Source: an uncultured Dehalococcoidia bacterium (lineage in GTDB: Bacteria > Chloroflexota > Dehalococcoidia > Lucifugimonadales > UBA3495). From it: a DNA stretch of 64,000 bases. The DNA is taken from the NCBI GenBank assembly GCA_958296445.1, contig OY282565.1, positions 2,435,570-2,499,569 on the forward strand, given 5' to 3'. The translations under genes were made by a program, and so were the position numbers. The notes under the pieces were generated by a model that searched no databases, was not told the origin of the DNA, and saw nothing but the letters and a program-made list of their open reading frames with translations. Shown here piece after piece: positions 1 through 64,000 of this stretch; the first letter of the stretch is position 1, and every line of letters begins with the position of its first letter.

Positions 1-75
1 CTTTTCCCAAGTGATGGGCCACACAATGGACTGGTATCGCCAACACTTGCCCGCACTAGGCTAGGGGTGGGGGTG

Positions 76-140
76 TCTGAATCGGGATTTTGCCGGATGG
101 GTAGGCTTTATCCCGGAAATCCGGTAAATTCTGATTCAGA
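76..140. repeat. Palindromic repeat, diverged copy
   Basis: The sequence begins TCTGAATC and ends with its inverted counterpart CTGATTCAGA at 131-140. It is a diverged copy of the better-preserved hairpin at 161-250 and lies left of the GxxExxY gene. Confidence 0.7.
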
Positions 141-160
141 CGAAAGATTACGGTAAACTG

Positions 161-250
161 TCTGAATCAGGATTCTCAGGATTAAAGGATTTACTGGATG
201 CGCAGGCAACTATCCAGTAAATCCTTAAATCCGGTAAATCCTGATTCAGA
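161..250. repeat. Palindromic repeat left of GxxExxY gene
   Basis: TCTGAATCAG at 161-170 pairs exactly with CTGATTCAGA at 241-250. Inside, the arms around 181-199 and 211-229 are also nearly reverse complementary, so the whole 90 bp can fold into one long hairpin. A related copy lies on the other side of the 271-660 gene. Confidence 0.85.
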
Positions 251-270
251 CAAATAGAGAGAGGAAAGTA

Positions 271-660
271 ATGAGAGACGAATTGACTTACCGCATAATT
301 GGCTGTGCTATGAAGGTGCATAGCACGCTTGGAAATGGGTTTCAGGAAGTCGTTTATCAGCGGTGCCTTGCTATTGAGATGGAGCGGGCTGGGCTAGATT
401 TCGGCAGGGAAGTGGAGCAGACTATCTACTATGACGGCATTGTTGTGGGTACGAGAAGGGCTGATTTTATTGTAGCCAATCGAGTCGTAGTTGAGCTAAA
501 AGCGTTGACGTCTTTGGACGAGGTTCATATTGCGCAGTCTAAAAACTACGTTGTGGCATATGGTTTCGCCATTGGTCTTTTAATCAATTTCGGAGCAAGG
601 AGTCTGGAATACAGACGGATATTCAACGATAAATTGCCTGAATCAGGATTTTCAGGATGA
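271..660 (+). CDS. GxxExxY family PD-(D/E)xK-like protein
   Basis: This 129-residue protein carries the family's name motif, GFQEVVY, near residue 25, and a later D..VVELKA segment that fits a PD-(D/E)xK nuclease core (ADF followed by ELK). The family is known as small, mobile, often repeat-associated proteins; the function is not settled and a nuclease role is inferred from the fold. The start follows an AGAGAGGAAAG purine run. The gene is flanked by related palindromic repeats, and its last residues (PESGFSG) are encoded by the first bases of the right-hand repeat, so the coding sequence ends inside the repeat. That arrangement suggests gene and repeats travelled together. The base composition is lower in GC than the neighbouring NHL gene. 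Confidence 0.85.
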   Translation: MRDELTYRIIGCAMKVHSTLGNGFQEVVYQRCLAIEMERAGLDFGREVEQTIYYDGIVVGTRRADFIVANRVVVELKALTSLDEVHIAQSKNYVVAYGFAIGLLINFGARSLEYRRIFNDKLPESGFSG

Positions 661-726
661 AGGGATTTATCGGATTTACCGGAAATCATCCTGGAAATCC
701 TTAAATCCGGTAAATCCTGATTCAGA
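638..726. repeat. Palindromic repeat right of GxxExxY gene
   Basis: It opens with CTGAATCAGGATT and closes with AATCCTGATTCAG, matching the termini of the 161-250 copy. The stop codon of the GxxExxY gene lies inside it. Confidence 0.85.
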
Positions 727-748
727 CAAAAGCCCCCGGCGTCCGCCG

Positions 749-1780
749 TTAGGCGCCGACTGCCCGCACCCGGTGGTTGTTGCTGTCGGCGATGTAGATG
801 TTGCCGCGGGCGTCTACGTCGGCCCCGTGGGGGCGATCCATAGCCGCGCCGGTGGCCGGGCCGCCGTCGCCTTCGCCGCCGCGCTGGCCGCCCGCGATGG
901 TGGTTACTATGCCGGTGGCGGCGTCAATCCGGCGGATGGCGTGGTTTTCGGTGTCCACCACCAGCAGGTTGCCGCCGTGGTCGCAGCGGATGGCCTTGGG
1001 GCCGCCCCAAGTGGCGGCGAGGGCCGAGCCGCCGTCGCCGGAGTAGCCAAACTCGCCGGTTCCGGCCAGGGTGGACATCACCCCGTTGGCGTCCACCTTG
1101 CGGATGCCGTTGCCTTCCCGCTCGGCGATGTAGGTGTTGCCCGCGCCGTCCATACACACCGCCCGGGCGCCCAGTATGGATGCCTCAAGCGCGGGCAAGC
1201 CATCGCCGTCGCGCCCCTTGGCGCCGTTGCCCGCGAAGGTGGCGATGACGCCCGACGCCAAATCTAGGCGGCGGATGCGCTGGTCTTGCACATCGGCAAT
1301 CAGCAGGCCGCCGCGCCCGTCGAGGAAGCAGTCGTTGGGTTCGCGGAACTGCGCCCGCGTCCCCGGCCCGCCGTCGCCGCCATAGCCGGGTTCGCCGGTT
1401 CCGGCCACGGTGCGGATAATGCCGGTGGCGGCGTCAATCTTGCGGATGACGTAGTTGAGCCGGTCAACGACATACACGTCGCCGTTGGCGTCCACCTGCA
1501 ACGAATAGGGCTGGTTGAAAGTCGCTTCGGTGGCCGGGCCGCCGTCGCCAGAGTAGCCCTCGGCCCCGGTTCCGGCGATGGTGGCGATAACGCCGGTAGC
1601 GGCGTCCACGCGGCGGACGCAATGGTTCATAGCCTCGGCCACATACAGGTTGCCCGCAGCGTCAAAGGCGCACATAAACGGCTCGCTGAGCAGCGCCGCG
1701 CCGGCCGGCCCGCCGTCGCCGGAATAGCCCCGCTCGCCCGCGCCAACGATGGTGGTTATGATGCCGGGTTGATGGGTCAT
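749..1780 (-). CDS. NHL-repeat beta-propeller protein
   Basis: Six tandem units follow the pattern TIAGTG.GYSGDGGPA..A....P, each followed by an NHL-type stretch such as GNLYVAEAMNHCVRRVDAATG. Six NHL blades normally close into a beta-propeller, a scaffold for binding proteins, ligands or RNA. I chose the ATG at 1780 rather than the longer reading from 1834, because AAAGGAG lies at the right distance upstream of 1780 and the extra 18 residues look unrelated. No signal peptide is seen, so the product is probably cytoplasmic, although homologous propellers are often secreted. Some GC-rich opposite-strand reading frames here are shadows of the repeats. The ligand cannot be deduced. Confidence 0.9.
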   Translation of the reverse strand: MTHQPGIITTIVGAGERGYSGDGGPAGAALLSEPFMCAFDAAGNLYVAEAMNHCVRRVDAATGVIATIAGTGAEGYSGDGGPATEATFNQPYSLQVDANGDVYVVDRLNYVIRKIDAATGIIRTVAGTGEPGYGGDGGPGTRAQFREPNDCFLDGRGGLLIADVQDQRIRRLDLASGVIATFAGNGAKGRDGDGLPALEASILGARAVCMDGAGNTYIAEREGNGIRKVDANGVMSTLAGTGEFGYSGDGGSALAATWGGPKAIRCDHGGNLLVVDTENHAIRRIDAATGIVTTIAGGQRGGEGDGGPATGAAMDRPHGADVDARGNIYIADSNNHRVRAVGA

Positions 1781-1907
1781 AGCGTTTGCTCCTTTGGAAA
1801 AACGCTTGGTTTTGTACGGGGCATTATAGGCCAAACTGGACAGGCGATTACATCAGTGCGTTCATTGCCGATTAAGCGGGCGGGGGATGTGCGTACCCCC
1901 GCCCGCC

Positions 1908-1970
1908 TTGCCATGCCGTGCCATACCCAGCCTTGCCCAGCCATGCCTAGCCCCGCCATGCCATGCCGTG
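1908..1970. repeat. Low-complexity CCATGCC-type run
   Basis: Irregular short repeats built on GCCATGCC, GCCTTGCC and CCCAGCC fill this intergenic stretch between the NHL gene and the phage-like cassette. No ORF or hairpin with terminator features is convincing. Confidence 0.6.
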
Positions 1971-1973
1971 ATG

Positions 1974-2570
1974 TTAAGCGTCGGTTCCAGTTATCGAAAC
2001 CACCTTGAACCTTCCGAAGCTACCGGACTTTTCAGGTCGCCAATCGCCCAGGCCGATACGCCGCCCCGCGATGTCCAACCACCTCTCAAGCCTGCTATGG
2101 TCAACCAGCTCCTCGTCAAAGTCAACCTTGAAAGTACACTCCCATGGAAGATTGAATTGCGCCCGCGTCCGAGGACGCCGTTTGCGTTGGACTACAACGA
2201 CGGTAGTGAATTGCGCGTTCCGGCAAATGGCCTCAATGCTGTTTCCGTAGCGTTCTTTGTCATACCTGAAGTCGGCATCGAGAACAACCAAACCTTCCCG
2301 AACAGCAGGGCCTTCCTTGGTTTTCCTAGCTGCCGTTTCGATGCAAGACCGGATGGCGGTTACGGGGATGGTAGGCTCCGATCCCTTGAGCCAAAGCGAG
2401 ACGTAGGTTTCGAGTTCTCGCAACCGGGCTTCATCGGATTCGGTGAGGTTGCGACTACCCTTGCTAATGATGGTCTCGATTTCCGCTTTCTGAGGGGATT
2501 TGGAGTAAGCGGAGTCTCCATTGTGCATAAGGATGGGGGACTCCCCAACGATTTTGACCGTGGATTCCAT
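1974..2570 (-). CDS. Phage-like RAMP-type hypothetical protein
   Basis: This is a 198-residue protein of uncertain function. The N-terminus reads KIVGESPILMHNG, and the C-terminus has a glycine/aromatic loop GRRIGLGDWRPEKSGSFGRF. As I recall, the pairing of an N-terminal LMHN strand with a C-terminal G.GDWRP..GRF loop occurs in small phage-encoded proteins, and it resembles the first strand and glycine-rich loop of RAMP (Cas7-like) folds; both links are inference. A middle segment (IPVTAIRSCIETAAR) could be the RAMP-like helix. The start is ATG with AGGAG ten bases upstream. It is the last gene of a three-gene minus-strand cassette with an HNH gene and a small membrane protein, and overlaps the HNH reading frame by 211 bp. 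Confidence 0.6.
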   Translation of the reverse strand: MESTVKIVGESPILMHNGDSAYSKSPQKAEIETIISKGSRNLTESDEARLRELETYVSLWLKGSEPTIPVTAIRSCIETAARKTKEGPAVREGLVVLDADFRYDKERYGNSIEAICRNAQFTTVVVVQRKRRPRTRAQFNLPWECTFKVDFDEELVDHSRLERWLDIAGRRIGLGDWRPEKSGSFGRFKVVSITGTDA

Positions 2571-2884
2571 GTGTTCTCATCTCCTGTTTTGTAAGTTTCT
2601 GCGATTGCTGATTCAAAGGCGGCTTTTAATTCCCATTCCTTGCCTTGGAATCGCCGCAGGGTGGTTGCCAAGTGATGGCAGAATTTGCATAGAGCCGTCA
2701 AGTCATCTGCCGTGGTCTGTTCCGGCAACGGATATGTCATTGCCCAATGGTGGGCGTGTTCCGCCGGATTTATCCCGCAGAGCTGGCACTTGTAGTCGGA
2801 ACGGACAAAGGCTTCGGTTCTCGCTTTCAAATACTGCGGATGGAAGTAGTCGTATTTCGCATTCCGGTTTTTTCTTTTAGCCAA
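2360..2884 (-). CDS. HNH endonuclease domain protein
   Basis: A compact HNH/zinc domain is visible: CQLC, then AEHAHHWAM, then ALCKFCHH, giving two CxxC pairs around the HH active-site region. The TTG start at 2884 is preferred to the longer TTG at 2956 because AGGAGGG lies seven bases upstream; the product is then 174 residues. Such proteins commonly act as nicking or packaging nucleases in phages and mobile elements. The last ~70 residues overlap the next gene in another frame and look low in information, so the original stop may have been lost by a small frameshift near the downstream ribosome-binding site. The cassette context suggests phage origin. Confidence 0.75.
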   Translation of the reverse strand: MAKRKNRNAKYDYFHPQYLKARTEAFVRSDYKCQLCGINPAEHAHHWAMTYPLPEQTTADDLTALCKFCHHLATTLRRFQGKEWELKAAFESAIAETYKTGDENTWNPRSKSLGSPPSLCTMETPLTPNPLRKRKSRPSLARVVATSPNPMKPGCENSKPTSRFGSRDRSLPSP

Positions 2885-2959
2885 TGGCTGCCCTCCTGCC
2901 TTGGCCAAGAACAAGCCGGGCAGGCCGTCTTGGCCCAAATTCACGCTGCCTGCCAAAGA

Positions 2960-3103
2960 CTACCGGCGAAATAGAAACCAGAATAGACCAGCCAACCCCA
3001 AAGGCGCAGTAAGCCAGAACCAGGGGGAGGTTAGAATCTGGATTGCGACGTGCAGTGCCACGGCTACCCCGACAACCATGATGGCCGCAACGAATGGATG
3101 CAT
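2960..3103 (-). CDS. Small two-helix membrane protein
   Basis: This short reading frame encodes 47 residues starting MHPFVAAIMVVG. Residues about 4-22 and 27-44 form two hydrophobic segments separated by a short turn, and the C-terminus is FLFRR. TTGGAGGAAATC immediately precedes the ATG at 3103; an in-frame ATG at 3130 would add nine residues but has no ribosome-binding site. It heads a minus-strand cassette with the HNH and RAMP-like genes. A holin-like or membrane-anchoring role is possible but not shown. Confidence 0.6.
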   Translation of the reverse strand: MHPFVAAIMVVGVAVALHVAIQILTSPWFWLTAPLGLAGLFWFLFRR

Positions 3104-3179
3104 GATTTCCTCCAAGTTAAATTTGCCCATCAGCGCGGTGAACGCAAAAGTGGGCTACAAGTAATGCTTGGAGGAGGGG

Positions 3180-3653
3180 CTATTCCAATTGAGGAACTGC
3201 GCCAGATAAACCGGCCGGGTTGAGCGCGGCTATCCGACGAGGAGCGAAAAGGAGGGGAGGGTTACCTGCTCTGGCGAGACAAAGGGGATAGGCCAACACA
3301 AAATTCGAGGACAACGAAATAAGGCGGCGCAACCGCGGCAGAATTTCGGAATCAGCAGGGCGGGCCGTTATTGAATGCATACACCAGCGGCCAAAGGCGG
3401 CGATGTAGCGCAACGCCAAGGCGATGGCGAAGGTTAAGGCAAGGATTTTGCCGAAGGGGATAAGCAGGGGAATCAAGGCCCCATACATAGGCTGCCATTC
3501 GGGCGAGCCTGTAGCCGCCAACAACAGACAACAAAATAGAGCAGGCATCAAGACGCAGGCTGCCGTGATTAGCACCAGCAAATACCTGCCCAATATGCCG
3601 ACTTCGCGGCCCGATGCTCCCAAGCTATCCAATATGTCACGGACTGGCATCAT
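3180..3653 (-). CDS. Small integral membrane protein, paralogue A
   Basis: The product is about 157 residues from MMPVRDILDSLG, with hydrophobic segments near residues 22-47 and 57-80 and a third weaker one near 108-120. The region upstream of this start in the same frame is poorly conserved in style, so the ATG pair at 3653/3650 is preferred. It is a paralogue of the protein at 5402-5902: both have an FG(R/H)WC segment after the second helix and end in AGLSGA.P.LE. It follows the 3784-4335 and 4363-5229 genes on the same strand and may be cotranscribed with them. The function is unknown. Confidence 0.65.
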   Translation of the reverse strand: MMPVRDILDSLGASGREVGILGRYLLVLITAACVLMPALFCCLLLAATGSPEWQPMYGALIPLLIPFGKILALTFAIALALRYIAAFGRWCMHSITARPADSEILPRLRRLISLSSNFVLAYPLCLARAGNPPLLFAPRRIAALNPAGLSGAVPQLE

Positions 3654-3783
3654 AAACCTACTGTAGCATAGGCAGACAAAGACGTCAACGCAGAGAGTAT
3701 CATGTTGCCGGTTTGCCAAGCAGGGGATGGCTTCCCCTGCTTGGCCCGGCATCCGACAGAAAGCAGAAACGCGGAGTATGCGC

Positions 3784-4335
3784 TTACTCCCGGTCAACGC
3801 ATTCGGCGACCAGAGACTGCGGCGGATCGCCGGAGATTGGCGGCCATACGCTGACCACTAGGCGGATGTCGTCGGACAGGAGGGCGTCGGGTATTTTGAC
3901 TTTGACGTAGAATTCGGAATCGGTGACTTGGTATTCGTCGGGATTGGCGAACAGGTCGGAGCTGTCGCTGTCGAACCGCGAGGACATATATCGCGGCCAG
4001 ATGGATGCCACGGTTTCCAACCGCGAATCGTCTTCGGAGATTTGTTTCAGGTTGCTCATGTTGAACGCCGGCCAAATGTAGCCGTCGGCGTTGCCGGAGC
4101 GGGCGTCGTGTATCCGCTCGCCGTCTTTCGTCCGGCCGCGCATAACTAGGTAGCCGTCGGCGGTTATGCTGGGTTTCTGCTCCCATTCGATTTTGTCCTG
4201 CGACGCTACGGCGCAACCGGAAAGAATCAGGTCGGGGTTGCATCCCCGGCCCCGCCTCGCGCCGGTAGAGGCGAGCAGCAGTATGGCGATCGCCGTCAGC
4301 ATAACGGCGGTCAGCGCGAATTTTTGGATAGTCAT
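3784..4335 (-). CDS. Secreted or membrane-anchored hypothetical protein
   Basis: The protein is 183 residues. An N-terminal hydrophobic stretch (FALTAVMLTAIAILLLAST, residues 6-24) looks like a signal peptide or anchor, followed by a hydrophilic domain rich in Asp and Ser. No lipobox is clear. AGGAGAG lies eight bases upstream of the ATG. The gene starts 27 bp after the DUF4328 gene and precedes membrane paralogue A, so the three probably form an operon. I recognise no family. A longer reading frame on the same strand (3794-4447) overlaps it but is an Arg-rich shadow. Confidence 0.7.
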   Translation of the reverse strand: MTIQKFALTAVMLTAIAILLLASTGARRGRGCNPDLILSGCAVASQDKIEWEQKPSITADGYLVMRGRTKDGERIHDARSGNADGYIWPAFNMSNLKQISEDDSRLETVASIWPRYMSSRFDSDSSDLFANPDEYQVTDSEFYVKVKIPDALLSDDIRLVVSVWPPISGDPPQSLVAECVDRE

Positions 4336-4362
4336 GGCAGTTTCTCTCCTGATTTCCGCGGG

Positions 4363-5229
4363 CTAAAAAGCGCTGCTGGAACGGCAGCGATGGCAAATGC
4401 CGTAGGCCAGATCTTGGGCGGCCATCGCGTTCCGGCACTTGGGGCATCGCGGGTTTTGGGATGGCTGCGCCGGGGGCGCCAGGTTTCCCGCCGAGACCGG
4501 AGGGTTAGGGCCTTGCGCCGTTTCCGTAACCTCGCCTTCCGTAATTGCCCCTTCCTCGATGAGGGTCTGATAGACCAAGTGTTTCTTATCCTGGTTCGAC
4601 GTTATTCGCCGCATCAGGATAACGACCAGGACGAGGGCAACCGTCCCAATCGCATCGGACGCCACAGAGCGATAGCCGGACACGATTAGGTCGCTCACGG
4701 TCGCGTCGCTGGAAAATAAAACAGACAAGCTGTTGGCTGCCCATAACGACAGCAGCCACGCCCCCCACCAAGGGCCCAGCAGCCGGGATGTCGGCGAATC
4801 AGTCCAGGCGTCCGGGTTTTTGGCGTCAATTTCCGGGTAGCTGCCCTTCCAGATTTCTTTCATTACCTGGTACGGCCGGAACAGCCATGCAAAGGGAATG
4901 AACCACCAGCCTACGGCCCAGCCGGGGGAGAACCGCTGCTCGCGCACTCCCAACCGGGCCAGGTTGTCGGACGCCCGGCGAATCCAGACGAGGAATGCGA
5001 TGGCGGCGGCCACGAAAGCTGTGCTATACAGCAGCCCGATAGCCCTCTGCCGGTTGTCGTTGCTGACGGCCTCGGCATCGGATACGAACTCGCCGCTGTT
5101 TATGCGTTGCAGCAGGCCAATCTCGGCGATGGTCGAAATGATGGAGGCTATGGCGATGAGGCCAAATACCGCCAGAAAGAAAGTGGCCCAATTGGCCCGG
5201 CTTTTAGCGGGCCGGTATTGCTGTTTCAT
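4363..5229 (-). CDS. DUF4328 membrane protein with zinc ribbon
   Basis: Residues about 15-125 carry the DUF4328 signature FSPGWAVGWWFIPFAWLFRP followed by YQVMKEIWKGS. Hydrophobic segments lie near residues 15-40, 63-83, 103-120 and 153-215. After a Pro-rich linker the C-terminus ends in a zinc-ribbon-like CPKC...CHRC. Members of this family are uncharacterised membrane proteins. The start ATG follows a GGAGGAAA sequence (5229 onward on the minus strand). It leads a minus-strand operon with the 3784-4335 and 3180-3653 genes. The ribbon suggests self-association or contact with another protein, but that is inference. Confidence 0.85.
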   Translation of the reverse strand: MKQQYRPAKSRANWATFFLAVFGLIAIASIISTIAEIGLLQRINSGEFVSDAEAVSNDNRQRAIGLLYSTAFVAAAIAFLVWIRRASDNLARLGVREQRFSPGWAVGWWFIPFAWLFRPYQVMKEIWKGSYPEIDAKNPDAWTDSPTSRLLGPWWGAWLLSLWAANSLSVLFSSDATVSDLIVSGYRSVASDAIGTVALVLVVILMRRITSNQDKKHLVYQTLIEEGAITEGEVTETAQGPNPPVSAGNLAPPAQPSQNPRCPKCRNAMAAQDLAYGICHRCRSSSAF

Positions 5230-5401
5230 TTTTCCTCCTTCTCTTAGGGGCGCAGCCCATCCCGGACAGCTTGCTCCGCCGGTTTCGGGCGCAACGATGC
5301 GCTGAACCGGAAAGGGCGGGCCGGGAGCGTCAAAAGCCGCGGTTTATCAGCAACACCGTGCCGGGTTGCGGATGTGGCCGCGGCTTACGCAGAGAAGGGG
5401 G

Positions 5402-5902
5402 TTATTCCAGCAGAGGGGCGGCGCCGGATAATCCGGCTGCGGTGGGCGCAGCCGTCCGGCGAGTAGAGGAAAGACGCGGGGGTGCGCCCGTCCAGGCAAA
5501 ACAGGGCCGGGCGGCGCGGTTGGGGGATGCCCACAGGGGTGATGCCAAGGCGGCAAGGCGGCGCACCAGCGGCGGCAGCCGGAAACCGGCCGGCCGCGCG
5601 GCCCCCTGCGAAAGGCACCAATGCCCGAAGCAGGCGATTGCCGGGCACAGGATTGCCAACATAACCAGCCCGGCCACGCCGATAAGTGCCGGCGCAACGC
5701 TGAGCGAATCTGCCAGGCCGGCGGTAAAGTTGAGGGCAGGCTCCCACGCCGATGCCCCAAGCAACGGATACGCCGCCAAGCCAAAGACGCCAAGGAGGGC
5801 CAGGCAGATTACCGGAATGCCCAGCAAAAACACCAGAGAATACAGGCCGAGAGAGCGGCTTGCAAACCCTGAAAGGCCGGATATGCGGGATATTTGTTTC
5901 AT
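5402..5902 (-). CDS. Small integral membrane protein, paralogue B
   Basis: The product is 166 residues from MKQISRISGLSG. Two long hydrophobic regions (about residues 18-45 and 65-93) are followed by a basic, Pro-rich tail. It shares with the 3180-3653 protein the FG(H/R)WC segment and the C-terminal GLSGA.P.LE ending, so the pair arose by duplication on either side of the DUF4328 cassette. A TTG start 36 bp upstream is possible, since neither start has a strong ribosome-binding site. The function is unknown. Confidence 0.6.
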   Translation of the reverse strand: MKQISRISGLSGFASRSLGLYSLVFLLGIPVICLALLGVFGLAAYPLLGASAWEPALNFTAGLADSLSVAPALIGVAGLVMLAILCPAIACFGHWCLSQGAARPAGFRLPPLVRRLAALASPLWASPNRAARPCFAWTGAPPRLSSTRRTAAPTAAGLSGAAPLLE

Positions 5903-5971
5903 TGGAACAAATTTACCACAAGCGCGGCGCAAGGTCAACGGGTGGCCGCCACTGAGACGATTGCGAAATTA

Positions 5972-6415
5972 CTAACGCTCACGGGTCAGCCGCCGCCAGC
6001 GGTTGCGCTGCTCACGGGTTTCGGGGGTGAAATCCGGGGGCGGCGGTTCGGTGCGGACGCGCTCTAGTTCGGGCAGCAGGGCTTTGACCGCGTTCAGGTA
6101 TGCTGCTACAGAATCCGTAGCCAGCCAGTTTTCGTAAAAGTTGACGTGCAAGGACTGGGCCGCCCCGAAAGAAATGAACAGGTCGGGGCGGCCCTGCTCG
6201 TCGGCGATTTGCTGGGCAACGTCAATTATTAAGCTGTGGCCTCGGTGGTTCCAGCCCCGTTCCTCGGCTACGGCCTTCAGGGCCTGGGCGGCGGCGCCCC
6301 AGCCCTTTTCCGACGCTTGGATGTTGTTTCGTCGCCGCAGATAATTGTCGGCTTGGCCGATGCACCAGCGGCTCATTTCCGCGTACTTGCTGGATTCCTG
6401 ATGGTTCGATTCCAT
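5972..6415 (-). CDS. PaREP1/HEPN-like helical protein, copy 1
   Basis: This is a 147-residue all-helical protein beginning MESNHQESSKYAEMSRW. The pattern of an N-terminal helix (QADNYLRRRN), a K.W.AAAQALKAVAE helix, GHSLII and a C-terminal SLHVNFYENWL...YLNAVKALLP resembles PaREP1/PaREP8 proteins, which are HEPN-like; the assignment rests on pattern, not a search. The copy at 6479-6922 is about 85-90% identical by eye and includes the same upstream bases (GGCAAGGGGCCAAAAGC), so this is a recent tandem duplication. A longer in-frame start at 6469 is rejected because the duplicated start is at 6415. A third, more distant relative is at 42150-42662. Confidence 0.7.
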   Translation of the reverse strand: MESNHQESSKYAEMSRWCIGQADNYLRRRNNIQASEKGWGAAAQALKAVAEERGWNHRGHSLIIDVAQQIADEQGRPDLFISFGAAQSLHVNFYENWLATDSVAAYLNAVKALLPELERVRTEPPPPDFTPETREQRNRWRRLTRER

Positions 6416-6478
6416 GCTTTTGGCCCCTTGCCAAAAGTTTACTGGGCCGCGCCTGCCTCTTTTCGGCACCCAAACCGG

Positions 6479-6922
6479 CTAACGCTCACGGGTCAGCCGC
6501 CGCCAGCGGTTGTGCTGCTCGCGGGTTTCGGGGGTGAAGTCCGGGGGCGGCGGTTCGGCGCGGACGCGCTCCAGCTCGGGCAGGAGCGTTTTGACCGCGT
6601 TCAGATATATCTCTATAACGTCCGAATCCAGCCAGTTTTCGTAAAAATTGACGTGCAACGCTTGGGCCAATCCAAACATAGCAACCAAGTCCGGGCGGCC
6701 CTGTTCGTCGGCTACTTGCTTGGCGATGTCAACTATCAGGCTGTGGCCGCTATGGTTCCAGCCCCGTTCCTCGGCTACGGACTTTAGGGCCTGGGCGGCG
6801 GCGGCCCAGCCCTTTTCCGATGCTTGGATGTTGTTTCGCCGCCGCAGGTAATTGTCGGCCTGGCCGATGCACCAGCGGCTCATTTCCGCGTACTTGTTGG
6901 ATTCCTGATGGTTCGATTCCAT
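6479..6922 (-). CDS. PaREP1/HEPN-like helical protein, copy 2
   Basis: It is the same length (147 residues) and nearly the same sequence as the 5972-6415 gene, sharing the identical end PPDFTPETREQ and RWRRLTRER. Differences cluster in the middle helix (VDIAKQVADEQ versus IDVAQQIADEQ) and before the last helix (DVIEIYL versus DSVAAYL). AAGGGG precedes the ATG. It sits 23 bp downstream of the polysaccharide deacetylase stop. HEPN proteins often act as RNases or substrate-binding helical bundles; no R.4-6H catalytic motif is clear, so no activity is assigned. Confidence 0.7.
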   Translation of the reverse strand: MESNHQESNKYAEMSRWCIGQADNYLRRRNNIQASEKGWAAAAQALKSVAEERGWNHSGHSLIVDIAKQVADEQGRPDLVAMFGLAQALHVNFYENWLDSDVIEIYLNAVKTLLPELERVRAEPPPPDFTPETREQHNRWRRLTRER

Positions 6923-6945
6923 GCTTTTGGCCCCTTGCCGGGGGG

Positions 6946-7821
6946 TTACTGAGATGCGCCCGCTTCTTTATTGTACCAGTCCAGAATCTCGCTGCCGGTC
7001 ATAAAGACCACGCCCTCGAAGCGGCTCATATACTCAAAGATGGCGTCGTAGTAGCGGATGCGGTGGGCCGCGCCGGTGATGTAGGGGTGGGTGGAAATGC
7101 ACATCACGCGGGCACTGTCAGCCCCCTCGCGGTAGAGGGTGTCGAACTGGTCTTTGGCCCGCTCGAACAGCTCCGGCGAGCGGTGGTGCTGAATCAGGTA
7201 GATGGGGATGTCGTTCAGCTCCACGGTGTAGGGCAGGGCCACCATCCGGCCCGATTTCACGTTCATCTCATAGGGCTGGTCGTCGTTGCACCAGTCGGCG
7301 ATGTACTCGATGCCCTCCTCGGCCAGCACGTCGGGGGTGTCGAAGGTTTCGGCCAGGCCGGGGCCCATCCAGCCGCGGGGCGCCGCGCCGGTGGCTTCGG
7401 CGATGGTGTCAATGGTGCGGCGGATGACGGCCCGCTCGTCCGGCTCCCGGTTGATGACCCGCTGGATAAAGCCGTGGGCCAGCATCTCCCAGCCCGACTT
7501 CAGGCTCTCTTCCACCAGCAGCGGGTAGCTGAGGCAGACCGAGGCGTTGAGGCTGACCGTGGCCCGGACGCCGTAGCGGTCAAGCACCTGCTTAAGCCTC
7601 CAGAACCCGACCCGCAGGCCATAGTCGAACCACCCGAAGTTGGGAATGTCGGGTATGACGCTGACCCCTTGGGGCGTGGGCAGCACGGTGCGGGCCATCG
7701 GTTCGTTGATGTCCCACTCTTCCACGTTGATGACCGGCCAGACGGCGACGCGGGCGTTGCCGGGCAGCTTCAGCGGCGGGCGGTGGAAAATGGGCGAAAA
7801 CTCGGCGCGGGGGTTGGACAT
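6946..7821 (-). CDS. Polysaccharide deacetylase (PuuE-like NodB fold)
   Basis: The 291 residues show a NodB-type metal-dependent deacetylase/hydrolase of the allantoinase PuuE branch. Visible landmarks are VNVEEWD, an HG motif in EMLAHGF, GWMGPGLAET and YIADWCNDDQPY. The true family uses a metal site built from Asp and His; here the usual first Asp-Asp is replaced by NVEEWD, as in PuuE-like members. The substrate is probably a small amide or N-acyl compound, but allantoin is not proven since no purine genes are adjacent. TAGGAGG precedes the ATG. The product is cytoplasmic, with no signal peptide. Confidence 0.85.
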   Translation of the reverse strand: MSNPRAEFSPIFHRPPLKLPGNARVAVWPVINVEEWDINEPMARTVLPTPQGVSVIPDIPNFGWFDYGLRVGFWRLKQVLDRYGVRATVSLNASVCLSYPLLVEESLKSGWEMLAHGFIQRVINREPDERAVIRRTIDTIAEATGAAPRGWMGPGLAETFDTPDVLAEEGIEYIADWCNDDQPYEMNVKSGRMVALPYTVELNDIPIYLIQHHRSPELFERAKDQFDTLYREGADSARVMCISTHPYITGAAHRIRYYDAIFEYMSRFEGVVFMTGSEILDWYNKEAGASQ

Positions 7822-8099
7822 AACTGCCTCCTAACGTGTGCGCTCAGGCCGCGCGGGCCGACGGCGAGCGGGTTGGGGGCATTCTATACAAGGGCGCGGA
7901 ATAGTGGCAAGGCAAGCGCCCGGCAGTATTCGCAATGCGCGCAGACAGTCAAGGCATCACGCCCGACGTTCCCAATTTAGCTAGGGATGACGTCCGGGCT
8001 TCCCGCGCTCCTTGCCGGAATGACGCGAAGGGACAGACAAGGGTAGTTATCCGAATGATGGCATGGTAAAATTAGCTATCCGGGGGAGGTAATGTTGCT

Positions 8100-8360
8100 A
8101 TGTGGTCAAAATGGATTACTAAACCATTGGAGGCACTCAAGGAAGTTGTCTTGATTGTTTTGCTGATGCTGATACTAGTAACAATGATTGGCGGCGTTTT
8201 GCTTATAGCTATTTTCAACGTTCCGCAGTTATCATTAGATTCGCCGGGGATTTATTGGTATATTGGTATATTTATGATTGTAGTGGCCCCAGTATTAGCT
8301 TTAGCGCGTGTAATAGAGTGGTGGGTAAATCTGTATCGGAGGTTTAGCGATTTATTTTAA
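8100..8360 (+). CDS. Small AT-rich two-helix membrane protein
   Basis: The product is 86 residues with two long hydrophobic helices (about 16-41 and 50-72) and a basic/aromatic tail (WWVNLYRRFSDLF). GGGAGG lies upstream of the ATG. The gene is clearly more AT-rich than the flanking genes, which suggests recent acquisition. It is followed 17 bp later by another tiny membrane protein. No family is recognised. Confidence 0.6.
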   Translation: MWSKWITKPLEALKEVVLIVLLMLILVTMIGGVLLIAIFNVPQLSLDSPGIYWYIGIFMIVVAPVLALARVIEWWVNLYRRFSDLF

Positions 8361-8377
8361 CTGAGGAGCAGTCATTG

Positions 8378-8515
8378 ATGGCAGGACATTCCAATAAAAT
8401 TCGGAAGCGGGACGTTGCGTTATACCTGTTTGCCTACGGGCTGCCAATCGCCGTCGGGTTTCTCGGATTCGCGTTTGGATGGTGGGAGAGACTAGCCAGA
8501 GCAGTAACAGGCTAG
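8378..8515 (+). CDS. 45-residue membrane peptide
   Basis: ATG at 8378 follows GAGGAG with nine bases of spacing. The peptide has a basic N-terminus (HSNKIRKRD), one hydrophobic segment (residues 14-34), and a short amphipathic tail. It directly follows the AT-rich 8100-8360 gene, so the two probably form a small operon. The function is unknown. Confidence 0.5.
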   Translation: MAGHSNKIRKRDVALYLFAYGLPIAVGFLGFAFGWWERLARAVTG

Positions 8516-8551
8516 ATAAGCATGGCACGCCGAAAATCCTCAGCGCACTAC

Positions 8552-9982
8552 TTACTCCCCGCCGTAAACCTGCGTTTGCGGGGCGAAGGCGGCCCAGGCG
8601 AACCAGAAGTGGTTGGCGTGTACGATGGGCTTTAGGGACTGCCCGGCCAGAGGGCCGGTTACTGCTTGGCCGAGGACGTTCCAGACGGAGCCGGTTTGGT
8701 CATCTACAAAGCCGCCAGCCTCTGGACGGAACGTTAGCGTTTGCCCGTCCAGCTCGGCCTCGAATATGCCGGTGGATCCGACGTCCCGCGATTCGGCGAT
8801 GCGGGATTGGTCCAGGGCCGATGCGGTGCCGGGCTGGAACAGCACCGCGATGTTGCGTCCGTTGGCGGCGTAGTTGACCACCCGCTCCTGCTCCAGCATC
8901 AGAAAGGGAAAGGCCAGCGGCCGGCCGTCAAGAAAGAGCGCCGCTACCCGTTCCATAGGGAGCAGACGTTCATCGGGGCGTCCGTCGAAAAGGAAGGGCG
9001 ACTGGTCGGCGCGGTCATAACCGCTATAGGGGTTGCGTCCATAATCGCGGTAGTAGCCCGTATCGCGGGATAGCACATCGGCTTGGGGGAAAGCGGCCTT
9101 GAAATCGCGCCAAGACACTATCTGCGCCGGCAGCATTTCTAGGCGATAACCGGCGTAGGTTCCGACGATGCCCTCGCCGGTCAACTGCTGCCACCAGCTT
9201 TCCGTCTGCCTGTCCCACATAACTAGGTCGCTGTGGCGCAGGTTGCCCGAAACGCCGAAGTCCAGCACAGCTTGGCCCACCCGCCGGTCGAAGGCCACCG
9301 CCGAGTTGCACAGCGGGCAGAAAGTGACCGACACCGGCACGCCGCCCAGGGTGTCGTTGGCGATTTCGTGCCAAGTCAATATCGCCAAGGGGTAGGCCCG
9401 GGCCGCGCCGTTGATTTCCAGCGCAACCACCGGCTGCACGTCCTCCAGCCAGCGGTCGGCGTCGGCGATGCTTTCGTGAACCGGCGCATCCAGCGGCGGT
9501 ATGCCGTCGCGGGGAACCCCGCCGGACAAAAATTCGTGGTACATAACCGTATGCAGGCTGAAATCGGTTTTCCATCCGCCCGTCCTGAATTGGGCGTTGT
9601 CTAGGGCGTCCTGAAAATGCGGGTCCGGTTCAACCATCGGGACGGGGGCGGAGGCGCCGGATTCCGTGCTGGGCGACGGCGTTTCCGTCGCCGCCGGGGC
9701 AGCGGGCGATGGCGTTGACGCTAGGGCGGTTGCGGACGGGGCCGCCGTTGCGGGCGGCGCAGTGGGCCGGGGCGCCGACTGGGCAGTTGCGGCGGCCGCC
9801 GGAGTGGCAGGCCGCCCGGCGGTAGGCGCCGCTTTCGTATACGGCGTTTCGAGGGTTGGCGTGGGCGCTGGGGCAGCGTCGCCGCCCCCGCAGGCCAGGG
9901 CCAGCAGGCAGAGGAACGCCAGCAGCAGCCCGGCCACGGCGCAACGCCGGACGCTCCGGCTAAAACAGGTTGTCGCGGCCAA
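8552..9982 (-). CDS. DUF3179 domain lipoprotein
   Basis: The 476 residues begin with a lipoprotein signal: a basic region, a hydrophobic run and the lipobox LALAC at about residue 31. A Pro/Thr/Ala linker (about 35-110) leads into a DUF3179 domain marked by RAYPLAILTWHEIAND, VTFCPLCNSAVAFD, GNLRHSDLVMWDRQT and SWWQQLTGEG. Cys in FCPLC is conserved in the family, whose function is unknown, though it often accompanies redox or heme-handling proteins. The predicted TTG start overlaps the end of the CcdA-like gene by 23 bp; a GTG about 16 codons later is possible. Translational coupling to that CcdA-like thiol transporter is a reasonable inference. Confidence 0.9.
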   Translation of the reverse strand: MAATTCFSRSVRRCAVAGLLLAFLCLLALACGGGDAAPAPTPTLETPYTKAAPTAGRPATPAAAATAQSAPRPTAPPATAAPSATALASTPSPAAPAATETPSPSTESGASAPVPMVEPDPHFQDALDNAQFRTGGWKTDFSLHTVMYHEFLSGGVPRDGIPPLDAPVHESIADADRWLEDVQPVVALEINGAARAYPLAILTWHEIANDTLGGVPVSVTFCPLCNSAVAFDRRVGQAVLDFGVSGNLRHSDLVMWDRQTESWWQQLTGEGIVGTYAGYRLEMLPAQIVSWRDFKAAFPQADVLSRDTGYYRDYGRNPYSGYDRADQSPFLFDGRPDERLLPMERVAALFLDGRPLAFPFLMLEQERVVNYAANGRNIAVLFQPGTASALDQSRIAESRDVGSTGIFEAELDGQTLTFRPEAGGFVDDQTGSVWNVLGQAVTGPLAGQSLKPIVHANHFWFAWAAFAPQTQVYGGE

Positions 9983-10853
9983 CGGTAAGCCAGTAAAAGA
10001 CGATGTAGGCCCCGGCTATCACCATAAAAGCGGCGGCGATGGGCTGGATGTAGGGCAGGGCGCGGCGCATCAAACGCACCATCGCGCCCTTGAATATCGC
10101 CATCCCTAGGGTCATTACCATTATCACCAAACTCATACCAAAGGCGTACAGGAAAAAGTTGCCCACCACCTGCAAGAGGGAACCGACGGCGCTGCCAATG
10201 CCCACCACGGCGATAAATATAGGCAGGGTGCAGCTTAAAGACGCGGTGCCGTAGCTCAGTCCGAAAGTGAAAAAGCTACGGACGCTGACGGTGTTGGGGT
10301 TGCCCAAACGGTCGGCGGCGCGGGCGGCGATGCCGGTATAGAGCTTGCCCCCGGCCACCATCCAGGCCCCGGCCCCCACCAGCGCGGCCCCGATTATCAG
10401 TCCCAGCCAAGGCAGCAAGTTGCTGATAAACGACGCCGACAATCCCACCGCGCCGCCCACTATGCCGAAAAGCAGGATGAATCCGGCGGACACCGCGCCG
10501 CCCACGACCAGCCCCCGCAGCAGAGTAGCCACCATTCCCGGGCGCTGCTCCTCCGACAGGTTGGAGCCAAGATACAGCCCCAGATAGGCCGGAAGCATAG
10601 CGAATCCGCAGGGATTAACCGCCGAGGCCATCCCGGCGGCAAGGGCAAACACTGATGCGCCGCCAAATATGCCGCCAAGAAACTCTTGGGAGTTCCCCGA
10701 CAGCTTGCCTTCCACGAACAAATTAACCGGGTCAATTCCGCCGCCGCTGCCGACCGCCATCGCGCCGCCGACCGCCACGGCCAAGGCCGCCGCCGCCACC
10801 AGCGCCGTCACCAGCCAGGCGCGTCCCGGCCCGTCTTTCAACGCTTCAACCAT
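9960..10853 (-). CDS. CcdA/DsbD-type thiol-disulfide transmembrane protein
   Basis: The roughly 297-residue integral membrane protein has about seven hydrophobic helices. The first core helix holds SAVNPCGFAMLPAYLG and a later one TASLSCTLPIF, giving the pair of membrane cysteines that carry reducing equivalents across the membrane in CcdA/DsbD. The extra N-terminal helix (residues 16-38) precedes a short periplasmic stretch. The start ATG at 10853 is chosen; an in-frame TTG is three codons upstream. The downstream DUF3179 lipoprotein overlaps it and contains an FCPLC motif that could be its periplasmic partner (inference). Cytochrome c maturation genes are not seen nearby. Confidence 0.85.
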   Translation of the reverse strand: MVEALKDGPGRAWLVTALVAAAALAVAVGGAMAVGSGGGIDPVNLFVEGKLSGNSQEFLGGIFGGASVFALAAGMASAVNPCGFAMLPAYLGLYLGSNLSEEQRPGMVATLLRGLVVGGAVSAGFILLFGIVGGAVGLSASFISNLLPWLGLIIGAALVGAGAWMVAGGKLYTGIAARAADRLGNPNTVSVRSFFTFGLSYGTASLSCTLPIFIAVVGIGSAVGSLLQVVGNFFLYAFGMSLVIMVMTLGMAIFKGAMVRLMRRALPYIQPIAAAFMVIAGAYIVFYWLTVGRDNLF

Positions 10854-10917
10854 AACCGTCAATACGCCCCAACCCAGCGGCTGGATTTATTATCCATCAC
10901 AGAATCCCGGCTTGGAC

Positions 10918-10979
10918 GGTGAGACCCTTCGCTTTGCTCAGGGTGACAAAGGGGAGTCTCGCAATTTTATCATTCTTTA
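10918..10979. repeat. Half-copy of dispersed hairpin repeat
   Basis: GTGAGACCCTTCGCTTTGC and CTCAGGGTGAC form the right arm of the palindromic repeat found as a full array at 31957-32350. It ends in TCTCGCAATTTT, the same tail seen in the other copies. The left arm is missing. Confidence 0.8.
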
Positions 10980-10982
10980 GGG

Positions 10983-11966
10983 TTAGCGAAAGGGCCGGGG
11001 GTCAAAGACGCCGGGCGGGGCTAGGCCGGCGAACCGCTCCGGGTGCAGGACTTCGGCCAGCCCTTCCAGCACGTCCACCACCCTCGGGCCGTGGCGGCTG
11101 GGGATGCGCCCGTCGAATACGATGGCCCGCCCGTCGCGCACTGCCGGAAGCTCGCTCCAGCCGGGCAGCCCGGTCAGCTTGTCCTGCGCTTCTTGGCGCG
11201 AGCGTTCCGGGCCGAAAGCGCAGGGCATAATCATCAGATACTCCGGCGCGTACTCCCGCACCTCGTCCCAGGCCAGCTCGCGGGAATGGCCGCCGGGGAT
11301 TGCCAGCCCCTCCTCGCCGCCGGCCAGTTCCGAAAGCTCCGGCAGCCACTGTCCGGTGTTGCGCAACGGGGCCAGCCAGTCGAGGCAGACCACCCGCGGG
11401 CGTATCCCGCCCGTCGGCGCATCCTGCGATAGCCGTCCATCCTGTTCGGCTTTCCGCCCGTTTTGAGCTTTTCCAAGGACGCCATCGGTCACCCGCTCAA
11501 CCCGCGCCTCCAGCGACCGGCGCAGTTCCCGGCCCCGTTCCGCGACTCCGGCGGCGTTGGCGATGTTGCAGATATTTTGCAAAATGTCATCCAGCCCATA
11601 GGGGCGGATGGTCAAGATTTCCGGCTGATAGTCCAGCGCCTTGGCCGCCGTCTCAAAAACCGAACCGCTGGCGATGGCGCAGACTTCGCAAAGTTCCTGA
11701 GTGATTATCAAATCGGGCCGCAGCCGGGCCAGCAGTTCCTCGTCAATCCAGTACATCGGGTTGCTGTTGGCGCGGGCCTGCTGCACCAGCGCGTCAATCT
11801 CGGCACTGTCCAGATGCTTAATATCGCGCAGACTATGGCAAACCACCGGCCGGGAAGCTGCCCCCTCCGGGTAATCGCAGGCATAAGAAACGCCCACCAA
11901 ATCATCGCCCAACCCCAAGGCAAAAACAATCTCAGTAGCGCTCGGCAACAAAGAACAAACACGCAT
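10983..11966 (-). CDS. BtuF-like cobalamin/siderophore-binding protein
   Basis: The 327 residues form a periplasmic-binding-protein class III fold. MRVCSLLPSATEIVFALGLG opens the N-terminal lobe, and the long middle helix and the C-terminal lobe (PGWSELPAVRDGRAIVFDG) follow. The ATG at 11966 is preferred, with AGGGGG upstream. The protein has no signal peptide, as in a known cytoplasmic subgroup of 'cobalamin-binding proteins' whose role is unclear. No ABC transporter permease or ATPase lies beside it, and no cobalamin riboswitch is visible upstream. B12 use elsewhere in the window (methylmalonyl-CoA mutase) fits, but is not proof. The C-terminal region has a basic insert (residues ~195-215). 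Confidence 0.85.
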   Translation of the reverse strand: MRVCSLLPSATEIVFALGLGDDLVGVSYACDYPEGAASRPVVCHSLRDIKHLDSAEIDALVQQARANSNPMYWIDEELLARLRPDLIITQELCEVCAIASGSVFETAAKALDYQPEILTIRPYGLDDILQNICNIANAAGVAERGRELRRSLEARVERVTDGVLGKAQNGRKAEQDGRLSQDAPTGGIRPRVVCLDWLAPLRNTGQWLPELSELAGGEEGLAIPGGHSRELAWDEVREYAPEYLMIMPCAFGPERSRQEAQDKLTGLPGWSELPAVRDGRAIVFDGRIPSRHGPRVVDVLEGLAEVLHPERFAGLAPPGVFDPRPFR

Positions 11967-12118
11967 CAGCCAACCCCCTACAGCGACATCAAACGATACA
12001 GCCCGGCCAGTATAATTCCGCCCGCCCCCGCGATACAAGGCGCATCGCACGCGGCAGGCAGCGCTCCGTTTTGTGGGGTTAGCCCTTGTAGGGGCGGGGC
12101 TTGAAACCCGCTGTTGCA

Positions 12119-13249
12119 TCATCCGGTTGTAGGGGACGGGAGCCTTTTCTGATGCTTATCCCCGCGTGTGCGGGGGAACCGAATGTGGGGATTGAATCCC
12201 CACACGACCGGGAGGTGTATCCCCGCTTGTACGGGGCAAACGGCCTTGATGCGCCGGTAATTGGGGCGTAATACGGTGTATCCCCGCTTGTACGGGGAGA
12301 ACCAAATCTCCACCATTATACCACGGCACAGGGAGGGTCTATCCTGCGCCGTCCGCTGGATGGCGTTGGGGCTGAAGTCAAAAAACGCCTCGAAAGACGG
12401 TAACGCATCGGGCAGCGCCCGCCGCTGGTTCGATAGATCCAGGCCGATTTCCTCTACGGCGGCGCGGGCTTTCCGCCGCGCGTCATTTATGTAAGCATCG
12501 TCCGGCTCTGCGGAATAGGGAAACCATCGCTCATTGGAGCCAATCCAGTCGGCCAGGGTGCAAAGCCCCAGAAAGTGATGCTGGAAAGCGGGCGCGGACG
12601 GCAGCGGCGGAGCGTCCGGGGCAAAGGCCGCCGGGAACCACCGGCGGGCCAGGTATCCGATGCGCTCGACGCCCTCGGCGGGGTTCAGGCCGCCGCAGGG
12701 TTGCCAGATGCTTGAATTGGCGCCCCGTTTTCCCTCTAGTTGCAAGGGCTCGCCGTGGTGCGACAAGGCGGCGATGAAAAGGGCGCAGACGGTTTCGCCG
12801 CCGTTGTCATCCCAAGCGGCAGTGGCCTGGTGCCACCATCCTAGGGCGTCAAAGAACCACTGGGCGGCGGCGCTGTCGTCGCCGGTCAGCACGGGGGTTA
12901 AGTCCAGCGTATGACCGACGCGGCGGAAGTTGGCCGGGATTCTGCCCATTGGCATATCGGAGTCAAGCCAAACCTGGGTCTGAAAGCCGACGTTCACCTT
13001 GCCGATGTCGTGGAGAGCGGCAAAGAGGGCAAGCCGAGCCGCCGTTGCGCCGTCCAGTCCGTCCAAGCCGCCGGAGCGGGCCAGACGGCGCCGGATAGTG
13101 GGCTGCTCCAGCAGTGCTTCAAAGCACGCTCCCACATCGGCCAAATGATGCTCCAGCAGGTGGATGCTTTCCGGCCCACGCTGCCGGTAGGGGCGGGCCT
13201 TGGCCCAGAATCGCCGGGTGTACACCGGAGCGCTCTCAGAGTTCATCAT
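12119..13249 (-). pseudogene. cas3: Truncated type I-E cas3, HD domain only
   Basis: The first ~314 residues match the N-terminal HD nuclease of I-E Cas3: LLEHHLADVGACFEALL near residue 31, HDIGKVNVGFQTQ (His80-Asp81), SHHGEP at 163-168 and LADWIGSNERWFP at 232-244. The start of the helicase is also present: SPNAIQRTAQDRP, then RGIMVE, where Walker A (G.GKT) should come next. Instead the reading frame runs straight into CRISPR repeats, and the last ~60 residues are translated repeat and spacer. So the helicase and every other cas gene expected downstream is deleted. The HD part keeps its catalytic residues and could still be translated. Start ATG at 13249 or 13246; no clear ribosome-binding site. 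Confidence 0.85.
12154..12303 (-). CRISPR. Remnant type I-E CRISPR array, three repeats
   Basis: Three repeats lie at a strict 61-bp period (about 12154-12182, 12215-12243 and 12274-12303) with two spacers of 32-33 bp. Read on the minus strand, the repeat ends GCGGGGATACACCG, close to the type I-E consensus ending GCGGGGATAAACCG. The copy nearest the lower coordinate is the most diverged (ATAAGCA), as expected for a trailer-end repeat. Spacer 1 holds a perfect internal palindrome, GTGGGGATTgAATCCCCAC. The array is fused in frame to a truncated cas3, so leader and adaptation genes are gone. Confidence 0.85.
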
Positions 13250-13308
13250 TTCTACTACTCACGGAAAACTCGGATTTCCAGTCGCGGCACTGGTTGCCCT
13301 TGCGCTAA

Positions 13309-13920
<612 letters not shown>

Positions 13921-13995
13921 ACGCCCCCGGCCAACGGAATCCGGTCAGGTTTGACCGGCGCATCCGCCGCCGCAATTCTTCGGGAGCGTATCCGG

Positions 13996-15264
13996 TTAGG
14001 GTTCTTGCGCCGGGGGCAAGTCTTCTTCCTCGTAAGGCAGCCGGGCGGCTAGGGCGGAGTATACCCGGCTCATCTGTTGCCGCGGATATTCTTGGGACAA
14101 GCGGCGCATTACGGCGGCGCTGTCCTGAAAAAAGTCGCTGGGCCGGAAGTGTTCACGGAAACTGCGTATTATCCCGTCTTCCATCTCGCGTTTTTCTAGG
14201 GCTTCGGCCAGAACCCGCTCGGCGGTTTCCCAAGAACGGCTAATCTGCTCGCCCGACCATTCCTCGGCCAAGAGTTCGACGAAATCGGTTATGCCGGGGG
14301 CGTCGGACGCCTCAAAGACGTTCCGCACGGTGGCTTCCAATTCTTGGCGCGGCACGTGGTCAAGGGCTTGGTGGATTTCCTCGATTTGCGGGGGCTTCAG
14401 CTTAATCAGGCGAGTAAAGGGGCCGGGTTCCGTCCGGTCTCCGTCGGGGAAAGCGACATAGAGCATCTCACCCTCGCCGCCGCCCCGGAACATTTTTTCG
14501 CCGTTTCCGGCGCGAAATTCGGTCAAGCTCCGGCTGTGGACGGTCTGGCGGCGGACGTATTCCTCTTGGATATTCCGCCAGATTCCCTCAGACTCCGGTT
14601 CGGCTAGGGGGCAATCCAGCCGGGCGAAGGCCGGGGCCGCCGGGTTGGGGGTTTCGATGTCCCCGGTTTCGGGGTTGCGGCGGCATAAGGCCCGGAGTTC
14701 GATTTCCTCATCGTACTCAATGAGCATCGGGTTGTGCTTTCCATATAGCTCGTAGAGCATCGCCTCGCCGGGCCGGAGTTGCAGGCGGGCGACGGCAGGG
14801 TAGCGGGTGAGGCATCGGTTCAGCAGGTTCTGAAACCTAGGCGGCACGAAAGGCCGGGTGCGGAGCTTGAAGCTGGTAAAGGTATTCCCGTCGGCGTCCT
14901 GGTAGGCGTACTGGCAAATGTTGGTGCCGTCGTACTTGACATAGCTTTGGATCGAGTCGGCCCGGTTCAGCAGCCAGGCCCGATCCGGCCGGTAGGGGTA
15001 GGCCGCCTTGGGGGTGGCGATGATGCGCTGGGGCGCCGGCCGGCCGTTGACGTGGGTTATGGACAGGGAGCCGTATTCGTCGCCCCCGGCCCGTTGCACA
15101 CAGCCGGATAAAGTATTGCCGGGGTTGTAGGGATCCTCGGCGTCCTCAAAGCGCTGCCACCAGCCGGGCCGGGTTTCGGGGCCGGTTCGCCGGTAATGGT
15201 TGTCGTGCCAGACGCGCACATCGTGGGGGCGCGGCGGCGGGGCGGGCGTTTCGTTGTTGTTCAT
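13996..15264 (-). CDS. Predicted RNA ligase family nucleotidyltransferase
   Basis: The 422 residues show the motif order of ATP-dependent polynucleotide ligases: motif I KYDGTN (Lys110, the expected adenylation site), motif III YELYGKHNP (171-179), motif IIIa IEYDEEIEL (182-190), motif IV GEGEML (263-268) and motif V RLIKLK (285-290). The arrangement fits T4 Rnl/RNA ligase-type proteins more than DNA ligases. N-terminal ~100 and C-terminal ~130 residues are unassigned helical/charged regions, so the protein is larger than a minimal ligase. It is convergent with the DEDDh exonuclease. The presumed role is RNA end joining or repair, inferred from motifs only. The start ATG is at 15264. Confidence 0.75.
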   Translation of the reverse strand: MNNNETPAPPPRPHDVRVWHDNHYRRTGPETRPGWWQRFEDAEDPYNPGNTLSGCVQRAGGDEYGSLSITHVNGRPAPQRIIATPKAAYPYRPDRAWLLNRADSIQSYVKYDGTNICQYAYQDADGNTFTSFKLRTRPFVPPRFQNLLNRCLTRYPAVARLQLRPGEAMLYELYGKHNPMLIEYDEEIELRALCRRNPETGDIETPNPAAPAFARLDCPLAEPESEGIWRNIQEEYVRRQTVHSRSLTEFRAGNGEKMFRGGGEGEMLYVAFPDGDRTEPGPFTRLIKLKPPQIEEIHQALDHVPRQELEATVRNVFEASDAPGITDFVELLAEEWSGEQISRSWETAERVLAEALEKREMEDGIIRSFREHFRPSDFFQDSAAVMRRLSQEYPRQQMSRVYSALAARLPYEEEDLPPAQEP

Positions 15265-15469
15265 AGCGTCTCCGCGTTCCGGGCGTCCGGCAGAATGACA
15301 GCGCGGACGGCAGTTCGGCGCCCTTTGATTTTATTGCCCTTTCGGGTTTCCCGGCAAGGACGGGATGGATACCCGGCATAAATCCCGGCCCGGCGATGCC
15401 GCGCCGGGCCTTTCGCCAAGCCCGTCCCGTGGTACAATCCTGTCAACTATAAGCGGGGGAGCGCCGCCG

Positions 15470-16375
15470 TTGACGGCCAAGATACTGTCCGGGCGTGAAC
15501 TGTCGGCGGAGATACGCCGCGAGGTCGCCGCCGGGGTCGCCGAGATGCAACAGAAGCACGGCGTTACCCCCGGCCTGGCCGCCGTGGTGGTGGGCGACAA
15601 CCCGGCCTCGGCGGTCTATGTCGCCAACAAGGGCCGCGCCTGCCTGGAAGCCGGGCTGTTCAGCGAAACGGCGCAGCTTCCCGCCACCGCAACCGAGGAC
15701 GAAATCCTGGCCGCCATCGGCAGACTCAACGGCGACCCGCGCTTTCACGGCATCCTGGCCCAGCTTCCCTTGCCTGCCGGAATAAACCGGCACCGGGTCG
15801 TAGAAGCCATTGACCCGGCTAAGGACGTTGACGGCATTCATCCCTGCAACTTGGGCAAGCTGCTACAAGGTCGCCCCGATTTCGCGCCCTGCACCCCGGC
15901 CGGTATCGTTGAGCTGCTACTGCATAACGGATATGACACCGACGGCGCTAACGTGGTGATCTGCGGGCGCAGCGACATCGTGGGCAAGCCTCTGGCGGCC
16001 CTGCTGATGCGCCGCGCCCGCGGGGGCAACGCGACGGTCACCGTCTGCCACACCCGAACCCGCGGCCTAGAGGAAATCACGCGCCGCGCCGATGTGCTGG
16101 TGGTGGCGATGGGCCGCCCCGCTGCGATAACCGCCGGTATGGTTAAGGAAGGCGCGGCAGTGATAGACGTGGGCATCAACCGCGTTCCCGACCCGGGCGC
16201 CCGGCGCGGCTACCGGCTGATGGGCGACGTGGATTTCAACACCGTTTCCCGGCGGGCCGCCGCCATCACCCCCGTACCCGGCGGCGTCGGCCCTATGACC
16301 ATCGCCATGCTGCTGTCCAACACCCTAACCGCCGCCCGAATCAGCATCCATCCCGAACTGGCCCACGGGCATTAA
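15470..16375 (+). CDS. folD: Bifunctional methylenetetrahydrofolate dehydrogenase/cyclohydrolase
   Basis: FolD interconverts 5,10-methylene- and 10-formyl-tetrahydrofolate with NADP+, supplying one-carbon units. The 301-residue length is normal. Landmarks are YVANKGRACLEAG (with the catalytic Lys), QLPLP, DVDGIHPCN, PCTPAGI, the nucleotide site GRSDIVGKPLA, and TPVPGGVGPMT near the end. The start is most likely TTG at 15470 with GGGGGAG upstream; reading from 15365 would add an unrelated 35-residue leader. queA follows after 18 bp and may be cotranscribed. Confidence 0.95.
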   Translation: MTAKILSGRELSAEIRREVAAGVAEMQQKHGVTPGLAAVVVGDNPASAVYVANKGRACLEAGLFSETAQLPATATEDEILAAIGRLNGDPRFHGILAQLPLPAGINRHRVVEAIDPAKDVDGIHPCNLGKLLQGRPDFAPCTPAGIVELLLHNGYDTDGANVVICGRSDIVGKPLAALLMRRARGGNATVTVCHTRTRGLEEITRRADVLVVAMGRPAAITAGMVKEGAAVIDVGINRVPDPGARRGYRLMGDVDFNTVSRRAAAITPVPGGVGPMTIAMLLSNTLTAARISIHPELAHGH

Positions 16376-16393
16376 CCGCCCCGCCCTTCTGTC

Positions 16394-17473
16394 GTGCGCA
16401 CCAGCGACTTCGACTATCCGCTGCCCCCGGAGCTTATCGCCCAGACGCCGGCCGAGCCGCGCGATTCGTCGCGCCTGCTGATTCTGGAGCGGGCCACCGG
16501 CAAAAGGGAGCATCGCCGCTTTACCGATATTGTGGACTACCTGCGCCCCGGCGACCTGATGGTTTTCAACCAGAGCAGGGTAATCCCGGCCCGGCTTTTC
16601 GGAGTGCGCGACGACAACGGCGGCCGGGTGGAGCTGCTGTTGCTGCGGCGGGAATCCGCGGGCCTGTGGGAAGCCTTGGCCCGTCCGGGCCGCCGCTTGC
16701 GGCCCGGCGTTACCGTGACGGTCATTCCCCCCGGCGGCCTTTCGCCTCAAATTCCCCTTATCGTTGAAATTCTGGAGTCGCGGCCCAACGGCGTGAAAGC
16801 CGTCCGGCTGTCATCGGAAGACGCCATAGAGCGGATGGGGCATACGCCGCTGCCGCCCTACATCCGCCGCGCTCTGGACGACCCGGAGCGTTACCAGACG
16901 GTTTATGCCCGCCGGCCCGGCAGCGCCGCCGCACCCACCGCCGGGCTGCATTTCACGCCGGAACTGCTGGCCCGCATCCACGCCGCCGGGGTGGAAACCG
17001 CCTTCGTCACGCTGCACGTAGGGTTGGATACCTTCCGCCCGGTTCAGGACGAAGACCCCACGGCGCACCCCATCCACACCGAGCGTTACTCGCTGGACGC
17101 CGACGCGGCCGCCGCGCTGAACCGCGCCCGGGCCGGGGGACGCCGCATCGTCGCCGTCGGCACCACCACCGTCCGCGTCTTGGAGCAGGCCGCCGCCGAC
17201 GCCGCGGCCGCCGGGCGCGGCGCCTTTCAGCCGGTAGCGGGCGACGCCGGTATATTCATCCTGCCCGGCCACCGCTTCCGCGCCACGGACGTTATGCTGA
17301 CCAACTTCCACCTGCCCCGCTCGACGCTGCTGATGCTGGTATCCGCCTTCGCCGCACACGCCACCAGCGGCGCGGCGGATTCGGGCCGCCAACTGATGCT
17401 GGCCGTCTACGCCGAAGCCGTCCGCCTGCGCTACCGCTTCTACAGCTTCGGCGACGCGATGCTGATTATATGA
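16394..17473 (+). CDS. queA: S-adenosylmethionine:tRNA ribosyltransferase-isomerase
   Basis: QueA transfers and isomerises the ribosyl part of SAM onto 7-aminomethyl-7-deazaguanine in tRNA, forming epoxyqueuosine. The 359-residue length fits. Seen motifs are YPLPPELIAQTPAEPRDSSR at the N-terminus, DLMVFNQSRVIPARL, HTPLPPYIRR, PTAGLHFTPELL and NFHLPRSTLLMLVSAF. The GTG start at 16394 gives MRTSDFDYPLP, the usual beginning of the family. It lies directly after folD. No other queuosine genes are in the window. Confidence 0.95.
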   Translation: MRTSDFDYPLPPELIAQTPAEPRDSSRLLILERATGKREHRRFTDIVDYLRPGDLMVFNQSRVIPARLFGVRDDNGGRVELLLLRRESAGLWEALARPGRRLRPGVTVTVIPPGGLSPQIPLIVEILESRPNGVKAVRLSSEDAIERMGHTPLPPYIRRALDDPERYQTVYARRPGSAAAPTAGLHFTPELLARIHAAGVETAFVTLHVGLDTFRPVQDEDPTAHPIHTERYSLDADAAAALNRARAGGRRIVAVGTTTVRVLEQAAADAAAAGRGAFQPVAGDAGIFILPGHRFRATDVMLTNFHLPRSTLLMLVSAFAAHATSGAADSGRQLMLAVYAEAVRLRYRFYSFGDAMLII

Positions 17474-17506
17474 TTCTGATTGTGTAAGGACGGCGTTGGT
17501 TTCTGG

Positions 17507-17512
17507 TATAAT
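17507..17512 (+). promoter_or_regulatory. Extended -10 promoter for PIN toxin-antitoxin pair
   Basis: TGGTATAAT is an extended -10 element 35 bp before the antitoxin ATG at 17547. No good -35 lies at 17 bp. It is the only recognisable promoter between queA and the toxin-antitoxin pair. Confidence 0.45.
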
Positions 17513-17546
17513 TCCCGCTACGGCAATCGCCAAACAGAGGGATGGT

Positions 17547-17840
17547 ATGACGGCGGAAAAACGGCGCGTGGAAATCTACTTCAATGACGAAGAGTTCGCC
17601 ATATTAGAAGAGCTGTCCAACGGCACTAAATGGAGCGTGGAGAAAATCATATACGACACCGTGTTTAGGGCCCACTTCACCGAGGAAGCGAAGAAGCGCC
17701 ACGAGGCAATGCGTTGGCTCCGCTCCCAAGAGCCGATTGATTGGGGGGCCGACTGGAAAGAGTTAAAGGAGTGGATGGAGAAAGACCGGGCTTGGCAAAT
17801 TCTGAAGTCTTACGGTCAAGACCAGGAAACTCCGCAATGA
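17547..17840 (+). CDS. Putative antitoxin of PIN-domain pair
   Basis: The product is 97 residues with a basic start (MTAEKRRVEIYFNDEE) and a short strand-helix segment that could be a ribbon-helix-helix (RVEIYF...AILEELS). The rest is helical, rich in Trp/Lys/Glu. CAGAGGGA precedes the ATG. It overlaps the PIN gene by ATGA, the usual antitoxin-toxin order and coupling. The antitoxin call depends mainly on position; the family is not recognised. Confidence 0.65.
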   Translation: MTAEKRRVEIYFNDEEFAILEELSNGTKWSVEKIIYDTVFRAHFTEEAKKRHEAMRWLRSQEPIDWGADWKELKEWMEKDRAWQILKSYGQDQETPQ

Positions 17841-18268
17841 AACTTCTCGACGCAAATGTTGTCATTTACTCGGAAGGCAGGGAACACCCCTATCGAGGCC
17901 CGTGCAAAATTGTCATGGAGCAGGTTAATGCTTGCCCCGGCGAGTACGCCATTGACGTTGAGTCTCTGCAAGAAATTCTCCACGTCTATTCCAAGCGGGG
18001 GGAATCAGAGAAGGGGATGGCCGTAGCCCAAAGACTGCTTAATCTTTTCTCTGAAATCATCCCCATCACCACCGCCGAAATCGTAACGGCTATACGCCTG
18101 TTCCGGGAAACGCCCGGCCTTTCCGGTCGCGACGCCATCCACGCCGCCGTGGTTATGGAACACGGGCTAGAGGGCATCGTCAGCGCCGACCGGGACTTCG
18201 ACCGCATCCCCGGCCTGCGCCGCTACGACCCTATGGAGTTGGCCGCCGGGCAGGGCGCAGCCGGTTAG
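17837..18268 (+). CDS. PIN-domain toxin (VapC-like RNase)
   Basis: The 143-residue PIN domain has the acidic quartet spread along KLLDANVVIYS (Asp5), a Glu in VESLQEIL (residues 41-48), GRDAIHAAV (Asp near 98) and SADRDFDRIPG (Asp near 117-121). PIN toxins are magnesium-dependent RNases neutralised by the upstream partner. The ATG overlaps the antitoxin stop (ATGA). The 3' end overlaps by 4 bp the end of the convergent gene at 18265-18837. Confidence 0.85.
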   Translation: MKLLDANVVIYSEGREHPYRGPCKIVMEQVNACPGEYAIDVESLQEILHVYSKRGESEKGMAVAQRLLNLFSEIIPITTAEIVTAIRLFRETPGLSGRDAIHAAVVMEHGLEGIVSADRDFDRIPGLRRYDPMELAAGQGAAG

Positions 18269-18837
18269 CGCAAGGCGATAAGGTTCCAGCCCTCGTGCAG
18301 CTTTTGACCCTGAAAATCGCTATCCTTCGATACACTAACCCACACAACATCCCCGCTGCCCACTTCGGTAAGGTCGTTAAGCGACGCGAGTTCGGGGCGT
18401 GGATCAAAGGAACGCCAAGACTGCGTGGCGTTGTCGTACTTCCACACAGCAATCAGGCTACCGTAGCTGATGAGCGGGGCAAACACATCGGCAACCGGGC
18501 GGGCATTTTGGGCGTGCAGGTCAAAAGGATACTCGATTTTGCCCTGCGTCCAAACGGCGGTTTCCCCGGTATTGCGCCCGTTCACTCGAAAAGTGATTGT
18601 CTCGTTCCCGGACGACGACTGCCCTACCAGCAACGTATATTCGCCTTCGTCCGTGACCGTGGCGCGGGCCACCCGTTGGCCGTCTATAAAGGCTTCAACT
18701 TCGGCGCCCGCAGATGCAAGGCGCCCGTTTATGTACGCCTTGCCGGCAAATTTGTGCGGGGGAACCACCTGCGCCGATACGATGACCGGAATGCTCAACA
18801 GCAGCGCCACCGCGATTATCAGGATAGACTTGCGCAT
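18265..18837 (-). CDS. Secreted carboxypeptidase-regulatory-like protein
   Basis: A clear signal peptide (RKSILIIAVALLLSIPVIVSA) is followed by a beta-sandwich segment of the type found in carboxypeptidase regulatory/Ig-like domains (FAGKAYINGRLA...VEAFIDGQRV). The C-terminal part (IAVWKYDNATQSWRSFDP and HEGWNLIALR) is a module often attached to secreted FN3-type proteins in uncultured Chloroflexota, as I recall. AAGGAG lies eight bases before the ATG. It is probably an extracytoplasmic adhesion or binding protein; the ligand is unknown. Confidence 0.75.
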   Translation of the reverse strand: MRKSILIIAVALLLSIPVIVSAQVVPPHKFAGKAYINGRLASAGAEVEAFIDGQRVARATVTDEGEYTLLVGQSSSGNETITFRVNGRNTGETAVWTQGKIEYPFDLHAQNARPVADVFAPLISYGSLIAVWKYDNATQSWRSFDPRPELASLNDLTEVGSGDVVWVSVSKDSDFQGQKLHEGWNLIALR

Positions 18838-18892
18838 ATCGGGCAGCTCCTTTCGTCCCCGTTTTCCCGCCCGCGTTGGACGCCCCGGCGGT

Positions 18893-19687
18893 TCAGCCGA
18901 CGCTCAGGCGGATGTCGCCCAGCCCCTCGAAGGCGAAGGCGGCCTCGTCGCCGGGGTTGAGAAACTTGGTGCTTACGATGCTGCCGGTCATCACCAGCAT
19001 TCCGGCCCGCAGTTCCCGGCCGCGCCCGGCCAGAGTGTTGGCCAGCCAGGCCAGCGCGTCCAGCGGATGGCCCAGCACATCGCGCCCGTAGCCCTCCCCG
19101 GCGGGCTGCCCGTTGATGGTCATTGCGCCGCGGGCGTTCTCCAAGCCCAGGGCTTGCCAGTCCGCCCTTTCCGGCCCCAGCACTACCCCGGCGTTCCAGG
19201 CGTTATCGGCGGCCACGCCCAAGAAATAGAGATTGCCGTAATCGGCCCCGCGGTCGTCCACCAGCTCGAAGGCGGGCATCAACGCGCCAACCGCCGCCGC
19301 CGCGCCATCCCGTCCGTAGGGCGCGCCGCTGGCCGGCAGGCCCGAGTGCAGGCGCACCGCAACCTCGCATTCCGCGCCCAGCCGGACGTAATCGGCGGCC
19401 CGCACCGCCGCCGGTGACTGATGCACCCCGCTCTCGAACACCGCCCCGGCGCAGGGGGCGTCAAAGCCCACCATCCGTTGCATCACCGGCGTAGTCAGCG
19501 CGATTTTATAGCCCGCGATGGCCCCGCGCTCCGGCGCCAGCAAAGACTGGAACGCCTCCTGCATATCGTAGGCTTCCTCGATAGTGGCGGGCGAAATATC
19601 ATCGGGCAGCGGCTGGTAGGGCTGCCGGTCGCGGTGCGCCTCAAAGAGATGCCGCGCCGCTCTTTCCGCTTTACTTGGCTGGGCCAT
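18893..19687 (-). CDS. 2-keto-4-pentenoate hydratase family protein
   Basis: The 264 residues match the MhpD/FAH-superfamily hydratase fold: EEAYDMQEAF, AGYKIALTTP, GAECEVAVRL (metal-binding Glu), PAFELVDDR and MTGSIVS near the end. These enzymes add water to 2-hydroxypenta-2,4-dienoates or decarboxylate related keto acids in aromatic meta-cleavage. GGAGG precedes the ATG at 19687; the longer frame to 19747 overlaps the next gene's stop and is rejected. The VOC protein upstream may be cotranscribed. The substrate is not determinable here. Confidence 0.85.
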   Translation of the reverse strand: MAQPSKAERAARHLFEAHRDRQPYQPLPDDISPATIEEAYDMQEAFQSLLAPERGAIAGYKIALTTPVMQRMVGFDAPCAGAVFESGVHQSPAAVRAADYVRLGAECEVAVRLHSGLPASGAPYGRDGAAAAVGALMPAFELVDDRGADYGNLYFLGVAADNAWNAGVVLGPERADWQALGLENARGAMTINGQPAGEGYGRDVLGHPLDALAWLANTLAGRGRELRAGMLVMTGSIVSTKFLNPGDEAAFAFEGLGDIRLSVG

Positions 19688-19739
19688 ACCGGAACCTCCA
19701 CAGCAAAAGCTGGTATTTTCTTTCCGAAAAGCGGGATGA

Positions 19740-20096
19740 TTATACAAGCTGCAACAACTGTAGCGTGTTGCCGTCGGGGTCGCGGAAGGTGGCGACCCAG
19801 CCGCCCCAGCTTTCCTGCTCCGGCTGCCGGATAAACTCCACCCCCGCCCCGGCCAGCCGCGCCGCCACGGCGTGAATGTCGCTCACCCCCAAGTGGGGCA
19901 TAAAGCGGTAGGGGTCTTTCGACGTTCCCGAAACCCGGTCGTGCAGCCCGATATTGAACCGCACTTCGCCCAGCTCAAAGGCGATAAAGTCAGGATGCCG
20001 CGAATGCAACGGCAGTTGCAACACATCGTTATAGAAACGAAACATCCGCTCCAAGTCGCCGGTCCAGAAAGTAACGCCCACCACTCCCGTAATCAT
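19740..20096 (-). CDS. VOC/glyoxalase-family protein
   Basis: The 118 residues form two beta-alpha-beta-beta-beta modules typical of the vicinal oxygen chelate fold: VTFWTGDLERMFRFYNDVLQ at the start and FRDPDGNTLQLLQ at the end, with a metal-site Glu replaced by Gln in the last motif. It could be a lyase, dioxygenase or binding protein. GGAGGTGG sits eight bases before the ATG at 20096, so the upstream GTG is less likely. It lies directly before the hydratase gene. Confidence 0.8.
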   Translation of the reverse strand: MITGVVGVTFWTGDLERMFRFYNDVLQLPLHSRHPDFIAFELGEVRFNIGLHDRVSGTSKDPYRFMPHLGVSDIHAVAARLAGAGVEFIRQPEQESWGGWVATFRDPDGNTLQLLQLV

Positions 20097-20241
20097 CGCT
20101 GCCACCTCCGTTGCCGGTTCCCTGTCTATCCGGTTCCCTATCTAAGAGAATAGGGTTTGGGGCGAGGGCAACCGCCGCAAAACGAAACCGGCCAGTGAAT
20201 CCCACCGGCCGGCGTCAAACTCAGCGTCCTGCCGCGGGCAA

Positions 20242-20703
20242 CTAAACCTCCGACAGCTCCCCCCTACGCTTGGCGGCGGCGCAGCGCGGGCAGAGGCCGT
20301 AGAAATCCACCCGCTGCCAGGCCACCTCAAAATCCGAACTGTCGGCGATGCTGTTGCGCAGGCTCACCACCATATCCTGCACCTCGCTGGCGGTGTCGGC
20401 GTCAATCACGTTCTCGCACTCGATACAAACCAAGTTGACGTGCGGCTCCATATTGGGTTCGTAGCGCGACATCCGCTGAAAGGGGAGTTCCTGAATCAGC
20501 CCGCTTTTCTGCAACACGCCCAGCGTCGAGTAAATGGTCGCCAAAGTCATAGAAGGGAAATGGCCGCGCACCCGCTCGTAAATCTGCTGCACCGTGGGAT
20601 GATCCTGCGAATTCAGCACAACCTCGGCGATCGCCAGCCGTTGCGGAGTGACCCGGACGGCCCACTCGCGCATCCGGTCTACCAACTCCTGCTGTGTCAA
20701 CAT
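20242..20703 (-). CDS. Fur/PerR-family transcriptional regulator
   Basis: The 153-residue protein has an N-terminal winged helix (RVTPQRLAIAEVVL, HPTVQQIYERV, MTLATIYSTLGVL) and a C-terminal dimerisation domain with HVNLVCIECENV and LCPRCAAAK, the two CxxC pairs of a structural zinc site. This subgroup looks more like PerR/ferric or zinc uptake regulators; the sensing metal is unclear. AAAGGA lies eight bases before the ATG. No operator is evident in the upstream 300 bp. Confidence 0.9.
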   Translation of the reverse strand: MLTQQELVDRMREWAVRVTPQRLAIAEVVLNSQDHPTVQQIYERVRGHFPSMTLATIYSTLGVLQKSGLIQELPFQRMSRYEPNMEPHVNLVCIECENVIDADTASEVQDMVVSLRNSIADSSDFEVAWQRVDFYGLCPRCAAAKRRGELSEV

Positions 20704-21079
20704 AAAAGAATCCTTTGGCGTCTGCTCAGGCCAACCCGGCCCAACGGCCACCAGAACGGACGCCGCAACGTCCGCCTACGAGTCTCAAAATCTCCTGCTA
20801 ATATATCCTGATTCCCGCCCCCAATCAACCCTCAGCCCAACGCCCCGGAACCAAATCCCGCAAAGCCCCCCGCGCCGCTGGCAACAAACGATTGCAAAAC
20901 TGCTTCCGCTCCCTGTCATTCCAAACAACCCCCTGTCATTCTGAGCGCAGCGAAGAATCTCCCCTATGCCGCCGAGACCCTTCGCTTTCGCTCAGGGTGC
21001 CAAAAGGGAGCTTTGCCAGTCTCTACCGGCAAGCCAGCACGTTGGCAAAGCCGATGGAATATCATAAAATACCCGCCAC
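20704..21079. other. Intergenic stretch with one dispersed repeat
   Basis: No convincing gene. 20935-21002 is a full copy of the dispersed hairpin repeat (GTCATTCTGAGC ... CTCAGGGTGC). The remainder is plain, non-coding sequence leading into tRNA-Ser. A Fur-type palindrome near the regulator's start was looked for and not found. Confidence 0.7.
20935..21002. repeat. Full copy of dispersed hairpin repeat
   Basis: It holds both arms, GTCATTCTGAGCGCAGCGAA and TTCGCTTTCGCTCAGGGTGC, separated by a short spacer. It is the same family as the 31957-32350 array. Confidence 0.85.
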
Positions 21080-21169
21080 GGAGAGATGGCTGAGCGGACG
21101 AAAGCGCCGGTCTCGAAAACCGGAGTACGGGCAACTGTACCGTGGGTTCGAATCCCACTCTCTCCGCCA
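21080..21169 (+). tRNA. tRNA-Ser (anticodon CGA)
   Basis: The 90-base cloverleaf has an acceptor stem GGAGAGA/TCTCTCC, a D-arm with GCTGAGC.G, anticodon stem CCGGT/ACCGG with loop CTCGAAA (anticodon CGA), a long class II variable arm (GAGTACGGGCAACTGTAC) and GGTTCGAATCC. CCA is encoded at the 3' end. Confidence 0.95.
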
Positions 21170-21178
21170 CCCCGACAG

Positions 21179-21439
21179 CTAGTCGCCGCCACCCAGGGCC
21201 GGATCTTCCGCCAACAGCCCCTTGACGGCGGCCCGGAAGTGGTCTTCCGTCACGCAACCGGCTTCCCGGCCAGCTTCCATATCCCACATCGCCAGAGCAA
21301 CATCGTAGAATAAAGGAACAATCTCGCCGGGAGGCTCGCCAAGATGGCAGCCTATCCAGTGCCTAACATCGTCTTCAAGGGTTTTCCGGTCAAGGTAACT
21401 ATTCAAGAGAGCATAAAACTCTTCGGCTATGGATGACAA
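21179..21439 (-). CDS. Small acidic hypothetical protein
   Basis: The 86-residue, acidic, helical protein (SSIAEEFYALLNSYLDRKTL...) is read from a TTG at 21439. It sits next to tRNA-Ser on the opposite strand. The pattern of short amphipathic helices resembles small antitoxin- or immunity-type proteins, but I recognise no family. The start is uncertain. Confidence 0.45.
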   Translation of the reverse strand: MSSIAEEFYALLNSYLDRKTLEDDVRHWIGCHLGEPPGEIVPLFYDVALAMWDMEAGREAGCVTEDHFRAAVKGLLAEDPALGGGD

Positions 21440-21674
21440 TTTTCCATCCCCCAGGGTAAGAGTCAGGTTTACTCCCCCGGTTTACTCCAGAGAACGTTGG
21501 GAACTATACAGGATATTGAACATTCGGAAGCGCCGCAAGCCTTGTTCGGATTCCCGCGTTATGTTATCGTAGCAGGCGGTTCGGGCGGGCGGCAGGGCGA
21601 GGCGCATCATTCGCAGTCCCCGGGCTGCCATCCGCCGGGCGCTTGGCGCGGCGGACAACCGGCGAGCCGAGCAG

Positions 21675-23051
21675 GTGGAGAGCGGCCCAAGGGTGTTGCG
21701 GGGACGCATACGGCAATTGAGGCGGATCCGGCGGATTGGGCCTGCGCTGTTCGGCCAGACCCTTTCCGACTCCGACCGCCGCGTAACCCGGCAAACCCTC
21801 TGGCTGGGGGCCATAATGGCCGTCCAGCTCCTGAGCGGACTGGCGCAGGTGTCCATCTCCGCCAGGATTCTCGGGCCCGAGGGCTTCGGCGTCTTGGCCG
21901 TCATCATATCCGTAACCTCCCTCGTTCACGCCCTGGCCTCCGTTCCGGGCGGCAACGCAGTTACAACCTTCGTGACCCGCAGCGTGGCCGAGGGACGCCC
22001 TGAGGAAGCATCGCGCATACTGCGCTTCACTCTGGCGGTTTCCCTCGGATTGTCTCTAGTCGCCTACGCCATTATCGCGGCCCTCATCTTTACCGCCACC
22101 GGCTTGCTGGGAATCGGCGAATCCTTCGTGGGCGCCGCGCTGCTGTTCGGCGTCGTGGGCGTCTTTATGGCGACGCAAACGGAGACTTCCGCAGTGCTGC
22201 GGATGTCCGACCGCGTGTCGCTGGGGTTGGCCGTGGCCCTTGCCAGCACCCTCATTCGCGTCGGGCTAATCGTCTTGGCCTGGCAGACCGGAGGCGGCCT
22301 GACCGACGTGGTTCTGGCCTATGTCGCGGGAGCCGCCGTATACGGAGCCGGAATGCTGGCGGCCACAGTGGCATCCGCCCGGCAGGCGGGCATCCCCGGC
22401 CTGTTGGCGTCGCAGTCCCTCAGAGTTCCCAGAGACGTTGTAAGTTTCCAAGCCGGAAACTACGGGAGGTCAAGCATCGGGGCCCTGACCCAAAATATGG
22501 ACTTCGTTCTGTTGGCCCACTTTAGCGGCGTAGCCGACGTAGGGCTGTACCGCGGGGCGCGGCAGATAATGGATATGGCGAGGCGTCCGTTTCATCTGTT
22601 GCGAGGCGCAATTCAGCCTGAATACAGCAAGCAGTGGTACTCGGGGCAAGGGGCGGCATTGCGCCGCACCGTGTTTCGCTTTACCATCTTTTCCGTCGCA
22701 TTAGCCGGCGCGGGACTGGGAGTGCTTGCCGTCTTTCGTGAATCCATAACCCGGTTAATCCTAGGCCCTGAGTTTTCCGGCGCCGCCGTGTTGTTGCTAA
22801 TCCTGATTCCGGGGGCGTTTATCGCCAGCACCGGCGTGTACAGCATCCTGCCCGTCGCCACCGGGCGCGTCTGGCCTTTGCTAATATCAGAGATAGCAGG
22901 ACTCGGCATATCCGCCGCCGCTATTGTGTGGCTGGCGCCTATGTTCGGCGCGGAGGGAGTGGCTTGGGCCAGAACCACATATTCGCTGGTTTCCGCCCTA
23001 GTTATACTCCCCTTCGCAATTTTAATAATCAGACAGAGCTACCGGATATAA
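21675..23051 (+). CDS. Oligosaccharide flippase (Wzx-type, MOP superfamily)
   Basis: The roughly 458-residue protein has about 12-14 hydrophobic helices, beginning with a helix in LWLGAIMAVQLLSGLAQV and ISARILGPEGFGVLAVI, the usual N-terminal motif of polysaccharide flippases. It should move undecaprenyl-linked oligosaccharide across the inner membrane. The GTG at 21675 is used; a later start near residue 47 (MAVQLL) is possible since the first ~40 residues are Arg-rich. It opens the exopolysaccharide cluster and its stop overlaps the methyltransferase start (TAATG). Confidence 0.85.
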   Translation: MESGPRVLRGRIRQLRRIRRIGPALFGQTLSDSDRRVTRQTLWLGAIMAVQLLSGLAQVSISARILGPEGFGVLAVIISVTSLVHALASVPGGNAVTTFVTRSVAEGRPEEASRILRFTLAVSLGLSLVAYAIIAALIFTATGLLGIGESFVGAALLFGVVGVFMATQTETSAVLRMSDRVSLGLAVALASTLIRVGLIVLAWQTGGGLTDVVLAYVAGAAVYGAGMLAATVASARQAGIPGLLASQSLRVPRDVVSFQAGNYGRSSIGALTQNMDFVLLAHFSGVADVGLYRGARQIMDMARRPFHLLRGAIQPEYSKQWYSGQGAALRRTVFRFTIFSVALAGAGLGVLAVFRESITRLILGPEFSGAAVLLLILIPGAFIASTGVYSILPVATGRVWPLLISEIAGLGISAAAIVWLAPMFGAEGVAWARTTYSLVSALVILPFAILIIRQSYRI

Positions 23052-23734
23052 TGCGGAGCGATTGGCGGTCTATACTCGAGGAAGTGTACCGGGGCCAGAG
23101 TGTTGGGCGTTCTCTGATGCACCTCAATATCAAGTCGGACGTTACCATCCGCGGGAACGTTCTGGACATAGGAGGCGGTCACCGTCAGACTTACCTAGAT
23201 TTGATGCGGCTGTCATCGGCGGAAAGGTTTACCGTAATTGACCTACAGCCTTCCCCCCGCGTTGACGCCCTTGGCTCCGTAACCTGCCTGCCCCTAAAAT
23301 CGGGAAGCATAGACACGGTGTTGTGTTTCAATTTGCTGGAGCATATATTCAATCATAAAGCGGCTTTCCACGAAATTAGCCGCGTGATGAAACCGGGAGC
23401 GTTGCTATACGGTTGGGTGCCTTTTATAATCGGCGTTCACGGCGACCCCGACGATTATTACAGGTATACCCCCAACGCCTTGAACGCATTGCTGTCCGAA
23501 TCCGGCCTTACGCCGGTGGTGACAAAAAGCAGCGGCGGGGTGTTCTTGTCCACATTTGATTTGCTGAGGCCATACATAAGAGGCCGGTTTATCGGCAAAA
23601 TAATGCGGGTCGCGGGCGCGGCTACGGCCTTGTCGGCCACTTGGCTTTTCAACCGGCTGTACCGGGATGCCAGCCGCTTGAATCCCGCCAGTTGCCCCAC
23701 CGGAATCTGGTTCATAGCCAAGCAGGGGGAATAA
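23051..23734 (+). CDS. SAM-dependent methyltransferase
   Basis: The 227-residue class I methyltransferase shows motif I NVLDIGGGHRQTYLDL, an acidic loop FTVIDLQPS and the FNLLEHIFNHKAAFHEISRV segment of Methyltransf_11-type enzymes, then GWVPFIIGVHGDP. The ATG overlaps the flippase stop. In this position it probably methylates a sugar or lipid-linked intermediate of the polysaccharide (inference). The C-terminus has a membrane-proximal hydrophobic helix (residues ~180-200). Confidence 0.85.
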   Translation: MRSDWRSILEEVYRGQSVGRSLMHLNIKSDVTIRGNVLDIGGGHRQTYLDLMRLSSAERFTVIDLQPSPRVDALGSVTCLPLKSGSIDTVLCFNLLEHIFNHKAAFHEISRVMKPGALLYGWVPFIIGVHGDPDDYYRYTPNALNALLSESGLTPVVTKSSGGVFLSTFDLLRPYIRGRFIGKIMRVAGAATALSATWLFNRLYRDASRLNPASCPTGIWFIAKQGE

Positions 23735-23737
23735 AAT

Positions 23738-24838
23738 ATGACCAGCGCAATAGATCCTGTGAAAATAGCCAGTAACCTCAGAGGGCCTGTCGGCCTCTGG
23801 CTTGAACGGATGGGAGAAGGGCTATCCCCCGGCAGATTCAGATTTTGCAAAACCCGCAGCTTGGCCCCTTCGGATGGAAAGCGAGGGCAAGGGATAACCT
23901 GCTTTGCGGTGAAAAGCGCCTGGCATATAGGAGCTTGGCAAAGCTGGCCTCAAGAACTTAAAGACGAATGTGTGCAGTTCATCAAGTCTTTCCAAGTGAA
24001 TAATGGAAACTTCGTAGACCAATGGCTTTTGCGGCGAATCGGATGGGACAGCCGAATTAGTCTAGCAAAGCATGGCCGGTTCAAGAAAGCGTTTTCTGAT
24101 ATGCAGGAACTCAAAGCCCAAACTGTGAGGGCTGAAACCAGACAATCGGCCGCCACTCTAATACTCTTGGGAGAACGTCCTTCCTACCCGCTCCCAATGT
24201 CCTGGCAGTCCGAACAGGCAGTACGGGAGTTTGTCCGGGCCTTGGACTGGTCGCATCCTTGGGGGGCTGGAAGCCATGCCAGTCACTTAGTGTCATTCGT
24301 CTCTATGAATGGCGGGGAGACCAAGGACGGGATGTTAGAAGCGGCCTTTGAAGAGACCGACCGGCTCTTGGACGCAAAAACTGGAACTTGGGGTATCGGC
24401 GAGGTAACGCATATCCAGAGAATAAACGGCGCCATGAAAATGCTGACGGCCTACGACTGGGCGAATCGCCCGATACCGTATCCCGATCGCTTGATTGATT
24501 ACACGCTCAAGAACACCTCTGGCGAAGACGGGTGTGGTGTGCTGGACAAACTATTCGTTCTCCACAAGGCCACTACTAACGCTCCCGGATATAGAACCGA
24601 AGATCTGGAAAGGTTCGCCATAGAGGCGTTGCAGGAAATCAGCGCTTATCACCGGGAGGACGGCGGATTTTCTTTCTACCGGAGCCGCGCTCAACGATGG
24701 TATTACGGGGCACTGGTTAGCTTCGGTGAAAAACAGAGCGATATGCACGGCACCGTGATGTTTACTTGGGCGTGCGCTGTCGCTCTTAGCTTGCTCGGTA
24801 TTCAAGATGAACTCGGATGGCATACCAGTTCGCCGTAG
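23738..24838 (+). CDS. Alpha/alpha-toroid-like protein of EPS cluster
   Basis: The 366 residues start three bases after the methyltransferase. Repeating helical pairs with Gly/Trp patterns (WSHPWGAGSHASHLVSF, TGTWGIGEVTHIQRINGAMK, DGGFSFYRS) resemble squalene-cyclase/prenyltransferase or glycosidase alpha-alpha toroids. No catalytic residues can be named. It has no signal peptide and no membrane segment. Such proteins turn up in polysaccharide clusters without a known role; it might be an epimerase, lyase or processing factor. The family is not recognised beyond the fold hint. Confidence 0.6.
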   Translation: MTSAIDPVKIASNLRGPVGLWLERMGEGLSPGRFRFCKTRSLAPSDGKRGQGITCFAVKSAWHIGAWQSWPQELKDECVQFIKSFQVNNGNFVDQWLLRRIGWDSRISLAKHGRFKKAFSDMQELKAQTVRAETRQSAATLILLGERPSYPLPMSWQSEQAVREFVRALDWSHPWGAGSHASHLVSFVSMNGGETKDGMLEAAFEETDRLLDAKTGTWGIGEVTHIQRINGAMKMLTAYDWANRPIPYPDRLIDYTLKNTSGEDGCGVLDKLFVLHKATTNAPGYRTEDLERFAIEALQEISAYHREDGGFSFYRSRAQRWYYGALVSFGEKQSDMHGTVMFTWACAVALSLLGIQDELGWHTSSP

Positions 24839-24862
24839 AACGGCCAGACGTTTGGAGGAGCA

Positions 24863-25891
24863 TTGCCTGATATAAATATGTCCAGCAAACTCGAAATATG
24901 CATTCTCTTTGATATAACCGCTTCCTCTTGGGGCGGAGGAAACCAGTTTCTTAGAAGTCTTGCGTCCGAATTTGCACGATTGGGACATACAGTTACCAAG
25001 CGTCCAACTAAAGATACCCAAGTGATTCTGCTCAATGCGTTTCTATATTCTCAGGGAAAGCACTTGCGCCCCGGGCAGGTGGCGCAGCTCAGGCAGACGG
25101 GTAAGATGACGCGGCCGGGGCGATACCTTCCGCCGTGGCTGTATACATTGCGGCCGCGCAAAGGCCCCCCGCTGGTACACCGGGTTGACGGGGTTCCCGA
25201 GTTGACCCGCGGACGCCGGGGCCGGGCCGACAGCGTTCAGCCCGCCGTGAACCGCTTGACCGACTACACCATATTTCAGTCCGAGTACTGCCGGACGAGC
25301 TTCACCGAACATTGCGGCGTGACCCCGCAGAGTTGGCGCATCATCAGCAACGCCGTTGACCAGCGGGTGTTTTTTCCCAGCAAAGACGCCAAAGGGGGCG
25401 GCGGCCCATTGCGCCTAGTGGCCGTGTCTTGGTCGTCCAACCCCCGCAAGGGATTCGCCACCCTGGCCGAGGCGTCCTGTCTGCCGGGCGTGGAAGTGAC
25501 TTTCGTGGGCAACTGGTGTCCCGATATTCCCCCGGCCAACGTAAAGCTGGCCGGAGTGATGCCGTCGGAGGAGCTGGCCGAGGTTATGCGCTCGTCGGAC
25601 GCTATGATCCACGCCGCTTGGAACGAACCCTGCTCCAACGCTATCGTGGAGGCGATGGCCTGCGGCCTGCCCGTCATTTACCGCGACTCCGGGGGCAACC
25701 GCGAGCTGGCGGGAGAATACGGCGTACCGCTAATGGAAAACCTGTCAAACACGGTGGACAGCCTTATGCGGCAATATGGCGACATCCGCCGTAAGATACT
25801 GGAAAATATGCCGACATTTCTGATTAACCGGGCGGCGGCGGAATACCTGGCTATGTTCCAAGACGCGATTGCCAGTCATCCGGTGGAGTAA
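24863..25891 (+). CDS. GT4-type glycosyltransferase
   Basis: The 342-residue GT-B enzyme has an N-terminal GGGNQFLRSLASEFARLGH loop and a C-terminal donor site with HAAWNEPCSNAIVEAMACGLPV, the E-x7-E motif of family 4. The start is likely TTG at 24863, with GGAGGAG just upstream; an ATG at 24878 is an alternative. It belongs to the polysaccharide assembly line; donor and acceptor cannot be told from sequence. Confidence 0.85.
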   Translation: MPDINMSSKLEICILFDITASSWGGGNQFLRSLASEFARLGHTVTKRPTKDTQVILLNAFLYSQGKHLRPGQVAQLRQTGKMTRPGRYLPPWLYTLRPRKGPPLVHRVDGVPELTRGRRGRADSVQPAVNRLTDYTIFQSEYCRTSFTEHCGVTPQSWRIISNAVDQRVFFPSKDAKGGGGPLRLVAVSWSSNPRKGFATLAEASCLPGVEVTFVGNWCPDIPPANVKLAGVMPSEELAEVMRSSDAMIHAAWNEPCSNAIVEAMACGLPVIYRDSGGNRELAGEYGVPLMENLSNTVDSLMRQYGDIRRKILENMPTFLINRAAAEYLAMFQDAIASHPVE

Positions 25892-25901
25892 TCCTGCTGT
25901 T

Positions 25902-27095
25902 ATGGCAAGTACAAAGGCTTTGATTCTTACCAGCAGTTTTCTGCCGACCATCGGCGGGGGGCAGTACCAACTCAAGTGGTTCCTCGATAACCTGGACCCG
26001 CGCCTGAATCAGCGAAACGACGTTCAAGTCCACTTCGTATATCCGAACCAAGATTCTAAATGCTACTCGCGGTTTGACAACATCCACGCCCACGACCTGC
26101 AACTAAGCGACTTTCGCAAGCCCACAATTGCCCGGATGCTGGTCAGGTTCGGCAATCTGCTGAGAAAAATCAGACCGGACGTGATTCACTGTCTCGGGGT
26201 ACTGCCGGAGGGTTTGTGGGTACTCCTTGCCAGCATGGTCTTTCGAGTACGCGCGAAACTGATAGTGACTTCTCACGGCCAAGACGTCGTATGGTTGCCG
26301 GAGGTGCCTTACGGCTTGCGTCAATCGCGCAGGTCGAGGATTTTGGCAAAGTTGGTCACTGCCCGAATAGACGCGCACGTATTAGTCAGCCACGCGATGA
26401 TTGAACACGCCATCGCCGCAGGCACACCCCCGGGGCGAACCCTAGTCATCCCTAACGGCATCCCTGTCGGGGAGGACTGCGACTTCGAGTCGGATGCTAT
26501 GTTCCACTCCTCTGAAAGCGGCGGATATAACGCAGAATCGCGTTATGCCGGTGGCCTAGATTTCCTGTCGCTCTCCAGCGGCCGGGACATAAAGAACGTC
26601 AAGGGCCTGATCGAAGCATTCGCCCTCGCCCGCGGCGAACTTGGCGGTTCCCGTCTGCTTCTGGCCTGTGAAGGCCCTCTAGCTCAGCCAATCGTTCAAC
26701 TGGCCGTCGACAAGGGGTTAAGCGAGCAAGTGATCTTCACCGGAAAAGTGCTGGGCGCCGACAAACACCAACGATTCCTCGCCAGCGATGTTTACTGCCT
26801 GCCCTCCCACTTCGAGGCGTTTGGCCTTGTGGCCCTAGAAGCAATGAAATTCGGTACGCCGGTTTTGGCAACCAACAAGGGCGGCCTCCCGGACTTCGTT
26901 GAGGACGGGGTGAACGGGCTATTGGCGGCACCAACGGACATAGAGGGAATGGCGTCGGCTATGGTAAGACTCTACAATGACTCCGGCCTGCGGAGACGTC
27001 TGGCGGAGGGCGGATTGCAGACAGTGAAACGATTTTCCATATCCCGCATCGTTGACGAGTACGTCGAGCTGTACCGGCGCGTAGGAGGGCAGTAA
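25902..27095 (+). CDS. GT4-type glycosyltransferase
   Basis: The 397-residue GT-B protein begins MASTKALILTSSFLPTIGGGQYQ, the classic N-terminal glycine loop. Further motifs are VIHCLGVLPEG, SHGQDVVWLPEVPYG, and the donor region LPSHFEAFGLVALEAMKFGTP with E-x7-E. The ATG at 25902 lies ten bases after the previous stop. Its base composition is a little lower in GC than the next two transferases, so the cluster may be mosaic. Confidence 0.88.
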   Translation: MASTKALILTSSFLPTIGGGQYQLKWFLDNLDPRLNQRNDVQVHFVYPNQDSKCYSRFDNIHAHDLQLSDFRKPTIARMLVRFGNLLRKIRPDVIHCLGVLPEGLWVLLASMVFRVRAKLIVTSHGQDVVWLPEVPYGLRQSRRSRILAKLVTARIDAHVLVSHAMIEHAIAAGTPPGRTLVIPNGIPVGEDCDFESDAMFHSSESGGYNAESRYAGGLDFLSLSSGRDIKNVKGLIEAFALARGELGGSRLLLACEGPLAQPIVQLAVDKGLSEQVIFTGKVLGADKHQRFLASDVYCLPSHFEAFGLVALEAMKFGTPVLATNKGGLPDFVEDGVNGLLAAPTDIEGMASAMVRLYNDSGLRRRLAEGGLQTVKRFSISRIVDEYVELYRRVGGQ

Positions 27096-27168
27096 TTCAT
27101 TCCATCCCGCTAATCCCGCCGGGGGCCAGCGTCACCCCGTTCCGGCGGCAGGCTGTTGTTTCAAGAGA

Positions 27169-28293
27169 ATGCGACTCCTATTCACAGCCCCTAGGTATCA
27201 CACGAACCAGCACTTCGCCGTGAAAGCGCTGTTGGACGCCGGTCATAGCGTGTCGTTCTTGGCCCTGCGGCGGGGGCAGAGCGAAACCTACGCCGCCCTA
27301 GAGCCGCAGGTTCTCGGGCCCTCGGCGGCCCTGGATGCGCTGCGCCGCTTGGCCGCCCGGCTGCCCGGCGCCCGACTGTCCGGCAGCGGCGGCCTGCCCT
27401 CGCCCGTCAAGCTGTGGCGGGAAATGCGGCGGCGGCCGCCCGCGGCCGTGGTGGTGCGCGACCCCTTCTCCGGCTACGGACTGCTGGCCGCGCTGCTGAC
27501 CAAGCTGATGGGGGCCGGGCTGCTGCTGTATTCCCAAACCCCCAAGCACGGGCCGCGGGTCTGGTGGAAACGCGCCGTCCTCAAACTCTACCCCAAGCTG
27601 ATGGGGGCCGAGTGGATTACGCCGGTGCTGGGTTCGCCGCTAGGCAGCCGGGCGGCGGATAGCGGCCTGCGCTACGTGCCTTTCGTGATGGAGCCGCAGA
27701 CCGCCCCCCACCAGCGGCGCCGGTGCGGCGGCGGCGCGGTTCACCTGCTGGCCGTCGGCAAGTACGAGCCGCGCAAGAACCACCGCTTGTTCCTCGACGC
27801 CGTTCACCGCCTTTCCCGGCTCTATCCCGTCCGCGCTACGGTGGCCGGCGAGTGCGTCACCGAGGAACACCGCCGGGAGCTGGACGGCATCCGGGCCCAC
27901 ATCCGGCGCTTAGGGCTGGAGCGACTGGTGCAACTCCACGTCAACCTGCCCTATGCCGAAGCGCAGCGGCTCTATGCCGGCCACGACCTGTTCGTCCTCG
28001 CCAGCCGCGACGAACCGGCCGCCGTATCGCCCCTAGAGGCGATGGCCCACTCCCTGCCCGTAGTCTGTAGCGATTCCAACGGCACCCAGTGCTACATCCG
28101 CCCCGGCGAAAACGGCTTCGTGTTCCGCTCCGGCGACCTCGACGACTTGGCGGCTTGCCTGGCCCGCATCGTAAGCGACGGCGAAAGGCGGCGGGCGATG
28201 GGGGAGCGCAGCTACCAACTGGTGCTGTCGGAACATTCCCCGCAACGCTACGTCGAATCCTTGATGGCGGCCATCGGCGGGGACGCGCGGTGA
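27169..28293 (+). CDS. GT4-type glycosyltransferase
   Basis: The 374-residue protein begins MRLLFTAPRYHTNQHFAVKA. VGKYEPRKNHRLFLDAV marks the start of the donor-binding half, and ASRDEPAAVSPLEAMAHSLPV is the E-x7-E region. The coding sequence is very GC-rich. Its stop overlaps the next start (GTGA). Substrates are unknown. Confidence 0.85.
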   Translation: MRLLFTAPRYHTNQHFAVKALLDAGHSVSFLALRRGQSETYAALEPQVLGPSAALDALRRLAARLPGARLSGSGGLPSPVKLWREMRRRPPAAVVVRDPFSGYGLLAALLTKLMGAGLLLYSQTPKHGPRVWWKRAVLKLYPKLMGAEWITPVLGSPLGSRAADSGLRYVPFVMEPQTAPHQRRRCGGGAVHLLAVGKYEPRKNHRLFLDAVHRLSRLYPVRATVAGECVTEEHRRELDGIRAHIRRLGLERLVQLHVNLPYAEAQRLYAGHDLFVLASRDEPAAVSPLEAMAHSLPVVCSDSNGTQCYIRPGENGFVFRSGDLDDLAACLARIVSDGERRRAMGERSYQLVLSEHSPQRYVESLMAAIGGDAR

Positions 28294-29417
28294 GCCGACG
28301 GGTCGCCATATTCCTGCCCCACCTCGGCGGCGGCGGCGCGGAGCGGGCGATGCTGGACGTCGCCCGGGGCCTCGCCCAGCGGGGAATGGCCGTTGACTTG
28401 GTGCTGGTGGCCGCCCAGGGGCCGTATCTGGAGTTGCTGCCCGGCGGGGTGCGCCTCATCAACCTCGACCGCCGCCGCGTGCTGACCGCCATTCCGGGTC
28501 TGGTTCGCTACCTGCGGCGCGAGCGCCCGGCGGCCCTGCTTGCCACGATGCCGGAAACCAACGCTGCCGCCCTGCTCGCCGCCAGGCTTGCCGGCTGTAA
28601 CACCCCGGTAGTCGCCCGCCGGGCCAACACGCTGTCAATGGAGTACGCCGCAGAACGGTTCAAGGCCCGCCTGATTCTGAAGCTGGAAAAGCGGCTGCTG
28701 CCCCGGGCAACGGCGATTGTGGCGAACTCCCAAGGGGCCGCAAAAGACCTGCAACGCCACATCCCCAAGATAGCAGGCCGGGTGCAGGTGGTATACAATC
28801 CGGTAGTCTGGCCGGATGTCGCCGAGCAAGCGGCCCAGCCCGTTGAGCATCCATGGTTCTACAACCGAGGGTTCTCCAACCCGGGGGTCTGCGACCCGGA
28901 TATTCCCGTAGTGCTTTCCGTAGGACGCCTGACCGTCCAGAAAGGCCATTCCACGCTGCTGCGAGCTTTCGCCGAAACGCTGCAATCCCGCCGCGCCCGC
29001 CTAGTGGTGCTGGGCGAAGGCCCGGAACGGCCCAATCTGCTCCGCTTGGCCCAAGAATTGGGCATATCCGGCGCAGTGGATTTCCCCGGGTTCCGGGTCA
29101 ACCCTTTCGCCTATATGGCGAGGGCGCGGCTGTTTGCGCTATCGTCAATCTACGAGGGGTTCCCCAACGTACTGGTTCAAGCGATGGCCTGCGGAACCCC
29201 GGTGGTCAGCACCGACTGCCCCAGCGGCCCCGGCGAAATACTGGAAGGCGGCAAATGGGGCCGCCTAGTGCCGGTAAACGATTCCCATTCCCTAGCCAAA
29301 GCGATGCTTGACACCCTAGAGCGTCCCCTGCCCGCCAGCAGCCTTATTGCCCGGGCCGGCGTATTCTCCGCCGAATCCTCCATAGACGCATACCAGCGGA
29401 TAATAGCCCAGTGCTGA
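28290..29417 (+). CDS. GT4-type glycosyltransferase
   Basis: The 375-residue protein is translated from the overlapping GTG at 28290: SRRVAIFLPHLGGGGAERAM is the glycine-rich N-terminal loop shared with N-acetylgalactosamine-type transferases of family 4. VGRLTVQKGHSTLLRAF and SSIYEGFPNVLVQAMACGTP (E-x7-E) mark the C-terminal domain. Its stop overlaps the start of the polymerase gene, so translation is coupled. Confidence 0.88.
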   Translation: MSRRVAIFLPHLGGGGAERAMLDVARGLAQRGMAVDLVLVAAQGPYLELLPGGVRLINLDRRRVLTAIPGLVRYLRRERPAALLATMPETNAAALLAARLAGCNTPVVARRANTLSMEYAAERFKARLILKLEKRLLPRATAIVANSQGAAKDLQRHIPKIAGRVQVVYNPVVWPDVAEQAAQPVEHPWFYNRGFSNPGVCDPDIPVVLSVGRLTVQKGHSTLLRAFAETLQSRRARLVVLGEGPERPNLLRLAQELGISGAVDFPGFRVNPFAYMARARLFALSSIYEGFPNVLVQAMACGTPVVSTDCPSGPGEILEGGKWGRLVPVNDSHSLAKAMLDTLERPLPASSLIARAGVFSAESSIDAYQRIIAQC

Positions 29418-31966
29418 ACGCCACTAGCGCACTTCTGCGGGCAACCCCTCTGCTAACGGGCTTCCGCCGCGAATCGCTCCCGTCCCTAGTCTTTGCCTTG
29501 CTGCTGGCGGCGATATTCGCCCATATCTGGTTTGGCGGCGTTCCCCTGCTGCTGGGCGGCCCCAACGCCATCCTAGCCACGCTGGCCGCCTTCCTTGCCG
29601 CCCTCTACGCGCTGCTTACCGCCTTCCGGCGCGAAAGAAATTCCGGCGGCGCAGCCATCCCTATCCATAAAGGCTACATCAAAAACCTCGTCCGGCAATA
29701 CCGCATTGTGATTCCGGTCATCGCGGTGTCGCTGCTGCTACTGCTATGGGCATTGGCGGTCTACCTGTTCACCGACACCCTTGCCTGGAAGCGGCTGGGC
29801 CAGATTGCCCTCGGCATCGGCGTCCTGTTCGCGGTCTACGTGTCCGTCAACAGCCTCCGCCGCGCCGCCCTGCTCGCGCTGGCAATCGTCGCCGCTACCT
29901 TTGCGTCCGCAATCTACGGCCTCGGCGTAGTCGCGGTTGGCGACCCGTTCCTGACCCTCTGGCTAAAGCTCGCCACGGTGAAAGAGATCGTCCTCAACGA
30001 CGTTCTACTCAGGGGCAGAACGGCGGGGCTGGCCGCCGACAGCATCGCCTTCAGCTACCAGATAGTCGTCGCCATCCCGCTGGCGCTGGCCGCCTTCCTC
30101 TACAACCCCTTCAGCTTGGGCAAAGCATCCGGCAGGGTCTATGGCACGGCGCTCTTTATTATGCTGCTGATGATGATCTACATCCTGCTGGTCAGCAGCA
30201 CCCGCTCGGCCATTTGGGGCTCGCTGGCCGCCGCCCTGATAGTCGCGCTGCCGTCGGCAAGAATCCCCCAGGTCTCTCGCCGGCTGCTGCTGACCATTCC
30301 GGCCATCGTCATCTGCATCACCGCTACTCTGAATCCGGTGTTCAACACCGACGACCTCTACATCCAGGCAAGAAACATCCTCGCCGGCCGCCCCGAAGCG
30401 GTAGATCTGTCGTCCGTAATCATCGCCAACTCAGCCGAATTTGAGGCGCTGCCTTTGGCCCCCGCGCCAGCGCCGGTTATCGGGCGCAAGTTTAATCTCG
30501 ATCACGGCGTGGAGTATTACTTTCAATTCCGCGCCCAAGACGACTCCGGTTACGGGCCGCCCAGCGAAACCGTCACCGCCATCCCGGACGCCCAGGGCAT
30601 CGCTTGGGTTCTCTGGCCCGCTCCCGCCAACCCGGAGGCAGTCACCGGCTACCAGTACCGGCTACGCGCTAAAAGCGAGCTCCAGTACCCCCCCTGGCGC
30701 GACTTCAATCCGATGTTCAGCACAACGGGCGCATCGTCGAAGTTTATCAAGGTTGAGTTTTATCTCGGCTCAAAAGCAGGGTATTACTTCCAAATCCGAA
30801 CAGAGAATCCCTTTGGCTACGGGCCGCCCACCGAAGCAGTCACGGCCATACCCGACGACCAAAGAAACGCCCCAATCTGCTGGCCCGCCCCCGCCAACCC
30901 GGAGGCAGTCACCGGCTACCAGTACCGGGTGCGCCCTAAAAGCGAGTCTCAATACCGGCCCTGGCGCAACTTCGAGCCGACGCTAAAACCGGAAATCCCT
31001 TCCTGTCTGTCCGCCCTAGTCGCGCCCGTGGCCGCGCCCCAACCCGCGTCGGCGTCAACGTCCGCCCCCGAACCCGCGCCGACGCCAGACCCGGCGGCCC
31101 CTCCCAACCTACCATCCGCCCCCTCGCATTTCGGCAATCTCGACGTGGCGTCCGACCCAATATCCTACTGGCAGGATGGGCCGTACCTAGTTCGCACCAT
31201 TGCCTACCTGTTTAAATACCGGGAATATATCGTACAGTTGCGCCCTAAGAACGCCGACGGCTTCGGCGAGCCCAGCCCGGCGATTCTTGTGAGCTCGGGA
31301 GAAATGGGCCGGATTGTACTGGCTTGGCTCAACTCCGGCGACGCCGACGTTACCGGCTACCAGTTCCGTCTGGCGATTCCCATAGAAGAGACGTGGCGGT
31401 CATGGCGGGATTTCACCAAGGACAGCAGCGACCTGGCCCCGGCGCAAATGACCAGTTATCTATCCGAGGCAAGGCTAGGTATCTCCAGTCGCGTCGCGGA
31501 TAACTCCGATCCGTCGGCCAAATCCCGCCCGGCTATGGCGCTTACGGCGCTACGCTACTCGCTGGACCATCCCCTCGGCACCGGCGCCGACTATTCGCCC
31601 GCCCCGTCGCACCTAAGCCGCGGGCAGAGTGCGGGGGTGAAGGAATTAGTCCTGAAGCACACTCCCCACAATCAGTTCCTAGTGATTCTGGTATACTACG
31701 GGTTCCCCGGCCTAGTGTTGCTAATACTGTTCTACGCTCTAGTGCTGCGGCCGCTGGTCAAGGGCGGCTGGGCTGCCGTGCGGCGCCGGGATGCGGCAAC
31801 CTGCCTCTTGCTATGCGGCGTCGCCGGAGCAGTCACCGGCTACGGAATCAACAGCCTACTGCACAACGCCGGGCCCTTCGTAGGCGGCTGGGAACACTTT
31901 TTCATCATAGGGCTGGCCTTCAGCCTCCAGCGAATCACAGAATCCGAGCAAAACCCGTCATCCTGA
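29411..31966 (+). CDS. O-antigen ligase/polymerase with FN3-like insertions
   Basis: The 851-residue protein has about ten N-terminal transmembrane helices with SSTRSAIWG (a Wzy/WaaL arginine motif). A very long extracytoplasmic region (about residues 340-745) follows, then HNQF (His753, the expected catalytic-loop residue) and three last helices. Inserted in the loop are three FN3-like modules (about 350-435, 445-530, 580-675). The first two share nearly identical AIP.....WPAPANPEAVTGY segments; a Pro/Ala linker precedes the third. WaaL/Wzy_C loops are normally 100-200 residues, so this is an unusual expansion. GTG start overlaps the previous gene. The last residues fall in the downstream repeat array. 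Confidence 0.8.
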   Translation: MLNATSALLRATPLLTGFRRESLPSLVFALLLAAIFAHIWFGGVPLLLGGPNAILATLAAFLAALYALLTAFRRERNSGGAAIPIHKGYIKNLVRQYRIVIPVIAVSLLLLLWALAVYLFTDTLAWKRLGQIALGIGVLFAVYVSVNSLRRAALLALAIVAATFASAIYGLGVVAVGDPFLTLWLKLATVKEIVLNDVLLRGRTAGLAADSIAFSYQIVVAIPLALAAFLYNPFSLGKASGRVYGTALFIMLLMMIYILLVSSTRSAIWGSLAAALIVALPSARIPQVSRRLLLTIPAIVICITATLNPVFNTDDLYIQARNILAGRPEAVDLSSVIIANSAEFEALPLAPAPAPVIGRKFNLDHGVEYYFQFRAQDDSGYGPPSETVTAIPDAQGIAWVLWPAPANPEAVTGYQYRLRAKSELQYPPWRDFNPMFSTTGASSKFIKVEFYLGSKAGYYFQIRTENPFGYGPPTEAVTAIPDDQRNAPICWPAPANPEAVTGYQYRVRPKSESQYRPWRNFEPTLKPEIPSCLSALVAPVAAPQPASASTSAPEPAPTPDPAAPPNLPSAPSHFGNLDVASDPISYWQDGPYLVRTIAYLFKYREYIVQLRPKNADGFGEPSPAILVSSGEMGRIVLAWLNSGDADVTGYQFRLAIPIEETWRSWRDFTKDSSDLAPAQMTSYLSEARLGISSRVADNSDPSAKSRPAMALTALRYSLDHPLGTGADYSPAPSHLSRGQSAGVKELVLKHTPHNQFLVILVYYGFPGLVLLILFYALVLRPLVKGGWAAVRRRDAATCLLLCGVAGAVTGYGINSLLHNAGPFVGGWEHFFIIGLAFSLQRITESEQNPSS

Positions 31967-32350
31967 GCAAAGCGAAGAATCTCACCTTGGGCAGTGAGAC
32001 CCTTCGCTCCGCTCAGGGTGACAACCGGCAAAGCCCTGCCATTCTGAGCAAAGCGAAGAATCTCACCTTGGGCAGTGAGACCCTTCGCTCCGCTCAGGGT
32101 GACAACCGGCAAAGCCCTGCCATCCTAAGCAAAGCCCTGTCATTCTGAGCAAAGCGAAGAATCCCGCCCCTGGCAGTGAGACCCTTCGCTCCGCTCAGGG
32201 TGACAAACTGAGCAAAGCCCTGTCATCCTGAGCAAAGCCCTGTCATTCTGAGCAAAGCGAAGAATCTCACCTTGGGCAGTGAGACCCTTCGCTTTGCTCA
32301 GGGTGACAAAGGGGACAGGGTGGCAAACGGGAATTTCGCAATTATCTAAG
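31957..32350. repeat. Tandem array of dispersed hairpin repeat
   Basis: Four copies (about 31957-32024, 32039-32105, 32139-32207, 32242-32310) each contain GTCATTCTGAGCAAAGCGAA and its near-complement TTCGCTTTGCTCAGGGTGAC, so each ~67-bp unit is an imperfect palindrome. Spacing varies (82-103 bp), unlike CRISPR. The array ends with GGGAATTTCGCAATT. The 447-bp gap between genes otherwise holds nothing recognisable. Confidence 0.9.
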
Positions 32351-32413
32351 GGCATAGAGAGAACAAGCCAACTATGAAAGCCGGTAAAACCAGAAACATC
32401 ACCCAGGAACTAC

Positions 32414-33568
32414 GTGTCCGTTAATGCGTCAGCAGAACGCCCTATCCGGGTGCTGCTGGTTTCGCCCCTGCCGCCGCCGCCGGGCGGAATAGAAACTTGG
32501 ACTCAAACCCTGCAAGAGCGCGGGCTGCCCGCCCCTTTCGACTTCGAGATTGTTGACACCAAGGCATTCCGCGGCCACTCGCAGTCACCCATAAACATAG
32601 GGACTGCCGAGGTCAAGCGCAACCTGCGAATCCTGTGGCGGGTGCGGCGGGCGCTGGCCTCGGGGCGTTTCGCCGTTATGCACCTCAACTGCGCCCTCGC
32701 CACCTTCGGCGTAGCCCGCGAACTGGCAACGGCCCGGATGGCCCGGCGGGCCAAAGTGCCATACATCGCCCACCTGCGCGGAACCTTTTCCCTGCCGCCC
32801 GGCAACGGCCCGGCCGCACTATTCTACCGCTGGGCCTACCGCACCATTTTCTCCGGCGCCGCTTCCATTCTGGCTTTGGGCCAGCCCAGCTATAAGGCCA
32901 TACTGGAGCTGGGCGACTTTGCCCACAAAACCCGCCCGCTAATGCCCAATTTCGTGGACTTCGGGCGCGTCTGCGAAAATTCCGCCAAGCCGGAGCAGGC
33001 GGCGCCCTTCAAGGTAATTTTCACTGGCGCGTTGATCGAGGCCAAAGGCGTGCATACAGTAGTGGAAACCGCCCGGCGTCTGCCCAACGCCCGGTTTCAA
33101 CTGGTGGGCGACGGCCCCGCCAAATCCCGCGCCAATCTGCTGAAGCACATCCGCGAGCAGTGCCTAGACGACCGGGTTAAAGTGAACGGCCCGCTGTCCA
33201 ACAGCCAGGTTATGGCGATGTTGCCTGAATATGACGCTTTCCTGTTCCCATCCAAGTTCAAGTATGAGGGCTTCTCCAACAGCGTGGCCGAGGCTATGGC
33301 CGCCGGCCTGCCGGTGGTGGCGTCCCCGGTGGGGGCGATACCGGAGATGATCGACGTCCCCCAAGGCGGATTCCTAGCCCCACCCGACGACGCCGACGCA
33401 TACGCCGGGGCGTTGCAACGTCTACAAGACTCCCCATCGCTACAACGGAGTATGGGCCAGCACAACCGGCAAAAGGCGCGGCAAGAATACGACTACGATG
33501 TAGTAGTGCGGCAGTTATGCGACCTATATTCGCAAATCGCCATCCCCCCGGCCCTGCCCCTAGGGTGA
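32414..33568 (+). CDS. GT4-type glycosyltransferase
   Basis: The 384-residue GT-B protein has IRVLLVSPLPPPPGGIETWT at the N-terminus, and SKFKYEGFSNSVAEAMAAGLPV with the E-x7-E motif. GALIEAKGVHTVVETARR opens the second Rossmann domain. The start is GTG at 32414. It follows the repeat array and is the last transferase of the cluster, facing the convergent epimerase gene. Confidence 0.88.
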   Translation: MSVNASAERPIRVLLVSPLPPPPGGIETWTQTLQERGLPAPFDFEIVDTKAFRGHSQSPINIGTAEVKRNLRILWRVRRALASGRFAVMHLNCALATFGVARELATARMARRAKVPYIAHLRGTFSLPPGNGPAALFYRWAYRTIFSGAASILALGQPSYKAILELGDFAHKTRPLMPNFVDFGRVCENSAKPEQAAPFKVIFTGALIEAKGVHTVVETARRLPNARFQLVGDGPAKSRANLLKHIREQCLDDRVKVNGPLSNSQVMAMLPEYDAFLFPSKFKYEGFSNSVAEAMAAGLPVVASPVGAIPEMIDVPQGGFLAPPDDADAYAGALQRLQDSPSLQRSMGQHNRQKARQEYDYDVVVRQLCDLYSQIAIPPALPLG

Positions 33569-33589
33569 GCGGCTGCTAACCGATGGCCG

Positions 33590-34579
33590 TCACAGCGTAA
33601 CCAAATCTCTGGCCCACTCGCGGTTTTCCAGATACCAAGCCACCGTCCTGCTCAGGCCCTCCTCCAGCCCAACCTGCGGCTCCCACCCGAGAACCTCCCT
33701 CGCTTTGGCAATATCCGCCGGATTAAAAGCCGCGTCCGCCGGGCTGCTGGGCCGATGCTCAACCCTGGCCTTTTTCCCCAACAGCCTTTCCGCCAAAGCG
33801 ATGGCGTCCATCAGCTTCACCGCCTGCCGCGAACCCAAGTTGATTACCTCGAACCCCACCGGCTGCAGCCCGGCAACCACGCCCCGCGCCACATCGTCAA
33901 CGTAGGTAAAGTTCCGCTCCTGCTGCCCGTCCCCGTAGACTACCACCGGCCGCCCCTCCGCAATCCACTGCACCACCCGGAACAGCATCATATCGGGCCG
34001 GCCGGCCGGGCCGTATACCGTAAAGAACCGGAACACCGTTACGTCCGTCCCGTTGAGATAATGGTAGGCGTGGCAAAGCAGTTCCGAAGCCTTTTTCGTC
34101 GCCGCATACGGAGACAGCGGCCGGTCGGTCAAAGCGTCCTCGCGGAAAGGCGGGCTGCCCCCCGCCCCGTACACTCTGCCCCCCCCGCCGTACACGCTGG
34201 ACGACGACGCCTGCACCAGCTTGGGAATCCCGTAATCCCGGCACCCCTGGAGCAGGTTCAGCACGCCCACGATATTGGCGTCAATATAGGCGCGGGGTTC
34301 CGCCACCGACTGCCGCACCCCGGCCATCGCCGCCAAGTTGATTACGGCATCAAAGCCCCGCTCCAGCAGCCCGTTGACCGCCCCGGCGTCGCGCACATCA
34401 AGCCGGTGAAAGCTGAATCCGGGCCTAGCCTGAAGCCGGGCCAGCCGCCACTCCTTAAGCCGCACATCGTAGGCGTGGTTCAGATTATCCGCCCCGCAAA
34501 CCTCCGCCCCGCCATCCAGCAGCAGCTCCGCCACCCGGCTGCCAATAAAACCGATACCCCCGGTCACCAGATACCTCAT
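33590..34579 (-). CDS. Nucleotide-sugar epimerase (extended SDR)
   Basis: The 329-residue extended SDR has YLVTGGIGFIGSRVAELLL (NAD-binding GxxGxxG), the catalytic SSSSVYG and YAATKKASE (Tyr-x3-Lys), and RNFTYVDDV and RFFTVYGP. It resembles UDP-glucuronate or UDP-glucose 4-epimerases. It would supply a sugar nucleotide for the polysaccharide cluster. It is convergent with that cluster. The ATG at 34579 follows GAGGAG; an adjacent TTG is possible. Confidence 0.9.
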   Translation of the reverse strand: MRYLVTGGIGFIGSRVAELLLDGGAEVCGADNLNHAYDVRLKEWRLARLQARPGFSFHRLDVRDAGAVNGLLERGFDAVINLAAMAGVRQSVAEPRAYIDANIVGVLNLLQGCRDYGIPKLVQASSSSVYGGGGRVYGAGGSPPFREDALTDRPLSPYAATKKASELLCHAYHYLNGTDVTVFRFFTVYGPAGRPDMMLFRVVQWIAEGRPVVVYGDGQQERNFTYVDDVARGVVAGLQPVGFEVINLGSRQAVKLMDAIALAERLLGKKARVEHRPSSPADAAFNPADIAKAREVLGWEPQVGLEEGLSRTVAWYLENREWARDLVTL

Positions 34580-34609
34580 CAAGACTCCTCATCAGAGCAG
34601 GCGCGGCGT

Positions 34610-35626
34610 TCACCCCCGGCGCAGTTCGTAGCGGTAGCCCTGATGCGTGCCGCGGGCCGGCACCTCGGTAGGGCTTTTCGGCGGAAAGGGATACGCTGCA
34701 TCGGCCTTTTTCGCGCCCAAGGTGTTGCGCAAGGCGCCGATGCCGTCAACCTCCAGCTCCACCACATCGCCAGGCTCCAGAAAGCGGGCCGCCTCGTAGC
34801 CCTTGCGGATGGCCTCGCGCACCGAGCCGCCGCCCACCGTGCCGCTGCCGATGACGTCGCCGGGGGCGATGCGGCTGTCCTTAGACGCCCGCTGCACGAT
34901 TTCCCCCCAAGTGTAGTAAGCGGCCGATGCGTCCCCATCAGCCAGCCACGCCTCGCCGTTGACCCGCACCTGGCACTTGACGGCCAGCCGCCCGTCGCGG
35001 ATGTAGGGCGCCATTTCGTCGGTAGTCACCACCCACGGCCCCAGAGTGGTGGCCGTGTCCTTGCCCTTGGCCGGGCCGAGGCCGAAAGCCATTTCGTCGA
35101 ACTGCACGTCCCGGGCGCTCCAGTCGTTAAAGATACAGAACCCGGCGATATGCGACAGCGCATCGCCCGCCGCCACGTCGGTTCCGTTGCGCCCGATGAC
35201 CGCCCCGATTTCCATTTCGTAGTCAAACTGCTCCGACGTTGACGGGAAAGGCACGGTATCATCCGGCCCATAGACGCAAAGGGTGTTGGAAAAGTAGAAA
35301 ACCGGCATCCTGTACCAGACCTCGTTAGGCACGCGGGTGCCTTGCGAACTGGCGTGTTCCTCGTAGACAATGAAATCGCGCACTGTCGGCGGCTGCAACA
35401 CCGGCGAGCGCAGGCGCACGGCATCCAGGGCCACCGCGGGAGCCGCCGCGCCGCCCGCCAGCGCATCCCCCACCCGCTCAACCGCCCCGTCGCCCAACTG
35501 CAACAGTGCCCCCACATCCCGAACAGTGCGCGGCTCCCCCAACAGCGCAGTAACGTCCACAATGCTTCCGTCTTGCAAAACACCACAGCGGGGCCCGGCG
35601 CCAGTGTCGTAGGTTAGCAGTTTCAT
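34610..35626 (-). CDS. Fumarylacetoacetate hydrolase family protein
   Basis: The 338-residue enzyme has the FAH metal-site layout EMEIGAVIGRNG with Glu residues, FNDWSARDVQ (Asp and Arg) and GDVIGSGTVGGGS. It opens with the short FAH N-terminal region (MKLLTYDTGAGPRCGVL). The family hydrolyses C-C bonds of beta-dicarbonyls in Tyr or aromatic degradation. AGGAGA precedes the ATG at 35626; the longer reading into 35767 overlaps the next gene. The substrate is unknown. Confidence 0.9.
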   Translation of the reverse strand: MKLLTYDTGAGPRCGVLQDGSIVDVTALLGEPRTVRDVGALLQLGDGAVERVGDALAGGAAAPAVALDAVRLRSPVLQPPTVRDFIVYEEHASSQGTRVPNEVWYRMPVFYFSNTLCVYGPDDTVPFPSTSEQFDYEMEIGAVIGRNGTDVAAGDALSHIAGFCIFNDWSARDVQFDEMAFGLGPAKGKDTATTLGPWVVTTDEMAPYIRDGRLAVKCQVRVNGEAWLADGDASAAYYTWGEIVQRASKDSRIAPGDVIGSGTVGGGSVREAIRKGYEAARFLEPGDVVELEVDGIGALRNTLGAKKADAAYPFPPKSPTEVPARGTHQGYRYELRRG

Positions 35627-35650
35627 AATGGTTCTCCTGTTTGGAATTAT

Positions 35651-35688
35651 TAAACGCCGAGAGCGCAGAGAACGCAGAGATTTTTGCG
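35651..35688. repeat. GCGCAGAGAACGCAGAG-type repeat, left
   Basis: The sequence around GCGCAGAGAACGCAGAGAT resembles the reverse complement of 37425-37466 on the other side of the GmrSD gene, so the gene sits between inverted copies. Confidence 0.7.
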
Positions 35689-35702
35689 TTTCTTTTTCGT
35701 TT

Positions 35703-37385
35703 TCAGTCAAGCCGCCATTCTTTCTTGAGGACGTCAAGCAACATTTGTTGACGGCGTTGCAATACATTCGGCGTCCACCTAGTTTCGCTCACCACCTGTG
35801 TGGTTATAGCGAAAGGAGGAACACCGCCCTGCAAGAAGTATGTTGTTTTTTTATGATCGAATTCACGATTCGATGCGCTCGAGTTTCTGCGACGGGACAA
35901 AAGCACCAAGTTGGCGAGACGGTGAGTCCACAGTTCCCGCTCTAATTTATCCGGGAACCAGCTTAACCATTGAGAATCCCGTGCCGGGTGTTGCGGCAGC
36001 ACGTGTTCCACGGTGATGGCCGAATAGTTGTAGCTGGCCCCAGCGTCGGCCAGCAGGCTGTCCAGACGAAGCAGCACCGGCAAGTGATGCACTCGTGTCT
36101 GGAGGTATACATCCCCATTCAGTCTCCTCAATATATCGGATTTCTCTCCAGCGGTGAGTTGCAGTGGGCCATCTTGCCGCCACAGATCTCTACCTTGCTC
36201 AATATAGTCAAGCACACTCGCATAGCGGTTGATGCGGTCATTGACGTTGGCACGGATGATAAACATCCCGTAAGCCAATCTCTCCAAGTCTTTGACAAAA
36301 CGGACAAGCTGTCCATTGTGGTTTTGGTTGCGATGGAAAAACGCCATCGCAGGCGGAATCCAGTCAGCATTGTCGAGGCGGTTCAAATACTTCAAATATG
36401 TGTTGATGGACTCAGCATCTTCAGAACCGGAGTATGATTCCCTAGACACCGTTCCATACACATTTGCGTAAGGTTCCAACTCCGCATCAATGAATTCTTT
36501 GGCTTTGGTGTTGGTGATTTCTCCCAAGATATTTTCTTGGAATTCTTCCTGCAAAGCCCTGCGCTGTTTGGCTTTCAGATGTATCATGCGAATGTAGCCA
36601 AAAAGGCTCTGAAAATCATCGCGGCCAAGCTCAAGTTCAATTGACTCCCATTTGTCGGCATACTGACGTTCTTCTTCGGGAGTCTGCATTTTTCCAACTA
36701 TCTCTGCCTTCAAAATGTCGGTTGGAGACAAAGACAATCCGCGGTCGTTCAATACGGAGAAAATGCGGTATGCTGAGCTTTTGTCTGACGTTGTTACGAT
36801 GACGAGATAGCACTGCTGCGCGACAAACGCAGCCAAAGTTTGACGATTTTCTTCGTCAAACTTGCTGATTTCGGAGTACAAATGCCGCGTGTTTTCGATG
36901 ATCCTTTGCTGACTGTCCGAAAAATCAGTCGTGGTAGTCTCCAGAAACCGCGCTATGCCTCCGATTTCTTGAACATTAGTTTGAAAGAACTGTTGATCGC
37001 GTGTCCTGAGATTGACACGGTATTGATCCTGGGTTTTCCGAAAAATGTCGCCTGCTTCTCTGACAAAACCGTCCAATGAAGTTTTAGCATTGGGTTCGCT
37101 TGAAAGCTCCCTCAAGACACAGAACAGCATCGTGAGCGTTGCAAGACGTTGTTGACCGTCAATCACCTCACTTTTCGACAACATACCGTCCTTGATAAGG
37201 ACAATGTTGCCCAAAAAGTATGGAGAATTAGCGTCCAGTTCCATTGCGTTGAGCAAGTCATCCAGTAACTCCTCAACTTGCTCTTTTTCCCAAGAGTACG
37301 GCCGTTGATAAGTCGGAATCTCGAAAAGGTATGCATCACTGAAAACTGTGCTCAAATTTTGCTCGTTTGCTTTAATCTCTGACAT
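35703..37385 (-). CDS. GmrSD-type restriction protein (DUF262 + DUF1524)
   Basis: The ~560 residues read as two domains. The N-terminal DUF262/ParB-like half has FEIPTYQRPYSWE and SEVIDGQQRLATLTMLF, which bind and hydrolyse nucleotides in GmrS-type proteins. The C-terminal DUF1524 half has the HNH motif EHVLPQH and HRLANLVLL, followed by SNREFDHKK. Fused GmrSD proteins cut modified DNA (glucosylated hydroxymethylcytosine) in type IV restriction; activity here is inferred. GGAAAGG precedes the ATG at 37385. The gene is markedly richer in A+T than its neighbours and is flanked by inverted repeats, so it was probably acquired. Confidence 0.9.
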   Translation of the reverse strand: MSEIKANEQNLSTVFSDAYLFEIPTYQRPYSWEKEQVEELLDDLLNAMELDANSPYFLGNIVLIKDGMLSKSEVIDGQQRLATLTMLFCVLRELSSEPNAKTSLDGFVREAGDIFRKTQDQYRVNLRTRDQQFFQTNVQEIGGIARFLETTTTDFSDSQQRIIENTRHLYSEISKFDEENRQTLAAFVAQQCYLVIVTTSDKSSAYRIFSVLNDRGLSLSPTDILKAEIVGKMQTPEEERQYADKWESIELELGRDDFQSLFGYIRMIHLKAKQRRALQEEFQENILGEITNTKAKEFIDAELEPYANVYGTVSRESYSGSEDAESINTYLKYLNRLDNADWIPPAMAFFHRNQNHNGQLVRFVKDLERLAYGMFIIRANVNDRINRYASVLDYIEQGRDLWRQDGPLQLTAGEKSDILRRLNGDVYLQTRVHHLPVLLRLDSLLADAGASYNYSAITVEHVLPQHPARDSQWLSWFPDKLERELWTHRLANLVLLSRRRNSSASNREFDHKKTTYFLQGGVPPFAITTQVVSETRWTPNVLQRRQQMLLDVLKKEWRLD

Positions 37386-37424
37386 ATTCACACCTTTCCC
37401 GATTTAGGGGCGCAGAAAACTCAA

Positions 37425-37466
37425 TATCTCTGCGCCCTCTGCGCAACCTCTGCGCCCTCTGCGTTA
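37425..37466. repeat. GCGCAGAGG-type repeat, right, inverted
   Basis: ATCTCTGCGCCCTCTGCGC is followed by a second TCTGCGCCCTCTGCG unit. It is the inverted counterpart of the repeat at 35651-35688 and lies 40 bp upstream of the GmrSD start. Confidence 0.7.
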
Positions 37467-37479
37467 AAAACCCGGCCCC

Positions 37480-38097
37480 CTAATGCATCGGCGAAAACTT
37501 GGCCGGGGACAGTATCTTGTTTTCCTGATACACCCGCCCCGGGGCGCCGCTGGGCCACTGCGGGATTTTGCTGGCGGCGGCGCGGACTTCGGCGCGGTGG
37601 TTCAGGTCTTTGTAGGGCCAGACGTGCATCCAGCGGTTCAGCCCGCCGAACTCGGTATACATCCCGGCGGCCAGGGGCGAAAACTCCTCGCGGTAGGGCA
37701 GGGCCTCGGTCCAGCGGCGCAGCAGCTCAGGGATGGAGCCGGGCTGGTAGGTGTAGGTGCGCATTTCGTAGATGCCGCCCAGGGCCTGGTCGCCGCCCAT
37801 AGGCCGCATAAACGGCGCGGGCGTCCAGACCTCCGCGTTCATATTCAGGATGTTGCCCGGCGTGATTTTCGGGGGCCAGTTGGCTTCCTTGCTGGCGGCC
37901 TCGCGGATTTTGGCCCGCTCCTCCAGATTTTCGTAACCCCAAACGTGGATAATCTGGTTCAGCGGCCCGATTTCCGTATGCCAGAAAGCCGCGATGGGCG
38001 AATACTTTTCCCGGTAAGGCAAAGCCTCCGCAAATGCCTCCTCCGCCTGCTCCACCGCCCCCGGCTTCAGGTCGTAAGTGCGGACTTCGTAAATCAT
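37480..38097 (-). CDS. Double NIPSNAP-domain protein
   Basis: The 205 residues contain two tandem NIPSNAP (dimeric alpha/beta barrel) domains: MIYEVRTYDLKPGAVEQ...IHVWGYENLEERAKIR and GIYEMRTYTYQPGSIPE...MHVWPYKDLNHRAEVR, related to each other by duplication. A GGAGG box precedes the ATG. The family is small and of unclear function, common in aromatic-degrading bacteria. It is a single gene between convergent and divergent neighbours. Confidence 0.9.
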   Translation of the reverse strand: MIYEVRTYDLKPGAVEQAEEAFAEALPYREKYSPIAAFWHTEIGPLNQIIHVWGYENLEERAKIREAASKEANWPPKITPGNILNMNAEVWTPAPFMRPMGGDQALGGIYEMRTYTYQPGSIPELLRRWTEALPYREEFSPLAAGMYTEFGGLNRWMHVWPYKDLNHRAEVRAAASKIPQWPSGAPGRVYQENKILSPAKFSPMH

Positions 38098-38197
38098 ACC
38101 ACCTCCTCAAAATCGGCGATTGACCACTCGGCGACTGCCGGCCGGTTCCCCGACCCGGCCAGTGTAACAACCGCGCCAACGGGCGGCAAGGGCGGGC

Positions 38198-38246
38198 AAA
38201 ACAAAAGGCCGAAGCCCCGCGCCTTTCAAGCGCGGAACTCCGGCCC
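38198..38246 (-). terminator. Rho-independent terminator after protease gene
   Basis: On the minus strand a GC-rich stem starting GGCCGGAGTTCCGCGC pairs with GCGCGGGGCTTCGGCC across a TTGAAAG loop and is followed by TTTTGTTTT. It lies just downstream of the protease stop at 38268. Confidence 0.85.
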
Positions 38247-38267
38247 CTGATAGCAGACGCGATGGCC

Positions 38268-39821
38268 TCAGTTGCCCCACTGTATCGGCGAGCAGCCCAA
38301 TATCGGGTGAGCAGGCTTGCCATCGTGGATGCACACATCCCATTGTTCGTCGCCCAAACGAATGTCAGGCAAATTCGTCAAGACCTTGACAGTCAGCCTC
38401 CCCGAACTGGGGTAGTACCAATGTTCTTCGCCTCCGCCATCTATACACCATACAGTCCTGCTACTTTCGTCTACTCCATCACAAGAGTATCCCCAAACTG
38501 AGTTGTATTTAGAGCCATTTCTGTAGACAACAACGTTCGGTTTGCAGGCAGTGCCTCCCGGGGTGCTCAAGTCGCAAGGCGAAAACGAGGACGAGCTGAT
38601 AGTGATGTCCAATTCAAGTACCCCATCGCTCGACACCGAAACGCCGCTTTTCCAGTCAATCGTAGGCAAGTCCCTGCTGTCCGGGGTATGACCCGCTATC
38701 AGCAAAGGCATACGCTCTTGGATAGCCTTCGCTGAGACACCTTTGGCAAAGGGCTGATTTCGGACACTTCCGGCGTGAATGCCCACAACATACCCGTCCC
38801 TGTTTAATAATGGCCCGCCGGAATTGCCTGAAGTGGTGTTCAAATCGCTTTCCAAATCCCACCCCCTTTGGTTCGGTTCGGAGTTGATGACATCAATTTC
38901 CCCCCATGTAGCTTCCATTTCGGATGCGCCCAAGGGATAGCCAAAAGCGCCAATCTCATCCCCGCTGAAATATGCTCCGGCCTCAACCAACGGTAAGGCC
39001 CGGAAATCATCGGAGCAACAAATCCAGACTATGGCGAAATCATACAGGTCGTCTTCCCCAACCACTAGGCCGGAGTAGGTAGCCCTGTCTCCGACTCTCG
39101 CCGCAATTGTGCCGCTGGCGTCTTCGACTACGTGCTGGTTGGTGGCAACGTATGCCCAGTTATCCATTGCTTGGATGATGAACCCGGAGCCGCTCCCCCC
39201 GCCGGTTGCCAGCCGGACAATGGACGGCTGAACCAAATCTATCACTTCCCGATACGACATCCGCGGCTCAGGCGTGGGCGCAGGAGTGGGCGTCGCCGTT
39301 GGCCTGGGCGTCGGCGTCGCCGTTGGCCTAGGCGTGGCGGTTGGCGTGGGGGGCGGCGTTGCCGTAGGAACGGGCGTCGGCGTCGCCGTAGGCGCGGGCG
39401 TAGGCGTAGGTGTTGCCGTAGGCACAGGCGTCGCCGTTGGAACAGGCGTCGCCGTAGGCGCGGGCGTAGGCGTAGGTGTTGCCGTAGGCACAGGCGTCGC
39501 CGTTGGAACAGGCGTTGGCGTAGGCACGGGCGTTGGAGTTGGAACAGCGGCGACGGTGGCGGATATACTGGCCGCCACAGTCGCGGATATGTCCGGCGTA
39601 GCCGTAGGAACCGGCATAGGCGTAGCCGTTGGAGCGGGTGTAGCCGTTGCCGCAGGCGTTGCGGTAGGAACGGCGGCGGCGGAGATACCGGCCGCCACAG
39701 TCGCGGATATGTCCGGCGTAGCCGTGGGAACCGGCGTAGGGGTTGGCGCATCCGTGGGTGCCGCCGTGGGTGTGGGGGCAGTGCAGGCTATCGCGGCCAC
39801 CAGCGCATTCCGCCTCTCCAT
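38268..39821 (-). CDS. Secreted trypsin-like serine protease with Pro/Thr stalk
   Basis: The 517 residues begin with a short hydrophobic run ending AAIAC, which may be a lipobox, then a long [15 protein letters not shown] stalk (about 13-185). The protease domain has NQHVVED (His), YDFAIVW (Asp) and [11 protein letters not shown] (Ser), the complete triad of a DegP/trypsin-type fold. The C-terminal part (about 390-510) is beta-rich with six Cys, of which I recognise no family. The start at 39821 is a compromise; an in-frame ATG at 39884 is possible and no ribosome-binding site decides it. A promoter lies upstream and a terminator downstream. Confidence 0.8.
39385..39516. repeat. 66-bp minisatellite in protease stalk
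   Basis: Two near-perfect 66-bp copies (39385-39450, 39451-39516) encode the 22-residue repeat in the Pro/Thr stalk. The following sequence is a partial, diverged third copy. It is likely unstable in length. Confidence 0.85.
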
Positions 39822-39882
39822 ATAAGAAGTGGCAGTATAAAAACCGCGCCAACGAATCACAAGGACGGTCCGAAATCCGCGC

Positions 39883-39930
39883 ATAAAGAAAGGCCGGAGC
39901 TATGTCTGAAAAGACTTCCGCTCCGACCTT
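39883..39930 (-). terminator. Hairpin terminator/attenuator before protease gene
   Basis: On the minus strand AAGGTCGGAGC pairs with GCTCCGGCCTT (one mismatch) and is followed by TCTTTAT. It lies between a -35/-10 promoter at 39997-40025 and the protease gene, and downstream of tRNA-Gly. Confidence 0.6.
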
Positions 39931-39996
39931 TCCGGTCGCCAGTTCTTGCCCCTAACTCAGCTAGGAAACAAGCGGCCTCTGCCAAGGACAAACTCA

Positions 39997-40025
39997 TTTC
40001 TAGCAGAATTTAATGACCTTGTCAA
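39997..40025 (-). promoter_or_regulatory. Sigma70-like promoter upstream of protease gene
   Basis: On the minus strand TTGACA (40025-40020) is separated by 17 bp from TAGAAA (40002-39997). Transcription would start near 39990, run into the hairpin at 39883-39930 and, by read-through, into the protease gene. Confidence 0.65.
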
Positions 40026-40036
40026 CCCTTACAAGG

Positions 40037-40109
40037 TGCGCCCGGTGGGATTTGAACCCACGACCTGATCCTTGGCAAAGACCCGCTCTCTCCGCTGAGC
40101 TACGGACGC
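40037..40109 (-). tRNA. tRNA-Gly (anticodon GCC)
   Basis: The 73-base cloverleaf on the minus strand has acceptor GCGTCCG paired with CGGGCGC, the D-arm GCTCAGC...GAGC, anticodon loop TTGCCAA (GCC), and GTGGGTTCAAATCCCAC. The 3' CCA is not encoded. Confidence 0.92.
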
Positions 40110-40181
40110 ACGAAGGCATTTTAACATAACCGGGGATGTTTGGTATCATCCCCCCGTCACCAACACCCGGAGGTTAGCGCT

Positions 40182-40880
40182 ATGAGCCAAGAGCTGGGCC
40201 GCATCGAACGTCCGTCGGCGGAGCTGTACCGGGGCCGCCGCAAGCTGATGCTGGCGCCCCTGGTCTACAGCCCGGCCCCCGACGAGCCCGAAGGCGCCGC
40301 CGCCCTGCAAAACTATTGGGAGCAAATGCAAGCCCAAGTAGCCGCCCTAGAAAACGCCCTCGGCGGCCTGCAACGCATCTACCACGAAAGCCTCACCGAG
40401 GGCGGCGACGAGGGTATGGAGCAACTCCAGGCCGGCGACCGCCGCAGCCACAACTTCGTAGCGGGCAAGCGCGAATCCGGCGCCATTCTGGAAGCCACCG
40501 AAGATCTGGAAATTCTCCTAGAAACCCTAGACCTGCAACGCTGCCTGATGCTACCCCTAACCAGCCCCGGCGTAGCGGCCCGGCTCCAAGAATGGCACGC
40601 CGACGCCAACCGCCGCCGCTACCGGCACATCGCCGACCGCATAGCCGCCACCCTCACCGAGGACGGCGTAGGGCTGCTCCTGATAGGAGAGCGGCATCAA
40701 GTACAATTCCCGACCGACATCGAAGTCTTTTACGTATCACCGCCCGCCCTAGACGAATTCCGCCGCTGGCTACAAACCTGGGCCGCCCGCCAGCGCCAAA
40801 CCGCCGCCGAATCCGACACCGACGACACCGATACGGATGCCGATACCGGCACGCCGGGAATTGACACGCCGCCCGCCTGA
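40182..40880 (+). CDS. Conserved hypothetical protein, helical, acidic tail
   Basis: The 232 residues have a helical, coiled N-terminus (about 40-75 and 85-120), then a compact domain with RYRHIADRIAATL, VGLLLIGERHQVQFP and IEVFYVSPPALDEF, and an Asp/Thr-rich disordered tail. The compact part resembles an alpha/beta fold of the eRF1 type, an impression only. GGAGG precedes the ATG at 40182. I recognise no function; it is a single gene between tRNA-Gly and the LLM oxidoreductase. Confidence 0.7.
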   Translation: MSQELGRIERPSAELYRGRRKLMLAPLVYSPAPDEPEGAAALQNYWEQMQAQVAALENALGGLQRIYHESLTEGGDEGMEQLQAGDRRSHNFVAGKRESGAILEATEDLEILLETLDLQRCLMLPLTSPGVAARLQEWHADANRRRYRHIADRIAATLTEDGVGLLLIGERHQVQFPTDIEVFYVSPPALDEFRRWLQTWAARQRQTAAESDTDDTDTDADTGTPGIDTPPA

Positions 40881-40958
40881 TTCCATACTGGCAACCGTTA
40901 CTGGCAAACGTTCCGCCACACAGCGATACGGCCATCGCAGTCCGCAAGGGGGCCCAAG

Positions 40959-42137
40959 ATGAAACGCGAAGTTTTCTTCTTCACCGAAATGGGCTATACC
41001 GCCTATCCGCAGGACGAAGCCCAGCGGCGCGGCTACAACAACCTGATGTTCCCCAACGAACATTTCAGCCCGGAAAAAGCCCAAGAACTCTATGGAATGT
41101 ACTTCGACGAGTTGCAATACTGCACCGAAGCCGGCTTCGACGGCGTGATGATTAACGAGCATCACAACAACCCGCTGTGCATGATGCCCTCGGTCAACGT
41201 CATCGGCTCAGTGCTGGCAAGCCGAACCAAGCAGGGCAAGATAGTCTTCCTCGGCAACGTCCTGCCCATCCACGACAACCCCCTGCGCGTCGCCGAGGAA
41301 GTGGCGATGATTGACATACTCTCCGGCGGGCGCGTGGTCTGCGGGTTCGTCCGCGGCATCGGCCAAGAAAGTATGGCAACCAACACCAACCCCATCTACA
41401 ACCGCGAGCGGTTCGACGAAGCCCACAACGTAATCGTCCAGGCCTGGACTACTCCCGGCCCCTTCCGCTACGAAGGCAAGCATTACCACTACCGGGTAGT
41501 CAACCCGTGGGTAATGCCGCTCCAGAAGCCCCACCCGCCCATCTGGATTCCCGGCGTCGCCTCGCCCGAATCGGTCATCTGGGCCGCCAAACACAAATAC
41601 CCCTACGTCGCCCTGGCCCCGCCGCTGGATCTGCTGTCGGACATCTACCGCCTCTATCAGAACACCGCCGAGGCCGACGGCTGGACGCCCACCCCGGAGC
41701 ATCGCGGCTATGCGGTGCGGGTGAACGTGGCCGACTCCGACGAAAAGGCGTATGAGGAAGGCAAAAACTTCTACTGGCAGCTAGGCACATCCTTCGGCGT
41801 GACCCCGCCCCACTGGCTGGCCCCGCCGGGCTACCTGACCCGCGCCGCCGCCACCGGCGCCCGCGAGCAGGCCCGCCGCGCCGTCCAAACCGTCGTCCCC
41901 GGCGGCCCCGTCCTACCCTACGAGGACGCCCAAGCCACCTACCAGATAGTCACCGGCAACCCCGACACCGTAATCCGCAAGCTAAAGCACCTCATAGACA
42001 TCATAGACCCCGGCTACGTCATCCTGTGGGGCCGCGAAGGCCCAATGACCCACCAAGTCGCCATGCGCAGCATAGACCTGATGGCCCAAGAAGTAATCCC
42101 GGCCATCCGCGACTACCAAGCCCAACGCGCGGAGTAG
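40959..42137 (+). CDS. LLM-class flavin-dependent oxidoreductase
   Basis: The 392-residue TIM-barrel enzyme of the bacterial luciferase/alkanal-monooxygenase type has EAGFDGVMINEHHN, LPIHDNPLRVAEEVAMID, SGGRVVCGFVRG and PPIWIPGVASPESV. These enzymes use reduced FMN or F420 and O2 (or oxidise alcohols). AAGGGGG lies before the ATG. The PaREP1-like gene follows within 12 bp. Substrate and flavin cannot be assigned. Confidence 0.92.
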   Translation: MKREVFFFTEMGYTAYPQDEAQRRGYNNLMFPNEHFSPEKAQELYGMYFDELQYCTEAGFDGVMINEHHNNPLCMMPSVNVIGSVLASRTKQGKIVFLGNVLPIHDNPLRVAEEVAMIDILSGGRVVCGFVRGIGQESMATNTNPIYNRERFDEAHNVIVQAWTTPGPFRYEGKHYHYRVVNPWVMPLQKPHPPIWIPGVASPESVIWAAKHKYPYVALAPPLDLLSDIYRLYQNTAEADGWTPTPEHRGYAVRVNVADSDEKAYEEGKNFYWQLGTSFGVTPPHWLAPPGYLTRAAATGAREQARRAVQTVVPGGPVLPYEDAQATYQIVTGNPDTVIRKLKHLIDIIDPGYVILWGREGPMTHQVAMRSIDLMAQEVIPAIRDYQAQRAE

Positions 42138-42149
42138 CAAGAAGCCGGT

Positions 42150-42662
42150 ATGACTGCGCCAAACCAAGACAGCCACAACAACGGCGGACAAGATACCGCC
42201 GCAGTAATCCGCGCCGCATTGCAGGCCCGGAGCGATTTGGAGCTGTCCCCGCCGGATGCGGCGGAGTTGGCGGAAACCTACCGGGACAATCTGCGCGATT
42301 ACCGCCGCCACAGCCTAGAGTATCTTGAAACCGGCGATTACCGCCAAGCCGCTGAAAAGTCTTGGGGAGCTTTCGCCCAGTCGGTAAAAGCCGTCGCCGC
42401 AGATTACGGGGTGCGGCTATCCCATCACGGCCACATCATCCGGGTTGGCAACCGCCTGGCAACCCTAGCCAGACAAGACAGCCAGGACGCCGGCGAAGTT
42501 CTGCTGAAAGGCTTGAATTCCGCCCGCAGTCTGCATCAGCATTTCTATGAAAACGATCTGGAAGCGGAAGGCGTCACCCTGTCGGCCAACGACGTAATGA
42601 CGGCCATTGACCTGATGCAGCAACGGTTCGCCACCGGCGGGGCCAACGGCCGGGAAAGCTAG
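42150..42662 (+). CDS. PaREP1/HEPN-like helical protein
   Basis: The 170-residue helical protein is a distant relative of the tandem pair at 5972-6922: AAEKSWGAFAQSVKAVAADYG, HHGHIIRVGNRLAT and SLHQHFYENDL align with the corresponding helices there. It starts 12 bp after the LLM gene and is followed by Smr and peroxiredoxin-like genes on the same strand, so it may be cotranscribed with them. A binding or RNase role is not demonstrated. Confidence 0.65.
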   Translation: MTAPNQDSHNNGGQDTAAVIRAALQARSDLELSPPDAAELAETYRDNLRDYRRHSLEYLETGDYRQAAEKSWGAFAQSVKAVAADYGVRLSHHGHIIRVGNRLATLARQDSQDAGEVLLKGLNSARSLHQHFYENDLEAEGVTLSANDVMTAIDLMQQRFATGGANGRES

Positions 42663-42694
42663 GCCAACGAACAGCGAGGCAACAGCGCAACAAG

Positions 42695-43150
42695 ATGGAC
42701 CTAGACATTCATGGCAAGACATGGCCCGAAGTGCGAACCGAGTTTCGGGAAATCTATAACGCCGCCGTCCGGGCCGCCCATGGCGGCAAAACCATAAATA
42801 TAATCCACGGGTACGGCTCAACCGGAACCGGCGGCGTTCTACAGGCACGCTTTCGCAAGTACCTGAAAAAGCACGAATCCCGCCTAACCTTCAAGCCCGG
42901 CGAAGAATTGGACGGCAACCCCGGACGGACGGCAGTTGAGGCCATCAGCCCCCTTCCCGACGATGACGAAATTCTGGAAGACCTGATTCTCGACTACTGC
43001 CGCCAGCCCCGAACCCGCGACAAAATAGCCGGCCGGTTCCGCAGATATGGCGACCCGAAAATACGGCAGGCCGTCCAGTCGCTACTGGCGGCCCCGCCAT
43101 TGCTGAACAAAATCGTCAAGTCCGGCCGGGATATGTACCAAACTCTCTAA
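42695..43150 (+). CDS. Smr-domain protein with C-terminal helical domain
   Basis: The 151-residue protein begins with an Smr domain: MDLDIHGKTWPEV (motif LDxHG) and INIIHGYGSTGTGGVLQARF. The stand-alone Smr domain is a nuclease in MutS2-related proteins, typically acting on branched or stalled nucleic acid or on collided ribosomes. The rest (about 85-145) looks like a winged-helix or helical domain (ILEDLILDYC, KIAGRFRRYGDPKIRQAV). It lies 32 bp after the PaREP1-like gene. Confidence 0.85.
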   Translation: MDLDIHGKTWPEVRTEFREIYNAAVRAAHGGKTINIIHGYGSTGTGGVLQARFRKYLKKHESRLTFKPGEELDGNPGRTAVEAISPLPDDDEILEDLILDYCRQPRTRDKIAGRFRRYGDPKIRQAVQSLLAAPPLLNKIVKSGRDMYQTL

Positions 43151-43183
43151 CCACCTCGAACCTAATCCAAAGGAGATGATGCT

Positions 43184-43687
43184 ATGGCCGAAATGCTACA
43201 ACAGGGAGCCCGTTTCCCCCAACTCGACCTAACGCTGCTGGATGGCGGAACGCTGGCTTTGCCCGGCGGCGCCCCCAGCCGCTACACCGCGCTGCTGTTC
43301 TACCGCGGCCACTGGTGACCCTACTGCCAGCGGCAGTTGGCCGCCTACGAAGCCGCCAAACCCGAACTCGAAGCGCTAGGCGTCACCGTCATCGCCGTAA
43401 GCGCCGACACCCAAGAACAGGCCCAAGAAGTGAAAGGCCGCGGCCTGAGCTTCCCCGTCGCCTATGGCGCCACCCAAGCCGACGCCGACAGCATCGGCGC
43501 CTGGTGGTCCGACGACCGGGGCGGGTTCATCCAGCCCGCCGAGTTCCTGCTGGGCCGCGGCGGCGTGGTGCTGGGCGCAATGTACGCCTCCGGCCCGGTG
43601 GGGCGAATGGGCGCCGATGAAGTCATCCATGCCATAACCTCCCGCGAAAACCGCCGCCGCCAAGAGGAAGGCGAAACCCCGGCATAA
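43184..43687 (+). CDS. Peroxiredoxin-like UxxC protein, probable selenoprotein
   Basis: From ATG 43184 (AAAGGAG upstream) to TAA 43687 the frame has 168 codons, with one in-frame TGA at codon 45 (43316-43318). The context is FYRGHW-TGA-PYCQRQL, where AhpC/TSA-like proteins have RGxWCPYCxxQL, so TGA replaces the first catalytic Cys of a CxxC. The rest of the fold is intact: VTVIAVSADTQEQAQE, FPVAYGAT, FIQPAEFLL and GADEVIHAI. Candidate SECIS stems follow the TGA. Known environmental selenoproteins include peroxiredoxin-like UxxC enzymes, so I read this as UGA=Sec, peroxide or disulfide reduction. selA/selB/selC are not in the window. A sequencing error or recent nonsense mutation is the alternative. 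Confidence 0.75.
43319..43344 (+). promoter_or_regulatory. Candidate SECIS hairpin after UGA
   Basis: A stem GCGGC (43330-43334) with loop AGTTG and GCCGC (43340-43344) starts its loop 16 bases after the TGA, within the usual bacterial SECIS spacing, with G as the second loop base. A competing stem is ACTGCC (43323-43328) and GGCAGT (43332-43337). Both are short, so the call is tentative. Confidence 0.4.
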
Positions 43688-43696
43688 CCGGACTAT

Positions 43697-43733
43697 TCCC
43701 CTCCCCCTCCGGGGGGAGGGCCAGGGTGGGGGC
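43697..43733. repeat. CCCCTCCCCCTCCGGGGGG repeat
   Basis: It contains a C-rich/G-rich hairpin followed by AGGGTGGGGGCG. A close copy is at 62537-62571. It lies between the selenoprotein candidate and the next gene and may act as a terminator. Confidence 0.65.
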
Positions 43734-43808
43734 GTCTATCCCCATCGTCTACCCGCCATCACCGGAAAAATCCCCGCGCGCTCCGTGCGCCCCGTAGGGA
43801 AAACCGAT

Positions 43809-44633
43809 ATGAACGAAGCCAACCGGCAACTGGTTGATCTGATGGAGCACGTCTGGCGCTCCATCGCCGCCCTCTGCGACGGCCTGCCCGAAGCGGACTG
43901 GAAAACGCCCACCGACTGCCCCGGCTGGTCGGTGCAGGATCAGGTGTCCCACTTGGCCGGCTCCGAAACCGGCATCCTGGGAGACCCCGACCCCGACCAC
44001 ACCCCCAGCCAGCAGGCCCTCGCCCACACCCGCAGCGAGCAGGGGCAGCGCAACGAAATCGTCGTGGATTTCCGCCGCCCCTGGAGCGGACAGCAGGTAT
44101 TGTCGGACTTTCGCGCCAAGACCGCCCGCCGGGTGGAAATCCTGCGGGCAATGTCCGACGACGACTTTGCCGCGGAGATGCAAACCCCGGTAGGCCCGGG
44201 CCCGGTGTCCGAGTTCCTGAGCATCCGCATTATGGACGCCTGGATTCACGAACAGGACATACGCCGCGCCCTGAACCGCCCCGGCGAGCTGGACAGCCCG
44301 GCCGCCGCCCACGCCTTGGGCCGCATCATCCGCGCTATGCCCTACGTCGCCGCCCGCCGCGCCCAGGCCCCCGACGGCGCCACGGTGCTGTTCGACATCT
44401 CCGGCCCCGCCGGACGCCTTATGCCCATCGAAGTCCAGAGCGGACGGGGCCGCGAGCTGGAGCAGCCCCCGCAAACCCCCACCGTCCGCATCACCCTAGA
44501 CGCCGAAACCTTCGGCTGCCTAGGCAGCGGCCGCTGGCAACCCGACGAAGCCCTACAATCAGGCAAAATATCCATCCAAGGCGACACCGCCCTAGGCCAG
44601 TCCATAGTCCGCCAAATGAACATTATGCCCTAA
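43809..44633 (+). CDS. Mycothiol-dependent maleylpyruvate isomerase family
   Basis: The 274-residue protein has the DinB/MDMPI fold: MNEANRQLVDLMEHVWRSI, CPGWSVQDQVSHLAGSE and MDAWIHEQDIRRAL. The C-terminal ~80 residues resemble an SCP2/sterol-carrier domain. The family isomerises maleylpyruvate or acts with small thiols (mycothiol, bacillithiol). TAGGGA precedes the ATG at 43809; a start eight codons upstream (43785) is possible. Its location among aromatic-degradation-type genes is consistent but not proof. Confidence 0.8.
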   Translation: MNEANRQLVDLMEHVWRSIAALCDGLPEADWKTPTDCPGWSVQDQVSHLAGSETGILGDPDPDHTPSQQALAHTRSEQGQRNEIVVDFRRPWSGQQVLSDFRAKTARRVEILRAMSDDDFAAEMQTPVGPGPVSEFLSIRIMDAWIHEQDIRRALNRPGELDSPAAAHALGRIIRAMPYVAARRAQAPDGATVLFDISGPAGRLMPIEVQSGRGRELEQPPQTPTVRITLDAETFGCLGSGRWQPDEALQSGKISIQGDTALGQSIVRQMNIMP

Positions 44634-45026
44634 CCCGCCCCGCCATCCCCACCCACCCCCACCATTCCCCGACGACGGGAATGGCGGGGGCAAGCAGAAA
44701 CGACGCGGCGCCGACGGGAACGCCCCCCTGCCCCCAACAACCCCACACTCGCCACATTCTCTATAAGAGAAATTGCGAAATCCCCTTATCGCCCTGAGCA
44801 ATCCCCCTTTGTCACCCTGAGCAATCCTCTTTGTCACCCTGAGCAAAGCGAAGGGTCTCACCATCCAAGCCAAGATTCTTCGCTTCGCTCAGAATGACAA
44901 AAGGCCGGAATGAGAGACAACGTAAGTAATTTCGCAATTTTCTACTGCGTTTAATCCAACCCGATTTAGTGCTATGATAGCAGGCAGCGAATCGAGCAAC
45001 GCATAGTCACCCCTAGTCGAGTTGAT
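44634..45026. other. Intergenic stretch with terminal-inverted-repeat element
   Basis: 393 bp without a gene. 44770-44940 is a repeat element (see that entry). 44640-44760 is Pro/C-rich sequence with no recognisable signal. TATGAT near 44973 may be a -10 for the MFS gene. Confidence 0.6.
44770..44940. repeat. Hairpin repeat bounded by 12-bp inverted repeats
   Basis: AAATTGCGAAAT (44770-44781) and ATTTCGCAATTT (44929-44940) are exact inverse repeats at the two ends. Between them are both arms of the dispersed repeat (CTGAGCAAAGCGAAGGGTCTC and GATTCTTCGCTTCGCTCAGA). The arrangement is that of a MITE-like element of about 170 bp. Confidence 0.75.
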
Positions 45027-46466
45027 ATGTTACGCAGGCGGCCCGGCGTTCCCTCTGGCCCAACTCCCCACCCCGCGTCTCAAGCCCGAGGACTGGCGGC
45101 GCGGCTTCCCTTCCACTATAGCTGGATAGTAATTGCCATCCTGGCAACAGTGCAGATTTTCGCCAGCTCCATCAGCATGGCCGCGGGCATAATGCTGCCG
45201 CCGCTTACCGACCCCGTAGACGAGGGCGGCTTCGGCTGGAACGAAAGCCTAGTCACCCTCGGCATAGCGGCCTACTACGGATTCGGCGCCATCTACGCCC
45301 CCATCACCGGCTGGCTGGGCGACCGCTTCGGCTCCCGCATTATGCTTGCCGCAGCCGCATCCCTGTATTTGGTCAGTATGCTGCTGTTGAGCCGCATCAC
45401 CGAACTCTGGCAGTTCTTCCTGTTCTTCGGCGTGCTGCTTTCCCTCACCCAATCGCTAGGTATGGTGCCGCTGATGGCCTCGGTCAGCGGCTGGTTCCGC
45501 CGCCGACTAGGGCTGGGCATCGGCATCCTGTGGGCCGCCGGAGGCATCGGCACCGCCGCCTTCGCCCCCGTCGCCGGCTGGCTCATCGAAACCGTCGGAT
45601 GGCAGGGAAACTTCACCTACATCGGCATCTTGGGCGGAATAGTTATGCTCTGCCTAGTTCCCTTTATGCGAAACCGCCCCGCCGACTTAGGCATCGAACC
45701 CTACGGATCCCGCCCCGGCGACTCGGTTTCCGCCCGCCTTGCCAAAGGAATGGAGCAGCTCCGCATCAAGGTATTCAACCAGCACATCCGCCGCACCCGG
45801 CCCTTCTGGAACCTGCCCCTGATTCACGGCCTCGGCTGCGCCGGACACGGCATCATCCTGATTTACGTCGCCATGTACGCCAAAGACACGGGCGTTTTCG
45901 ATTCCTTGGCCGTCGCCGCCACAATCCTGTCCATCATATCGCTGGTGAGCATCATCAGCCGGTTTGTGACCCCGGTGCTGGCCGAAATCTACGGCACCCG
46001 CCGGATGATGGCCCTTTCTCTGGCCATCCAGGGCCTTACCGTTCCCATCATAATGTTCGGCCCGGCGGAGCCGTGGGTTTTCTACCTGTTCGCCGTCACT
46101 TTCGGGCTGGGCTTCGGCGGCGAGTGGACCGGCTACCTCATCATCAACCGCCAGTATTTCGGCGACGGGCCTATGGGCACGGTATACGGCTGGCAGACCA
46201 CCGGCGCGCTGATGGGCCACTTCATCGCCACCGCCCTAGCCGGGCTCGTGATGTACGTCACCGGCTCCTACATCGCCATCCTAAGCCTGTCAATGGCCTA
46301 CAGCTTGGGCGGCGTAGTGGTAATCACCCTGCTCGACAGCAACTCCCAAGTCCTGATACCCGACTGGGAATCATCCCTGCCAGACGAAGCCCGTCTGAAA
46401 CCCGTCGCGCCACGCCCCACCCCCACACCCGCCCCGGCCCCCGCCGGGGGCGACGGCGACGGCTGA
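45027..46466 (+). CDS. MFS transporter
   Basis: The 479-residue protein has twelve transmembrane helices. The loop 2-3 motif GWLGDRFGSRIMLA and the second-half pattern are those of the oxalate:formate antiporter/monocarboxylate branch of MFS. The first ~28 residues are Pro/Arg-rich; the start is ATG 45027. C-terminal ~30 residues are a Pro/Ala tail. A carboxylate substrate is likely by family, not proven. No neighbour confirms it. Confidence 0.88.
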   Translation: MLRRRPGVPSGPTPHPASQARGLAARLPFHYSWIVIAILATVQIFASSISMAAGIMLPPLTDPVDEGGFGWNESLVTLGIAAYYGFGAIYAPITGWLGDRFGSRIMLAAAASLYLVSMLLLSRITELWQFFLFFGVLLSLTQSLGMVPLMASVSGWFRRRLGLGIGILWAAGGIGTAAFAPVAGWLIETVGWQGNFTYIGILGGIVMLCLVPFMRNRPADLGIEPYGSRPGDSVSARLAKGMEQLRIKVFNQHIRRTRPFWNLPLIHGLGCAGHGIILIYVAMYAKDTGVFDSLAVAATILSIISLVSIISRFVTPVLAEIYGTRRMMALSLAIQGLTVPIIMFGPAEPWVFYLFAVTFGLGFGGEWTGYLIINRQYFGDGPMGTVYGWQTTGALMGHFIATALAGLVMYVTGSYIAILSLSMAYSLGGVVVITLLDSNSQVLIPDWESSLPDEARLKPVAPRPTPTPAPAPAGGDGDG

Positions 46467-46524
46467 TTGTTCACCCCAGCGGACGCAAAGCGCACAAACT
46501 GTCCGTTATTCAGAGCAAGCTGTC

Positions 46525-46697
46525 CGTCATTCTGCGGGATGTCCTGTCATTCTGAGCAATGTCCTGTCATTCTGAGCAAAGCGAAGAATCTCCCGGCTGG
46601 GCGGTGAGACCCTTCGCTTTGCTCAGGGTGACAACGGGAATTGCTCAGGGTCACAACGTAAGTTGCTCAGGGCAACAACCGGGAATTTCGCAATTTT
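46525..46697. repeat. Dispersed hairpin repeat, degenerate left end
   Basis: Repeated CTGTCATTCTGAGCAA units (46525-46580) lead into a full GAATCTC...GTGAGACCCTTCGC hairpin, then CTCAGGGTGACAAC fragments, ending GGGAATTTCGCAATTTTC. It is the same family as at 31957-32350. Only the right terminus is intact. Confidence 0.8.
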
Positions 46698-46704
46698 CCC
46701 TTAC

Positions 46705-48198
46705 TTAATCCCCCTCCAGAAACTCCCGCACGAAAGCCGTAGCCGGTTCCTTGTCGTACAGGCTGTTGAGCAGCACCACGTTGCGGTACACGTCGCCCTG
46801 GAAAAAGCGCTCGTAGAGAATCTGACGGGAACCGAAAGCACTGCAACAAGCGTCCCAAGCCAAGCGGAACAGACGCACCCGGCCCTCCGCTGTGGCGGTG
46901 TCAGTGTCTAGGTAACGGGCCAGCTCATCGGCCAGCGGGCCGGACAGGTCGGCCTCGGTGGGCAGGGCCATCAGGCTGCTGGAACCCATCAGTTGCAGTA
47001 TCTCGCCCATACGCGGATACATTCGGATGAACAAATGGCGGGCCACGGTCAGCGGCATTTCCGCTGGACACAGCACGCCCCACTCATCGGGGGCGGCGTC
47101 GGCCTCGGCGGCCCGCAGCAGCGCCTTGGTAGTTTCCAGTGCCTCGATGATTTCCGCCGTCATCTGCAACATCTGCGGCTGCTGGCCGGAGCCGAGAACC
47201 CGCTGCATCAGGTTTGCCAGCCCCAGCACGAACTCCAGCTTTACCACATTCTTGGTCACCACCTGATGCCCCGAATGCAGATATTGATGCGTGCGGCGTG
47301 ACATATTGTTGCAACGGTCGGGGTCGCCCAGCAGAAACACCCGCTCCCACGGCACGAACACGTTATCGAAAAAGGCCAGCGCGTCCATTTCCTCAAACCG
47401 CGAACCCAGCGGATGATCGAACCGCGAGCGCCCCAAGTCAAAGCTCTCCCGGCACAGAAACTTCAGCCCCGGCGCGTCGCACGGCAACGCAAAGGCGAAA
47501 GAAGTCCGCCCCGGCGCCCCCGTAGGCAGCCGGTGAGAACGCGCCGGATACACCGCGATTTCGTCGGCGATGGGCAGCGTAGCCAGCAGCCGCGCCCCAT
47601 GAACGACGATGCCCGCGTCGGTTTCCTTCACCACCGACAGCGCAATGTCGGTATTATCCGACAAGCTACGCAGACCATCCCCGGCAGGGGCGGACTCCGG
47701 GGCCCGGTTGCGTTGCAGGTTGACCAATGTATGGGTCAGCACCAAGTCCTGCTCGCGCACCAGCTCGTAATAGTTGCGGATGTTCTCCTTGAACTCCGGC
47801 CGGTCTTCCCCGAAATAATCCCCGGCGGCGGCCATCGCCATCAGACTCACGTTGAGAAAGTCGGGAGTGCGCCCCATCATCCCGCAGCTAACCTGCGCCC
47901 ACCGCCGCATCATCCCGCGCCGGGCCTCCAAGTCGGCCGGCGTTTGCGGGGTAATGAACGACAGCCCCACCGGCTCGCCGCTACTGGGCGAGGGATAAGT
48001 CATCACCGGCCCATCCCCTGCCTCAGAGGAAGACGACGGGGAAATCTGCTGAATGTCATACAGCCGGGCCACCGTTTTCACCCCGCCGCTCAATCCGGGA
48101 TGGATGGTCGCGTCCTTAACCCGCTCGCCGCGCATATACAGGGTTGGCGGCCTTTCCTTCAGCCTTTCAATATACTGCTGTCCGTTTCTGGCAGGCAT
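46705..48198 (-). CDS. 4-hydroxyphenylacetate 3-hydroxylase family (HpaB-like)
   Basis: The 497-residue protein has the HpaB/acyl-CoA-dehydrogenase-like fold: YIERLKERPPTLYMRGERV at the start, then MGRTPDFLNVSLMAMA, HTLVNLQRNRA, VVHGARLLATLPIADEIAV, FFDNVFVPWERVFL and HQYLHSGHQVVTKNVVKLEF. The family hydroxylates phenolic rings using FADH2 supplied by a partner reductase (HpaC), which is absent here. GGAGGAA lies six bases before the ATG at 48198. Related enzymes use other phenols, and some members are acyl-CoA dehydratases. Confidence 0.9.
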   Translation of the reverse strand: MPARNGQQYIERLKERPPTLYMRGERVKDATIHPGLSGGVKTVARLYDIQQISPSSSSEAGDGPVMTYPSPSSGEPVGLSFITPQTPADLEARRGMMRRWAQVSCGMMGRTPDFLNVSLMAMAAAGDYFGEDRPEFKENIRNYYELVREQDLVLTHTLVNLQRNRAPESAPAGDGLRSLSDNTDIALSVVKETDAGIVVHGARLLATLPIADEIAVYPARSHRLPTGAPGRTSFAFALPCDAPGLKFLCRESFDLGRSRFDHPLGSRFEEMDALAFFDNVFVPWERVFLLGDPDRCNNMSRRTHQYLHSGHQVVTKNVVKLEFVLGLANLMQRVLGSGQQPQMLQMTAEIIEALETTKALLRAAEADAAPDEWGVLCPAEMPLTVARHLFIRMYPRMGEILQLMGSSSLMALPTEADLSGPLADELARYLDTDTATAEGRVRLFRLAWDACCSAFGSRQILYERFFQGDVYRNVVLLNSLYDKEPATAFVREFLEGD

Positions 48199-48381
48199 AA
48201 CGGTTCCTCCCGGTTCGCGCTTTCGGCAAGCCCGGCCCACCGCCGGCCTGCTGTATACTCTATATTGTGGACGAACACAGCCGGATTGAATAGCCCGCCG
48301 CCCGCAGTCGCCATGATTCCTAGCCCTGCCACGGACTCCGTTTGTTGACAGACCATCCATATCTTTCTAGGATAGACCGAA

Positions 48382-48846
48382 ATGGACAATTCCGGCAATA
48401 AAGCCCTCCGCGACCTAGGCATATTCTACTGCGCGGTATTCCTGGTTTCCCTAGCCGCCACCTCCCTCGCCCTATGGCTGTATTGGGACACCTGGCGGCT
48501 GAACAGCCTGATACCCGCGCTGTCCAACGTCTTCACCGTATCCGCAGGCATCGCCCTGCTAACAACAATCCTCAAAGAGGCGGGATGGTATATGGTACTA
48601 GCCACGATAAAAGCAAAAGATTTGAAAGAGGAAGGACGCAAGGAAGGCCATAAAGAAGGCCACAAGGAAGGAATCGCGGAAGGCATCAAGGAAGGCCACA
48701 AAGAAGGCATCAAGGAAGGCGAGGAACGGCGCCAACGGCGGGAAGACGAGGCTTACGCCAAGTTCGGCGTCGAAGTCAACGGCGTCCTTATGCTCCCCCG
48801 GACGCCGGAAGTCCAGCGGTTCCTGTCCAGCGAGCCGGAAGAATAG
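48382..48846 (+). CDS. Membrane protein with KEG(H/I) repeat tail
   Basis: The 154 residues have two hydrophobic helices (about 12-36 and 42-63), then a helical EGHKEG/EGIKEG repeat tract (about 80-115) and a short acidic end. The repeat tract is encoded by degenerate 12-bp units. Similar lysine/glutamate/glycine tracts occur in Yae1-like or uncharacterised membrane-tethered proteins. It is probably a membrane-anchored charged stalk; function is unknown. Start ATG 48382. Confidence 0.6.
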   Translation: MDNSGNKALRDLGIFYCAVFLVSLAATSLALWLYWDTWRLNSLIPALSNVFTVSAGIALLTTILKEAGWYMVLATIKAKDLKEEGRKEGHKEGHKEGIAEGIKEGHKEGIKEGEERRQRREDEAYAKFGVEVNGVLMLPRTPEVQRFLSSEPEE

Positions 48847-48973
48847 GGATACTTAAAAGGCCGATAGCCCGGCAGGAATCGCGCCAGGTTTCCTGCTGCC
48901 GTTGCCCGGGCCCATACCGCCGTCGCCGGTTCCTGTATAATACCGGCAACCAACCCCCGCCATTGGAGGCCCC

Positions 48974-49345
48974 ATGCCAGTTGTTCAGAGGCCCTACGTG
49001 CCGCCGGAAGACCAGACGCCCCAGGAAGAAACTTTCGCCCGCCCCGGAGACACCCAAGCCAACGAGGGCGGCCCCTTGGAACCCATCACCTTTTACAGCG
49101 ACTCAATGCACATTTTCAGCAGCCTGTATTCCGCGGTGCTTTTCTTTGGCGAGCAGATGGAGGAGCGCGAACCCATCCTGCGTGCCCGCATCAAAGTCAG
49201 CCCGCAGATGCTAAAGGCCATCGCCCTGCTCACCGCCAAGCACGTCCGCGAGTACGAAAACGCCGTTGGCCCCATCACCCTGCCCGAACAAGTCTACTCC
49301 GCCTGGGAGCTGGACGCCGACGGAGGCCACAATCATGCCGGGTAA
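48974..49345 (+). CDS. DUF3467-like protein
   Basis: The 123-residue protein has an N-terminal Pro/Glu-rich stretch, then a DUF3467-type fold: SDSMHIFSSLYSAVLFFGEQ and VSPQMLKAIALLTAKHVREY. The family is short and of unknown function. GGAGG lies before the ATG, and the gene overlaps the next by 11 bp, so the pair is translated together. Confidence 0.65.
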   Translation: MPVVQRPYVPPEDQTPQEETFARPGDTQANEGGPLEPITFYSDSMHIFSSLYSAVLFFGEQMEEREPILRARIKVSPQMLKAIALLTAKHVREYENAVGPITLPEQVYSAWELDADGGHNHAG

Positions 49346-49838
49346 CGCCGCACCGGACAACGGCCCGCCCTTGGCCGAAGACCTGTCCCTGCCGGTCACC
49401 ATAGAGCCGGGCGTAGATTACGCCACGCCCCCCGGCTGGAACTGGCGCGATATTGACGCCACCCAGCCCAACGCCGCTGTCTTTCACATCAGCCACTCCG
49501 AAGTCACCCGCGTGCTGGTGGACAACCTACGACCCGAAGACTGCTCCCCCGACGTCAATTTCGTCATCAAGAGCGAAATCCCCATAATAGTGCTGGACAG
49601 CCTAGACAAATACTGGGCGGGCGAAGCCAAACACCGCCTGCCCCTCAACGGCGTCCGCGTCCCGGTCGAAGCCGACACCATAGCCGAAGCCAAACGCGCC
49701 CTCGCCGACGACCTCGCCGCCCAACTGCGCCTCCTGCTCCTACTCCGCAACTCCCACCAACGCCACATAGCACCGCCCCTGCAAGAAAACCTGCGGATTC
49801 TCTCGGAAAACCTAGAACCGCGCCGCAACCGCGAATAA
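49335..49838 (+). CDS. Hypothetical partner of DUF3467-like gene
   Basis: The 167-residue protein is read from ATG 49335 (GGAGG upstream), overlapping the previous gene. It has a mixed alpha/beta stretch (AVFHISHSEVTRVLVDN, IPIIVLDSLDKYWAG) and a Leu/Arg-rich helical C-terminus. No family is recognised. The overlap suggests the two proteins act together. Confidence 0.6.
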   Translation: MPGNAAPDNGPPLAEDLSLPVTIEPGVDYATPPGWNWRDIDATQPNAAVFHISHSEVTRVLVDNLRPEDCSPDVNFVIKSEIPIIVLDSLDKYWAGEAKHRLPLNGVRVPVEADTIAEAKRALADDLAAQLRLLLLLRNSHQRHIAPPLQENLRILSENLEPRRNRE

Positions 49839-49863
49839 AGGATTCCCAAATAGCGCAAACTCT

Positions 49864-49889
49864 CAGGGGCGGGGTGAAACCCGCCCCTG
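49864..49889. terminator. Perfect hairpin between convergent genes
   Basis: CAGGGGCGGG (49864-49873) and CCCGCCCCTG (49880-49889) form a 10-bp perfect stem with a GTGAAA loop between the DUF3467 partner and proS. It lacks a clear T-tract on either side. The AGGGGCGGGG..GAAACCCG motif also occurs near 12085. Confidence 0.5.
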
Positions 49890-49896
49890 CCATCTG

Positions 49897-51606
49897 CTAA
49901 CCGCCGCCAGCCAGCCGCGCCCGCACCGCCTCCGCCCCTTCCCCCAGCGGCGCCGTCACCGCCGCCTCATCCGCGCGGCCCTTCACCTCCACCACCCCGT
50001 CACGCAGGTTGCGGGGGCTGACCACCAACCGGACGGGCAATCCGAGAAGGTCGGCGTCGTTAAACTTAACCCCGGCGGCCTGGTCGGGCCGGTCATCGTA
50101 CAGCGTTTCGATTCCGGCGGCATTGAGCTGCCCGTACAGCGCATCAGCGGCTTCGGCTACCTCCGCGTTGGACAGGTTGAGCCCAACCAGATGCGCCTGG
50201 TATGGCGCGATAGGATGCGGAAAGACTATGCCGCGCTCATCGTGATTCTGTTCAATGGCCGCGGCCAGCAGCCGCCCGACGCCGATGCCGTAGCACCCCA
50301 TCGTAATCGGCAGGTTCCGCCCCTCGGCGTCCAGATAGGTCGCCCCCAAAGTTTCGCTGAAAAACGTCCCCAGCTTGAAAATATGCCCCACCTCAACGCC
50401 CCGGGTGGCTTCCAGTCCGTGACCGCAACGGACGCATAGCTGGCCGGGCTGAACCAGCGCGATGTCCGTCAATATATCAACCTGAAAATCGCGGGGGTAA
50501 TTAGCCCCGGTCAAGTGAGTATCGGGCTTGTTCGCCCCAACCACAAAGTTGGCCCCGCTTTCGATGGACGGGTCGGCCACCTTGCGGATGCCGCTTATCC
50601 CCACCGCCGACGCGCTGCCCGCCACCAGCCCGGCGGCCTGCACCTCCCCATCCTCGGCAAAGCGCAATTCGTCGCAGTGCAAAGCGTTTTTCAGCTTGAC
50701 TTCGTTGACTTCCAAATCGCCGCGTATGGTGACAAACACCGGCTCGCCGTCGGCCATATAAAATACGGCCTTCAGCGTCCCAGCCTCCGGCACCCCCAAG
50801 AACTCGGCCAGCGCGGCGATGGTCTTGACGCCCGGAGTAGCGACTTCCCGCAACGGCGCATCTCCCGTATCCCCCCCATAACGGGGTACGACCGACTCGG
50901 CCTTTTCGGCATTGGCGGTATAGCGGCAGTTGGGGCAAGTGATAACGGTATCCTCGCCGGTATCGGTAGGCAACAAAAATTCGTGAGAATCCTTGCCGCC
51001 GATGGCCCCGCTGTCCGCCTCGGCCATCAGCACCGGCAGCCCGCAGCGGCGGAAAATGTTGCGGTAAGCCTGCGCCATCGCCTGATAGCTTTCGTCCAAA
51101 CTGGCGTCATCGGCGTTAAAGCTATAGGCGTCCTTCATATCGAACTCCCGCACCCGTATCAGCCCGGCGCGGGGGCGCGGTTCGTCGCGGAATTTAGTCT
51201 GAATCTGATAGAGCAGCAACGGCAGGTCACGATAACTCTGAACATTGCTTTTCACCACGTTGGTAATAACTTCCTCGTGCGTCGGCGCCAACGCCATAGG
51301 ACGCCCGCGCCGGTCTTGCAGGGCAAACAGGTTATCGCCGAAAGCGGCCCGGCGGCCGGTCTGCTCCCAAAGCTCCAGCGGTTGCAGGGCCGGCAGCATC
51401 AGCTCCTGCCCGCCCGCTGCATCCATTTCCTCCCGGATGATTCCCTCAATTTTACGCAGAGAACGCAGGGCCAGAGGCAGATAAGAATAAACCCCGGCCG
51501 CCACCTGCTGCATCAGCCCGGCCCGCAACATCAGCCGGTGGCTGGCCGTTTCCGCCTCCGGCGGGTCAAACCGCAGCGTCCTGCTCACCATTCGTGTGAA
51601 TCGCAT
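49897..51606 (-). CDS. proS: Prolyl-tRNA synthetase, class II with editing insert
   Basis: The 569 residues show class II landmarks: ASHRLMLRAGLMQQVAAGVYSYLP, the tRNA-Pro active site region LALAPTHEEVITNVV, RPRAGLIRVREFDMKDAYSF, a long editing-type insert (about 225-390) with KNALHCDELRF, and C-terminal PITMGCYGIGVGRLLAAAIEQ with ERGIVFPHPIAPYQ. The size fits the bacterial ProS group with the YbaK-like insertion. Start ATG 51606. The hairpin at 49864-49889 lies downstream. Confidence 0.95.
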   Translation of the reverse strand: MRFTRMVSRTLRFDPPEAETASHRLMLRAGLMQQVAAGVYSYLPLALRSLRKIEGIIREEMDAAGGQELMLPALQPLELWEQTGRRAAFGDNLFALQDRRGRPMALAPTHEEVITNVVKSNVQSYRDLPLLLYQIQTKFRDEPRPRAGLIRVREFDMKDAYSFNADDASLDESYQAMAQAYRNIFRRCGLPVLMAEADSGAIGGKDSHEFLLPTDTGEDTVITCPNCRYTANAEKAESVVPRYGGDTGDAPLREVATPGVKTIAALAEFLGVPEAGTLKAVFYMADGEPVFVTIRGDLEVNEVKLKNALHCDELRFAEDGEVQAAGLVAGSASAVGISGIRKVADPSIESGANFVVGANKPDTHLTGANYPRDFQVDILTDIALVQPGQLCVRCGHGLEATRGVEVGHIFKLGTFFSETLGATYLDAEGRNLPITMGCYGIGVGRLLAAAIEQNHDERGIVFPHPIAPYQAHLVGLNLSNAEVAEAADALYGQLNAAGIETLYDDRPDQAAGVKFNDADLLGLPVRLVVSPRNLRDGVVEVKGRADEAAVTAPLGEGAEAVRARLAGGG

Positions 51607-51779
51607 CTTTCTAATCCACGCAGCAACTGTTTTCGATTATGCCCGGCGTCCGCTGCCGGAAAGGGATTTCCAGCCTACCCCAGCCGCCGCCAACTGGCAA
51701 GTGCCGCCGGACGTTGCGCCGCAACCGCCGGGGACGTTAGCGTTTTTTGCTGGCCTCAATCATAGAAGCGAATATATGC

Positions 51780-51785
51780 TATAAT
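51780..51785 (+). promoter_or_regulatory. -10 element before HsdR_N-type gene
   Basis: TATAAT lies 35 bp upstream of the ATG at 51815. No consensus -35 is at the expected spacing. Confidence 0.4.
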
Positions 51786-51814
51786 CCGCGCAAATTACGG
51801 GGGTATGCGCCGAT

Positions 51815-52783
51815 ATGTTGCTGGAGAGCTTGTATCAGACAATAGAAAAACTCAATGAGCGAATGGAAACCCACCGGGATAAGCTCAGTCAGAGCGAGGC
51901 ACTAACCCGCAATGCGCTGGTGGATCCCCTGTTGCGCTCCCTCGGCTGGGACACCGAAGACCCGGCGTTGGTAATGCCCGAATACAAGCTGGGCAACGGA
52001 ACTGCGGACTATGCTTTGCTCAACGGCGGCAAGCCGGTTATTGTGGTAGAGGCCAAGAAGCTGGGCATACCATTGGACGATGCAGCATCCCAAGGCATCT
52101 CTTACTGCATAAATGACGGTATCGAATACTTTGCTGTCACCGATGGCAAAAAATGGGATGTCTATGAAACGCACCGTGCTGTCCCTCTGCTGGATAAGAA
52201 AATCCTCAGTTTCTACATAACAAATCCTCCGGCTGATGTGTGTCTGGCTGCGCTGGCTCTGTGGCGGCGTAGCGTCCAGAGCGGCACCGTCCGCAAGGCT
52301 CGGACGCCCTTACTGGACCCGGAGCCACAGGAAGCTCCGTTGGTTACGTCCAATCAGCCGGATGTGCCACTGGAACCCCCGGCAATTCCTCCAATACCAG
52401 AGGCCGGAGGCAACTGGCAACCGCTTTCGCAACTTCAGCCGCTTACAGGAGATAAAGCGCCGCCGGAAATCCGGCTTCCCGACGGTTCAATCCGCCCAGT
52501 TAAGCATTGGGCTGATATACCCCAAGCTGCTGTGGAATGGCTGATTCAGCAAGGTCGACTGGACGAAACAGGCATACCAATTCAGATAGGCAAGCGTTAC
52601 ATCCTATCCGCCCACCGAGTTCATCCGACTGGAGCGGATTTCAAAAGCGCCAAACAGGTCGGACAGTTTTATTTGGAAACTAATTACAACAATCTCAATA
52701 ATTTAAGGAACTCGAGAGAAATCATAGAAAAAATTGGGAAAGGGGTAGGTCTGGAGCAATTCAGTGTTAGGCGGCCCGAGTAG
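51815..52783 (+). CDS. Orphan type I restriction N-terminal-domain protein
   Basis: The 322 residues have an N-terminal HsdR_N-like PD-(D/E)xK domain: ALVDPLLRSLGWDTEDP, then GTADYALLNGGKPVIVVEAKK (with the Asp, Glu and Lys of the active site). The middle is Pro-rich; the C-terminal part (about 225-320) looks like an unrelated basic module. The helicase of a real HsdR is absent, and no hsdM/hsdS are near. Such proteins are common orphan restriction-like or phage-defence genes. Start ATG 51815. Confidence 0.8.
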   Translation: MLLESLYQTIEKLNERMETHRDKLSQSEALTRNALVDPLLRSLGWDTEDPALVMPEYKLGNGTADYALLNGGKPVIVVEAKKLGIPLDDAASQGISYCINDGIEYFAVTDGKKWDVYETHRAVPLLDKKILSFYITNPPADVCLAALALWRRSVQSGTVRKARTPLLDPEPQEAPLVTSNQPDVPLEPPAIPPIPEAGGNWQPLSQLQPLTGDKAPPEIRLPDGSIRPVKHWADIPQAAVEWLIQQGRLDETGIPIQIGKRYILSAHRVHPTGADFKSAKQVGQFYLETNYNNLNNLRNSREIIEKIGKGVGLEQFSVRRPE

Positions 52784-52804
52784 CCGCCGGGCCGGATTGC
52801 GTAA

Positions 52805-52840
52805 CAGAACCGCCAATGCTGTTGTGCGGCGGCGGTTCTG
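52805..52840 (+). terminator. Hairpin after HsdR_N-type gene
   Basis: CAGAACCGCC (52805-52814) pairs exactly with GGCGGTTCTG (52831-52840) and is followed by CTTTAG. It lies between the convergent ends of the 51815-52783 gene and ispG. Confidence 0.65.
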
Positions 52841-52876
52841 CTTTAGATAGTTGCCGCAGATCCCTGCGGGCATTAG

Positions 52877-54013
52877 CTAATCCGCCGACACCGGCGCGGC
52901 TTCCACTTCTTCCATCAAGGCCGTTAGCATCTCCGCTTCCGGCACCACGCGCACTTTTTCGCCCTTGCGGAATATGACCGCCCGGCCCGCTCCGGCGGCG
53001 ATGCCCACGTCGGCGTCCTTGGCCTCCCCGGGCCCGTTCACCTCGCAGCCCATAACGGCGACCTTGATATCCTTGTCACTCTTCTTCAGCAACGAATCAA
53101 CTTCGTTAGCCAGCTTCACCACGTCCACATCGGCCCGCCCGCAACTCGGGCAAGCCACCAGCACCGCCCCCTTGCGCCGCAGGTTCAGCGACTTCAGAAT
53201 TTCGTAACCCGCGGTCACCTCGTCAACCGAATCGCCGCTCAACGACACCCGGATAGTGTCGCCGATGCCCTGATACAGCAGCACCCCCAAGCCCACCGAT
53301 GTGCGGATGGAGCCGGACATCACCGTTCCCGCCTCGGTAATGCCCAAGTGCAACGGATAGGGCATCATCTCCGCCAGCCGGGAATAGGCTTCGACAGTAG
53401 TAGGCACGTCAAAGGCTTTCATCGAAATCTTGATTTGGTCAAAGTCCTGGTCTTCCAGCAGGCTGATTTCCCACAGAGCGGTAGCCACCATGTGGTCAAC
53501 CACGCTGTAATCGCCCTCCCGCTCCTCGCCGGCCTTGGGCAGCTTGTTCACCAAGTCCATGTGCCGGGAGAACCCCCGCGTCCGTCCAATGCCGCCCACC
53601 GGGGGCAGGCTGCCAAAGTTGACCCCGATGCGGATAGGCACTTTCTGCGCCTTGGCCGCCGCCGCTACCTCGCGCACCTGGTCTTCGTTCCGCAGATTGC
53701 CGGGGTTGAGCCGCAGGCAGTCCACCCCGCCCTCAAGACACTTCAGGGCAAGCTGATAATGAAAGTGAATGTCGGCGATGAGGGGTATGCTGATTTGTTT
53801 CTTGATTTCGCCCATCGCAATCGCGGCGTCCATATCGGGAACGGCGGAGCGGATGATGTCGCAGCCCGCTTCTTCCAGTTGGTGAATCTGCCGCACCGTA
53901 GCCGCCACATCGCGCGTATCCGTCTTGGTCATAGACTGGACGGTAATATCGGCCCCGCCGCCCACCTTAACCCCGCCCACGTAAACCGGCTTGGTTGGCC
54001 GTCGCTTAATCAT
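52877..54013 (-). CDS. ispG: 4-hydroxy-3-methylbut-2-enyl diphosphate synthase
   Basis: IspG (GcpE) catalyses the penultimate step of the MEP isoprenoid pathway, reducing MEcPP to HMBPP with a [4Fe-4S] cluster. The 378-residue length is typical. Landmarks are the N-terminal KPVYVGGVKVGGGADITVQS, DIHFHYQLA, RLNPGNLRNEDQVREV, and the cluster cysteines in VACPSCGRADVDVV and VMGCEVNGPGEAKDADVGIA. rseP lies further along the same strand, the usual neighbourhood, but a + strand gene intervenes. Confidence 0.95.
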   Translation of the reverse strand: MIKRRPTKPVYVGGVKVGGGADITVQSMTKTDTRDVAATVRQIHQLEEAGCDIIRSAVPDMDAAIAMGEIKKQISIPLIADIHFHYQLALKCLEGGVDCLRLNPGNLRNEDQVREVAAAAKAQKVPIRIGVNFGSLPPVGGIGRTRGFSRHMDLVNKLPKAGEEREGDYSVVDHMVATALWEISLLEDQDFDQIKISMKAFDVPTTVEAYSRLAEMMPYPLHLGITEAGTVMSGSIRTSVGLGVLLYQGIGDTIRVSLSGDSVDEVTAGYEILKSLNLRRKGAVLVACPSCGRADVDVVKLANEVDSLLKKSDKDIKVAVMGCEVNGPGEAKDADVGIAAGAGRAVIFRKGEKVRVVPEAEMLTALMEEVEAAPVSAD

Positions 54014-54215
54014 CCTGCAATCCTCCCCCGCAATGCCGTACCCACCTAGGCAAATGGAAATCCGCTGGCTATGTTACACGAAAGCCGGTGCGTATTCCAG
54101 CAGCCCTAACCGGGATTCGCCTCAGGGATGATTTTTGGATTATCCTTAAAAATCTTGGCGGCCTCGGCGTTTTCCGTGGTAAATTAAAGAGAGTCGCCGA
54201 TTCAGGGGGGCCAGT

Positions 54216-55040
54216 ATGATTGCCGTTTTGCGCCGCTGGTGGCCGGTTGCCGGCCTTACCGCCATCGTTGCGTTGGCCCTGTTGTTGCCGACGGCAGGGA
54301 GCGCCCAGACGCCGCCCCCGCCCCCACCGCCGCCGGATACGCTGCTTGGCAACCCCGCCGGATTGACCGCCGGCCCGGGCAATCGCCCCGGCGAGGTGAC
54401 GCTGCTCTGGAAGCCCGCCGCCAATGCCGAAACGCATTTCGTGTATCTGGTAGAAACCGGCGGCGGCGGCGGCGACGACGGACGCTACGCCCCGGCCCTT
54501 TCCGGCGACGCCGGTTCGGCAACCATCGCCGGGCTGAAAACCGGGCAGACTTACTGGTTCATCGTGATAGCCGGGCGTTCCGGCGATACCTACGAATGGT
54601 CGGAATGGAGCAATTGGGCGCAGGCCGCCCCGCAGCCGGTAACGCCGCCCCCGCCCCCCACACCGCCCACCCCAACGCCCACACCCGCGGCAACAGCCAC
54701 CCCAACGTCTACGCCCACGGCAACCGCCACGCCCGCCCCCCGTCCCCGGTATGACGATGCCGAAATTTACGGACGGGTCATATCCATTGACGCCGCCGCC
54801 AACACCTTTACTATGCGGGTTATCCGGCACGAACATCTGCGAGGCAACAGCCCGTCAAGCCCGGTAACAGTAGACTACGGCGCAGTTGCTTATATCGAAT
54901 ACTGGCTGCGCTCCGACGATTACATCGAGGCCGAGGGCAGCTACTACCCAAACGAAAACACCCTACGCGCCCACGACGTGGAATTGGAATACCGCTCCGG
55001 CCGCGATGATGATGACTACCACGATGGCGACGACGATTAG
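54216..55040 (+). CDS. Secreted FN3 protein with DUF5666-like C-terminus
   Basis: The 274 residues start with a signal peptide (WWPVAGLTAIVALALLLPTA, cleavage likely after GSA). An FN3-like domain follows (LTAGPGNRPGEVTLLWKPA, ...TGQTYWFIVIAGR), then a Pro/Thr-rich linker (about 145-180), and a C-terminal beta-rich domain (EIYGRVISIDAAANTFTMRV) like the DUF5666 family, ending in an Asp tract. The start is ATG 54216. It interrupts the ispG-rseP neighbourhood. It is probably extracytoplasmic and ligand-binding. Confidence 0.75.
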   Translation: MIAVLRRWWPVAGLTAIVALALLLPTAGSAQTPPPPPPPPDTLLGNPAGLTAGPGNRPGEVTLLWKPAANAETHFVYLVETGGGGGDDGRYAPALSGDAGSATIAGLKTGQTYWFIVIAGRSGDTYEWSEWSNWAQAAPQPVTPPPPPTPPTPTPTPAATATPTSTPTATATPAPRPRYDDAEIYGRVISIDAAANTFTMRVIRHEHLRGNSPSSPVTVDYGAVAYIEYWLRSDDYIEAEGSYYPNENTLRAHDVELEYRSGRDDDDYHDGDDD

Positions 55041-55120
55041 CCGAGGCCGCCGCGTCGCGGGCCGTCCGTACTGCCGAAACCGGCCCGCACCCCGCCGCCG
55101 AACCGCCCATCATCCCGCCC

Positions 55121-56443
55121 CTACCCGCCCAAGAAATTCCGCCCTTCCAGCAGCCGGGCCACATCGTTGGCGCTGATAATTATGATGCCGCCAATCAGCA
55201 CGGCCAAACCAATCAGGTGAACCAGCCCCTCTTTTTCCGGCGATATTCGCTTGCCGCGCCGCACCCACTCGATTACTACGAAAACAATGCGTCCGCCGTC
55301 CAGCATAGGAAAGGGCAGTATGTTCAGGATGGCAAGATTGACGCTCAACAGTATGCCAACAGTAAGCCACCCTACCAATCCCCCCTCCCGGCTGACTTCC
55401 CCGGTTAGCTGGGCGATTCCGATGGGGCCCGACAGCTCCGGGGCCGCCCCCTGAGAAATCATCCCGCCCACCGTTTGCTTCAGCAGCACCAGCAGCTCCC
55501 AAGTGCCGGTGAAACTGGCCGGCACCGCCTCCCAGATGGGCCTGGAGCGGCTTTCCACCCGCGTATCGGTAAGCTGGACGGCAACCCCCACCATCCACCG
55601 GCTCCTTTCGGCGTTAAAGCCGGGCGTCACCGACACTCTTTCCGCCCGCCCGTCCCGCTCCAGCAGCAAGCCCATTTCCGAGCCGCCGTTCAGATTCACC
55701 TCGCGGTTCAAGTCCACCAGCGTTTCCACCGGCCGCCCGTTGGCCTCAACGAAAATGTCGCCGGGCCGGATACCGGCCTGAGCCGCCGCGCCCCCGGCGG
55801 CCACCTCGGTCACCGCAACCCGCCCCACCGTCTCCTCTTGGGGCAGCATAAACATTATCGTAAATATCACCAGCGGCAAAAGCGCGTTCATCAGCGCCCC
55901 GGCGGCCAGCACTATGATGCGCGGCCCCGGCCCTTTGGAAGCCAGACTTTGCGGGACGGTAGGATTCGACTCCCCGGCCAGCCGCACGAACCCGCCCAAG
56001 GGAATCACGTTCACCGAGTAGAGCATATCGGCCAGCTCAAAGGAGCCGCCGCTCACCGAGCGCACCTTGCCCTCGTGCCAGAGCAGATGGTCAACGGGCC
56101 GGTTGAAGTGGCTGGGGTCTTCGTCCTTGTCCCGCTTGCGGTGAAGCTCCACCTCGACGGCCACCAGCCCCAACTCTTCGTCCTCGATGGAACCGACCTT
56201 CACCCGCTGGCCGGGCCGCAGAGATTGAGGCCCATCCAGCCCGATAAAGCGGGTATTGCTATGGAGCGCCACCGGCGTGCGCCCGGTATAAAACCCAAAG
56301 ACCCGCGGCGGAAAGCCAACCCCGAACTCCAGCACCTTGACCCCGAAGGCGCGGGCCGCGGCGAAGTGGCCGAACTCGTGGACCACCACCAGAATCACCA
56401 GCAACGAAGCCATCGTGCCGATGGCGAATAAAACAGCTTCCAT
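55121..56443 (-). CDS. rseP: RseP-type M50 site-2 protease with insertion
   Basis: The 440-residue intramembrane metalloprotease has the M50 motif HEFGH (His22-Glu23-His26), a PDZ segment (AAQAGIRPGDIFVEANGRPV), and the third motif NILPFPMLDGGRIVF. RseP-type proteases release membrane-anchored anti-sigma factors or signal peptides. Unusually, about 80 residues (54-135) are inserted between the first helix region and the YSVNVIPLGGFVRL motif, containing RPGQRVKVGSIEDEELG. Start ATG 56443. It lies 17 bp after the methylmalonyl-CoA mutase small subunit, which may be part of the same transcript. Confidence 0.9.
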   Translation of the reverse strand: MEAVLFAIGTMASLLVILVVVHEFGHFAAARAFGVKVLEFGVGFPPRVFGFYTGRTPVALHSNTRFIGLDGPQSLRPGQRVKVGSIEDEELGLVAVEVELHRKRDKDEDPSHFNRPVDHLLWHEGKVRSVSGGSFELADMLYSVNVIPLGGFVRLAGESNPTVPQSLASKGPGPRIIVLAAGALMNALLPLVIFTIMFMLPQEETVGRVAVTEVAAGGAAAQAGIRPGDIFVEANGRPVETLVDLNREVNLNGGSEMGLLLERDGRAERVSVTPGFNAERSRWMVGVAVQLTDTRVESRSRPIWEAVPASFTGTWELLVLLKQTVGGMISQGAAPELSGPIGIAQLTGEVSREGGLVGWLTVGILLSVNLAILNILPFPMLDGGRIVFVVIEWVRRGKRISPEKEGLVHLIGLAVLIGGIIIISANDVARLLEGRNFLGG

Positions 56444-56459
56444 CAGCCTGCCCCGCGCC

Positions 56460-56906
56460 CTAGCCTTGCCCGGTCATAGTTTCCCGCCCGGTCGCGGTTT
56501 CACGCCCGGTCGCGGTTTCACGAATGAACTCCACTATCTCGCCGGTGGCAGTGCCGGGGCCGAAAACCTCGGTTATGCCCAAGTCTTTGAGCGGCTGCCG
56601 GTCAACGGCGGGTATAATCCCGCCCACCACCACCAGCACATCGTCCATACCCTCGCCCCGCAGCAAGGCCATAACCTCCGGCAGAATCTCCAGATGGGCG
56701 CCCGACAAGATACTAAGCCCCAGAACATCCACGTCTTCCTGCGCCGCCGCCTGGACAATCATCCGCGGGCTTTGACGAATCCCGGTATAAATAACCTCCA
56801 TACCGGCATCCCGCAGGGCGCGGGCAATAACCTTGGCCCCCCGGTCATGTCCATCCAAGCCAGGCTTGGCTACCAGAACCCGGATGGGGCGTTCATTATT
56901 CTGCAT
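56460..56906 (-). CDS. Methylmalonyl-CoA mutase B12-binding subunit
   Basis: The 148-residue protein is the stand-alone cobalamin-binding domain of a two-subunit mutase: [20 protein letters not shown] contains the DxHxxG lower-ligand motif, then [29 protein letters not shown] and VVGGIIP. It pairs with the large subunit at 59386-61047 in the same orientation. The C-terminal tail [20 protein letters not shown] is encoded by an 18-bp tandem repeat and is not part of the fold. The ATG at 56906 is used; upstream is a short repeat region. Confidence 0.92.
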
Positions 56907-56936
56907 TTTGTTCCGTCTTTTACTAGAGTAGCGCGT

Positions 56937-56985
56937 TTGCGTCATTCCCGCGAAATTTGTGTCATTCCCGCGAAAGCGGGAACCG
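56937..56985. repeat. ATTCCCGCGAAAGCGGGAA hairpin
   Basis: TCATTCCCGCGAAA repeats twice and the second copy extends to a perfect small hairpin. It sits between the epimerase and the mutase small subunit. A relative is at 59343-59362. Confidence 0.65.
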
Positions 56986-56999
56986 CGGTAATCCATTGA

Positions 57000-57428
57000 T
57001 TAGCTTTCGGCGGATGGCGCACTCTCCACCAGCTCGGTAAGCACCCCGAAAACCGCCGACGGGTGAACAAACCCAATCGTTCCCGAAAGCCCGTGCCGCG
57101 GCTCCCGGTCAATCAGCCGCAGCCCCTGCGCGTCTAGGATTCGCAGCTTCTCCCCGATGCCGTCCACGTTCAAAGCCAAGTGGTGCAGCCCCTCGCCGCG
57201 GCGCTCGATAAAGCGGCCCACGGCGCTGGCGGCGTCCACCGGCTCCAGCAGCTCCAGCCGCGTTTGCCCCACCTGAATCAGCGTGGCCCGCACCCCCTGG
57301 TCTTCCAGCAACGACACCTCGGCGGGCGGAACGCCGAAAACGCGCCCAAAAAACTCCAGCGCAGCGTCAATGTCCTTGACCGCCACGCCCACGTGGTCAA
57401 TGTAATTGATGGCGCAGACTTCGCTCAA
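57000..57428 (-). CDS. Methylmalonyl-CoA epimerase (VOC family)
   Basis: The 142-residue VOC protein reads INYIDHVGVAVKDIDAAL at the start and EGLHHLALNVDGIGEKL and GFVHP later, with the metal-site His, Gln/Glu and Glu of methylmalonyl-CoA epimerases. It would racemise (S)/(R)-methylmalonyl-CoA, feeding the mutase whose two subunits are in the same operon. The start ATG is at 57428. Confidence 0.9.
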   Translation of the reverse strand: MSEVCAINYIDHVGVAVKDIDAALEFFGRVFGVPPAEVSLLEDQGVRATLIQVGQTRLELLEPVDAASAVGRFIERRGEGLHHLALNVDGIGEKLRILDAQGLRLIDREPRHGLSGTIGFVHPSAVFGVLTELVESAPSAES

Positions 57429-57443
57429 CGGCGCTCCCTCCCC

Positions 57444-58601
57444 CTAGATAGCGTAATCCTTCAGCAGTTGCCGCGCAATGAGCAGCCGCTGCACTTCGGA
57501 CGTGCCTTCGTAGATAGTGGTCACCCGGGCGTCCCGCAAAATGCGCTCCACCCCGGCCTCTTGGAAATAGCCCGAGCCGCCGTGAATCTGCAACGCCTTG
57601 TCGGCGGCGCGGATGCACATCTCCGACGCCATCAGCTTGGCGATGGACGCTTCTTGCAGGAAAGGCTGCCCGGCGTCCTTGAGCGTAGCCGCGTTCATCG
57701 TGGTAACCCGGGCGGCGTGAACTTCAGCGGCCATATCGGCCAGCATAAACTGAATGGCCTGATGCTGGGCGATGGGCTGCCCGAAGGATTGCCGCTGCTG
57801 CGCGTAGCGCACCGCCGCCTCCAGCGCCGACTGTCCGATGCCAACGCTCTGCGCAGCGATAATGATGCGGCTGGAAGTCAAAATCTCCATAGCCTGATTA
57901 AAGCCGCGCCCCTCCTCGCCCAGCAGGTTCTCGCCCGGCACCGGCATATCCTGGAATACCAGTTCGTCGGTAGTGGAGCTGCGCATCCCCAGCTTGCCGT
58001 GCATCGGGTTGATTGTCAGCCCCGGCGAACCCTTCTCGACAATAAAGGCGCTAACCCCCTTGTAGCCCTTGCCACGGTCCTGAGTGGCGAATACAACAAT
58101 GCTCTGCGCCACCGATGCGTTGGTGATAAACATCTTGCTGCCGTTGAGGAACCAAGTCCCGTCCCGCTCAACGGCGGTAGTCTGCAAAGCGGCGGCGTCC
58201 GAACCGCCCCCCGGCTCGGTAAGACCAAAAGCGGCCACGCCCTGCCCCCCGGCCAGCGGCGGCAGAACGCGCTCCTTCTGCTCATCGCTGCCGAAGCGGT
58301 CAATGGAAGCCACCCCCAGCGCCAAATGGGCCAGCCAGCTAACCGAAGCCGAAGCGTCGCCCCGCGCCACCTCCTCGGCGGCAATAGAAACCTGCCGGTA
58401 TCCGGCCGGCCCGCTCCCGCCATACTTCACATCCACCCCCAGCCCGGTAAGCCCCAGCCCGGCAAACCCCCGCCAAGCATCCCACTGGAACTCCCCTCGC
58501 TCATCCGCCTCCCGCGCCCTAGGCGCAACCTCCCGGTCCACAAACTCCCGCAAAGTAGTCTGGAGCATCAGCTCCTCTTCGTTCAGTATCAGGTCGGGCA
58601 T
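57444..58601 (-). CDS. Acyl-CoA dehydrogenase
   Basis: The 385 residues fit the flavoprotein acyl-CoA dehydrogenase family: FGLTEPGGGSDAAALQTTA, KMFITNASVAQSIVVFA, FQDMPVPGENLLGEEGRGF and IHGGSGYFQEAGVERILRD followed by YEGTSEVQRLLIARQLL. GGAG precedes the ATG. The location beside methylmalonyl-CoA genes suggests branched-chain or odd-chain acyl-CoA oxidation. The exact chain length is not known. Confidence 0.93.
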   Translation of the reverse strand: MPDLILNEEELMLQTTLREFVDREVAPRAREADERGEFQWDAWRGFAGLGLTGLGVDVKYGGSGPAGYRQVSIAAEEVARGDASASVSWLAHLALGVASIDRFGSDEQKERVLPPLAGGQGVAAFGLTEPGGGSDAAALQTTAVERDGTWFLNGSKMFITNASVAQSIVVFATQDRGKGYKGVSAFIVEKGSPGLTINPMHGKLGMRSSTTDELVFQDMPVPGENLLGEEGRGFNQAMEILTSSRIIIAAQSVGIGQSALEAAVRYAQQRQSFGQPIAQHQAIQFMLADMAAEVHAARVTTMNAATLKDAGQPFLQEASIAKLMASEMCIRAADKALQIHGGSGYFQEAGVERILRDARVTTIYEGTSEVQRLLIARQLLKDYAI

Positions 58602-58645
58602 AGTGTGTTACTCCCTCAGCGTTTTCGCGCTATTCTTTTGCATCG

Positions 58646-59002
58646 CTATTTCCGCAACAATGCCAGCATTTCCGCTTTGACTCGACGGAATGGGCCAGCC
58701 TTGATTGCATCCACTTGTTGCAGTGTATACTGCATCCCGCGGTAGCGGGTATTCATGCTCAGACGATAAAGATTTTGATAATCTAAGCCAACGCTGGTCA
58801 GATCCCCAATCAGATGGTTCCTTAAACTATGATTGTTCGGGTTGTAGCCTTGGGATGCCAGAAACGCGCTGGCGTAATGGAGTGCAGAGTAAAACAGTGC
58901 TGTGATTTCCCACTCAGGAAACCTTTGCGGCATAGATGATATTGCTTCCGCGAATTGCTCGTTCCTTTCGGCCAAGGCCAAATGCTCTTGAGCGGTTAGC
59001 AT
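58646..59002 (-). CDS. HEPN-domain protein
   Basis: The 118-residue helical protein has the HEPN core: AERNEQFAEAIS, EWEITALFYSALHYASAFL and the later YQNLYRLSMNTRYRG. No canonical R-x4-6-H motif is apparent. HEPN proteins are often toxins or RNA-targeting factors in two-gene modules. It starts three bases after the 101-residue upstream gene, on the same strand, and splits the methylmalonyl-CoA operon. Confidence 0.75.
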   Translation of the reverse strand: MLTAQEHLALAERNEQFAEAISSMPQRFPEWEITALFYSALHYASAFLASQGYNPNNHSLRNHLIGDLTSVGLDYQNLYRLSMNTRYRGMQYTLQQVDAIKAGPFRRVKAEMLALLRK

Positions 59003-59005
59003 CGC

Positions 59006-59311
59006 TTATCTCCGCCACACCAAATCGCCCAAATAGGCGATACGTTTAGTTCGACCGTCCTCCGGCAATTCTTGACAGTTCACCAAATCGAAAAGGAAGG
59101 GCTGCTGTTTGACGCCCCGCATCACGGCCACTTGCGCCTCAAACACCCGGTAGCAGGGTTCGTCGTCGTGGGGCGTCGCTGAGATAACCGTGCATAGAGA
59201 GTCGTTCTCCGCCAATCGCACTTCAACGACTTCCGGGATTTCCCGAACCAGATCCAGGTACATTTGCAGGGCCTTGAAATGAACCAGCTTGGGGTTCTTG
59301 TAATGTTCCAT
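59006..59311 (-). CDS. Small partner gene of HEPN protein
   Basis: The 101-residue protein starts MEHYKNPKLVHFKALQMYLD and has a mixed alpha/beta pattern with CTVISATPHDDEPCYRVFEAQ and VNCQELPEDGRTKRIAYL. I recognise no family; a minimal nucleotidyltransferase is not evident (no GSxxxG motif). It lies immediately before the HEPN gene, in a toxin-antitoxin-like order. The role of antitoxin or second subunit is inferred from that only. Confidence 0.6.
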   Translation of the reverse strand: MEHYKNPKLVHFKALQMYLDLVREIPEVVEVRLAENDSLCTVISATPHDDEPCYRVFEAQVAVMRGVKQQPFLFDLVNCQELPEDGRTKRIAYLGDLVWRR

Positions 59312-59342
59312 TATCGCGCCTCACCGCGTTAGGCTGATATAG

Positions 59343-59362
59343 ATTCCCGCCTTCGCGGGAAT
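59343..59362. repeat. ATTCCCGCcttcGCGGGAAT hairpin
   Basis: An exact 8-bp inverted repeat with a CTTC loop lies between the mutase large subunit and the HEPN pair, and may mark the insertion edge. Confidence 0.65.
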
Positions 59363-59385
59363 GACTCAGTACCGGGAATAATGCC

Positions 59386-61047
59386 CTAAAACCCCACCTC
59401 CCCCTCCTGCTCCCCAAACGCCTCCCGCAGCACCCCCGACATCTCCCCCAGCGTGCAGTGCGCCTCCACGCACTCCAGAATAGCCGGCACCGTATTATCC
59501 TCGCCCCGCGCAACGTCCGCCAGCCGGCGCAGCGCCGCCTGCGCCGCGCCCCCGTCGCGCTCCCGGCGCAGGCGCTCCAGCCGGGCCACCTGCTGGCGGG
59601 CCGCTTCCTCGTCCACCCGCATCAGCCCCTCCACCGGCGGCTCCTCGGTCGCGTAGCGGTTCACCCCCACGATGATGCGGTCGCCCGACTCCACCTCCTG
59701 CCGGTGCCGGTAGGCCGCATCGCCGATTTCCCGCATCTGAAAGCCGCCTTCAATGGCGGCCACCGCGCCGCCCATAGCGTCTATGCGGGCTATGTAGTCC
59801 AGCGCCTGCGCCTCCAAATCGCTGGTCAAACTCTCCACATAATAGGAACCCCCCAGCGGGTCAACCACATCGGCGGCGCCGCTTTCGTAGGCCAATATCT
59901 GTTGCGTGCGCAACGATAGCTGCGCCGATTCCTCGGTGGGCAAAGCCAGCGCCTCGTCGCGGGAGTTGACGTGCAACGACTGCGAGCCGCCCAGAATGGC
60001 CGCCAAAGCCTGCACCGCGCAACGGATAACGTTATTGTCCGGCTGCTGGGCAGTCAGCGAAACGCCGGCCGTCTGAGTGTGAAAGCGCAGCATCATCGAG
60101 CGCGGGTCTTTGGCCCCGAAGCGGTCGCGCATTATCCGCGCCCAGATGCGGCGGGCGGCCCGGAACTTGGCGACTTCCTCAAACAAATTGTTCTGCGCCA
60201 CGAAAAAGAAAGACAGCCGCGGCGCGAAGCCGTCTACCGGCAGCCCCGCGTCCAGCGCCGCCTGCACGTAGGCGATGGCGTTGGCGAAAGTAAAGGCCAG
60301 TTCCTGCACCGCCGTAGCCCCGGCCTCCCTCATGTGGTAGCCGGATATGCTGATGGTGTTCCAGCGCGGCACCCTTTCGGCGCAATACTTGAACACATCC
60401 ACCACCAAACGCATCGAAGGACGCGGCGGATAGGCGTAGGTTCCCCGGGCGATATATTCCTTGAGTATATCGTTCTGCACCGTGCCGCTTATCTGCTCCG
60501 GGGCCACGCCCTGCCGGGCGGCGGCGGCGATATAGAAACACAGCAGCAACGACGCCGTGGCGTTAATGGTCATCGAAGTGCTGACCCGCCCCAGCGGAAT
60601 CCCGGCGAACAGCGTTTCCATATCCTCCAGGCTACAAATAGGCACGCCCACCTTGCCCACCTCGCCCTTAGCCAGCGGGTGGTCGGAGTCATAGCCTATC
60701 TGCGTAGGCAGGTCAAAGGCCACCGACAGCCCGGTCTGCCCCTGCTCCAGCAGATAGCGGAAACGGCGGTTGGTATCGGCGGCGGTGGCGTAACCCGAAT
60801 ACTGCCGCATAGTCCACACCCGCCCCCGGTAGGCGCTCGGCTGCACGCCGCGGGTATAAGGAAACTCCCCCGGAAACCCGCTATCCGCCCCGTAATCGTA
60901 TCCCCGAACCGCCAAATCCTCCGGCGAATACAGCGCGTCTATCGCCAAGCCGCTGTCGGTCTCAAAGGATTCGCGCCGTTCCGGGAAACGCGCCACCGCC
61001 GGCCCCAGCGTTTCCTCCCGCCACTGCTGCTTATCCTTGCTGGGCAT
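59386..61047 (-). CDS. Methylmalonyl-CoA mutase large subunit
   Basis: The 553-residue protein is the TIM-barrel subunit of an acyl-CoA mutase, without the B12 domain, which is encoded at 56460-56906. Landmarks are [75 protein letters not shown] and [20 protein letters not shown]. The aromatic Tyr in RQYSGYA fits methylmalonyl-CoA rather than isobutyryl-CoA. It converts methylmalonyl-CoA and succinyl-CoA. The start ATG is at 61047. The HEPN pair separates it from the rest of the operon. Confidence 0.93.
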
Positions 61048-61311
61048 ACCGCCCTCCTTCGCATATCCGCATCCCCGGCGTCCCCGCCGTCAACCGCCGC
61101 CCAAATATAACCGCAGTTTCCAGTGTAACCGCAAGCCCCATCCCGCTCAAGACAGCCCCGCCCCGGGAATGACGCCCGGCCCACAGGAACAACGCGCAAC
61201 CTGCCAATTTCCAACCCGCCGCCCCGCAACCATCCCTGCAAAAGCAAGTATACTGTACATCACGGCAAACACCGCATCGCCAAGAATCCAACCAACCATC
61301 GGAGGCGAATT

Positions 61312-62418
61312 ATGGTCTTAGGCAACATCGGCCGGACAATAAGGGACTCCATATCCGGCACCGTCGCCGGAGCCGGAAACGCGCTGGAAACCGCCGCATC
61401 CGCAGCCCGAAACGCCACCGTAGCCACCTTGTCCACATCCCAGGAAGCCCTGAACGACTTACAGGAACTGGTAAGCGACGTCACCAAAGGCGCCATCGAG
61501 GCCACCAGCGGCGCAGGCTCGGAAGTAGGCTCCGCCGTCAAAGGCGCGGTCACCGGCGTAATCCAGGGCGTAAGCGAGGTTACGGCAGTCACCGCCGGGG
61601 TTTGCAACGACACCGTTAGGGCCGCCGTCAAAGGCGCCGGCGAGGTGGGCGGCGACGTGGCGACCGTGGCCCGCAACGCCGTCGAAGCCACCCTAGAAAC
61701 CACCAGAAGCGTCGGCTTACGCGCCGAGGACGCCGCCTACAGCGTCACCCACGGCGCCATCCAAGGCGCCCGCGACGCCGGCGGCGACTTGGGCGCCACC
61801 GCCCGCGACGCCGCCCGGGGCGCCGTCGCCGGAACCGCCGAAGTCGGCGGCAACGTGCTACAGGCCGTCGAAGGCAGTACCCGCGGCCTGATTCAAGGCG
61901 CCGCCCACGTCGGCGGCGACGTAGCCTCCGTCACCCGCAACGCCGTAGCGGGCGCCATCGAAGCCACTAGCAGAGTCACCGGCCAGGTTCAGGACGCCGC
62001 CTTCAGCGCGGCCCGCGGCGCGGTTCACGGCGCCCGCGAAGTCGGCGGCGACTTGGGCGCCACCGCCCGCGACACCATTGACGGCGCCGCCACCGGCGCC
62101 CACCACATCGGCGGCGACGTCCTCCGGGCCATCGAAGACAGCTCCCGCGGCCTAGTCAAAGGCGCCGCCGAGGTCGGCGGCGACGTAGCCGCCGTCGCCC
62201 GCAACGCCGTAGACCAGTCCATCGAAGCCGCCGGGCGCGTCGGCGTCCGGGCCGAGGACGCCGCATCCGCCGCCGCCAACGGCGCCGTAAGCGCCGCCGG
62301 TTCCTTCGGAGAGGCCACCACCACCGCCGTCACCAGCGCAGTCACCGGAACCGCCAGAGGCGTCGCCGTAGTCCTACGCGCCCCCTTCCGCGGCCAAGAA
62401 AAGCAGGACGCCCCATAA
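61312..62418 (+). CDS. LEA-like Ala/Gly repeat protein
   Basis: The 368 residues are Ala/Gly/Val-rich amphipathic repeats, with 88-residue units starting at residues about 108, 196 and 284 (GAGEVGGDVATVARNAV, GAAHVGGDVASVTRNAV, GAAEVGGDVAAVARNAV), i.e. a 264-bp period in DNA. Each unit contains 11-residue-like helical patterns. It resembles late-embryogenesis-abundant or apolipoprotein-type helical proteins and lacks a signal peptide. Possible roles are desiccation protection or membrane/lipid binding. Start ATG 61312, with ATCGGAGGCGAATT upstream. Confidence 0.7.
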   Translation: MVLGNIGRTIRDSISGTVAGAGNALETAASAARNATVATLSTSQEALNDLQELVSDVTKGAIEATSGAGSEVGSAVKGAVTGVIQGVSEVTAVTAGVCNDTVRAAVKGAGEVGGDVATVARNAVEATLETTRSVGLRAEDAAYSVTHGAIQGARDAGGDLGATARDAARGAVAGTAEVGGNVLQAVEGSTRGLIQGAAHVGGDVASVTRNAVAGAIEATSRVTGQVQDAAFSAARGAVHGAREVGGDLGATARDTIDGAATGAHHIGGDVLRAIEDSSRGLVKGAAEVGGDVAAVARNAVDQSIEAAGRVGVRAEDAASAAANGAVSAAGSFGEATTTAVTSAVTGTARGVAVVLRAPFRGQEKQDAP

Positions 62419-62420
62419 CC

Positions 62421-62575
62421 CCGCCATCCCAAAACCCTCCCCCTTCCGAGGCAGTGCCATCCCAAAACCCTTCCCCTTCCGGGGGCAGTGCCATCCCAAA
62501 ACCCTTCCCCTTACCGGGGGGCGCCAATAAAAAATCCCCTCCCCCTCCGGGGGAGGGTTAGGGTGGGGGCGCAAA
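62421..62575. repeat. Tandem CCATCCCAAAACCC repeats and G-rich hairpin
   Basis: Three ~36-bp copies (about 62425-62520) of a CCATCCCAAAACCCTTCCCC-type unit are followed by CCCTCCCCCTCCGGGGGAGG, a close copy of the element at 43697-43733. The hairpin may act as a terminator after the LEA-like gene. Confidence 0.7.
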
Positions 62576-62637
62576 ACCGGAATCCCGCCCCCCGCGCGGC
62601 CAAGTTTCCCATCCATCCCTGCCATTATAATAGTCCT

Positions 62638-63648
62638 ATGCTGCTACCCACCCGATTCAGACAAAAGCTAACCTCCCCCGCCGGGAAATTCCAGCCGCTG
62701 ACCGCCTACCGCCGACCCCTCGTGCGGGCCCGGCGGCAATTGCGGCGGCTGCTCAAAATCCCCCCCGTCGAGCTCCTTTACCGCACCGTGCGGGAAATGA
62801 GCGCCGACGACGCCACCTATATGGCCGCTGGTCTGTCCTACTACGCCATCCTGTCCCTGTTCCCCCTAACTGTCGGCCTGATTACCGTGTTCAGCCTGAT
62901 ACTGAAATCCGACAATGTGGAGCGGGAAGTTTTCAACTTTTTCCAAACCTACCTGCCGGGCTCCCGAAACATCCTAGAAGCTAACATAGAAGCCGTCGGC
63001 AACATACGCGGCTTCCTCGGCATAATCAGCCTCGTCGGCCTGTTCTGGACCGCCAGCCTGCTGTTCGGCGCCATCACCCGCGCCGTCAACCGCGCTTGGG
63101 ACATTTACCAAGACCGGCCCTTCTACATAGACAAGCTGCGCCACCTCATAATGACCCTCAGCGTCGCCCCCCTGTTCCTGATGTCCATTACCGCCACCGC
63201 CGCGCTCCAGATTCTGGGCAGCGTAGACCTCCCGCTGGTAGGCCGCCTAGCCTTCCTGGATCACAACGGAATCAACATCCTGACCCGCCCGGTTCCTTTC
63301 GTGTTCTCCCTGACCATTTTCCTGTTAATATACAAATTCGCGCCCAACACTCGAACCTATTGGCGATTCATCTGGCCCGGCGCCCTGCTGGCCGCAGTGC
63401 TGTTTGAGATTTCCAAGAGCGCCTTCGTTTTCTACCTAGAAAACTTCAACAACTATCAAAGGGTCTACGGTTCCTTGACGTCGGTAATTGTGCTGCTTGC
63501 CTGGACTTACGTATCCGGCCTTATCCTGATAGCCGGAGCCGAATTTTCCTCGGAATACGAGCGAATGCGCCAAGGAGTGCAACGGGGCCGGGTTGTCGCC
63601 ACCTACTACACCCGCCGCCCGCCCAACAGCCCATCGCCGCCCCCGTAA
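62638..63648 (+). CDS. YihY/BrkB family membrane protein
   Basis: The 336-residue protein has six to seven transmembrane helices and the family pattern DDATYMAAGLSYYAILSLFP, FWTASLLFGAITRAVNRAWD, RFIWPGALLAAVLFEISKS and YGSLTSVIVLLAWTYVSGLI. Members are membrane proteins of unclear role (formerly assigned as ribonuclease BN). Start ATG 62638; TATAAT about 11 bp upstream suggests a leaderless or short-leader transcript. Confidence 0.9.
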   Translation: MLLPTRFRQKLTSPAGKFQPLTAYRRPLVRARRQLRRLLKIPPVELLYRTVREMSADDATYMAAGLSYYAILSLFPLTVGLITVFSLILKSDNVEREVFNFFQTYLPGSRNILEANIEAVGNIRGFLGIISLVGLFWTASLLFGAITRAVNRAWDIYQDRPFYIDKLRHLIMTLSVAPLFLMSITATAALQILGSVDLPLVGRLAFLDHNGINILTRPVPFVFSLTIFLLIYKFAPNTRTYWRFIWPGALLAAVLFEISKSAFVFYLENFNNYQRVYGSLTSVIVLLAWTYVSGLILIAGAEFSSEYERMRQGVQRGRVVATYYTRRPPNSPSPPP

Positions 63649-63660
63649 GCCCAACCTGTT

Positions 63661-63704
63661 AAGGCCAAACCATTCAAAGCCAAATTATTAAGGCCAAACC
63701 ATTT
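63661..63704. repeat. AAGGCCAAACCATT direct repeat
   Basis: A 14-bp direct repeat (63661-63674, 63691-63704) lies in the leader of the molybdenum hydroxylase gene. Nothing else is visible there. Confidence 0.6.
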
Positions 63705-63719
63705 AAGGACGAATAAGCC

Positions 63720-64000
63720 GTGACCGCACAACCTTCAACACCGCCCAACGCCGCGCCGTCCTACATCGGCAAGCCCCTCCGTCGGCGCGAGGACGCCCGG
63801 TTCGTAACCGGCCAAGGCCAATACCTAGACGACGTGCGCCTGCCCGGAATGCTCCACGCCGCCATCCTCCGCAGCCCCCACGCCCACGCCCGGGTGCGCG
63901 GCATCGAAACCTCCGCCGCCCTAGCCCTCGACGGCGTTACCGCAGTGTTCACCTACGACGATATGGCCGCCCTGTCCAAGCCCATCCCAATGCGCGTATT
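63720..64000 (+). CDS. Xanthine dehydrogenase-type molybdopterin subunit, partial
   Basis: The GTG at 63720 opens a frame that runs past the window end (at least 93 codons). YIGKPLRRREDARFVTGQGQ and YLDDVRLPGMLHAAILRSPH are the standard N-terminus of the large molybdopterin-binding subunit of the xanthine dehydrogenase/aldehyde oxidase (CoxL) family. AAGGA precedes the start. The FAD and 2Fe-2S subunits are probably beyond the window. The substrate is unknown. Confidence 0.9.
   Translation, partial: MTAQPSTPPNAAPSYIGKPLRRREDARFVTGQGQYLDDVRLPGMLHAAILRSPHAHARVRGIETSAALALDGVTAVFTYDDMAALSKPIPMRV

What the first reader, a model, noticed from the sequence alone, without database searches (positions are those of the whole stretch)
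43184..43687. Peroxiredoxin-like gene with TGA at catalytic Cys: probable selenoprotein
The frame is open across 168 codons apart from one TGA at codon 45. TGA sits exactly where AhpC/TSA-like proteins have the first Cys of RGxWCPYC, giving UxxC. The downstream sequence keeps coding for a full thioredoxin fold and a hairpin loop starts 16 bases after the TGA. A good ribosome-binding site precedes the ATG. Known environmental peroxiredoxin-like selenoproteins show the same UxxC pattern, so this suggests the organism makes selenocysteine.
Basis: partly seen in the sequence, partly recalled or inferred. Interest (0 to 1): 0.88.

Follow-up and report, generated by a model that had tools for sequence, protein, structure and literature searches.

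The report
Selenium-containing peroxiredoxin-like redox enzyme
This gene almost certainly makes a small redox enzyme with the rare amino acid selenocysteine in its active site, encoded by what looks like a stop codon; the protein type was already known from the ocean, but this shows it is conserved through a large group of uncultured Chloroflexota bacteria and that the genome carries the machinery to make it.

Summary
At 43184-43687 an ATG frame runs 167 codons to TAA, with one in-frame TGA at codon 45 (43316-43318), giving RGHW-U-PYC. It is a selenoprotein gene, not a broken gene. The 4.0-Mb genome has tRNA-Sec, SelA, SelB and SelD, and SelD is itself a selenoprotein. In 74 distinct family sequences this codon is TGA; 35 have TGC/TGT. 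After the TGA lies a bacterial SECIS hairpin (CGGC-AGUUR-GCCG, loop 16 nt after UGA). It is held by an extreme choice of synonymous codons, shows compensatory base changes, and is absent from all Cys relatives. An alignment-based model is a confident (pLDDT 93) peroxiredoxin fold. Sec45 aligns with the Thr/Ser of PxxxT/SxxC and Cys48 with the peroxidatic Cys. So it is a thioredoxin-like UxxC enzyme, probably a thioredoxin-dependent peroxidase or thiol:disulfide oxidoreductase; its substrate is not shown. Sec-containing 'Prx-like' UxxC proteins were described from marine metagenomes in 2005-2008, so this is a new member of a known kind. Added here: host lineage, SECIS evidence, a possible second SECIS register, a Sec-to-Ser tandem copy, and at least 11 candidate Sec genes in this genome.

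The parts
43169..43175 (+). ribosome-binding site AAAGGAG, 8 nt before the ATG
43184..43687 (+). selenoprotein gene: peroxiredoxin-like UxxC protein, 167 residues, ATG...TAA
   Evidence: Pfam AhpC-TSA 65 bits (cut-off 26), Redoxin 51 bits; AlphaFold2 mean pLDDT 92.9 with an alignment of 28
43316..43318 (+). TGA codon 45, read as selenocysteine (first residue of U-P-Y-C)
   Evidence: TGA in 74 distinct family sequences, TGC/TGT in 35, TCA in 1, TAC in 1
43325..43327 (+). TGC codon 48: partner cysteine, aligned with the peroxidatic Cys of peroxiredoxins
   Evidence: Cys in all 74 Sec and all 35 Cys sequences; alignments
43330..43344 (+). SECIS hairpin GCGGC-AGUUG-GCCGC, apical loop 43335-43339, 16 nt after the UGA
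   Evidence: codon constraint, covariation, fits the published bacterial SECIS model
40959..42137 (+). upstream neighbour: luciferase-like monooxygenase; a homologue lies upstream in about a third of the relatives' loci
   Evidence: Pfam PF00296; neighbour clustering
43809..44633 (+). downstream neighbour: mycothiol-dependent maleylpyruvate isomerase-like (TIGR03083) protein; a homologue follows in about 10 of 55 loci

Best explanation
The gene encodes a 167-residue selenoprotein of the peroxiredoxin-like UxxC type, probably cytoplasmic (no signal peptide by inspection). During translation SelB bound to Sec-tRNA(Sec) is brought to UGA codon 45 by the hairpin GCGGC-AGUUG-GCCGC that starts 11 nt after the UGA within the coding sequence, and Sec is inserted instead of termination (inferred from machinery, SECIS and conservation). 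In the folded protein Sec45 sits at the N-terminus of the first active-site helix, one turn before Cys48, as in thioredoxin-like CxxC enzymes (model). The selenolate most likely attacks a peroxide or a client disulfide, the intermediate is resolved by Cys48 as a Se-S bond, and thioredoxin or a similar thiol re-reduces it (inferred by analogy). Shown: gene, TGA conservation, SECIS constraint, machinery, predicted fold. Inferred: Sec insertion itself, catalytic cycle, reductant, substrate. I put 0.97 on selenoprotein, about 0.55 on peroxide reduction as the main activity and about 0.4 on thiol:disulfide exchange.
For: Own genome: tRNA-Sec with anticodon TCA, SelA, SelB and SelD, all above curated cut-offs. 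TGA at the same codon in 74 distinct family sequences down to about 40% identity, TGC/TGT in 35. Tree: a 52-member all-Sec clade (SH-aLRT 96) and only 6 changes of state in 96 sequences against about 22 in shuffles. Codon choice just after the TGA in Sec genes: Arg50 CGG 62/73 (24% elsewhere in the same genes, p=7e-25), Gln51 CAG 74/74 (63%), Leu52 TTG/TTA 66/73 (17%, p=4e-39), Ala53 GCC 62/64 (47%, p=2e-17). The full 4-bp core with xGU loop is in 58 of 74 Sec and 0 of 35 Cys genes. Stem covariation score 0.213 against 0.098 +/- 0.013 in shuffles (0/500) and at most 0.098 when slid; pair 15-29 switches G-C (33), U-A (13), C-G (3). Spacing 16 nt and G in the first two loop positions, as in the published model (PMC13188914). 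Among relatives at least 90% complete, all 33 genomes with a Sec copy have SelA; the four without SelA have a Cys copy (G091) or no orthologue. Fold: pLDDT 92.9, nearest solved structures are peroxiredoxins (AhpC2, Bcp4, AhpE; TM up to about 0.83).
Against: No protein or read data. The window's own RNA folds best as an overlapping alternative hairpin, and energy z-scores are not significant. SelA is almost universal in this order (99 of 118 genomes), so its presence alone is weak support. Six genomes with a Sec copy lack a detected selA, all 67-88% complete. The canonical peroxiredoxin PxxxTxxC motif is absent, so peroxidase activity is not established.
Confidence: 0.95

Rival explanations
1. 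A broken gene: the TGA is a true premature stop in a decaying peroxiredoxin-like gene, or a sequencing error for TGC/TGT.
For: TGA is one base from TGC/TGT, and the frame is interrupted only at this codon.
Against: TGA at the same codon in 74 distinct sequences from many assemblies; purifying selection downstream of the TGA; SECIS constraint and Sec machinery.
Confidence: 0.01
2. A selenoprotein, but the RNA signal is the other overlapping hairpin (CUGC...GCAG) that is the minimum-energy fold, not CGGC-AGUUR-GCCG.
For: RNAfold of the window and RNAalifold on 60 sequences both prefer it.
Against: Its conserved pairs lie largely in codons fixed by Cys48 and Gln51; no pair has compensatory change and its covariation is no better than shuffled. 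It does not explain TTG/TTA at Leu52 or GCC at Ala53, and its loop is closer to the UGA than the published 16-37 nt range.
Confidence: 0.05
3. The whole genome reads TGA as an amino acid (reassigned code), so the protein carries Trp or Cys there.
For: The frame is open when TGA is read through.
Against: The MFS transporter in the window ends in TGA; the position is Cys in non-TGA relatives; the genome has a complete Sec system; in the other genes checked, in-frame TGA lies at redox positions.
Confidence: 0.005

Closest known systems
Prx-like (UxxC) selenoproteins, 'Prx-like 1' of marine metagenomes / 'Prx-like thiol:disulfide oxidoreductase' (PMC1088965, PMC2398784, PMC13188914)
   Same: Pfam AhpC-TSA domain, thioredoxin-like UxxC in place of TxxU, marine origin, Sec and Cys forms
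   Different: The passages I read group metagenome sequences without naming this lineage; no sequence of theirs could be aligned here, so identity of the subfamily is not proven
Peroxiredoxin-like family cd02970 (a UxxS Sec form is listed in PMC13188914)
   Same: From my knowledge, this is the PRX_like2 group with the CxxC-type RGxWCPYC motif that the Cys relatives here carry
   Different: UxxC here, not UxxS; cd02970 was not tested here (no CDD library)
Canonical peroxiredoxins (AhpC, Bcp/PrxQ, AhpE; Sec form with TxxU)
   Same: Same fold; Cys48 aligns with the peroxidatic Cys
   Different: No PxxxTxxC; Sec replaces the Thr/Ser three residues before the peroxidatic position
SelL-related redox proteins (NCBIfam NF040769)
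   Same: Weak similarity over the first half; Sec-containing redoxin family
   Different: 24 bits against a cut-off of 120
Tandem Sec redoxin lipoprotein-like genes in the same genome (G000:C1:2235914 and 2236594)
   Same: FYRGFWU-xx-CRGQL active site, AhpC-TSA domain
   Different: About 30% identity, long N-terminal signal/linker regions

Membership tests
Prx-like UxxC selenoprotein | AhpC-TSA (PF00578) domain | tested here: met
   65.3 bits, cut-off 26
Prx-like UxxC selenoprotein | in-frame TGA at the first position of a UxxC motif, Cys in homologues | tested here: met
   74 TGA, 35 TGC/TGT, Cys48 invariant among these
Prx-like UxxC selenoprotein | sequence kinship to the published representatives | not testable with these tools
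   representatives are given as accessions only
Bacterial SECIS | 3-9 nt loop, stem of at least 4 bp, G in first two loop positions, 16-37 nt from UGA | tested here: met
   5-nt loop AGUUG, 5-bp stem, spacing 16
Bacterial SECIS | structure conserved beyond protein coding | tested here: met
   codon constraint and covariation
Bacterial SECIS | directs Sec insertion | not testable with these tools
   needs a reporter assay
Sec-decoding organism | tRNA-Sec, SelA, SelB, SelD in the genome | tested here: met
Canonical peroxiredoxin | PxxxT/SxxC active site | tested here: not met
   RGHWUPYC; Sec in place of Thr/Ser, Arg in place of Pro
Canonical peroxiredoxin | peroxiredoxin fold | tested here: met
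   pLDDT 92.9; top PDB matches are peroxiredoxins
SelL-related redox protein (NF040769) | score above curated cut-off | tested here: not met
   24.4 bits against 120

The most novel reading that the evidence does not exclude
Within one orthologous family the SECIS has changed register. Most members use CGGC-AGUUR-GCCG with the loop 16 nt after the UGA. A well-supported subclade of seven (FRGxWUSYCRRQL) has lost that core and instead can form GGCAGCU-NGNN-AGCUACC with the loop 20 nt after the UGA, still with G at loop position 1 or 2. The family would then show how a SECIS moves inside a coding sequence while Sec decoding is kept, in a selenoprotein-rich, largely unstudied Chloroflexota lineage.
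Probability: 0.45. Interest if true: 0.5.

Novelty: new member of a known kind. Interest (0 to 1): 0.36.

Why it matters
Standard annotation would cut this gene in two. No NCBIfam model reaches its cut-off for the window protein and the family's matches are weak hits to other redoxin models, so the enzyme is probably missing from annotations of a widespread uncultured Chloroflexota group that includes SAR202 bacteria and sponge symbionts (inference). The genome has at least 11 candidate Sec genes, above the threshold of six that PMC5029168 uses for 'selenoprotein-rich'; that paper names Deltaproteobacteria, Clostridia and Synergistetes as such groups and its text does not mention Chloroflexi. 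The family also offers natural Sec, Cys and Ser versions, and perhaps two SECIS registers, for testing what Sec is kept for.

Tried and rejected
Single-sequence folding of the hairpin: not significant, and it picks another hairpin. A generic 'any hairpin that fits the published model' scan does not discriminate: 71/74 Sec but also 24/35 Cys genes pass, so I used the exact core, codon bias and covariation instead. RNAalifold prefers the overlapping hairpin; rejected on covariation. Rfam around the gene: only sub-threshold chance hits. Viral contigs: none. A single-sequence AlphaFold model was poor (pLDDT 43); replaced by the alignment-based one. A link to the upstream luciferase-like monooxygenase was considered: a homologue lies upstream in 17-18 of 55 loci, but such genes are numerous in SAR202 (from knowledge) and I made no chance control, so I draw no functional conclusion.

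Full report
OBSERVATION. The frame at 43184-43687 is as described: ATG, 167 codons, TAA, one TGA at codon 45 (43316-43318), ribosome-binding site AAAGGAG 8 nt upstream. GC by codon position does not change across the TGA and the nearest orthologue shows purifying selection on both sides. In the same window 34 in-frame TGAs have a redox-like motif and open frame on both sides; I judged only this one convincing.

WHAT IT IS. The read-through product is an AhpC-TSA protein (65 bits, cut-off 26). Using an alignment of 28 relatives, AlphaFold2 gives mean pLDDT 92.9 and pTM 0.88, and the first 50 matches among solved structures are peroxiredoxins (AhpC2, Bcp4, AhpE, ApPrx, PrxQ and others). In sequence alignments with peroxiredoxins Cys48 falls on the peroxidatic Cys and position 45 on the Thr/Ser of PxxxT/SxxC; against ResA, position 45 falls on the first Cys of its CxxC. 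It is therefore a peroxiredoxin fold with a thioredoxin-like UxxC site. The canonical peroxiredoxin motif is not met.

THE ORGANISM READS UGA AS SEC. The 4.0-Mb one-contig genome (93% complete) has tRNA-Sec (67.9 bits against 47; ARAGORN anticodon TCA), SelA (536 bits against 268), SelB (334 bits against 242) and SelD (376 bits against 125). SelD itself carries CAGU. Named relatives are mostly Chloroflexota MAGs labelled Chloroflexi, Dehalococcoidia or SAR202 cluster.

CONSERVATION. Across 118 relatives, a class-wide sample and named genomes, 111 distinct family sequences have at codon 45: TGA 74, TGC/TGT 35, TCA 1, TAC 1. The Cys forms include Ktedonobacter, Thermoflexus, Actinomycetota and Bacteroidota. 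A tree of 96 needs 6 changes of state (shuffled mean 22) and has a 52-row all-Sec clade holding the window gene (SH-aLRT 96). SelA is in 99 of 118 relatives above the cut-off. Reading together, all 33 genomes at least 90% complete with a Sec copy have SelA; the four such genomes without SelA have a Cys copy or none; six Sec genomes without SelA are 67-88% complete. SelA is so common here that this is supporting, not decisive.

THE SECIS. After the TGA most Sec genes read CCN TAY TGY NNN CGG CAG TTR GCC Gnn. Compared with the same amino acids elsewhere in the same genes, CGG (62/73 against 24%), CAG (74/74 against 63%), TTG/TTA (66/73 against 17%) and GCC (62/64 against 47%) are strongly over-used. 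These codons make CGGC-AGUUR-GCCG, with a loop of five starting 16 nt after the UGA and G second in the loop, as required by the published model (PMC13188914). The intact core with xGU loop is in 58/74 Sec and 0/35 Cys genes. On 60 distinct sequences the stem has covariation score 0.213 against 0.098 +/- 0.013 shuffled (0 of 500) and at most 0.098 when slid. Relatedness can inflate the shuffle test, but the slid controls share it. The overlapping minimum-energy hairpin shows none. Seven Sec genes of one well-supported clade lack this core; they can form GGCAGCU-NGNN-AGCUACC with the loop 20 nt after the UGA (sequences; hairpin noted and by inspection). That second register is a proposal: RNAalifold prefers another fold for these seven and they are too alike to show covariation.

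MECHANISM. Shown: gene, machinery, SECIS constraint, predicted fold. Inferred: SelB-dependent Sec insertion at UGA; Sec45 as attacking nucleophile at the helix N-terminus; Se-S bond with Cys48; reduction by thioredoxin. Whether the main substrate is a peroxide or a protein disulfide is open.

AGAINST WHAT IS KNOWN. Prx-like selenoproteins with UxxC were found in the Sargasso Sea (22 sequences; PMC1088965) and the Global Ocean Sampling set ('Prx-like 1', Pfam00578, UxxC, 225 sequences in 37 samples; PMC2398784), and are in the 2026 catalogue along with a cd02970 UxxS form (PMC13188914). Sponge symbiont bins, in a set that includes SAR202 bins, were reported to be enriched in SelA/SelB (PMC5649159). 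So this is a new member of a known kind. I found no paper in the library devoted to Chloroflexota selenoproteomes.

SELENOPROTEIN CANDIDATES IN THE SAME GENOME (lower bound, from family searches): this gene; a TxxU peroxiredoxin (866410); tandem redoxins with UTTC and UPVC (2235914, 2236594); a thioredoxin-like YCUVNC protein (1072188); two SelW-like proteins with CxxU (3848518, 2397706); SelD (1386245); two GrdB/PrdB-family proteins with UPLC and UPVC just past the matched region (3211854, 2621916); an AhpD-like protein with CRYU (1538972). That is 11.

Noticed in passing
L197 (G363:C43:46500-50500), 1951-2454 beside the Sec copy ending at 1908: Tandem duplicate in a relative: one copy keeps TGA (RGNWUPYC); the other, just downstream, has TCA (Ser, RGSWSPYC) and otherwise keeps the family's motifs; a possible natural Sec-to-Ser conversion.
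   Followed up: partly
L108, L109, L110, L111, L113, L115, L157 (seven relatives): A subclade with UGA-AGC-TAY-TGC-CGN-AGG-CAG-CTR lacks the usual CGGC/GCCG core and may form a hairpin with its loop 20 nt after the UGA.
   Followed up: partly
L049 (G000:C1:2233500-2239000), 2334-3023 and 2981-4192, - strand: Two adjacent redoxin genes in this genome with FYRGFWUTTC and FYRGFWUPVC and long N-terminal regions: probable secreted selenoproteins.
   Followed up: partly
L170, L180, L181, L182, L183, L184, L194 (own genome): Further probable selenoproteins: TxxU peroxiredoxin, YCUVNC thioredoxin-like, two SelW-like, two GrdB/PrdB-like, one AhpD-like CxxU.
   Followed up: partly
G104 (L051, L052): One genome (88% complete, no selA detected) has a Cys copy of the family and also a more distant TGA copy.
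   Followed up: no
window 38268-39884, - strand: Serine-protease-like protein (by eye) with a very long Pro-Thr-rich repetitive N-terminal stalk (PTATP repeats).
   Followed up: no
window 48382-48846, + strand: Small protein with a KEGHKEGIKEG-type repeat near its end.
   Followed up: no
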